The notes beneath the pieces were generated by a model, which was not told the origin of the DNA, made no database searches, and worked only from the letters and a program-made list of their open reading frames with translations. This document shows, one piece after another, positions 1-32,274 of a stretch of DNA of 32,274 nt. How positions within the stretch are numbered: position 1 is the first letter of the stretch; the number at the start of each line of letters is the position of its first letter. The translations under genes and the position numbers were made by a program. Location of the stretch: the NCBI GenBank assembly GCA_011053005.1, contig DRHW01000039.1, positions 1 to 32,274 of the forward strand, in the 5' to 3' direction. The stretch is from Methylophaga sp. (lineage in GTDB: Bacteria; Pseudomonadota; Gammaproteobacteria; Nitrosococcales; Methylophagaceae).

Positions 1-352
1 CGCCTAATTCGAGTACGGAAGACAAAGAAACGCTGGTTTCCAAGGATTTCACGCCACTTAGTTGACCAGTACCGGCCACATTTTCGACCTCGACACCGAG
101 TACATAGGCGGGTTTCAGGTTTGCTGTCTGTTTTTGTGCAGCAAGTTGTTGTTGTCTAATGGGAAACACTTGCAAAGACGGATGTTGCGTCAGAGTTTGC
201 TGCACTGCCTCTGAAAGGCTAAGCATGTCGTTCTTTTGCGCTGCATTAACGGGGGTGATTGACAACAACCACAGTATGGCTAAGGGTACACCGAGCCATG
301 TGAAACGTAATGGCTTGTTCATAACAAGCACACTTTTGAATTGTAGCTTCAT
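1..352 (-). CDS. TolC/CzcC-family outer-membrane efflux protein, N-terminal part (gene runs off the window)
   Basis: Reading leftward from the ATG at 352 gives 117 codons without a stop before the edge. The start is chosen because AGGA lies about 8 nt upstream; an in-frame ATG at 322 is a second option. A hydrophobic signal peptide ending near VNAA is followed by LSLSEAVQQTLTQHPSLQ, the typical start of an outer-membrane efflux (OEP) domain, then a KPAY segment and LSGVKSLETSVSLSSVLELG, typical of CzcC/CusC-type channels. The family forms the outer-membrane duct of tripartite RND pumps. A small Cys/His-rich exported protein lies just upstream on the same strand, as it does ahead of cusC in this window, so this is probably the start of a second metal-efflux operon. 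The metal cannot be told from this fragment. Confidence 0.8.
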   Translation of the reverse strand, partial: MKLQFKSVLVMNKPLRFTWLGVPLAILWLLSITPVNAAQKNDMLSLSEAVQQTLTQHPSLQVFPIRQQQLAAQKQTANLKPAYVLGVEVENVAGTGQLSGVKSLETSVSLSSVLELG

Positions 353-382
353 GATTTAAATCCTGATTATTCCAGACAAGCA

Positions 383-397
383 GACGCTTAAAGCGTC
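383..397. repeat. Short hairpin between the small Cys/His gene and the outer-membrane efflux gene
   Basis: GACGCT and AGCGTC arms are separated by TAA. The hairpin lies in the 65-bp gap between two leftward genes and has no clear T-run, so an mRNA-processing or attenuation role is only a guess. A comparable hairpin sits at the same place ahead of cusC. Confidence 0.4.
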
Positions 398-417
398 CGT
401 GACAGTTTTATCGAGGA

Positions 418-768
418 TTAAATTATGGGAGGGCGGAACGTGTTGGCAGAAAAGCCAGTTTCAGTTGACTGCGAGTGGAGATAGAATAAGCTATCCCTGT
501 AATCGGTCAGACTCAGACTTGATGCGTTAGTCAGACCAACAAAGTGGGCGCAATGACTATGTACACAATGAGAACAATCAATGCCCGACTGTTTATCGTG
601 GGTGTGTGACTGTTGAGCCAATTGCTGATGTTGGTCTTGATGGGTGTCAAAGCCAGTATTTCGTTCCTGGGATTGTGCGAAAGCAAGATCATGAATATCG
701 GCCGCAAGAATTCCTGATTGCATGGCAATCATTAGGATGAGCAAATTGACACAAGACCGAATAGACAT
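418..768 (-). CDS. Small Cys/His-rich exported protein upstream of efflux gene (CzcI-like in size and position)
   Basis: 116 aa. An N-terminal hydrophobic stretch (about residues 8-23) looks like a signal peptide. The middle is very rich in His and Gln, followed by a dense metal-ligand cluster, DCSHCVHSHCAHF (about residues 64-76), and the protein ends in RPPII. This resembles, in size, export signal and C-terminal R-P-P, the short accessory proteins encoded ahead of czcC/cusC genes, and the unrelated-looking protein at 4930-5262 shares the same plan. Binding of a metal in the periplasm is inferred from the ligands only. The ribosome-binding site is weak. No biochemical function is assigned. 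Confidence 0.6.
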   Translation of the reverse strand: MSIRSCVNLLILMIAMQSGILAADIHDLAFAQSQERNTGFDTHQDQHQQLAQQSHTHDKQSGIDCSHCVHSHCAHFVGLTNASSLSLTDYRDSLFYLHSQSTETGFSANTFRPPII

Positions 769-854
769 TTTAAGATTTTACCATAATTTGCATTTTTTTT
801 ATTACTTTTTATGTCCATCAAGAGTAGTAAAAGACATGAATGTTGTGAGCATGT

Positions 855-1048
855 TTATTCCAGCGGCCTAAGTAAGTGATCGACACTTACACGATAAAGT
901 CTCGCACGTTAAACAGCAAGCTTTTTGCTATCGGTTTTGAGGGAATAGCGTATTTCACGCTTGTTCTTGAAATATTTCGGAATGCCTGTGGAATGATAAA
1001 CCGAAAGTAGAAGGCTCCACAGCGGTTGCGACATATATGATTTGCCAT
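855..1048 (-). pseudogene. Tyrosine integrase, N-terminal remnant with frameshift and nonsense codon
   Basis: Starting at the ATG at 1048 (GGAG 5 nt upstream), the frame reads MANHICRNRCGAFYFRFIIP, the usual start of phage/island integrases. Near 980 the similarity jumps one frame and continues with YFKNKREIRYSLKTDSKKLA, the family's classic 'REIRxSLKTxxxxLA' block. A TAA at 909-911 then stands where a Lys codon would be expected, and RARLYRVSVDHLLRPLE continues in the same frame to a stop at 855. No core-binding or catalytic domain follows. The remnant points away from the adjacent tRNA-Leu fragment, the usual place for an island integrase. It cannot encode an active recombinase. Confidence 0.75.
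872..890. repeat. Short inverted repeat
   Basis: GTAAGTG and CACTTAC arms are separated by five bases. It lies inside the degraded integrase frame near its 3' end and may be chance. Confidence 0.25.
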
Positions 1049-1147
1049 TACGACTCCAAAGTGTAACCACTTGGTGTCACACTATTACAATTGTTATAGC
1101 ATCGTTTTGCATTAAGTCACTGTTATATACTGACTTATCTTAAATAT

Positions 1148-1202
1148 TGGTACCGAGGGTCGGAATCGAACCGGCACGGCCGCAAAATCGAGGGATTTTA
1201 AG
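1148..1202 (-). tRNA. tRNA-Leu(UAA) 3' fragment (attachment-site scar)
   Basis: Reading leftward, the sequence begins in an anticodon loop (CTTAAAATCCCTCG), runs through a variable arm, a T arm containing GGTTCGATTCC, and an acceptor 3' strand ending in CGGTACCA. The 5' half (acceptor 5' strand, D arm and 5' anticodon stem) is missing: the bases before CTTAAAA do not complement TCCCT. The T stem also carries one mismatch. This is therefore not a functional tRNA but the 3' segment that integrases leave as attL/attR. The broken integrase begins 100 bp beyond the CCA end. Confidence 0.8.
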
Positions 1203-1619
1203 TGTCTTGTTACCACAGTACAACACCGATGTGCCCAACAACCTAAGCATAAGATTGTTAAGGTTCAAAGACTATAATTGGCACTTAAGCGACAAATGTA
1301 ACAAAGGTCGCCTGTCGACCCAAAGCAGACATTTCATCTTAATCTATTGGAATTGAAATAGAGACTGATATACCTTCAGACCGTAAGCGTAATTCCCGAT
1401 TTTCACGAGATTATTTAAGTACAGGAAATCAGAGTCACGATAAAATATGACCTGCTGCTATCTTGAGTAAACTTAAACAAAAGGGCTATGAAGTGGTAGC
1501 TAGTCAAAACCATTGACTATGTTATTAGGGCTTCTAACTTTATAGAAAAAATCCGATTCAGTTACTAAATGAAGTTTTAGTCAAAGTTAGGATTATTCAC
1601 AATAAAAGACACTTAACGT
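1203..1619. other. Gene-free stretch between the tRNA scar and the ars operon
   Basis: No convincing coding frame is seen on either strand. It holds one copy of the dispersed ~55-bp hairpin repeat (1279-1333). No clear terminator for arsC could be identified. Confidence 0.5.
1279..1333 (+). repeat. Dispersed hairpin repeat, copy 1
   Basis: It begins TTGGCACTTAAGCGACAAAT, contains the stem GGTCG-cctgt-CGACC, and ends CAAAGCAGACATTT. Related copies lie near 23549, 27170, 28866 and 30103, all on the plus strand. Confidence 0.6.
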
Positions 1620-2063
1620 TCAAGAGCTTTTTAAATTTAAAGGAATTCGTTTACCAGATTTATCAATGATTTTTTCACCATCCTCTTTGGTAAAAGAGCC
1701 TTTTTGCGATACTGGCAGAATATCGAGCACCACTTCAGAAGGACGACACAAACGTGTTCCTAATGAAGTCATAACAATAGGACGGTTAATCAAAATGGGA
1801 TGTTGAAGCATACAGTCAATTAGCTGGTCATCCGTATAAGTGCCTTCTCCAAGCCTAAGTTTTTCATAAGGTTCGACGTTTGTACGTAATAATGCAGATA
1901 CTGTTATTCCCATGTCGGCTATAAGCCTTACCAACTCATCACGTTCAGGTGGAGCATCGAGATAATAAATCACGGTTGGCTCTTCACCGCAATTACGGAT
2001 CATCTCCAACGTGTTACGTGAAGTACCGCATGCAGGATTGTGATAAATGGTTATGTTGCTCAT
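1620..2063 (-). CDS. arsC: Arsenate reductase, glutaredoxin-dependent
   Basis: 147 aa, close to the ~141 aa of the plasmid R773 enzyme. It reduces arsenate to arsenite in the cytoplasm using glutathione and glutaredoxin. The catalytic loop YHNPACGTSRNT places the nucleophile at Cys12, and the three anion-binding arginines known for this family fall at the same numbers: Arg60, Arg94 (INRPIV) and Arg107. It is the last gene of the leftward arsR-arsB-arsC operon, 12 nt after arsB. The stop is followed by AT-rich non-coding DNA without a clear terminator. Assignment is secure. Confidence 0.96.
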   Translation of the reverse strand: MSNITIYHNPACGTSRNTLEMIRNCGEEPTVIYYLDAPPERDELVRLIADMGITVSALLRTNVEPYEKLRLGEGTYTDDQLIDCMLQHPILINRPIVMTSLGTRLCRPSEVVLDILPVSQKGSFTKEDGEKIIDKSGKRIPLNLKSS

Positions 2064-2075
2064 ATAAAGATCTCA

Positions 2076-3377
2076 TTACAAATTAAAAGAGAGACGTAGC
2101 GCCAGTGCTATTAGCGTTACAAATAGTACTGGTAGAGTCATGATAATTCCTGTTCGAAAATAGTAACCCCAGGTAATTGTCATGTTCTTCTGCGAAAGAA
2201 CATGTAGCCAGAGCAGGGTTGCCAAGCTGCCAATAGGAGTTATTTTAGGTCCAAGGTCGCAACCGATTATATTGGCATAAATCATAGCTTGTTTAATCAC
2301 TCCACTGGCGTTGCTACTGTCGATGGACAAGGCGCCAATCAGAACCGTTGGCATGTTATTCATGATGGAAGATAAAAACGCCGTCAAGAAACCTGTCCCT
2401 ATCGTAGCCGCCCAAAGTCCTTGATCAGCGAGTAGGTTAAGAATGCCAGAGAGATATTTCGTTAAACCAGCGTTATGAAGGCCATAGACCACTAAGTACA
2501 TGCCCAGCGAAAATATGACGATTTGCCAAGGGGCATCACGCAGTACTCTACCTGTATTAATCGTATGTCCTTTTTTTGCGACAGCAAAGAGGACTAATGC
2601 TCCAGTAGAGGCGATCACACTCACCGGAATACCCAGTGGATCTAATACAAAAAAACCTACTAACAATATCAACAGTACTACCCAACCGGTTCGGAAGGTC
2701 GCTAAATCTTTGATAACACTGGCCGGATTTTTAAGCAGTGTAAGCTCATATACCGGTGGAATATCCTTTCGAAAGAATAGGTGGAGCATAATCAGTGTGG
2801 CGATGATTGCAGCGATATCTACTGGTACCATTACAGAGGCATATTCACTAAAACCAAGATTAAAAATGTCAGCAGAAACAATATTCACCAGATTCGAAAC
2901 GATAAGGGGAAGACTTGCTGTATCAGCAATAAATCCAGCAGCCATTACAAATGCCAATGTACTACGTCTGCTAAAGTCCAGAGCTACAAGTAACGAGATA
3001 ACAATTGGCGTGAGAATTAGAGCGGCGCCATCGTTAGCAAAGAGTGCCGCCACGACTGCGCCAAATAATATGATCAAAGTGAATAAGAGGTGACCGTTGC
3101 CCTGACCCCATTGCGATATATGCAATGCAGCCCATTCAAAAAATCCCGATTCATCAAGCAACAAACTGATAATAATCACCGCAATGAATGTCGCCGTAGC
3201 ATTCCAGATGATGTTCCAGACAACAGGGATATCATTAAGATGAATGACACCAGTAAGTAATGCCAGCAAAGCGCCAATCGCAGCACTCCAGCCAATATTT
3301 AACCCCTTGGGTTGCCAGATAACAAAGACCAGTGTCAGTAAAAAAATTATCCCAGCCAGTAACATATGAGAGTCCAT
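2076..3377 (-). CDS. arsB: Arsenite efflux permease ArsB
   Basis: 433 aa, against ~429 aa for the E. coli protein. Remembered E. coli ArsB segments are nearly unchanged, including [74 protein letters not shown] and [20 protein letters not shown]. The family has about 12 membrane segments and exports arsenite/antimonite, by proton exchange or with an ArsA ATPase. No arsA or arsD is present here, so exchange-driven export is likely. It lies 35 nt after arsR and 12 nt before arsC, so the three genes are probably one transcript induced through ArsR. Confidence 0.97.
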
Positions 3378-3412
3378 TTATATATCTAAAATTGAATGCA
3401 TTTTCTTAAGTT

Positions 3413-3733
3413 TCAGCACTTGGATGAATCACGTTTTTGCAAACGAGTATGTATACCTTCACGTAAATTTTGCCATGTAGTATCAATAATATCGGCTGTC
3501 CAAGGCGACAGGAAAGGGGACAATCTATAGTAAATCCATTTACCTTCCCGACGATCCAGAACAAGACCCGACTCACGCAAAATAGCTATGTGCCGAGAAA
3601 TCTTCGGCTGAGATTGGGAAGTGGCGAGGCAAATGTCACAAACACATAACTCCCCAGCTTCACGAAGTAACATCGTGATCGTGAGGCGAGTGTCATCAGA
3701 AAGAATTTTGAAAAGTTGAATAGGTAGTAGCAT
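3413..3733 (-). CDS. arsR: ArsR-family arsenite-responsive repressor
   Basis: 106 aa winged-helix repressor of the ArsR/SmtB family. The arsenite site is in the first DNA-binding helix region: E28-LCVCDIC gives Cys30, Cys32 and Cys35, matching the three-Cys As(III) site of enterobacterial ArsR. The recognition-helix segment SQPKISRHIAILRESGLV and the wing RREGKWIYYRL follow. It is the first gene of the leftward operon and diverges from arsH, with an AT-rich dyad between them that should be its operator. Loss of DNA binding on arsenite capture is family knowledge. Confidence 0.95.
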   Translation of the reverse strand: MLLPIQLFKILSDDTRLTITMLLREAGELCVCDICLATSQSQPKISRHIAILRESGLVLDRREGKWIYYRLSPFLSPWTADIIDTTWQNLREGIHTRLQKRDSSKC

Positions 3734-3752
3734 TTTTATCCTTAATGCATTT

Positions 3753-3786
3753 AAACTACATATATGATATTACATATATATAGTTT
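3753..3786. promoter_or_regulatory. Probable ArsR operator between arsR and arsH
   Basis: An imperfect inverted repeat has 15-base arms AAACTACATATATGA (3753-3767) and ACATATATATAGTTT (3772-3786), differing at two positions. It lies midway between the divergent starts of arsR (3733) and arsH (3819), where one repressor dimer could control both promoters. The assignment rests on position and symmetry. Confidence 0.65.
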
Positions 3787-3818
3787 ATGTAATTAGTAAT
3801 ATGAAGGAATAACAAACA

Positions 3819-4517
3819 ATGATTGATTTACCCGCTTTAAATATTAGATATTTTGATGATCAAGTCACACAACGACTACATAGCGAAGGTACGCCGCGTA
3901 TATTGATCCTCTACGGTTCATTACGAAAACGTTCATTCAGCCGCTTTGCAGCAGAGGAGGCTGGACTGCTATTAACAGCAATGGGTGCCGAGGTGAAAAC
4001 CTTTAATCCATCAGGATTACCTCTACCTGATGATGCACCAGAAACGCATTCCAAAGTTATGGAACTGCGTGAATTAGTTAGATGGTGTGATGGCATGATC
4101 TGGAGCTCACCAGAACGGCATGGAGCAATGAGTTCTGTAATGAAAGCTCAGATTGACTGGATCCCTTTGAGTGAAGGAGCTGTTCGTCCATCCCAAGGGA
4201 AAACGCTTGCAATAATGCAAGTATGTGGCGGCTCTCAGTCCTTTAATGCAGTTAATCAGATGAGGATCCTTGGCCGCTGGATGCGAATGTTTACTATACC
4301 TAATCAATCATCAGTTGCAAAAGCATGGCAGGAGTTTAATGATGATGGACGAATGAAGCCTTCACCGTACTACGATAGAATTGTCGATGTTGTAGAAGAA
4401 CTTTTTAAAATTACATTAATTATGAAAAATCATTCTGAGTACCTGTCTGATCGTTATAGTGAAAGAAAAGAAAATCACCAAGCGCTATCTGCTCGGGTTA
4501 ATCAGGCAAAAATATAA
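3819..4517 (+). CDS. arsH: ArsH, NADPH-dependent FMN oxidoreductase
   Basis: 232 aa flavodoxin-like protein. The FMN phosphate loop [19 protein letters not shown] lies near residues 30-48; [20 protein letters not shown] and [20 protein letters not shown] are hallmark ArsH segments. ArsH oxidises trivalent methylated and aromatic arsenicals to less toxic pentavalent forms and can reduce quinones or azo dyes. The start follows GAAGG about 12 nt upstream. It is divergent from arsRBC and shares its operator region, so co-induction by arsenite is expected. Length is typical and no defect is visible. Confidence 0.95.
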
Positions 4518-4929
4518 CTATAATTTTGGTCTGACGACGAATACCTAAATATTTCTATCAAAAAGCCTAACAAATAAATTTATGACCATTATCTTGTTTT
4601 TTTTATCAGAAGATGTAAATGATAAGAATGCCGAAATAAAATCAATGGTATCTGATTAACACAATGATGGAAGCGATGATTCACGAACATGTACATTTTC
4701 CAGATGCACATCACAGACATGATCATTAAAATAATTAATTCCCGATAGAGCTACACCAAAAGTGTAGAGAGGCGAGAGGGTTAAAAAATAACTACTACAC
4801 GCACATTAATAGCAGTCATTTCAAATAGAGTTGTTGTAATAACAAGCTTAATCCAAAACAAAGAATAATTAGATGATCAAATTACTAATAAAAATGCACT
4901 GAAAAATAAAGGTGGCGTATAATTTACTG
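4518..4929 (+). other. Gene-poor stretch between arsH and the cus operon
   Basis: AT-rich. It holds the His-rich C-terminal remnant at 4640-4729 and a small TTGTT-gtaat-AACAA dyad near 4831. The rest shows no coding frame that can be supported. The promoter of the cus operon should lie in the last ~200 bases, but no confident -35/-10 pair was found. Confidence 0.4.
4640..4729 (+). pseudogene. His-rich C-terminal remnant of an unidentified protein
   Basis: A short open frame opens right after a stop and reads NQWYLINTMMEAMIHEHVHF, then PDAHHRHDH and a stop. The tail carries eight histidines in fewer than twenty residues, of the kind found at the end of some metal-related membrane transporters. 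No coding continuation was found upstream, so it looks like the last piece of a deleted gene; an internal ATG at 4664 would allow a 21-aa peptide. Weakly supported. Confidence 0.35.
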
Positions 4930-5262
4930 ATGCGCACTATAAGTCTTATATTTCTTTGTATTACAGTTGCTTTCGCAAATGTGAGTTATGCGCATGCCTA
5001 TAACCCCCCTTGTCCTATGAAACAAAGCGCTTATATGAATGGGATGGATGACTGTTGTAATGATGCAGAGACTGCAAAAACAACCGGCAATCCCTGTAAG
5101 ACTAATCAAAACTGTAGCGCGTATTCTCCAGTAGTTGTTGTCTTTTTTTCTTCATCATCCTTGAGACACATTCCTACCGATGAAAGCGCTAGTTTAAGGA
5201 GCTTTTTTCCACTTCCTAGCTCAATACCCGTTAGCGTCTGGCGTCCACCCACTATTAGCTGA
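4930..5262 (+). CDS. Small Cys-rich exported protein ahead of cusC (CzcI-like in size and position)
   Basis: 110 aa from the ATG at 4930, chosen because it gives a clean signal peptide (MRTISLIFLCITVAFANVSY, cleaved near AHA). A GTG at 4912 is in frame but overlaps the AAGGTGG that would serve as ribosome-binding site. The mature protein has paired cysteines (PPCPMK, DDCCND, NPCKTNQNC), a run of Val/Phe/Ser, and ends WRPPTIS. The R-P-P end and the position just before an outer-membrane efflux gene match the protein at 418-768. It is probably the first gene of the cus operon, 93 bp before cusC. Metal binding is inferred from the Cys content; function is unassigned. Confidence 0.6.
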   Translation: MRTISLIFLCITVAFANVSYAHAYNPPCPMKQSAYMNGMDDCCNDAETAKTTGNPCKTNQNCSAYSPVVVVFFSSSSLRHIPTDESASLRSFFPLPSSIPVSVWRPPTIS

Positions 5263-5275
5263 TTTTTCCGTAGCG

Positions 5276-5308
5276 TTTCAGGTTACTGATAATTTTTTGT
5301 ACCTGAAA
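5276..5308 (+). promoter_or_regulatory. Stem-loop between the small Cys-rich gene and cusC
   Basis: TTTCAGGT (5276-5283) pairs with ACCTGAAA (5301-5308) around a T-rich loop. It lies 14 bp after the small gene's stop. It has no T-run after it, so attenuation or mRNA stabilisation are equal possibilities. Confidence 0.4.
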
Positions 5309-5316
5309 TTTATGAA

Positions 5317-5331
5317 GTGTTGTTACAACAC
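5317..5331 (+). promoter_or_regulatory. Perfect dyad GTGTTGTTACAACAC upstream of cusC
   Basis: Seven-base arms around a single T, ending 25 bases before the cusC start codon. It contains TTGT/ACAA half-sites like those of the CopR-like box at 19676-19691 but with different spacing, so control by CopR here is only a possibility. Confidence 0.4.
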
Positions 5332-5355
5332 GATTAACTTCATCGGATTCAGCTT

Positions 5356-6723
5356 ATGTCGACATTATTAGCAAGAGCCTCTGTGCTCCAAACATATGTA
5401 TTAGAGTTTTGGCGTATTAAAAAGCCATTAATCTTTGCTTTACTTACAGCAAGTTTTGCAACTGGCGCTTTAGCGCAACCACAACTTCCATCTCAGCCGC
5501 TTAGTTTGGAAACGGCTTTGCATATTGCAGAGCAACGATCCCAAGCTATTCTGGCGCAAGAGGCTTCAGCACTTGCCTCACAAGAAATGGCCGTTAGAGC
5601 CAAAGAACTTCCCGACCCCATTTTACAATTATCTCTGAATAATCTTCCTGTGAATGGATCTATGGCCTATAGTATTTCGGAAGATTTCATGACGATGCGT
5701 ACTCTAGGGATTTCTCAGACTTTCACTGGTGAAAATAAACGCCAAGCACGTGCAAATGTCTTCGAACGTAAAGTCCATACCGCTCAGATAGCTAAAGAAC
5801 TTACTATCAGCCAGCTCCGTCGAGAAACAGCATTAGCTTGGTTTGATCGATTTTATCAACAACAGATGGTAGCGCTGCTCGAAGAGCAGCAGAAAGAGGC
5901 TAAATTACAAGTGAATGCCTCTGAGGCATCTTATCGGTCTGGTCAGGGTCGCCAGTCTGACATATTTCTGGCCAAAACGACGGTAGCAGAAATCCAAGAT
6001 CGCATACTTCAGGCTCAAGCGAGTCTTAAAAACGCGACCACTACTCTAACGCGTTGGATCGGAGATACTGCTTACACTTCATTAGTACAACCGCCCGACA
6101 TCACACAGTCTCCCATCGACAAACTCCATTTAACTCACCAAATAAATGAGCATCCCGATATAGCGGTCATGGTCGCTCAGGAGTCTGTTGCAAGAGCCGA
6201 GGCCGAGGTGGCTCGTCAGGAAAAGCGTGTCGACTGGACTTGGTCGTTGATGTATAGCGAGCGTAGTTCTGCATTTTCAGACATGGTTTCAATCGGTGTC
6301 AACGTACCTTTGCAATGGAATCAAGAAAACCGACAGGATCGAGTTGTGGCCGCAGAACTAGCAAAAATTGAACAATTGCGCTCAGAACGCGAAGAAATGA
6401 TTCGTCAACATATCGCTGAAACGCAGCGTTGGCTTGACACTTGGAATAGTAATTTAATCCGTCTTTCAGACTATCAAGAGACTCTGATCCCACTTGCCAG
6501 CCAACGCACTCAAGCAACCTTGGCTCAGTATAGTGGCGGCAATGGAGAATTGAGTGAAGTACTCGATGCCCGAAAAATAGAGATTGTCACACGAATCGAA
6601 AGACTGCGAATTGAAATGGAAACCGCAGCTATCTGGGTTGCTTTGGAATATTTAGCATCACACAATGCTGCGATTGAATATGACGCTACGACTCAACAAT
6701 CCCACTTTTTGGAGACCAAATAA
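5356..6723 (+). CDS. cusC: CusC-like outer-membrane channel of the Cu+/Ag+ efflux pump
   Basis: 455 aa TolC-family protein with a long N-terminal region and a hydrophobic signal segment ending near GALAQ (about residue 40). Unlike E. coli CusC, no lipobox cysteine is visible at the cleavage site. Two OEP repeats follow: LSLETALHIAEQRSQAILAQ opens the first and LHLTHQINEHPDIAVMVAQE the second, with long coiled-coil helices. GISQTFTGENKRQARANVFE is typical of metal-efflux members. The channel spans the outer membrane and periplasm and docks CusA/CusB. The stop overlaps the cusB start by one base (TAATG), indicating translational coupling. The start codon has only a weak ribosome-binding site. 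Confidence 0.9.
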   Translation: MSTLLARASVLQTYVLEFWRIKKPLIFALLTASFATGALAQPQLPSQPLSLETALHIAEQRSQAILAQEASALASQEMAVRAKELPDPILQLSLNNLPVNGSMAYSISEDFMTMRTLGISQTFTGENKRQARANVFERKVHTAQIAKELTISQLRRETALAWFDRFYQQQMVALLEEQQKEAKLQVNASEASYRSGQGRQSDIFLAKTTVAEIQDRILQAQASLKNATTTLTRWIGDTAYTSLVQPPDITQSPIDKLHLTHQINEHPDIAVMVAQESVARAEAEVARQEKRVDWTWSLMYSERSSAFSDMVSIGVNVPLQWNQENRQDRVVAAELAKIEQLRSEREEMIRQHIAETQRWLDTWNSNLIRLSDYQETLIPLASQRTQATLAQYSGGNGELSEVLDARKIEIVTRIERLRIEMETAAIWVALEYLASHNAAIEYDATTQQSHFLETK

Positions 6724-8375
6724 TGAATCGTAAACAAATCACTTTTTTGTTATTGGCTATCGGAGTTGTGCTTGTTGCCATTTTTGCTGCTTATCAGTGG
6801 GGTATTCGTCAAGGTATGGATATGCCTCCAGTAGAATCAGACAAAATTCCTAGTGCTAAAGCTATTATAAACCCTTCAAATTGGGGGATCTCTGAAGGGG
6901 AAAAAGCCACACGACGACATATCGATACTGGGCTTAAAGCAGGCGAGATAGATCCAGTGACTGGCCGTAAAATTCTTTACTATCAAGATCCAATGGTACC
7001 AGGCAACCAATTTGAGGCGCCTGGTAAGTCTCCGTTTATGGATATGATGTTAGTGCCCGTTTATACGACAAGCACAGGTGAGGACACTTCTGAAACCGAG
7101 GAGCAAGGCGTTAGTATCAGTTCACGTATACAGCAAAACATTGGTATTCGTACTGCGCTGGTTACAAAAGGAAGCATTGCTAAGCAGGTGATTACCGTAG
7201 GCAGTATTGCTTGGAATGAACGAGATCAGGTCAATGTTCAAGCCCGAGCATTGGGTTACGTAGAAAAACTATATGCTAGTGCAACCTTGGACCGCGTCAA
7301 AAAAGGGCAACCATTACTCACACTCTATGTCCCAGAATGGGTAGCAATACAAGAAGATTTTTTTGCACTTAAAAGCATGCATGGCAATGGCATTCAACAA
7401 CTTATAGAAGCATCCATCGCTCGAATGCGCCAAGCAGGAATGAACGAAACACAAATTCGTCAAATAAAAAGCACTGGTCAACTGCAAACACAGATTACCA
7501 TTGTCGCCCCGATCAATGGTGTGGTCACTGAGCTAGTGGCTCGTGAAGGAATGACAATAACACCAGGTTCGACGCTGATGCGCATCAACGGTCTGGAAAC
7601 GGTCTGGGCCAATGCTGAGATTCCTGAAAGCCAGATTGAATTACTCAATATAGGTGATCCTGTTATAGCTAGCAGTTCAGCTTTTCCCAGCATCAACTTT
7701 AAAGGCGAAATTCAGGCATTGTTGCCGGAAGTGAACCCCATTACTCGTACACTCAAGGCTCGCATTGAACTAGCGAACCCTGAAGGTAGGCTCGTACCAG
7801 GCATGTTTGTGAACATGCAGTTAGCAGGTGGACAAAGTGAGAATACACTACTTGTGCCGAGTGAAGCACTTATCCGAACAGGTAAACGCACATTAGTGAT
7901 GCTCGCGGATGACAAAGGGAGTTTTCGTCCGGTTGAGGTCACTATTGGTATAGAAGCAGATGATCAAACCCAAATCAAACAGGGCCTGAAAGAAGGCGAT
8001 CGAATTGTGTCATCAGGCCAGTTCTTGGTAGATTCTGAGGCTAGCCTTAAAGGCATTGAAGCACGACTAAGCAACAAATCTTTATCTCAAAGTAACGACA
8101 AAACCATGTCTAAGATGGATATGGACAGTCATAAAACACAAGCTAGGATCGAGTCCATAAATGGGCAACGCCTGACGCTGACCCATCCTGATATTCCGAG
8201 CCTGCAATGGCCAGGAATGACTATGGAATTTGAGCTTTCGTCATCATTGAAACCTGAGGGATTGACCGTTGGTAAACAAATAGAAGTTCAGTTTCATTTA
8301 CAGGAGAACTCAGCACCTCTAATTACCGACATTCACCTATTATCTTCAGCCAGCCAAGCGGATGGTGCACAATGA
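6723..8375 (+). CDS. cusB: CusB-like periplasmic adaptor with C-terminal CusF-like domain
   Basis: 550 aa. An N-terminal membrane anchor (residues 7-24) is followed by a heavy-metal-binding domain (about 85-115: [27 protein letters not shown]), then the barrel-sandwich/hairpin adaptor core (about 135-450; [50 protein letters not shown]). From about 467 to 540 there is a full CusF-like fold with the Cu+/Ag+ ligand pattern His-x7-Trp-x2-Met-x-Met ([14 protein letters not shown]). E. coli CusB lacks this last domain. The adaptor links CusA to CusC and receives metal from CusF. It is coupled to cusC by TAATG and to cusA by ATGA. Confidence 0.93.
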
Positions 8376-11300
8376 TTGCGAACATAATACGTTGGTCTAT
8401 TACTAATCGATTTTTAGTGTTGCTGCTCACTCTGATACTAGTTGGTTGGAGCTTAATATCGGTATCACGCACGCCCCTCGATGCATTACCTGATCTTTCA
8501 GATGTTCAGGTGATCATTAAAACCACTTGGCCGGGTCAAGCTCCACAGTTGATGGAGGATCAGGTTACTTATCCATTGACATCTACCATGCTCTCGGTAC
8601 CGGGTGCCAAGGTGGTACGTGGCCTGTCATTTTTTGGCGACAGCTATGTATATATATTGTTTGATGAGGGAACAGATCTTTATTGGGCTCGCAGTCGGGT
8701 GCTTGAATACCTCAATCAAGCACAATCACTATTACCTCCGGCGGCAAGGTCGTCAATTGGTCCTGATGCTACAGGTGTTGGCTGGATCTATCAGTATGCT
8801 TTGGTAGACAAATCAGGTACCCAAGATATTTCTCAACTTCGTACTCTGCAAGATTGGTTCCTCAAATTTGAGCTCAAAACGGTACCCAATGTGGCTGAGG
8901 TTGCAACTGTCGGAGGGATGGTGCGTCAGTACCAAGTAGTCGTTGATCCTTACAAACTGGCAGCTTATCGTATTCCTCTCAGTCAAGTTATTGAAGCTAT
9001 TGGCGCCGGAAATCAAGAATCTGGAGGCTCCGTTCTAGAAATGGGGGAAGCAGAATATATGGTGCGAGCATCGGGGTATCTGCAAAGCTTAGATGATTTT
9101 CGAGCCATACCATTGCTGACCACTGATGAGGGTGTTTCAGTCAAACTGGGAGATGTAGCACATATTCAGGTTGGCCCCGAAATTCGGCGTGTTATAGGTG
9201 AACTGGATGGCATAGGAGAGGCTGTGGGGGGCGTAATTGTAATGCGTTCAGGCAAAAATGCGCTTTCTACTATCGAGGCGGTAAAAGAAAAGCTTAATAA
9301 TCTACAAAAGAGTTTACCAGAGGGCGTGGAAATTGTGCCTGTGTATGATCGCTCAGGCTTAATTAAACGTGCTGTCAATAATCTTAGCGAAAAGCTTGTT
9401 GAAGAATTTATTGTCGTGGCATTAGTCTGTATTGCTTTCCTTTTCCATCTGCGTTCAGCTTTGGTAGCCATCGTCACCTTACCGCTAGGTATATTAATGG
9501 CTTTTATTGTCATGCACTGGCAAGGAATTAACGCTAACATCATGTCTCTTGGTGGAATTGCTATCGCTGTGGGGGCTATGGTCGATGCTGCTGTAGTGAT
9601 GATCGAAAATGCTCACAAACATTTAGAGCGCTGGAATGAAAAACATCCCGGCGAGCAACTTCTGGGTGAAACCCGCTGGAAAGTGATCGGTGATTCTGCC
9701 GTGGAAGTCGGGCCTGCCCTGTTCTTCTCTTTATTGATTATTACATTATCTTTCATTCCTATTTTTACCTTAGAAGCACAAGAAGGTCGTATGTTCTCGC
9801 CTTTGGCGTTTACAAAAACCTATGCGATGGCCGCTGCCGCTGGGCTAGCGGTGACTCTAATCCCGGTACTGATGGGCTATTTTATCCGAGGAAAAATACC
9901 TGCTGAACAGGCTAATCCCCTCAACCGTTTTTTAATTGCCTGTTATCGTCCCTTGCTGGAAGGCGTACTACGTTTCCCAAAGACGACATTAGTCGTGGCA
10001 GGTGTTTTGTTGTTTACAAGTCTGTGGCCCTTACAACATATAGGTAGCGAATTTATGCCTCCTCTGGACGAAGGCGACTTGTTATACATGCCGAGCGCGC
10101 TACCTAGTCTTTCTGCGGGTAAGGTTGCAGAATTATTGCAGCAGACTAATCGTTTAATTAAAACCGTGCCAGAGGTTAAAACCGTATATGGCAAAGCTGG
10201 GCGAGCAGATACGGCAACCGATCCGGCACCGCTGGTCATGTTTGAGACCACCATTCAATTCAAACCTCGCGAAGAGTGGCGACAAGGTATGACTCAGGAA
10301 AAGTTGATTGCTGAGTTGGACCGAACGGTCCGTGTTCCCGGGTTAACTAATATTTGGGTTCCGCCTATCCGTAATCGACTTGACATGCTAGCCACCGGTA
10401 TTAAAAGCCCGGTGGGCGTGAAAGTGTTGGGGGAAGACTTAGCGGTTATCGATAGACTCACCGGTGAAATTGAAAAAGTGCTTAAAGATGTACCGGGCGT
10501 GACCAGTGTTTTTGCCGAGCGCCTCACTGGTGGTCGTTACGTCGATGTCGATATTAATCGTACTGCAGCGGCTCGCTATGGCCTTAATATTGATGATGTT
10601 CAGTTAATTATTAGCTCGGCCGTTGGGGGCATGAATATTGGTGAAACGGTAGAAGGCCTTCAGCGCTTTCCAATAAATGTGAGGTATCCTCGAGAAATAC
10701 GCGATTCCCTGACCGCCTTAAGATCACTGCCAATCGTCACTATCCGAGGCCAGCAATTGTTACTCTCAGACATTGCTGAAATTAGTATCAACAACGGTCC
10801 ACCGATGATCCGTAGTGAAAACTCGCGATTAGCAGGGTTTGTATATATCGATATTCGGGATCGCGATCTGGGTTCGGCGGTAGCGGAGATGCAACAGAGG
10901 GTGACCGAACACATTAGCCTGCCCACAGGCTATTCAATAACATGGTCAGGGCAGTTTGAGTTTCTTGAACGTGCAACTGCCAAACTCAAGCTGGTTGTAC
11001 CCTTCACTTTGCTGATTATCTTCGTACTGTTCTACCTCACTTTTAAGAGTTTCGAAGAAGCGCTACTGCTTATGGTGACTTTACCATTTTCACTAGTGGG
11101 CAGTATCTGGTTACTGTACCTACTGGGTCACAACTTATCGGTGGCGAGCGTAGTTGGTTTTATAGCGCTAGCCGGTGTGGCAGCCGAATTTGGTGTGATC
11201 ATGCTGCTTTATCTTAAGCAGGCTTGGCGACTACGGTTAGATGAAGATAAATCAACTGAGGATGATCTGCTTGATGCCATTCGAGAAGGTGCTGTGCTTC

Positions 11301-11542
11301 GAGTCAGGCCCAAGGCCATGACGGTGGCAGTCATCCTTGCAGGTCTGCTACCCGTCATGTTTGGCACAGGTACCGGCAGTGAAGTAATGCAACGGATCGC
11401 TGCGCCCATGGTAGGAGGCATGATTACAGCCCCCATTCTATCAATGCTGGTGATGCCAGTGGTTTATTTACTTATTCGCAAACCGAAAAAAGGGGAACAG
11501 AAGCAAAAGGCCAGTAACACCCATCACGAAGAAATGAGATGA
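8372..11542 (+). CDS. cusA: CusA, RND-type Cu+/Ag+ efflux pump
   Basis: 1056 aa heavy-metal RND transporter of the inner membrane, proton driven. By direct counting, the three Met that bind Cu+/Ag+ in E. coli CusA fall at the same numbers: Met573 (YMPSALP), Met623 (LVMFETT) and Met672 (NRLDMLATG). The relay Met391, Met403, Met410, Met486 and Met501 and the proton-relay Asp405 ([13 protein letters not shown]) are also present. This separates it from the divalent CzcA pumps, so specificity for monovalent Cu/Ag is well supported. The start overlaps the cusB stop (ATGA). The end is followed by a terminator-like hairpin before cusF. Confidence 0.97.
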
Positions 11543-11550
11543 AACAAATA

Positions 11551-11590
11551 CTCTGGGTTCGTAGTGAGTACAACCCGGAGCTTTATTTTT
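11551..11590 (+). terminator. Terminator-like hairpin after cusA
   Basis: CTCTGGGTT (11551-11559) pairs with AACCCGGAG (11572-11580), with one G-U pair, and is followed by CTTTATTTTT. It sits between cusA and cusF, so cusF may be read only by partial read-through or from its own promoter. Confidence 0.65.
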
Positions 11591-11610
11591 AAACTACTAG
11601 AGATATTCAA

Positions 11611-11961
11611 ATGAATAAATTATTAATGTGTTCTTTCACAATCATTTTGTCTTGCACGACGACTTCAATTTTAGCCCAGCAGAACATGAATGATCACGAC
11701 ATGAAGAACATGACGCCAAAAACAGAGACATCGGAACAAAAGACGGTGCACATTGCTACAGGCATCGTCACCAAGCTTGATGTCAGCATTAAAAAGGTAA
11801 CCCTATCCCATGAACCGATCGAAAGTCTGAACTGGCCAGCCATGAGTATGGGGTTTTCGGTCAAAGATGAGAGCTTGCTAAATAAGCTTAGCGTTGGCAA
11901 AACGGTTAAGTTCGAGTTTATTAAAGCTGATAATGATTATGTCATCACAGCAGTCAACTAG
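11611..11961 (+). CDS. cusF: CusF-like periplasmic Cu+/Ag+ chaperone
   Basis: 116 aa with a signal peptide (MNKLLMCSFTIILSC..., cleaved near ILAQ), a Met/His-rich linker (QNMNDHDMKNM) and a single CusF fold. The metal site of E. coli CusF (His36, Trp44, Met47, Met49) is matched by SHEPIESLNWPAMSM. CusF delivers periplasmic Cu+/Ag+ to CusB/CusA. It is the last gene of the rightward cus block, 68 bp after cusA with a hairpin between, so its dosage may differ from the pump's. A second CusF-like domain is fused to CusB. Confidence 0.93.
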   Translation: MNKLLMCSFTIILSCTTTSILAQQNMNDHDMKNMTPKTETSEQKTVHIATGIVTKLDVSIKKVTLSHEPIESLNWPAMSMGFSVKDESLLNKLSVGKTVKFEFIKADNDYVITAVN

Positions 11962-11971
11962 ATAAAAGTAT

Positions 11972-11996
11972 TAGGACTGGCGTAAAGCCAGTCCTA
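11972..11996. terminator. Perfect 10-bp hairpin between convergent cusF and the copper ATPase gene
   Basis: TAGGACTGGC (11972-11981) and GCCAGTCCTA (11987-11996) surround GTAAA. Reading leftward, the stem is followed by ATACTTTTATC, a weak T-run, so it suits the leftward ATPase gene best; it may stop both. Confidence 0.6.
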
Positions 11997-12043
11997 CGTC
12001 TTACACCATAATTAATGATCTTATATGATAGCAATATCAAAAC

Positions 12044-14620
12044 TTAAAGCTTCATTCGTTTAAGTCTCAGAGCATTACTAATTACCGACACGGAACTAAA
12101 ACTCATCGCGGCGGCGGCAATCATAGGCGAAAGCAGCAAACCAAAGACGGGATAAAGCACTCCAGCAGCAATGGGTACGCCAGCTGCGTTATAAATAAAA
12201 GCAAAGAATAAATTTTGACGAATGTTTCGCATGGTCGCTCTAGACAGGCGTATTGCCCGAACAATGCCTCGCAAGTCACCTTTGACCAAAGTAACCCCGG
12301 CACTTTCCATTGCAACATCGGTGCCCGTACCCATAGCAATACCCACATGAGCCTGAGCCAATGCAGGTGCATCATTTATCCCATCACCTGCCATTGCCAC
12401 TATTCGACCTTCAGCCTGAAGCTTCTTCACCATTTCAGCCTTCTGTTCTGGCAACACTTCTGCATGCACTTGATCAATGTTAAGTTTTGCTGCCACTGCA
12501 TCAGCCGTTTTTTGACTATCGCCAGTTAACATTACTACCTGTATTCCTTCTTCGTGCAAATTACGAATTGCTTCTTCAGTGCTGTCTTTTATCGGATCAG
12601 CAACACCGATTAACCCAGCAGCTTTACCATCGATTGCTAACAACATGACCGTTTGACCTTCAGCACGTTGACTATCAGCTTGTTGAGGTAAATTACCCGC
12701 ATCTATATCCAAGCTTTCAAACAATTTAAGGTTACCCAATACAACTTGATGGCCATCAACACTACCTGTGACACCTTTACCAGTTACCGACTGAAAATTC
12801 TCTGCTTGACTCAAGGTAAGCTTCTTCTCTTCAGCACCCTTTACAATAGCTTCAGCCAAAGGATGTTCACTAGCACGCTCTAGGCTAGCAGCTAAACGAA
12901 GGTTGTCATTTTCGTCAAACCCCTCAGCAGCCATTACTGCAACTAATTTAGGTTTACCTTCAGTCAATGTGCCGGTTTTATCAACCACTAAAGTATCGAC
13001 TTTTTCGAGGAGCTCCAATGCTTCGGCATTTTTAATTAACACACCCATCACTGCCCCTTTACCCGTTCCCACCATAATGGACATCGGTGTGGCTAAACCC
13101 AAGGCGCAAGGACAAGCAATAATTAAAACGGCTACAGCATTAATGACTGCATAAGCAATTGCGGGTTCTGGACCCCATAAACTCCAGACGATGAATGTAA
13201 GCAACGAAGCGATGAGAACGGAAGGTACGAAATAGCCCGCCACAACATCCACTATTTTTTGAATCGGGGCGCGTGAACGTTGAGCATCAGCGACCATATG
13301 AACAATTTGAGATAATAAAGTGTCAGCGCCTACCTTTTCAGCGCGCATCAATAATCCACCAGTGCCATTCACTGTCGCACCAATTAACTTCTCACCAGTG
13401 ATCTTTGTAACAGGAATAGGTTCACCCGTCACCATCGATTCATCGACATTACTTTCACCATCGATGACTTCGCCATCCACGGGCACTTTTTCACCAGGGC
13501 GAACACGCAATTGATCGCCTGGTTGTACCTGCTCAAGTGGAATATCTTCTTCGGTACCATCCTCACGAACAATACGTGCTGTTTTGGGAGCAAGACCCAG
13601 TAGTAATTTAATTGCAGCATTAGTCTGACTTCTAGCGCGTAGCTCCATGACCTGTCCAAGTAAAACAAGTGCGGTAATGACGGCAGCGGCTTCAAAATAA
13701 ACAGGTACGATTCCCGCGTCACTAAACACCGCAGCAGGAAAAATACCGGGCATGACGACTGCTATAAAGCTATAAATCCAAGCAATTCCAACGCCAATTG
13801 CAATTAAAGTAAACATATTTAAATGTCGCGATACTATCGATTGCCAACCTCGTTGAAAAAATACCCAACCAGCCCACCATACTACGGGTGCAGATAGAAT
13901 AAGTTCCAACCATTGTCGCTCTACAGGTGAAATCAAACCATTAATAACATTGGGCCAAAATTCAGCAGCCATGGCACTGAAAAATACTGGTATAGCCAAG
14001 ATGGCACTTAACCATAAACGGCGAGTCATAAAGTCTAATTCAGTAGTATCTTCTTTTGCATCTACTGTCTGTAGTTCTAGAGCCATGCCACATTTTGGGC
14101 AACTACCTGGATGGTCTTGAACAATCTCAGGATGCATCGGACAGGTATATTCAGTCTTTGTATCTGAAACTGGAATCGTTTTCAGCTCCAGTGCCATTCC
14201 ACATTTAGGACAGCTACCCGGATGATCTTGAATTACTTCTGGATGCATCGGGCAGGTGTACTCTTTTATTACTCCTGACTTCGAGACACTTGCTATATTT
14301 TTATCTTCCGGCTGATGGCTGTCTTTAGGTGTTCCCCCACAGCAACTATCAGATTGTGTTTTATCTTCAAGCTGTTCTTGCTTTGATCCGCCGCAACAAC
14401 CGCTAGATTCATCAGCAGAATTTTGCTCTGTGGCTTTTTTCTCACCACAGCCACAACCGCTGGCTGCTTTAGGTTTTTTATCATTCAGGTATTGGTTGGG
14501 TGAGGCGGAAAATTTGTCTAAACAGTGCTTACTACAAAAGTAATACAATTTAGACATATGATTTATATGATACTCAGAATTTTCCGTCACCGTCATTCCA
14601 CATACTGGATCAATATTCAT
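12044..14620 (-). CDS. copA: Cu+-exporting P1B-1 ATPase with YHS, Cys-rich and two metal-binding N-terminal modules
   Basis: 858 aa inner-membrane pump, start set by GGAAGGGAG upstream. Modules: a YHS/TRASH domain (1-48: [20 protein letters not shown]); a Cys-rich linker with three clusters (GCGCG ~55-59, GCCGG ~74-78, CCGG ~93-96); two near-identical heavy-metal-binding repeats (121-146 and 158-183: [22 protein letters not shown]); then the ATPase. Signature residues: TGE actuator ~398-400, CPC 503-505, DKTGT with phosphorylated Asp547, SEHPLAE 584-590, [11 protein letters not shown] in the following membrane helix and MSFSS in the last indicate the Cu+/Ag+ subgroup. The usual ferredoxin-like CxxC domain is absent. 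The MerR gene lies 100 bp upstream. The name copA is also used for the unrelated oxidase at 17784. Confidence 0.94.
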
Positions 14621-14642
14621 TTAATATCTCCCTTCCTGTTTT

Positions 14643-14680
14643 TTGTACGCATCTCTTTCGATTGGATAGAGAAAGTACAA
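14643..14680 (-). promoter_or_regulatory. Candidate MerR-type operator/promoter of the copper ATPase gene
   Basis: On the minus strand TTGTAC overlaps ACTTTC, then eleven bases, then GAAAGA, and the element closes with GTACAA. The -35-like hexamer overlapping the left arm of a dyad resembles CueR/ZntR promoters. The element lies 23-60 bp before the ATPase start. The -10 is poor (GAGATG at 19-bp spacing), so this is tentative. Confidence 0.4.
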
Positions 14681-14720
14681 CATCAAATTAGTGTTCATTT
14701 TCACTAGGAAAAATAGGACT

Positions 14721-15125
14721 TCACGTAATAGATTCAATTAGATGGCAGATTGCTTTGCCATCAGGCATGCCATTCGGCATTGAGTCCCATTTTTGTACTG
14801 CAGCTTCCATTCGCAGTTGCAATTTATTTAATTCAGCAAGATGAATACGGTTGTCATCAATATGCTGTTGAATCATGTTTCGTACTGTTAAACACGGTGT
14901 TTCTCCGGCATCGCTATGTTCAAGAATCGTTCTTATATCTTGTAAGGTGAAACCAAGTGATTTGGCTTTGCCGATAAATTTGGCTTTTTTAATATCTTCA
15001 CGACTAAAAAGCTTATAACCATTAAGTGGATCGCGAGAGGGTACGAGTAAACCAATACGAACATAATGCCGCACTGCATCTGTCGTCATCTCGACCTCTT
15101 TTGATAACTCACTTACCGTTAGCAT
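14721..15125 (-). CDS. MerR-family heavy-metal-responsive activator
   Basis: 134 aa, start set by GAGGAG five bases upstream. The winged HTH is at 1-70 (LTVSELSKEVEMTTDAVRHY, the usual start), followed by a dimerisation helix and a C-terminal metal loop. Cys78 (GETPCLT) sits where ZntR has Cys79, a residue typical of divalent sensors (CueR has Ser). The loop DSMPNGMPDGKAICHLIES keeps only the last Cys (Cys127, followed by His128) and lacks the ZntR CC pair and the first CueR Cys; two Met (116, 120) are present instead. It lies immediately ahead of the copper ATPase gene, its likely target. The metal sensed is uncertain. Confidence 0.88.
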   Translation of the reverse strand: MLTVSELSKEVEMTTDAVRHYVRIGLLVPSRDPLNGYKLFSREDIKKAKFIGKAKSLGFTLQDIRTILEHSDAGETPCLTVRNMIQQHIDDNRIHLAELNKLQLRMEAAVQKWDSMPNGMPDGKAICHLIESIT

Positions 15126-15155
15126 ATTTTCTCCTCATCTCAGCAATGGTTACAT

Positions 15156-15197
15156 CTTGTGCACAAGTGTAAATGCTAGGTGCTACACGCAGGTCAA
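15156..15197 (-). promoter_or_regulatory. Candidate promoter/operator of the MerR gene
   Basis: On the minus strand TTGACC (15197-15192) is followed by the dyad GTGTA...TACAC (15188-15167) and a perfect 12-bp palindrome CTTGTGCACAAG (15156-15167), ending 30 bp before the merR start. The arrangement fits an autoregulated promoter, but no strong -10 is seen. Confidence 0.35.
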
Positions 15198-15205
15198 GTC
15201 TTATT

Positions 15206-15739
15206 TTAATAATGTTTAAATACAGTCGTGTTATCTGTTTTATCGAACGTTAAAACATCATACCCCCTAGGCTTTTGTTCAGAAGCTTGCATGCCGGGTG
15301 AATATTTTGGCATTCCAGGTGCTGTCAGTCCGATGATCTTAGGCTTATCTTGTAATAATTTGATGATGTCAACGGCAGGAACATGTCCTTCAATAACATA
15401 ACCACTCACAAGTGCGGTATGGCAGGATGCCAAACCTGGTTTCACACCAAAAGTGGCTTTAATGCTATCCATATCTTCTCTATCATAAGCTGTAACTTTA
15501 AATCCCTCTTGCTCTAAATGTGTTATCCAAGCACGACAACAACTACAGCTAGCAGATTTATAAACCGTTATTTCTGGAAGTGCATTCTCAACAACTGAAG
15601 TCGATACAGTGGGCGCATTTGGAACAATAGACCACATTATTGTAGCTATAATAAAACTTACTGCTATAAAGAGAATGAAACATCTAATCATTGAAGCCTT
15701 TAGCCAATTCAGTACGTTACTAGCCGCTGTTTTTTCCAT
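15206..15739 (-). CDS. DUF411-family (CopG-like) periplasmic copper protein
   Basis: 177 aa from ATG 15739 (a GTG one codon earlier is also possible), with AAAGAGA upstream. One membrane segment (about residues 18-38) anchors a periplasmic domain. DUF411 hallmarks: YKSASCSCCRAW with Cys65/67/68, a second Cys-His (GLASCHTA, Cys106), and the conserved SGYVIEGHVPAVDI. MPKYSPGM supplies two more Met. Family members studied as CopG bind several Cu ions through the CxCC cluster and support copper tolerance, probably by redox handling in the periplasm. It lies between cytochrome c and the MerR gene, all leftward. Identification is firm; the exact reaction is not. Confidence 0.9.
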   Translation of the reverse strand: MEKTAASNVLNWLKASMIRCFILFIAVSFIIATIMWSIVPNAPTVSTSVVENALPEITVYKSASCSCCRAWITHLEQEGFKVTAYDREDMDSIKATFGVKPGLASCHTALVSGYVIEGHVPAVDIIKLLQDKPKIIGLTAPGMPKYSPGMQASEQKPRGYDVLTFDKTDNTTVFKHY

Positions 15740-15914
15740 CACGTTCTCTTTTCTATTTTGGAGGATAAAATAACTGCACCATCTCTATGCTTTTCTGATT
15801 TAGGTACTGAATATTTCAGGATTTAGATGTGAGACGACTGTAATAATTAATAGGTGAAGTCATAACACATTCTCAGCATGTGTCGCTAATGATCCACGTC
15901 ATTTAATCTCTACG

Positions 15915-15930
15915 AATACCTGCAGGTATT
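15915..15930. repeat. Perfect 16-bp palindrome AATACCTGCAGGTATT
   Basis: It lies 33 bp past the cytochrome c stop, in the 223-bp gap before the DUF411 gene. Without loop or T-run it is a poor terminator; it could be an operator for the DUF411-merR-ATPase genes. Confidence 0.4.
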
Positions 15931-15962
15931 TGGTATTTTGGCGTTATTCCATTGCTCAATAT

Positions 15963-16535
15963 TCAGTGTTCATTGGAACTATCTCCGCGGGCAGTAAGGA
16001 CTTGATATTGCTCAGGAGATAGTTTTGGCAAACTATTAATGAATGCGACCATATCCCAAATACGTTGATCATCATGACTAGGTCCCCATGCAGGCATACC
16101 TGATGCCTTGATACCGTGTTTGATGATCCAAAAATGACGTTGTTGGGAGTAAAGCTCATCACCGTGGTTAGCATGACCAACCTCATCCCTCGCCAGTGAT
16201 AGATTAGGCGGTGAGGGATAAAGACCTAATGTGAAGTCGCTTTGTTTTTTATTTGGTGCTAGATGGCAACTGGCACACATATCATTATAATCGGCGCCGC
16301 CTCTGAGTAAACGTGCTGAAGTATTCATGTCATTAGGTACTTCAATCTTACTCGCTACGCGTTCTATCGATCGTTCTCGCAACGTTTCCAGTCCCCAGTA
16401 GGTGAGGGCATTGTGTGGTACATCCGCTCCCATAGGGTATAGTCCAGAATACAGAAACGCCACGCCTCCCACGATAGCGATACCTACTGTTATCAGCAAA
16501 CATTTACCACACGATAGAAATTTTCTTGCAGACAT
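15963..16535 (-). CDS. Membrane-anchored class I cytochrome c of the copper cluster
   Basis: 190 aa. An N-terminal membrane segment (about residues 12-31) could serve as an uncleaved anchor. A single haem c site, MCASCH (Cys87, Cys90, His91), and a probable axial Met147 in HGIKASGMPAWGPSHDD identify a mono-haem class I cytochrome facing the periplasm. Similar cytochromes recur in copper-resistance clusters beside the multicopper oxidase and may pass electrons from Cu+ oxidation. It lies between the Met/His-rich protein (62 bp away) and the DUF411 gene on the same strand. The electron partner cannot be told from the sequence. Confidence 0.88.
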   Translation of the reverse strand: MSARKFLSCGKCLLITVGIAIVGGVAFLYSGLYPMGADVPHNALTYWGLETLRERSIERVASKIEVPNDMNTSARLLRGGADYNDMCASCHLAPNKKQSDFTLGLYPSPPNLSLARDEVGHANHGDELYSQQRHFWIIKHGIKASGMPAWGPSHDDQRIWDMVAFINSLPKLSPEQYQVLTARGDSSNEH

Positions 16536-16596
16536 AACACACGTCCCCTTTTATTATTTTAGTTGAGGCAGACAGCTTGACCGCCCATCCTATTAC

Positions 16597-16878
16597 TTAG
16601 TGTGTGTGTTCTGTAGATTCATCAGCATGAGATTGGCTTTCATTTTCATCTTCGGCTTTTTCATCCATATCCATATCCATCGTGTCCATACACTGTTTCA
16701 TCATGGCTTGTGTAATGGGATCTTGCATATCCATTTTGCTCTTGTCCATTTTTTCCATGGCCGTGCAGTCTGGCTTTTCTGCATTTTTCATATGTTCTTT
16801 AGGATCGTGTGCTTGGGCTGATAAAGTAAAGACAGCAGTAGAAAGCGCCATAATAAAAGTGATTATTTTAGTGTTCAT
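16597..16878 (-). CDS. Small Met/His-rich periplasmic protein
   Basis: 93 aa. The start at 16878 is preferred because AAGGA lies 8 nt upstream; an ATG two codons earlier sits too close to it. A signal peptide (MNTKIITFIMALSTAVFTLS, cleaved after AQA) precedes a soluble, highly charged domain with many Met (KMDKSKMDMQD, QAMMKQCMDTMDMDMDE), two Cys (DCTAMEK, KQCMD) and a His-containing acidic tail (ESTEHTH). Such composition suits periplasmic Cu+ buffering. It lies between copB and cytochrome c in the same leftward block. No named family is recognised; the function is inferred. Confidence 0.75.
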   Translation of the reverse strand: MNTKIITFIMALSTAVFTLSAQAHDPKEHMKNAEKPDCTAMEKMDKSKMDMQDPITQAMMKQCMDTMDMDMDEKAEDENESQSHADESTEHTH

Positions 16879-16926
16879 TAGCATGTTCCTTAGTGGATGA
16901 ATAAAGTGTTTTTTTAAAATTACTTG

Positions 16927-17787
16927 TTAAAACATAAATCTTAAACCGGTAACAAACTGCGTATCACTCACATTTTGTCCGGCAGCGTGTCGATAATCAG
17001 CGGTGTTACCATAAGCATCTGTCCATTCCACACCAATATACGGTGCAAACTGGCGTGTTATTTCATAGCGTAGACGAAGACCAAGAGATACATCAGATAA
17101 TCCACTGCCTAAGTTATTATTGATATCATCCTCACCATAAAATGTGGCTGTCGCACGCGGTTGTAAGATCAGTTTTTGTGTGAAAAGCAGTTCGTATTCC
17201 GCTTCAATAGCCAATGCTGTTCGCCCGCTGTCACCGAGGTAGCCTGTGACATCCAGTTCAAACCAATACGGGGCCAAACCTTGAACCCCGAATGCGAGCC
17301 ATTGACGATCATCGCCTTCATCGTATTGATCTAATCTCACACCGAGTTGGGTGTCAAAATAAGTAGTAATAGCATGACCCCAAAGTAAGTCGGTCTGACT
17401 TTCTTCCAAGCGACTATCGACGATATCGCCTTCAGCTTTGACGACAAAACGATCGTAGGTTGTGCCATACCAGCCTTGTAAATCAAATACCGCACTGTCA
17501 CTTGGCCCGTTATACTCTAGGCGATTTCCAAGTACTGACCAGAAGGCATGTTCATCGGCCATTTTTAGTTGCCGAGGTCCTGATTGTGAATATGGGCCTT
17601 GCGTAAGGGTATAACCATCGGAATAAGCATCAGGATCACGGGCATCATCTGGCGCAGTACCCCCTTGCATTTGCATCTCTCCTTGAGCCATGTCGCCATG
17701 CTGCATTTCTGCTAATAGAGTAGGCGTATAAAGGCCGCTGACAATAACCATTAGACTAATAAGTGGATTTCTGTTTTTGTTACTCAT
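16927..17787 (-). CDS. copB: CopB outer-membrane copper-resistance protein
   Basis: 286 aa from the ATG at 17787, chosen over an upstream in-frame start because it has GAGGTGG before it and overlaps the oxidase stop as ATGA. A signal peptide is followed by a short Met/His/Gln-rich segment (EMQHGDMAQGEMQMQGG), shorter than in Pseudomonas CopB. The rest is a beta-barrel with family motifs WYGTTYDRFVVKAEGD, WLAFGVQGLAPYWFELD, LILQPRATATFYGEDD and a terminal Phe (TGLRFMF) for outer-membrane insertion. CopB/PcoB works with the oxidase CopA/PcoA; sequestration or transport of copper at the outer membrane is the usual proposal. Confidence 0.93.
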   Translation of the reverse strand: MSNKNRNPLISLMVIVSGLYTPTLLAEMQHGDMAQGEMQMQGGTAPDDARDPDAYSDGYTLTQGPYSQSGPRQLKMADEHAFWSVLGNRLEYNGPSDSAVFDLQGWYGTTYDRFVVKAEGDIVDSRLEESQTDLLWGHAITTYFDTQLGVRLDQYDEGDDRQWLAFGVQGLAPYWFELDVTGYLGDSGRTALAIEAEYELLFTQKLILQPRATATFYGEDDINNNLGSGLSDVSLGLRLRYEITRQFAPYIGVEWTDAYGNTADYRHAAGQNVSDTQFVTGLRFMF

Positions 17788-19601
17788 GACACCACCACCT
17801 CGCGGAACATACCCGCATCCATATGAAAGAGCAGATGACAATGCCAAGCCCAGCGGCCTACATCATGAGGGGTCGTTAAAAAACTAATGCGCTGAGCAGG
17901 CTGCACTGGAATAGTATGTCGACGAACTAGCAGCTCACCTTGATCACTTTCTAAATCGCTCCACATACCATGCAGATGCATCGGGTGCGTCATCATCGTG
18001 TCATTTTGCAAGATGATTCGGACACGTTCACCCTGTCGTAGTGATACGGGCGTGCTCTTACCAAACTCCAATCCGTCAAATGACCAGCTGTAACGTTCCA
18101 TATTGCCCGTTAGATGAAACTCAAGCTCTTTTGTGGGAGGACGGCGGTCATTCAATACACCATCGATGGATCTTAAATCTGCAAGGGTCAATACTCGACG
18201 ACCATTTTTGCGAAGTCCAATTCCCGGATCATCAAGGCTAGTACGCGGCGTATCCACTCGCATATCCACCGACGGGCCGTATTCAGTTCGCGCATGATTG
18301 ACCTTTTTAGAGGGGATAGCCAGTGGATTTGATGCGCCGTGTTGCATGCCGTGCATACTGTGATCCATACTTTCCATGCCAGCCATACCTTGCATGCCGT
18401 CCATACCTTGCATGTTGTCCATACCTTTCATGCCAGCCATACCCTTCATATCGCCCATCATGTCTGCCATGGTTAGCCACTCGATAGGATCGAGAGCCGG
18501 TACTGGTGCAGAGAGTCCTTGTCGTACGGCTAATGTGCCACAGACATAACCACTGCGTTCTATACTCTGAGCAAAAACAGTATAAGCATCGTCCTTGGGT
18601 TCAACTAAAATATCATATGTCTCACCAGGACCAAATCGAAATTCATCGACAGAAATAGGCTCTACATCTTGGCCGTCAGACTGTACTACCGTCAGTTTTA
18701 AACCCGGAATGCGTACATCGTAAAATGTATTACTGGAACCATTAATAAAGCGCAGTCGCACGCGGTCACCATTTTGAAATAATCCCGTCCAGTTGCCTGC
18801 GGGTGTTGTACCGTTCATCAGGTAAGTCATTGTAGCTGCTGACACATCGCTCAAATCAGTAGGGCTCATGCGCATCTTATTCCACATCTTGCGTTTGTCT
18901 AATGCGGCTTGTAATCCTATCGCTGAAACATCATCTGTGAAATCAAAAAAAGTCGGCTGATTAACATTATAAATATCACTTTGCATTTTCAATTTGCTAA
19001 AGACATGCATAGGATCATCATCGCTCCAATCAGAGAGCTGCATAACGTAATCCTTGTCTGCTTTAATGCGCTCGCCACCGCGCGGTTCAATGATTAATGC
19101 GCCATACATACCAGTCATTTCTTGAAAGGCACTGTGGGAGTGGTACCAAAAGGTGCCACTTTGTTGTAGTTTAAAACGATAGGTAAAGGTTTCTCCCGGG
19201 GCAATGCCCTTATAGCTAATACCTGGAACACCATCCATTTGATAAGGTAAGATAATGCCATGCCAGTGAATCGAAGTAGAGACGGTAAGATTGTTCGTGA
19301 CACGAATGGTGACTTCGTCACCTTCGCGTAGATGCAAAGTGGGCGCAGGTATTGACCCATTAATCGTCGTTGCCATACGTGTTACGCCGGTAAAATTAAC
19401 CGGCAATGAGCCAATAATCAGATCAATTTCAGGGCCTTTGAGTGCCGGCGTTGAGTTGAACGCTGTTTGGCGACTCATCGCGGCTTGTAACCACGTCGGA
19501 GTCATCCCTAAAACGCCACCTGCCGCTAAGCCTTGTACAAAACGACGACGACTGAGGCGTAAGGCTTGCGCTTGTTCTGGCACTGATTGCGTCACGGGCA
19601 T
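17784..19601 (-). CDS. copA: CopA/PcoA-type multicopper oxidase, Tat-exported
   Basis: 605 aa. A twin-arginine signal (LSRRRFVQGLAAGG, residues 16-29) sends the folded protein to the periplasm. All four copper-ligand blocks are present: HWHG 112-115, HSH 154-156, HPMHLHG 539-545 and HCHLLFHMDAGM 587-598 (the Cys-His pair joins the type 1 and type 3 sites). A Met/Gly-rich insert at about 378-422 (repeated GMxGM and DxMxGM) is typical for handling extra Cu+. The family oxidises Cu+ to Cu2+ and may oxidise catechols. The start has AAGGAG three bases upstream, unusually close. It is divergent from copR with a 56-bp palindrome between, and overlaps copB. Confidence 0.96.
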   Translation of the reverse strand: MPVTQSVPEQAQALRLSRRRFVQGLAAGGVLGMTPTWLQAAMSRQTAFNSTPALKGPEIDLIIGSLPVNFTGVTRMATTINGSIPAPTLHLREGDEVTIRVTNNLTVSTSIHWHGIILPYQMDGVPGISYKGIAPGETFTYRFKLQQSGTFWYHSHSAFQEMTGMYGALIIEPRGGERIKADKDYVMQLSDWSDDDPMHVFSKLKMQSDIYNVNQPTFFDFTDDVSAIGLQAALDKRKMWNKMRMSPTDLSDVSAATMTYLMNGTTPAGNWTGLFQNGDRVRLRFINGSSNTFYDVRIPGLKLTVVQSDGQDVEPISVDEFRFGPGETYDILVEPKDDAYTVFAQSIERSGYVCGTLAVRQGLSAPVPALDPIEWLTMADMMGDMKGMAGMKGMDNMQGMDGMQGMAGMESMDHSMHGMQHGASNPLAIPSKKVNHARTEYGPSVDMRVDTPRTSLDDPGIGLRKNGRRVLTLADLRSIDGVLNDRRPPTKELEFHLTGNMERYSWSFDGLEFGKSTPVSLRQGERVRIILQNDTMMTHPMHLHGMWSDLESDQGELLVRRHTIPVQPAQRISFLTTPHDVGRWAWHCHLLFHMDAGMFREVVVS

Positions 19602-19655
19602 GTTCTCCTTAAATTGAAGTTACTGAATTTTCGACTATCCTAGGCTACAGACTCT

Positions 19656-19711
19656 GTCACACAGATGACTGAAAGATTACAAAGTTGTAATCTTTCAGTC
19701 ATCTGTGTGAC
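19656..19711. promoter_or_regulatory. Perfect 56-bp palindrome with CopR-like box between the oxidase gene and copR
   Basis: Two 27-base arms (19656-19682 and 19685-19711) are exact reverse complements around AG. The centre, ATTACAA-AG-TTGTAAT (19676-19691), matches the CopR/CusR type of box. It lies 54 bp from the oxidase start and 68 bp from copR, so one site could drive both promoters. Arms this long exceed what a response-regulator dimer needs. Confidence 0.8.
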
Positions 19712-19779
19712 GGCAAACATTTATTAAACTGTTTTGGACATCGGCAAAAAATTAGGCAGAGCAAAGAGATTAAAAATTT

Positions 19780-20466
19780 ATGCGGCTATTAGTAGTGGAA
19801 GACGAAATAAAAACGGGTGATTATATACGTCAAGGTCTCACTGAGGCTGGCTTTATGGTGACATTGGCACGTAACGGACTGGATGGCCATCACCTTGCGA
19901 TGACCGAAAGCTTTGACTTGGTACTGTTAGACGTGATGCTTCCTGATATTGATGGATTTCGTATTTTACAGTCTTTACGTGAAGCGGGCCGACAGACAGC
20001 GGTGTTGTTTCTCACCGCTCGAGACAGTGTAGATGATCGTGTCAAAGGTTTAGAACTCGGTGCTGATGACTATCTTGTCAAGCCTTTTGCTTTTTCTGAG
20101 CTGTTGGCTCGGGTGCGAACCTTATTGCGTCGAAGTGTAGTGCCAGTATTCACGGAATATCTCACTGTGTCTGATCTCACTTTAGATCTGCCGCGCCGTC
20201 GAGCTACACGCGCAGAACGTAAAATCAATCTTAGTCATAAAGAGTTTTGTCTATTAGAATTGTTAGTGCGAAGACAAGGAGAAGTACTTCCACGGACACT
20301 CATTGCATCTCAGGTCTGGGACATGAACTTCGATTCCGATACTAATGTAATTGACGTTGCCATCCGGCGCTTACGTGCAAAAATCGATGATAATTTTCCT
20401 ACCAAACTAATTCACACCGTACGAGGTATGGGTTACAAGTTGGAGGTCGAAGATGAAACTACGTAA
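19780..20466 (+). CDS. copR: CopR/CusR-type response regulator
   Basis: 228 aa OmpR-family regulator. Receiver domain 1-115: acidic pocket VVEDE (Glu7, Asp8, Glu9), phosphoacceptor Asp51 (LLDVMLPD), Thr79 and Lys101 (DYLVKPF). DNA-binding winged helix 127-225 with [18 protein letters not shown] and [14 protein letters not shown]. Close similarity to the copper/silver group ([17 protein letters not shown]) and the adjacent oxidase gene support copper control. The stop lies inside the start region of copS (14-bp overlap), so both are made together. The ribosome-binding site is weak (AAAGAG about 12 nt upstream). Confidence 0.93.
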
Positions 20467-21883
20467 GCTTAACCGACAAAGCGTGCATCCTTTGTCGTTA
20501 ACGACACGAGTGATGGCATTCGTAGCAATAGCCTTTGGTCTTAGTCTGCTACTCATTAGTCATTTGGTGCAAAACGCTGTTGAACACCATTTTGCCGAGC
20601 AGGACGCCGATGAGCTGAAAGTGATCACAAAGTCTGTCGAACAAGCGTTACGAAATGCTGCTGGAGATACATCTCGCGTCACAGAAATGCTATCTCATGC
20701 TGTTTCAGGGCATCATGGTGTTTATTTTCAAGTTTGGGATGAACAAGGCAGACTTATTTTTGGGCCTAGTGATCTTAAGCTAACTCAAGCTGTCAATGAT
20801 TATGCGTCTGTAGCCCTTATTCGAGCTGATAATTTATACCGTTGGCAGGCGGATGATATAACCTATCGAGGTAGCATCACGCAAACCCTGATTGCTGGCG
20901 AAAAATTCCGTATCGTTGCCGCTATCGATATGGATTTTCATATCCACTTTTTGAATAATTTCCGTCATAGTTTATGGCTGATTATGATATTAGCAGGCGC
21001 TTTCACGCTGCTTGCCGCTTGGTATGGTGTACATCAGGGTCACGCGCCATTGCGTGGTTTGAGCGAGATAATGAGTGACGTAAAGGCCGATCGTCTTCAT
21101 GTGCGTCTTGATCCTGATGGTGTGCCCGATGAGTTGAAAGTATTAGTGAACTCTTTCAACCACATGATAGGGCGATTGGATGAAAGCTTCACTCGGCTTT
21201 CCCATTTTTCGGCCGACATTGCTCACGAACTTCGCACGCCTATTACCAATCTGATAACCCAAACTCAAGTTGCCTTGGGCAAACCTAGAAGCCTAGAAGA
21301 GTACCAAGAAGTACTTTACTCAAATCTGGAGGAGCAAGAACGCTTGGCTAAAATGGTCAATGATATGCTGTGGTTAGCACAAAGTGAGCACGGTCTAGTT
21401 AAATTAAAAAGAGAATTATTAGATCTAAAACAAGAAGTGCTGGAGCTATTTGAGTTTTTCGAAGCATTAGCAGAAGAAAAGCAGATTGAATTAGTGTTAC
21501 AAAGTACTGGGCCAACTCCAATGATCTATGGAGATCGAGGCATGTTACGTCGGGCAATCTCTAATCTATTATCTAATGGATTACGATACGCACCCACAGG
21601 GAAAAAAATAACAGTTAAGATAGATCAGATGGCAACAAGCTATGTCGAGGTTAGTGTCGAAAATACAGGTCTGATAATCCCTGCTGAACATTTATCAAAA
21701 CTATTCGACCGCTTCTATCAAGTTGATCCTTCACGCCATCGTCTTAGTGGCGGAGCAGGTTTGGGTTTAGCAATCACTAAATCTATAATTGAAGCTCACG
21801 ATGGAAATATCGTTGCCTACTCAAATCATGATGTGACACGTTTTATCTTTAGCTTACCCTCACGATTGAATGAAGGTGTATAA
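20453..21883 (+). CDS. copS: CopS/CusS-type sensor histidine kinase
   Basis: 476 aa, with GGAGG six bases before the ATG. Two membrane segments (about 20-41 and 174-193) bracket a periplasmic sensor domain of about 130 residues with several His ([19 protein letters not shown]) but none of the dense Met runs seen in the rest of the cluster. A HAMP region follows, then the H box [16 protein letters not shown] with phospho-His258, the N box ([16 protein letters not shown]) and G boxes ([16 protein letters not shown]). It phosphorylates the upstream regulator on sensing periplasmic Cu+ or Ag+; the ligand is inferred from context. Confidence 0.92.
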
Positions 21884-21962
21884 AAAGTCACATTACGCTA
21901 GTAGAAAATGGTTGTATGTTGCACCACGTACACATTAATAGTGAAGAATCCTTCATGACTAG

Positions 21963-22015
21963 TGGCACGTTAATGACAACTAGTTCAAAGACTTCTATAA
22001 ACTAACAGCAAGTCG
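21963..22015 (+). repeat. Possible decayed copy of the dispersed hairpin repeat
   Basis: GTGGCACGTTAATGACAACT and TTCAAAG match the first half of the repeat; the hairpin half is not preserved. It lies between copS and the permease gene. Confidence 0.3.
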
Positions 22016-22159
22016 GCCAGCATATTTTCCGTTATAGACATCTCTAGAAATCATTCAAAGAATTTATTACCGTAAAAAATACTAAAGGATATATTAGTTT
22101 ATTAAATATTAGTGTTATCTATGACTAGGATAGATATCGCAGCTCTTGGAGAAAAAAAT

Positions 22160-23479
22160 ATGAACTCTACTGAAGACCAAAAAACGCAGTATCGTAAAAA
22201 TAGTCTGACATTAGTCGGCGCTGTTGCACTTGGTACAGGGGTGATGATTGGAGCAGGCATATTTGCTCTAACGGGTCAGATGGCTGAGATGACCGGAAAT
22301 CTTTTTCCACTGGCTTTTCTTTCTGCCGCATTAATTGTTTCATTTAGCGCTTACTCCTATATCAAATTGTCGAATGCTTACCCTTCAGCAGGAGGAATAG
22401 CGATGTACTTGGAAAAAGCTTACGGCACTACGCTAACAACGGCTTTTTATTCGCTTTTAATGTATTTTTCCATGGTGATTGCACAAAGTTTTTTGGCTCG
22501 CACATTCGGATCTTATACCTTACAGTTATTTGAAATTGATGATGCTAGTCTATTGGTCCCTACATTAGGCGTCGGACTGTTAGTTGTGGCTTTTCTGATC
22601 AATTTATCAGCTAACAAAATGATTGAGAATGTGTCGTCAGTGCTCGGGCTTATTAAAATAAGCGGTATCGTTCTATTTGGTATCGTCGGGATCACGATGG
22701 CAGATTCGTCGGAGGTGAATTTTTCAGCACAAAATTTTGATACATCATTGGCTGGATTCCTAGGCGCAACGGCCCTTGGCATTTTAGCTTTTAAGGGTTT
22801 TACCACCATTACTAACAGTGGATCGGAACTAAAAGATCCGCACCGGAATGTGGGCAGAGCTATCATAATATCTATCGCACTTTGTGTTGTTATTTATGCG
22901 TTGGTTGGGTTTGCCGTCGCGAGTAATTTATCTCTTCAGGAAATCATCGAAACAAAAGATTACTCGCTGGCTGCTGCGGCTAGACCGGCTTTAGGCGAAT
23001 ACGCTGTGTGGTTTACAGTTGTCCTAGCTATGTTGGCTACAGCAGGTGGAGTTATCGCTAGTATTTTCGCTGTCTCTCGAATGTTGGCAATGCTGACAGA
23101 GATGAAGCTTGTTCCTCACAGTGATTTTGGAATGCCTGGCAGTGTTCAAAAGCATACGTTAGTTTACACCGTAGTCTTCGGATTGCTTTTGACGGCTTTT
23201 TTTGATCTGTCACGAATTGCAGCAATGGGTATCATATTTTATCTTATAATGGACATTGCGATTCATTGGGGCATTTTGCGTCACCTCAGAAAAGAAATTG
23301 GTGCTCGCAGCACAATTCTTATTGGTGCGATAATTCTTGATCTAATCGTTCTTACTGGTTTTCTCTGGATTAAGATCTCCAGTGATATATTAGTGGTCGG
23401 CGTGGCCTGCGTTGCAATGCTGTCTATTCTGATTGTCGAAGCTGTGTTCTTAAGACAAAATCCTATTAAACACACATGA
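22160..23479 (+). CDS. APC-superfamily amino-acid/polyamine permease
   Basis: 439 aa from ATG 22160, preferred over an in-frame ATG at 22112 because GGAG lies upstream and the protein then opens with a short polar tail. About 12 membrane helices are predicted by eye. The first carries the APC signature GTGVMIGAGIFALTGQMA (substrate-site glycines); AYPSAGGIAMYLEKAYG and FKGFTTITNSGSELKDPHRN, usual APC blocks, follow. A cationic or neutral amino acid is the likely substrate, but the residues do not decide which. It lies about 280 bp after copS with a possible repeat copy between, so it is probably not part of the copper operon. Confidence 0.85.
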   Translation: MNSTEDQKTQYRKNSLTLVGAVALGTGVMIGAGIFALTGQMAEMTGNLFPLAFLSAALIVSFSAYSYIKLSNAYPSAGGIAMYLEKAYGTTLTTAFYSLLMYFSMVIAQSFLARTFGSYTLQLFEIDDASLLVPTLGVGLLVVAFLINLSANKMIENVSSVLGLIKISGIVLFGIVGITMADSSEVNFSAQNFDTSLAGFLGATALGILAFKGFTTITNSGSELKDPHRNVGRAIIISIALCVVIYALVGFAVASNLSLQEIIETKDYSLAAAARPALGEYAVWFTVVLAMLATAGGVIASIFAVSRMLAMLTEMKLVPHSDFGMPGSVQKHTLVYTVVFGLLLTAFFDLSRIAAMGIIFYLIMDIAIHWGILRHLRKEIGARSTILIGAIILDLIVLTGFLWIKISSDILVVGVACVAMLSILIVEAVFLRQNPIKHT

Positions 23480-23834
23480 AAATAAACTCATCCAAGGCCG
23501 ATATTAATAAAATAATTAAGCTGGTCGTAGTTAAGTCTATGATTGCTATTGGCACATTATCGACGAATCGTTCAAAGGTCGCAATTCGACCCACAGTGTA
23601 AATCGCATCACAATCTATTGTGACTAGATCTGGAAGATAAGTAAGTAAGCCAACCTACCATCATTCCTGCATTTGACTTGATTATTTGATTACTGGGAGC
23701 TATATTCAATATATCTATAAGAATTACTGGTACTTCCTTTTCTCGTTAAGAAAAAGTCAGCGGACTTTCCTCACGCGTCAATAAAAGACGATTTTTTGAG
23801 TATCGACAAAACTACTACTGGAGAACCCATTATC
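23480..23834. other. Gene-free stretch between the permease and DUF305 genes
   Basis: It holds repeat copy 2 (23549-23603). A weak CGTC-aataaaa-GACG hairpin followed by six T ends at 23797 and could stop transcription just before the DUF305 gene. Nothing else is supported. Confidence 0.4.
23549..23603 (+). repeat. Dispersed hairpin repeat, copy 2
   Basis: It begins TTGGCACATTATCGACGAAT, continues CGTTCAAA, has the stem GGTCG-caatt-CGACC, and ends CACAGTGTAAAT. The loop differs from copy 1 while the stem is kept. Confidence 0.6.
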
Positions 23835-24374
23835 ATGGAAAATAATAAAGGCATGCACGGGAGTTATAAGAAGTTCTTTGCGATGATCGGAACCTCAATG
23901 GTCGCAATGTTCTTCTTAATGTATTTGAATTCCTACGATATACTTGGCCATGCATGGTTCAGTGAAACGCGGCTGTTCATGACGCTAATTATGGGTGCCG
24001 CGATGATAATGATAATGCTGGCATTCATGCTGGGGATGTACAAGAACAGCAAGGTCAATATAGCAATCTTCCTCGGCGCCGTTTTAATGCTACTGTCTGC
24101 GGTGTGGCTGGTACGTAGCCAGATTACGGTTACCGCAGTGGACTACATGGAAGGTATGATTCCGCATCACTCGATCGCTATCCTGACCAGCGAACGCGCG
24201 AGGATTGATGACTCGCGTGTGCGTAAGCTTGCGGACGAGATAATTAAGGCGCAGCGCAGAGAAATCAAGGAGATGGAATGGCTGATCGCGGATATCAGAA
24301 CCAATGGGGTGGCTAGTACCCAGGCTGAGGCGGACAAGAGACCGGTGCCGGCTTTCTCCGACACACCGGAATAG
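23835..24374 (+). CDS. DUF305-family membrane protein
   Basis: 179 aa from the ATG at 23835 (GGAG 11 nt upstream); a TTG 13 codons earlier is less likely. Three Met-rich membrane segments (e.g. IGTSMVAMFFLMYL and LIMGAAMIMIMLAFMLGMY) precede a soluble four-helix-type domain with the DUF305 motif DYMEGMIPHHSIAILTSERA and KLADEIIKAQRREIKEMEWL. The HH and Met positions are probable metal ligands; members are often found near copper genes. Codon use is visibly richer in G+C (many GCG, CGC, CTG) than in the neighbours, suggesting separate acquisition. The exact function is unknown. Confidence 0.88.
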   Translation: MENNKGMHGSYKKFFAMIGTSMVAMFFLMYLNSYDILGHAWFSETRLFMTLIMGAAMIMIMLAFMLGMYKNSKVNIAIFLGAVLMLLSAVWLVRSQITVTAVDYMEGMIPHHSIAILTSERARIDDSRVRKLADEIIKAQRREIKEMEWLIADIRTNGVASTQAEADKRPVPAFSDTPE

Positions 24375-25170
24375 TACGTTGACGCACTACATTGCATCTC
24401 CAAGTTGAATGCAAAGAGTTCCACTTCGGTTTCAATATGTAACGTTAAAATGGCATTAACAAAGTACTGCATCTGATCGCCTACAGCGTCCGCTCAGCTG
24501 CCGGCAGCAGGTTAGCGTCAGCGTTTAGACATCAAAAGATACTGATTTCAGCAAACCCTCAGCAGACATATTTTCACATCTCACAATGCTTACAAAAACA
24601 AACCATAAAATGCCTAGCGTTGTATTATATTTATCCTGATAATAAAAGAGAATTATTTCATAAAAATAGTCACTTTATTGGTGATGGAACGCCGATTGCT
24701 AAGTTGTTTTTAGATACGGTTGATCCTTCTTGGTAAGTGAATGAAACGTTTATTAAATTAGTTTTAAAAAAGGCACAGACTTATATAATTTAACCAAGGT
24801 AATCTCCAAAATAAGCATAATGAGCCTCCTGTTGTTAATTCATTTGTGTTACTTACTGCTACTGCACTGAACACCAACACCTTTAATTGATTCCAATGCG
24901 CTTCTGTTGGTGCGATTTCAACATCAATTTCATGCGCTGCGTTAAAGTCCAGCCTAACTTCGGCATCGAATACCAACCAACTACAGATCTCATTAACAAT
25001 AGTTACCGGTTGGGAACATACCAGTCGACTAACATGAAACGACGACCAGCAAAGTTTGGCGCAGTAGACTCGCAACGAAAGAGCACAAGGTAGAAATCAT
25101 GTTCGAGTGGAATTACAGCGTCTTCTTCTATTTAAAACAATCGGGTTTCATGTTGTACAACCGATTCGTG
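24375..25170. other. Long stretch without a confident gene, with an unassigned start-less open frame
   Basis: On the plus strand 24449-24736 is open for 95 codons but has no ATG; it ends DGTPIAKLFLDTVDPSW then TAA. Its first third (24479-24530) is G+C-rich like the DUF305 gene, the rest AT-rich, so it may be a decayed gene or chance. On the minus strand a frame at 24764-25075 starts only with TTG and shows no family motif. Neither is called as a gene. The right end contains the first of two GTTGTACAAC palindromes. Confidence 0.35.
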
Positions 25171-25190
25171 CTAGGTTGTACAACTTTTTT
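25152..25190 (+). terminator. Two GTTGTACAAC palindromes plus T-run
   Basis: Identical 10-bp palindromes at 25152-25161 and 25175-25184 are 13 bp apart, and the second is followed by TTTTTT. Together they can form a 10-bp stem with terminator-like tail on the plus strand. The second copy encodes the last codons of the leftward ATP-grasp gene. Confidence 0.5.
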
Positions 25191-26514
25191 CATTAGGGTC
25201 AATTTGCCCTTCGTAGACAGGTGCAAAGCCGCCACCAAGGGTACGAAAATTTGTAGTCTGGCCCTGATACAAGCGTGCAGCGACCCATTGCACCTTGTCG
25301 TCGTAGGTGTAGTTGCGCAAATCAAATTTGAGAACTTGTGCCGGTTCGTCATCCGAAATAATTCTACTACCAGGTGTCACCAAAGCCTGTGCTATATAAC
25401 CGCCTGCGAGGATTTCCGTCCACACACGCTTAGTTAACTTGTCACCACGGTAGGCAGCTTTACCGCCAAACCCAGCGAAAGGCTTAAAAAAAAGTTCTCG
25501 GCGCTTTTGCCAAAGGTACTCTGCGTTCTCGGGCAGCACAATTTCAGTGTGGGGGATCGCGGCAAGCAAAATGTCTTGTGTGGCCTTTGGCACCCCTAAT
25601 GCCTGTAGCCTTACAGGATCAGTAAGCAACACTAGATTACGTTTGTCAGCAAACAGAGCGTGCGCCTGCGGATTGGGCGTGAGCACTATAGCGTTTTGAA
25701 GATAAGCCTCACGCAATGTAGCGCTGGCAGGCTCACTAAGTGAAAAATCTGTCAGTCGGTTGTATACCAAGTCAATATTCATCTTGTCGTGTTTAAGCAC
25801 ACCTTCATGCAAGGTGAACTCACTGGGATCTGCAATAACAACCTCTAATCCGTGCCTTTTAAACAGTTGCTGAAAGAGCAAAAATTCTGGATACAGGTAC
25901 TGTTCTGTGGGGTTCTCATCGACTATAGCTATGCTACGCAATGCTCGTTTATGACCTGAAAGAGACCATTCTTGGAAGAACATCGCTACAATATTATCTT
26001 CAAGGGCGCTGGACTTGTTTTGTGCTGCCAACATTTTATCTATTCCCGGACAGCATGCTTGGTGCGCCCTTGCCAATACTGCGTTGAGCATGGCTCCACC
26101 CGCATTGGTGTTTATCTCGATCAGTCCAAAGCCGCCTTCAGTGACATGAAAGTCGTAGCCGAAAAATACACCCTTAGCGCCCCCTGGGTTATGGCTTGCA
26201 ATGTGCGGCGAATCACTTAGAATTTCTTCGCGATAGGCCGTCAATGCCACAACTGACTCGATAGCATGAATTACTCGCTCCATGCGAGCCAGATTGGCCT
26301 TGGAGACAAAAACGGGACGCGTAGCGAACAAATAAGGGCAACGCTGCTGAATTAAATCAAATAGACCAGGTTGGCCGATTTCAGACTCCAACGCTTGTTT
26401 TAGCGATTTGGTATCAAGGCTAATGCAAAAACATTCACTGTTGAGTATTTCAATCGAATCAGGTCCTGAGGGTATGGTAGCCGCAATAGAAAGACTTGGC
26501 ATTTTATCCGTCAT
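25171..26514 (-). CDS. Putative ATP-grasp ligase resembling glutathionylspermidine synthetase in motif order
   Basis: 447 aa, start set by GAGGGA eight bases upstream. Two ATP-grasp-like blocks are visible but in permuted order: FFGYDFHVTEGGFGLIEINTN (about 118-137, with Glu133 and Asn135 as candidate Mg ligands) comes first, and the Lys/Gly-rich nucleotide loop FFKPFAGFGGKAAYRGD (about 342-358) comes late, followed by KFDLRNYTYDDKVQWVAARL. The order and the DFH...IEIN block recall the glutathionylspermidine-synthetase/Tubulin-Tyr-ligase-like fold, but there is no amidase domain and substrates are unknown. An ATP-dependent amide-bond ligase is the best guess. It stands alone; neighbours give no pathway. 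The last few residues (SCTT) are encoded by a palindrome, so the natural C-terminus may have been altered. Confidence 0.6.
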   Translation of the reverse strand: MTDKMPSLSIAATIPSGPDSIEILNSECFCISLDTKSLKQALESEIGQPGLFDLIQQRCPYLFATRPVFVSKANLARMERVIHAIESVVALTAYREEILSDSPHIASHNPGGAKGVFFGYDFHVTEGGFGLIEINTNAGGAMLNAVLARAHQACCPGIDKMLAAQNKSSALEDNIVAMFFQEWSLSGHKRALRSIAIVDENPTEQYLYPEFLLFQQLFKRHGLEVVIADPSEFTLHEGVLKHDKMNIDLVYNRLTDFSLSEPASATLREAYLQNAIVLTPNPQAHALFADKRNLVLLTDPVRLQALGVPKATQDILLAAIPHTEIVLPENAEYLWQKRRELFFKPFAGFGGKAAYRGDKLTKRVWTEILAGGYIAQALVTPGSRIISDDEPAQVLKFDLRNYTYDDKVQWVAARLYQGQTTNFRTLGGGFAPVYEGQIDPNEKSCTT

Positions 26515-26939
26515 AATAAATTTCCCTCAATCAAAGCCTAGAAATTACCCCCTAACTTAGATAGTTGGCCGGTAGAGCAGAAATATCGGCACCAATCAAA
26601 AAGACACTGATATTCCAGCATAATAGCATAACGATTTAAGTAAGGGCCCGAGGTAAGCCCGTCCTATTGACCTTTGCGAACGAATTAATTTACTTGCATG
26701 GTTAATAACACACAAATTCAACCTCCAATATTTAATCAATACTTCCTAAAGTGATACTTAAGCAAGCTTTGTCGTTTATTCGGATCATGTGTTTATGAAA
26801 ATCATCTATTTGTGATCGCATTTTTGCAAGCTCTCACACTTCATTGGCATATTTAATATAAACATGCTTTGACCGTGGTATGTGTCATAAATTGTGCGTA
26901 TCTAGATTAAAACATCTTTACTGAATGAAAAATGGCTAG

Positions 26940-27018
26940 GAGTGTTCAATTGAATGACTTACTGGTCGAAGAGCCTCCGTCACAGTCACCAGTCAACCTC
27001 TAAGCAAATCGAACACTC
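26940..27018. repeat. Nested inverted repeat
   Basis: Outer arms GAGTGTTC (26940-26947) and GAACACTC (27011-27018) enclose inner arms ACTGGT (26961-26966) and ACCAGT (26988-26993). It could fold as a two-stem structure. A 24-codon frame runs through it but lacks a ribosome-binding site. Confidence 0.35.
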
Positions 27019-27169
27019 TAATTGTCTAATATAAGTGAAGTTATTTATAGTCAGAATCGATGCGGTACACCCATAAAGACGAGATACTTAAATGTGTTGT
27101 GTTTATAGAAAAACACTCATATACCTACCACTGAAAACTATAAAGCTGCAGTAGAATGACTGACCGCTG

Positions 27170-27224
27170 TTGGCACGTAACCGACGAATACTTCAAAGTC
27201 GATTGTCGACCCAAAGCTGACACT
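27170..27224 (+). repeat. Dispersed hairpin repeat, copy 3
   Basis: It begins TTGGCACGTAACCGACGAAT, then ACTTCAAA, stem GTCG-attgt-CGAC, and ends CAAAGCTGACACTG. The 5' and 3' parts match the other copies. Confidence 0.6.
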
Positions 27225-27335
27225 GATTAATCGTTGATAAACGAAGATTATTGAAACTCTAGATATAAAATATAGTCAGTGTAAGCTGGGATCTACTGTT
27301 TCGATGACTGAGTACTAATTTCAAATTATCGTAAA

Positions 27336-27370
27336 CTAAAAAGCCGTAATGAACTGAATCACTACGGCTT
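27336..27370 (-). terminator. Intrinsic terminator of the PEP-CTERM gene
   Basis: AAGCCGTA (27341-27348) and TACGGCTT (27363-27370) form the stem. On the minus strand it is followed by a short T-run (TTTTTAG). It begins 24 bp past the stop codon at 27394. Confidence 0.8.
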
Positions 27371-27393
27371 AAATATTTTCAACAATCTAGAAT

Positions 27394-27966
27394 TTAAGCT
27401 ACTTTATTTTGAGTTTTACGACGTAACCCCATAAAACCTAGTAATGCGGGAGCAAATAAGAATGCAGCCGCTGGGATTGGAACTTCTGATACGCCTGAGT
27501 CATACGTTCTGTAATTACTTAACCCACCGCCTTTTGTTGCTGTGACACCCGTAATATTGAATGCGGTATTTGCAGGATAAAGTGTCGAGAAGTGAAAGAA
27601 AACTTCATAACCACCAAAATGAACCGCTAGATAATCATAAGCCATGTCACTAATTATAGAAGTAGATTTCCCACTAATATCACCAGAATTTCCAACAGTA
27701 AAAGTATCTGCTGGAAGACTAAATGTAGTCTCTATAGCATCACCGACCGCGTTATAGCTTTGATTTGATAATTCATTTTGGTCTAACACAACAATGGTGT
27801 CTACAACATTATTTCCAGAATAGTTGAAATTTAATGTTCCTTTGTCAACCGTTGCTGAAATAGAACCACTCGCTGCGTTCGGCGTTAGCGTAACGGTAGC
27901 GGCATTGACTAGAGGTGTACACAAAGTGATTATAGTAATCGTTGAAGCGATAATAAATTTATTCAT
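27394..27966 (-). CDS. PEP-CTERM-sorted exported protein
   Basis: 190 aa from ATG 27966, chosen over an upstream in-frame start because GAAGGA precedes it and it gives a clean signal peptide (MNKFIIASTITIITLCTPLV, cleaved near NAA). The mature part is low in charge and rich in Thr, Ser, Asn and Gly, with no recognised fold. The C-terminus is a full PEP-CTERM tripartite signal: VPIPAA, a hydrophobic stretch (AFLFAPALLGFMG) and basic LRRK. Such proteins are processed by an exosortase encoded elsewhere and end up at the cell surface or in exopolysaccharide. Its own role is unknown. A clear terminator follows. Confidence 0.85.
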   Translation of the reverse strand: MNKFIIASTITIITLCTPLVNAATVTLTPNAASGSISATVDKGTLNFNYSGNNVVDTIVVLDQNELSNQSYNAVGDAIETTFSLPADTFTVGNSGDISGKSTSIISDMAYDYLAVHFGGYEVFFHFSTLYPANTAFNITGVTATKGGGLSNYRTYDSGVSEVPIPAAAFLFAPALLGFMGLRRKTQNKVA

Positions 27967-28371
27967 AACATTTTCCTTCGCTGAAAAATGCAGCCCAGCA
28001 GCCCAGCCATCTTCAATTAAACTTAATAAAGATCTGAGGTTTTCCGTAGCTTGGTTCACACCAAGGTTGGCTATTATTAAATTATAGACTGGAAATCCAA
28101 TCTAAACATGATTTTAAAGTCTTCACTATTAATGATCAACAGTTTTGTGGAGCAGGTAAATAATAATTTTAAACGTTATTAGGAAATGGGATATTTTCAG
28201 TCTGAATTTTTGTATTAAGCCAGCATTGATAATCGTAACAACCTGCTTAACAAGATAAATAGCTGTGTTCTTATGTCAGAGCCTACTACTTGCGATTAAA
28301 ATCATTATCATCAACATTCATTGATGCTACTATAAAAGCAGATTAATTATTAAATATCGAGGCTCACTATT
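27967..28371. other. Intergenic region between divergent PEP-CTERM and glycine-zipper genes
   Basis: It should carry both promoters. ACTATAAAA at about 28328 could be a -10 for the rightward gene. A partial Fur-box-like stretch near 28291-28309 was noted but not accepted. No other gene is seen. Confidence 0.35.
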
Positions 28372-28698
28372 ATGAAAACACACTATTTTCTTACGGCTTT
28401 TGCATTAGCTTTTGCAATCAATGCGAATGCTGAAGACTCTTCTACTCTTGATGCTGCAATTGGCGGCGGAATTGGTGGCGCTGTAGGAGCAGCCATTGGC
28501 AATGAAGTGGGTGGTCGTGATGCAGCCATTATTGGTGGTGGTATCGGCGGTGCAGTAGGTACTGCAATTAATACAGATGATGGTCATACATCAAACGAAG
28601 ATCATAAGTCGGTAGAGCAACATAAGCACTACGAACGATATGACCATAACGATGGTCACTTTTGTCCACCCGGACAAGCTAAAAAGGGTCGTTGCTAA
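28372..28698 (+). CDS. Small exported glycine-zipper protein
   Basis: 108 aa. The signal peptide (MKTHYFLTAFALAFAINANA) is cleaved near residue 20. Residues 27-66 form a double glycine zipper (AAIGGGIGGAVGAAIG and AAIIGGGIGGAVGTAI) able to pack as a membrane-associated helical hairpin. A His/Asp/Glu-rich stretch (EDHKSVEQHKHYERYDHNDG) follows, then a conserved-looking end, FCPPGQAKKGRC, with two Cys. Envelope localisation is likely; the function is unknown. The gene is alone, with a hairpin terminator after it. Confidence 0.75.
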   Translation: MKTHYFLTAFALAFAINANAEDSSTLDAAIGGGIGGAVGAAIGNEVGGRDAAIIGGGIGGAVGTAINTDDGHTSNEDHKSVEQHKHYERYDHNDGHFCPPGQAKKGRC

Positions 28699-28736
28699 CA
28701 CCGTTATTAATCAGTGTAATACTCTTAAACAGTAAG

Positions 28737-28762
28737 CCAGCAGAGATATTGCTGGTTTTGTT
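28737..28762 (+). terminator. Intrinsic terminator after the glycine-zipper gene
   Basis: CCAGCA and TGCTGG form a 6-bp stem followed by TTTTGTT. It lies 38 bp past the stop at 28698. Confidence 0.65.
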
Positions 28763-28796
28763 GTATTAATTCACAGTGAGATAGTTTTTTAGATCC

Positions 28797-28824
28797 AGTC
28801 GCTTCTATTATGCGACTATTTTCT
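28797..28824. terminator. Second hairpin with T-rich tail
   Basis: AGTCGC (28797-28802) and GCGACT (28812-28817) are followed by ATTTTCT. It lies in the convergent gap before the YegP-like gene and may back up the first terminator. Weak. Confidence 0.35.
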
Positions 28825-28865
28825 ACAATATCTGTAGTTCGCAAAGAGTAAACGAATGAGTGAAT

Positions 28866-28920
28866 GTGGCATGCTAACGACAAATTGTTCAAAGTTCGCT
28901 ATTCGCTCAAAAGGCAAACA
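28866..28920 (+). repeat. Dispersed hairpin repeat, decayed copy 4
   Basis: TGGCATGCTAACGACAAATT and GTTCAAAG match the left half; the stem has degraded (GTTCG-ctatt-CGCTC). It ends 35 bp before the stop codon of the leftward YegP-like gene. Confidence 0.45.
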
Positions 28921-28955
28921 GCGAACTAAAATCAAAATCTTATCTAAAAATTCAA

Positions 28956-29288
28956 CTAGGCTTGATCATCGACTGTTGCGTCAGGAGCATTGTTCTTCAC
29001 TGACTCAATACCATTATCTCTACCTGAAGCAGTTGTGTAAGATTGACTTGTACCAATTATTTGATGATTACCTGCTTTTAAATTGAACATGAATTTTCCT
29101 GCAACAGTCTCTTTTTTTTCATAAAGACTATCATTTGGAGAATTTTTTCTAACTGATGCTATTCCATTTTCACAACTAGCTTTAGTTGTATAGCCTTCAC
29201 TTGCAAGGATGTTTTCACCATTTCCAGCTTTAAGTCTAAAGCGAAATTCACCAGCATTATCTTTATAAAGTTCAAATTTTCCAGCCAT
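28956..29288 (-). CDS. YegP-type protein with two DUF1508 repeats
   Basis: 110 aa, start set by GGGGAG eight bases upstream. Two tandem DUF1508 units: residues 1-53 (GKFELYKDNAGEFRFRLKAG, ILASEGYTTKASCENGI, SVRKNSPND) and 61-105 (GKFMFNLKAGNHQIIGTSQS, YTTASGRDNGIESVKNNA). E. coli YegP is also a tandem duplicate. The family is small, cytosolic and of uncertain function, sometimes tied to stress. It is a single gene, convergent with the glycine-zipper gene. Identification of the family is firm. Confidence 0.92.
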   Translation of the reverse strand: MAGKFELYKDNAGEFRFRLKAGNGENILASEGYTTKASCENGIASVRKNSPNDSLYEKKETVAGKFMFNLKAGNHQIIGTSQSYTTASGRDNGIESVKNNAPDATVDDQA

Positions 29289-29400
29289 CTATAAATCTCC
29301 CCAAATAATAAAATTCACATACGTCAAGTGATATGTACGGAGATATGAGTCTATCAAACTTTTGTTTTTATAGCGAAAGACTATTAACTCGTATTGGCAT

Positions 29401-29430
29401 ATTAGCGACCACGGCTAAGTGATCGCTAAT
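29401..29430. repeat. Strong hairpin downstream of the integrase gene
   Basis: ATTAGCGACCAC and GTGATCGCTAAT pair over 12 bp, one as G-U on the minus-strand transcript, around a 6-base loop. It begins 11 bp past the integrase stop and has no T-run on the minus strand. It could be an RNA 3' end or a recombination site. Confidence 0.55.
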
Positions 29431-29441
29431 TTCCTGTCGCT

Positions 29442-30068
29442 TTAGACCTCTGTTTGTTCGGCCATTTCTAAAGCATCATCAACCTCAATACCGAGATAAC
29501 GCACAGTACTTTCAAGTTTTGTGTGACCTAGTAACAATTGTATAGCTCGTAAGTTTTTAGTTCGTTGATAAATCAGCGTTACTTTAGTTCTTCTCATTGT
29601 GTGAGTTCCATAAAGTGTGGAATCAAGCCCAATCATATCTACCCACTTATGTACGATCCTCGCGTATTGACGAGTTGAGATATGACCTGAATCATGTAAA
29701 CGACTTGAAAACAAATAATCACTTGAAGAAAGCCTTTTTAATGCAATCCACTTTGATAAAGCATCACGAGTTTGTTCTGTGATCTCAAATTGAACTGGCT
29801 TTTTTGTTTTTTGTTGTAGGATCATGGCACGGTGTAATATTTTATTACCGCTAGTAATATCTCTTACCTTAAGTGTTACTAAATCACAGCTTCTTAATTT
29901 ACTGTCGATAGCTAGGTTAAATAAGGCTACTTCTTTGACTCTATGTTCCAATTGAAGTTGAATCCGTATCGCCCATATTTCACGTAGCTTAAGTGGTGGC
30001 TTTTGACCTATGAGCTTATCTTTATTCCACGGTTCCTGTGGCTTTCTCAATAATGGTAAATAAAGCAT
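29442..30068 (-). CDS. Tyrosine recombinase, catalytic domain only
   Basis: 208 aa from ATG 30068, set by a perfect AGAAGGAGG nine bases upstream; a longer in-frame start is less likely because it would run into a repeat copy. The catalytic set is complete: Arg59 (DSKLRSCDLVTL), Lys near 87-90, His156-x2-Arg159 (GTHTMRRTK), His182 (LLGHTKLEST) and Tyr191 (VRYLG). The usual N-terminal core-binding domain is missing; the first 30 residues are a short basic tail. Such short integrases are widespread in proteobacterial plasmids and islands; the element they move is not obvious here. It follows the Doc pair on the same strand. Confidence 0.88.
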   Translation of the reverse strand: MLYLPLLRKPQEPWNKDKLIGQKPPLKLREIWAIRIQLQLEHRVKEVALFNLAIDSKLRSCDLVTLKVRDITSGNKILHRAMILQQKTKKPVQFEITEQTRDALSKWIALKRLSSSDYLFSSRLHDSGHISTRQYARIVHKWVDMIGLDSTLYGTHTMRRTKVTLIYQRTKNLRAIQLLLGHTKLESTVRYLGIEVDDALEMAEQTEV

Positions 30069-30102
30069 GATATAACCCTCCTTCTGAGATAGGCTATAAG
30101 TA

Positions 30103-30147
30103 TGAGCGTTTGTAACGTTGGTCGCTATTCGACCCACAGCGGACATG
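30103..30147 (+). repeat. Dispersed hairpin repeat, copy 5 (right half)
   Basis: GAGCGTTTGTAACGTT, then stem GGTCG-ctatt-CGACC, then CACAGCGGACAT. It lies immediately upstream of the integrase start on the opposite strand. Confidence 0.55.
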
Positions 30148-30174
30148 GGAACTATTCTTAAGCAAATAATGCGT

Positions 30175-30294
30175 CTAGTAAAATCCTGTCATACCATAAA
30201 CGCCTCTTTTTGAAGTTATATTGTAACTATTAAAGTGTTTAGTGAAGGCTGGGAAGTCCACAAAGATCATATCTGAGTCTGGCTCACCACCCAT
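30175..30294 (-). CDS. Possible 39-aa small ORF after the Doc toxin gene
   Basis: It opens with ATG 30294 preceded by AAAAGGTG five bases away and reads MGGEPDSDMIFVDFPAFTKH, FNSYNITSKRGVYGMTGFY, stop. It lies 18 bp beyond the doc stop on the same strand. The Shine-Dalgarno is good, but no family is recognised and the length is within chance. It may be a real small protein or a decayed gene end. Confidence 0.3.
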   Translation of the reverse strand: MGGEPDSDMIFVDFPAFTKHFNSYNITSKRGVYGMTGFY

Positions 30295-30312
30295 TAACAC
30301 ACCTTTTCAGTA

Positions 30313-30777
30313 TTAATTTATAATGTCAGCAAACAATGTAGCCTCAAATATGGCGATTTTAAGCTCTTCTGAGTAATCATCCTCGTATAAAATTGAATAG
30401 ATGATTTGGTGCAGCAGTTCTTTGTCAATAACATTGTCAGCAACCCATACCGCAATATTTTCCATCTTTTGAATAAATGGTTGAACGATATAATCAAAAC
30501 CATTTAACTCTAGAAAATACGCTCCTAAAGCCAACGAAGATCGTTTGTTTCCATCATGAAATGCATGAGCTTTATTAATCGAAAAAACAAGGTGCGTTAT
30601 CTTGTCTTCCATTTCAGGGTAATACAAGTCGTTTTGAATATGCTCTAATGGGCCTTGAAGAAGACCAATATTTTTCGTTCCAGCTAATCCCCCTGAATGC
30701 TCTATAATCCAATCGTGTGCTCTGATTGCGTGCGAAACATCAAAGTAAAAAAAGGTTGACTGTAGCTCCTTGGACAC
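30313..30777 (-). CDS. doc: Doc (death-on-curing) family Fic toxin
   Basis: 154 aa, a little longer than phage P1 Doc (126 aa). The Fic core HAFHDGNKRSSL (His71 to Arg79) matches the Doc consensus HxFxDxNKR. The upstream LAGTKNIGLLQGPLEHIQND holds a typical Doc substrate/antitoxin-interaction segment. Doc transfers phosphate from ATP to elongation factor Tu and halts translation (known for P1 Doc). The start lies one base after the stop of the 337-aa gene, so translation is coupled and the pair acts as a toxin-antitoxin-like unit. No Phd-type antitoxin is present. Whether this member phosphorylates EF-Tu or AMPylates another target is unproven. Confidence 0.9.
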   Translation of the reverse strand: MSKELQSTFFYFDVSHAIRAHDWIIEHSGGLAGTKNIGLLQGPLEHIQNDLYYPEMEDKITHLVFSINKAHAFHDGNKRSSLALGAYFLELNGFDYIVQPFIQKMENIAVWVADNVIDKELLHQIIYSILYEDDYSEELKIAIFEATLFADIIN

Positions 30778-30778
30778 A

Positions 30779-31792
30779 TCAACGATCCTTTAAACGTTTA
30801 AATACAGACAAGGTTTCAGGATCACTAAGCTGCTGCTCAAGCGACTTGCTCTTTTCGCCTAAAAAACGTTCAAAATCTGCTTTGGGAACCGATTGAATAT
30901 AAGCTTCTAATTTCTCATGCAGCGCATCTCTAAAACATAAGTCTCGGCTGGCCATTTTTGTTCGTGCATCAAGAATAAGTGGTCTAAACAACGGGTGTTG
31001 TTCAAAGTTAGAAAACAAGATTTCAGCCTCTTTTTGAGTAAGCTTCGCACCGTTTTGCTTACTTGCTGTTTCTAGCTCATGAGCAATACCTGATTCAAAA
31101 CTGGCGATAAGATTAATTACCTCGGAATACATTGTTTCACGTATTTTTTCTTTGGCAGCAAGATTCAATACTTTTTTATAGTCAGCTGCATTTTCGTGAA
31201 AAATACTTTTATAAATCAAATTAGTAAACTTAGCATATTTCCAATGATTACCTTCTACGTAACAATCTAAAGCATCGGTAAATTGTTGACGATAGTTTTC
31301 TTCCTGGAAAGCCGAAAGTAGATAATTTTCATCGCGCTGGTTTATAAACTTAGTCTGACCTCCGGCACGTTCAGCCATCACATCGAGTACAATATCTAAT
31401 ACACGCGAACGCAAAAGACGTGCGGGTTCACTTTCAGTCAGTAACATTCCAAGATTGAGCACTGCCCTAAAAGAGAAAATACCTAGCACACTGGTTTTGG
31501 TACCCTCATTAATGAGGGTACCATAGGTTATATCTTTGAATTCACTTAGGTTTCCGCCCCTTAAAAGCTGGTACCCATTACTCTTTAGCTCATCCCCATA
31601 AGTGGTAAGGTAGCGCTCTATAGTTGCATCACTCACATCAAATAGCGATGTAACCTGTTGTTTTGTAAAGACACGCTCTTCCTTAAACACTGCGCCACCC
31701 AATGCTAAATGCAGCTCGGCCTGTTGAATAGCATAATGGTTGTTGAGAATATTCTGTCGATCATGCAAAGATTCGGTTAGGTCTTTCGCCAT
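30779..31792 (-). CDS. 337-aa DNA-binding-type partner of the Doc toxin (putative antitoxin/regulator)
   Basis: 337 aa, start set by AAGGAGG seven bases upstream. Residues 41-69 (VFTKQQVTSLFDVSDATIER) look like a helix-turn-helix that would bind DNA. The rest is all-helical by eye, with SFRAVLNLGMLLTESEPARL, FINQRDENYLLSAFQEENYR, ASRDLCFRDALHEKLEAYIQ and FERFLGEKSKSLEQQL, recurring features of an uncharacterised bacterial family that precedes doc genes. It is the first gene of a coupled two-gene unit. A role as antitoxin and autorepressor is inferred from position, not from similarity to Phd, to which it bears no resemblance. It is far larger than usual antitoxins. Confidence 0.75.
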   Translation of the reverse strand: MAKDLTESLHDRQNILNNHYAIQQAELHLALGGAVFKEERVFTKQQVTSLFDVSDATIERYLTTYGDELKSNGYQLLRGGNLSEFKDITYGTLINEGTKTSVLGIFSFRAVLNLGMLLTESEPARLLRSRVLDIVLDVMAERAGGQTKFINQRDENYLLSAFQEENYRQQFTDALDCYVEGNHWKYAKFTNLIYKSIFHENAADYKKVLNLAAKEKIRETMYSEVINLIASFESGIAHELETASKQNGAKLTQKEAEILFSNFEQHPLFRPLILDARTKMASRDLCFRDALHEKLEAYIQSVPKADFERFLGEKSKSLEQQLSDPETLSVFKRLKDR

Positions 31793-32147
31793 ATCATAGC
31801 CTCCTTGAGTTTATTTTTTTAACTGTAGCTTGGCTATTGATTAACATTGGGAGGAGCCAATTACCAAGATTAATTAGGTCCTATTCTCGTTATTAATGAA
31901 ACAACTTTATGTCTCAGAGTGAACAATCTATGTCATCATTTTCATTATCAGGACTTAATTCTATTTTAAAGATTTCTGAGAAAATATTAGTACCAAAACT
32001 CCATCTTGTACATTTTTATAACCAAGCATTCATAGCGGAAGCCACTAAATGAAAGATAATTGAATTTTTAACCGTGAGTCTTCGTTTAACCTCATGATAG
32101 TCCTTTCATCAATATTATGGTGCTTTGTACTGGTAAGGCCTGAAAAC
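31793..32147. other. AT-rich gap between the toxin-antitoxin pair and the IS element
   Basis: It must contain the promoter of the Doc pair. It also contains the possible 47-aa frame at 31909-32052. Nothing else is supported. Confidence 0.4.
31909..32052 (+). CDS. Possible 47-aa small ORF beside the IS element
   Basis: ATG 31909 to TGA 32052 reads MSQSEQSMSSFSLSGLNSIL, then KISEKILVPKLHLVHFYNQA, then FIAEATK. It has no good ribosome-binding site and no family is recognised. It could be a small gene or the N-terminal remnant of a longer one lost when the element inserted. Weak. Confidence 0.25.
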   Translation: MSQSEQSMSSFSLSGLNSILKISEKILVPKLHLVHFYNQAFIAEATK

Positions 32148-32274
32148 TGTAGACACTTTTTATGGTAAAAATGTAACTTAAACCATAAGGGGTCAAAAAA
32201 ATGGGAACAGGGATCCGATATACGAACGAATTTAAACAAGAAGCGGTGAATCAAGTTATTGTTCATGGCTATAA
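32148..32274 (+). mobile_element. IS3-family insertion sequence, left end (element runs off the window)
   Basis: A TGTAGACACTTTTTATGG-type terminus at about 32148 fits an IS3-family left inverted repeat beginning with TG. The transposase orfA begins about 53 bp inside, as usual. The right end and target duplication lie outside the window, so the boundary is approximate. Confidence 0.6.
32201..32274 (+). CDS. IS3-family transposase OrfA, N-terminal part
   Basis: ATG 32201, preceded by AAGGGG ten bases away, reads MGTGIRYTNEFKQEAVNQVI and VHGY to the window edge. The pattern 'RYTxEFKxEAVxQV' is the standard start of the HTH domain of IS3/IS911-type OrfA, which binds the element's inverted repeats. 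Only 24 codons are visible, so the subgroup and integrity are unknown. Confidence 0.8.
   Translation, partial: MGTGIRYTNEFKQEAVNQVIVHGY

Follow-up and report, generated by a model that had tools for sequence, protein, structure and literature searches.

The 56-bp palindrome that separates the divergent copper-resistance genes copA and copR in this Methylophaga genome is very probably, as judged from its anatomy and from homologues, a bidirectional CopR operator-promoter at which CopR is predicted to bind. Given such an operator, the identity of its two arms probably arose by template switching, through which one arm would have been copied onto the other, and the two propositions taken jointly are favoured here with moderate confidence. 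The operator belongs to a known kind, and its bidirectional architecture has already been described for AgrR, as the available text of that report shows (PMC7380067); the unusual part, in the sequences compared, appears to be the identity of the arms, variable spacers included.

The palindrome and its genomic setting

The window, that is, the whole stretch of 32,274 nucleotides that was analysed, harbours the palindrome in the gap between the starts of copA (19601, − strand) and copR (19780, + strand). The central box of the palindrome adjoins a CopR-type response regulator and copper-resistance genes (TIGR01387 and TIGR01480 above cut-off), and the copper/silver equivalog NF007346 scored 333.8 on copR, below its cut-off of 420. 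The four neighbouring genes are:

16927-17847, − strand: copB (PF05275)
17784-19601, − strand: copA, copper-resistance multicopper oxidase (TIGR01480, 908.8 bits, cutoff 478.95)
19780-20466, + strand: copR, heavy-metal response regulator (TIGR01387, 333.7 bits, cutoff 279.2)
20453-21883, + strand: copS, heavy-metal sensor kinase (TIGR01386, 456 bits, cutoff 292.55)

They are part of a metal-resistance region (1620-31792) that holds ArsC, ArsB, an FMN reductase, CusCBA-like efflux with CusF domains, a copper P-type ATPase with a MerR-type regulator, DUF411 and a cytochrome c, and that continues through copAB, copRS and DUF305 to a phage-type integrase, located near the right end of the window, and a Fic protein. 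The region looks like a genomic island or mobile element. Within it, the CusB-like membrane-fusion protein (6723-8375) carries a CusF copper-binding domain at its C-terminus, and a separate CusF gene comes after it, at 11611-11961.

The palindrome is real and far beyond chance. A preliminary description of the locus had reported 56 bp of perfect symmetry between the oxidase gene and copR, and this was borne out by an inverted-repeat computation: the arms (19656-19682 and 19685-19711) are 27 nt each and 100% complementary, with two unpaired bases (AG) between them, such that 54 of the 56 bases are paired. For the size and composition of the window, the chance expectation of perfect arms of 27 bp with a loop of at most 12 is ~5e-11, and the second-longest perfect arms within the window measure 13 nt. 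Twenty 20-kb stretches sampled from this genome, together 400 kb of its 2.89 Mb, yielded 39 perfect inverted repeats (loop up to 12) with arms of at least 10 nt; the longest perfect arms there were 18 nt, with a 7-nt loop, and many of the top repeats resemble terminator stems with loops of several bases. As single-stranded DNA, the 88 bases around the palindrome were predicted to fold at −29.9 kcal/mol (z = −10.4).

Predicted operator elements and promoters

The palindrome is composed of a 16-bp box and, on each side, a spacer of 6 nt followed by 14 nt that run from GTCA to GAC. Together with the predicted −10 boxes beyond it, the following elements were annotated:

19656-19711, no strand: 56-bp palindrome, 27-nt arms plus 2-nt centre (inverted-repeat computation)
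19676-19691, no strand: central 6-4-6 CopR/AgrR-type box ATTACAAAGTTGTAAT (exact match to ATTACAANNTTGTAAT)
19698-19702, + strand: copR-side flanking half-site GTCAT, 6 nt from the box and 11 bp in phase with TGTAAT
19665-19669, − strand: copA-side flanking half-site GTCAT, the mirror image, 6 nt from the box
19709-19711, + strand: copR-side outer element GAC, a further 11 bp out, the final bases of the palindrome
19656-19658, − strand: copA-side outer element GAC (GACAG with the next two bases)
19725-19730, + strand: predicted −10 of copR, TAAACT, 33 nt past the box and outside the palindrome
19637-19642, − strand: predicted −10 of copA, TAGGAT, 33 nt past the box and outside the palindrome

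The likeness of the central 16 bp to a CopR box, remarked on earlier, proved exact, with the core ATKACA-N4-TGTMAT matched without deviation at 19676-19691; the consensus of the AgrR box is given as ATKACANNNNTGTMAT in the available text of PMC7380067. An in-phase flanking half-site GTCAT is present on both sides of the box, and TGTAAT, GTCAT and GAC are spaced 11 bp apart. Such a step is what one expects where regulators of the OmpR/PhoB type bind in tandem. The extra half-sites on both sides fit the binding of more than one dimer, so that the earlier suggestion of several CopR dimers may well hold.

All elements of the layout described below for relatives are present on both sides of the window site, with both predicted −10 boxes at the conserved position. 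From these boxes, transcription likely starts at ~19630 for copA and ~19737 for copR, in both cases outside the palindrome. GTCA together with the −10-like TAnnnT on both sides, as in relatives, argues for a bidirectional CopR operator-promoter. In such an operator the dyad box (19676-19691) would be common to two promoters facing away from each other, one to copA and one to copR, each made up of the box half TGTAAT, then GTCAT and GAC at 11-bp steps, and then the −10. Phosphorylated CopR would bind the box as a dimer, additional CopR would occupy the flanking half-sites, and bound CopR would substitute for a −35 element; both operons would be switched on together, with autoregulation. The anatomy was established by comparison with related loci, and binding and activation are extrapolated from homologues.

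Operator layout in related loci

CopR relatives were collected from 59 related genomes and 369 genomes of the class (at most 30 loci taken from each), from 4 and 63 genomes of two more groups, from named genomes (80 of 596 relatives kept) and from plasmids (12 fetched of 3032 records found). Before counting, loci with CopR of less than 60% identity (66 of 163 rows) and near-duplicates (at most 6 differences) were dropped. For the layout counts the box was chosen on its own letters only, regardless of its flanks; 79 loci, the window's own included, had a unique best box, and without the latter 68 were non-redundant, among which 32 had a divergent copA.

In divergent copA/copR loci, a side often reads 6 nt, GTCA, 7 nt, outer element, 11 nt and TAnnnT, where the outer element in relatives is GAC, often GACAG. 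Among the 32 non-redundant divergent loci, GTCA at +6 was found on the copA side in 30 and on the copR side in 22, and TAnnnT at +33 in 28 and 17, respectively (mean at other offsets 0.27 and 0.43). The strict outer GAC/GTC at +17 was found on the copA side in 18 but on the copR side in only 5, and therefore ‘three half-sites each way' is no family-wide rule; what recurs on either side is the inner half-site and the −10, while the outer element is largely a copA-side feature. For the 36 loci in which no divergent copA was detected, GTCA was located on the side away from copR in 24 and on the copR side in 6, and TAnnnT in 20 and 12, respectively. The proposition that relatives keep only the central 16 bp is thus half right: the rest of the arms is not kept, but GTCA and the −10 usually are, on both sides, and so, chiefly towards copA, is the outer GAC/GTC (18 versus 5 of 32).

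With up to 3 mismatches allowed, the full two-sided layout was found in 27 of the 369 sampled genomes of the class, versus 2 of 369 for a reversed control pattern. The family of the window's genome includes genomes whose CopR operators closely resemble the operator on a Methylophaga thalassica plasmid.

Several genomes harbour two matches to the two-sided operator pattern (G249:C25:98276-98331, G346:C62:2353-2408, G281:C1:745017-745072 and others). Paired matches are located on the same contig within ~11 kb in G249, G111, G240 and G352, and some of the second matches carry 2-3 mismatches. At L181 and L185, from two related genomes of the same family (G429 and G409), the copR-like matches contain one in-frame TAA. 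At L024 (G045), an inverted repeat at 1452-1495, with 20-nt arms and a 4-nt loop and without the CopR box, lies just before a copR-like match.

Symmetry across two-sided operators

The survey of symmetric runs and the comparison of arm pairs took in only those sites where GTCA is exact on each side. The symmetric run beyond the box, measured in 38 non-redundant two-sided operators, was 0-3 bp in 33 (0 bp in 10 loci, 1 in 18, 2 in 3 and 3 in 2), 10-13 bp in four (10, 11, 12 and 13, one each) and 20 bp in the window's operator alone, with no run length falling between 3 and 10 bp. As none of the other 37 is symmetric that far, recent formation, one of the earlier suggestions, fits the comparison. 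Over 20 nt, the two arms agree at all 20 positions here versus 4-16 (mean 9.75, sd 2.93) in 32 non-redundant divergent loci, a set assembled separately from the 32 loci of the layout counts and with boxes picked by a GTCA-favouring score, so that GTCA counts within it are biased. At five of the six spacer positions, the arms agree in only 27-43% of the 37 other two-sided loci.

The four other loci with long symmetry (G340, plus G120, G471 and G472, these three all from genus g86) have four different 6-nt spacers, those of the symmetric g86 operators being gattga, gattgt and ggttgt. Between the g86 relatives L229 and L230, whose CopR proteins are 95.9% identical, L230 is symmetric and L229 is not, and L231, whose CopR is 85% identical to either of theirs, is likewise symmetric. 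Between arms of different loci, identical spacers were rare (6 of 5040 arm pairs). Runs of up to 13 bases can nevertheless be common to arms from different but related loci; between opposite arms of different loci the largest run was 5 in a 26-locus set, and 13 in a wider set with all arm pairs.

In a permutation test on 26 two-sided loci, agreement of the 6-nt spacers gave P = 0.011, with L137 and L140 contributing most, while the 12 non-motif positions gave P = 0.07, the inner six P = 0.54 and the outer control P = 0.32. A binomial P of 1e-7 for the symmetric loci is too small and overstates the case, because three of the four loci fall in one genus and may represent one event.

Searches for further copies

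The extended arm, consisting of the box plus CTTTCAGTCA, was found in exact form at this locus only among the 369 genomes of the class. The 151 bases around the site had no match in E. coli genomes. A 361-base query matched 2568 plasmid records, and among the 20 listed only Glaciecola pGLAAG01 (L115) had a match that reached the operator. In a genome set with one genome per species, and in named collections that may lack records close to the window, no second strain of the species turned up; the closest CopR found is 87% identical.

A 26-base one-sided pattern, used to look for further CopR targets in the genome, had no other match with 0 or 1 mismatch. At up to 3 mismatches it had 28 matches forward and 13 reverse, versus 16 and 23 for the control, and these were rejected as noise. 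A promoter-half pattern with up to 3 mismatches had 7 matches in the window versus 4.61 expected, not above chance, and the two best were the palindrome's own arms.

Candidate arm copying and candidate donor arm

The empty gap between 3 and 10 bp suggests that tracts were copied and did not converge gradually. In relatives the corresponding inverted repeat is imperfect, and a template switch at such a repeat (‘quasipalindrome correction') would copy one arm onto the other; template switching associated with quasipalindromes is established in E. coli, according to the available text of PMC7202029. The candidate copied tract in the window, extending 20 bp past the box, is the longest seen.

The copA arm is, on modest evidence, the likelier donor, which would have been copied onto the copR arm. 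Eleven loci have CopR at least 81% identical, of which five near-duplicates were left out and six compared; the six are not independent, four being closely related to one another. GAC at positions 18-20 is found on the side away from copR in 6/6 and on the copR side in 0/6, while in the window it is present in both arms, which points to copA as the donor. Compared with the six outward arms, the arm sequence common to both sides of the window's operator agrees at 79 of 120 positions, and compared with the copR arms at 61 of 120. Five of these loci have copA as the outward gene; in the stretch fetched for L179 no copA was found. The copA-side box half does not decide the donor, because it is TGTCAT in the nearest loci (L134 and L163) and TGTAAT in the other four and here. 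Over the wider set, profile likelihood favours a copA donor by only 2.5 bits.

Divergent CopR operators in general might be sites of repeated arm-to-arm copying, with their promoters evolving in concert, an idea that is put forward tentatively. Template switching at the dyad box would then overwrite the upstream half of one promoter with that of the other. Among the papers listed by full-text literature searches, no title or opening of an abstract dealt with arm copying in CopR operators.

Alternative explanations

The main rival to arm copying keeps the same bidirectional CopR operator and attributes its full symmetry to selection: CopR, or several dimers, would read the spacer and the outer bases, and equal arms would give equal promoters. 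Symmetric GTCA half-sites are indeed common on both sides in relatives (30/32 and 22/32), and spacer agreement is slightly above that of permuted pairings (P = 0.011). Yet a selected spacer is hard to reconcile with agreement of only 27-43% at five of its six positions in the 37 other loci, and the symmetry is distributed in two classes (0-3 bp or at least 10 bp) rather than graded, so that selection appears an unlikely source of the identical arms. A plain conserved CopR operator, with perfect arms as a coincidence of motif conservation and drift, is the least probable of all the readings: column frequencies alone lead one to expect matches at ~8.6 of 20 arm positions, but the per-position match probabilities, estimated from 21 loci, multiply to 5e-9 over the 20 positions, and the opposite-arm run between different loci reaches at most 5 in the 26-locus set (13 in the wider set).

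That arms so long and perfect are absent from the 400-kb sample might also be taken to indicate an assembly or amplification artefact, a fold-back duplicating one arm. The palindrome, however, is positioned inside a 32-kb contig, away from its ends, both sides retain a −10 at the spacing expected of two real promoters, and shorter versions occur in other genomes, all of which make an artefact very unlikely. The very stable predicted fold (−29.9 kcal/mol, z −10.4) would suit control of both genes by a cruciform or an RNA hairpin (as the preliminary description had also entertained), a bidirectional terminator or attenuator included. Since both predicted −10 boxes are outside the palindrome, however, neither mRNA should contain it, which argues against RNA hairpin control, and for a cruciform role no positive evidence was obtained. 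When the sequence was read directly, no T run followed either arm, and the palindrome is upstream of both genes, in contrast to an intrinsic terminator, which combines a hairpin and a T run downstream of a gene; that candidate was rejected. In addition, relatives keep the protein-site pattern without full pairing, and control by a folded structure is considered highly improbable. Overall, the interpretation in the preliminary description is partly supported.

Relation to known systems and implications

According to the available text of PMC7380067, AgrR of Cupriavidus metallidurans binds a 6-4-6 box, which at some operators is accompanied by in-phase direct repeats on one or both sides; it protects 31-35 nt between copA2 and copR2, and at the prsQ2 promoter an altered promoter-proximal repeat largely affected activation. 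The flanks in the copA2-copR2 region are described there as imperfect repeats, whereas in the window they do not differ over 20 nt and form part of a symmetric unit of 56 bp; the regulator, too, differs, being CopR-type here, with predicted binding, and AgrR in C. metallidurans. In Pseudomonas paraeruginosa, the pcoA2 and cusR operons are both controlled from a CusR/CopR/CzcR palindrome that separates them (PMC11195947), and in Methylophaga, too, a single palindromic site stands between a multicopper-oxidase operon and a divergent regulator operon, yet the P. paraeruginosa palindrome is short, the available text of that report describing no long symmetric flanks, while the one in the window is long. 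CopR footprints of Pseudomonas putida contain several TGACA-like motifs in the protected regions (PMC12428095), similar to the several half-sites here, but nothing in the available text presents them as a long perfect palindrome. In E. coli, template-switch mutations make an imperfect inverted repeat perfect, or closer to perfect, by arm copying, as demonstrated with reporter genes in the available text of PMC7202029, whereas for the Methylophaga locus the copying is proposed from sequence comparison and concerns a natural operator.

Transcription-factor sites common to two divergent genes are often imperfect inverted repeats, which would make them natural targets of template switching. Copper loci may be convenient for testing arm copying, as a pattern search can locate their two-sided operators. 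Repeated copying of arms at such operators, if it occurs, could make the strength of a promoter jump in one mutation and would keep the promoters of the two genes matched.
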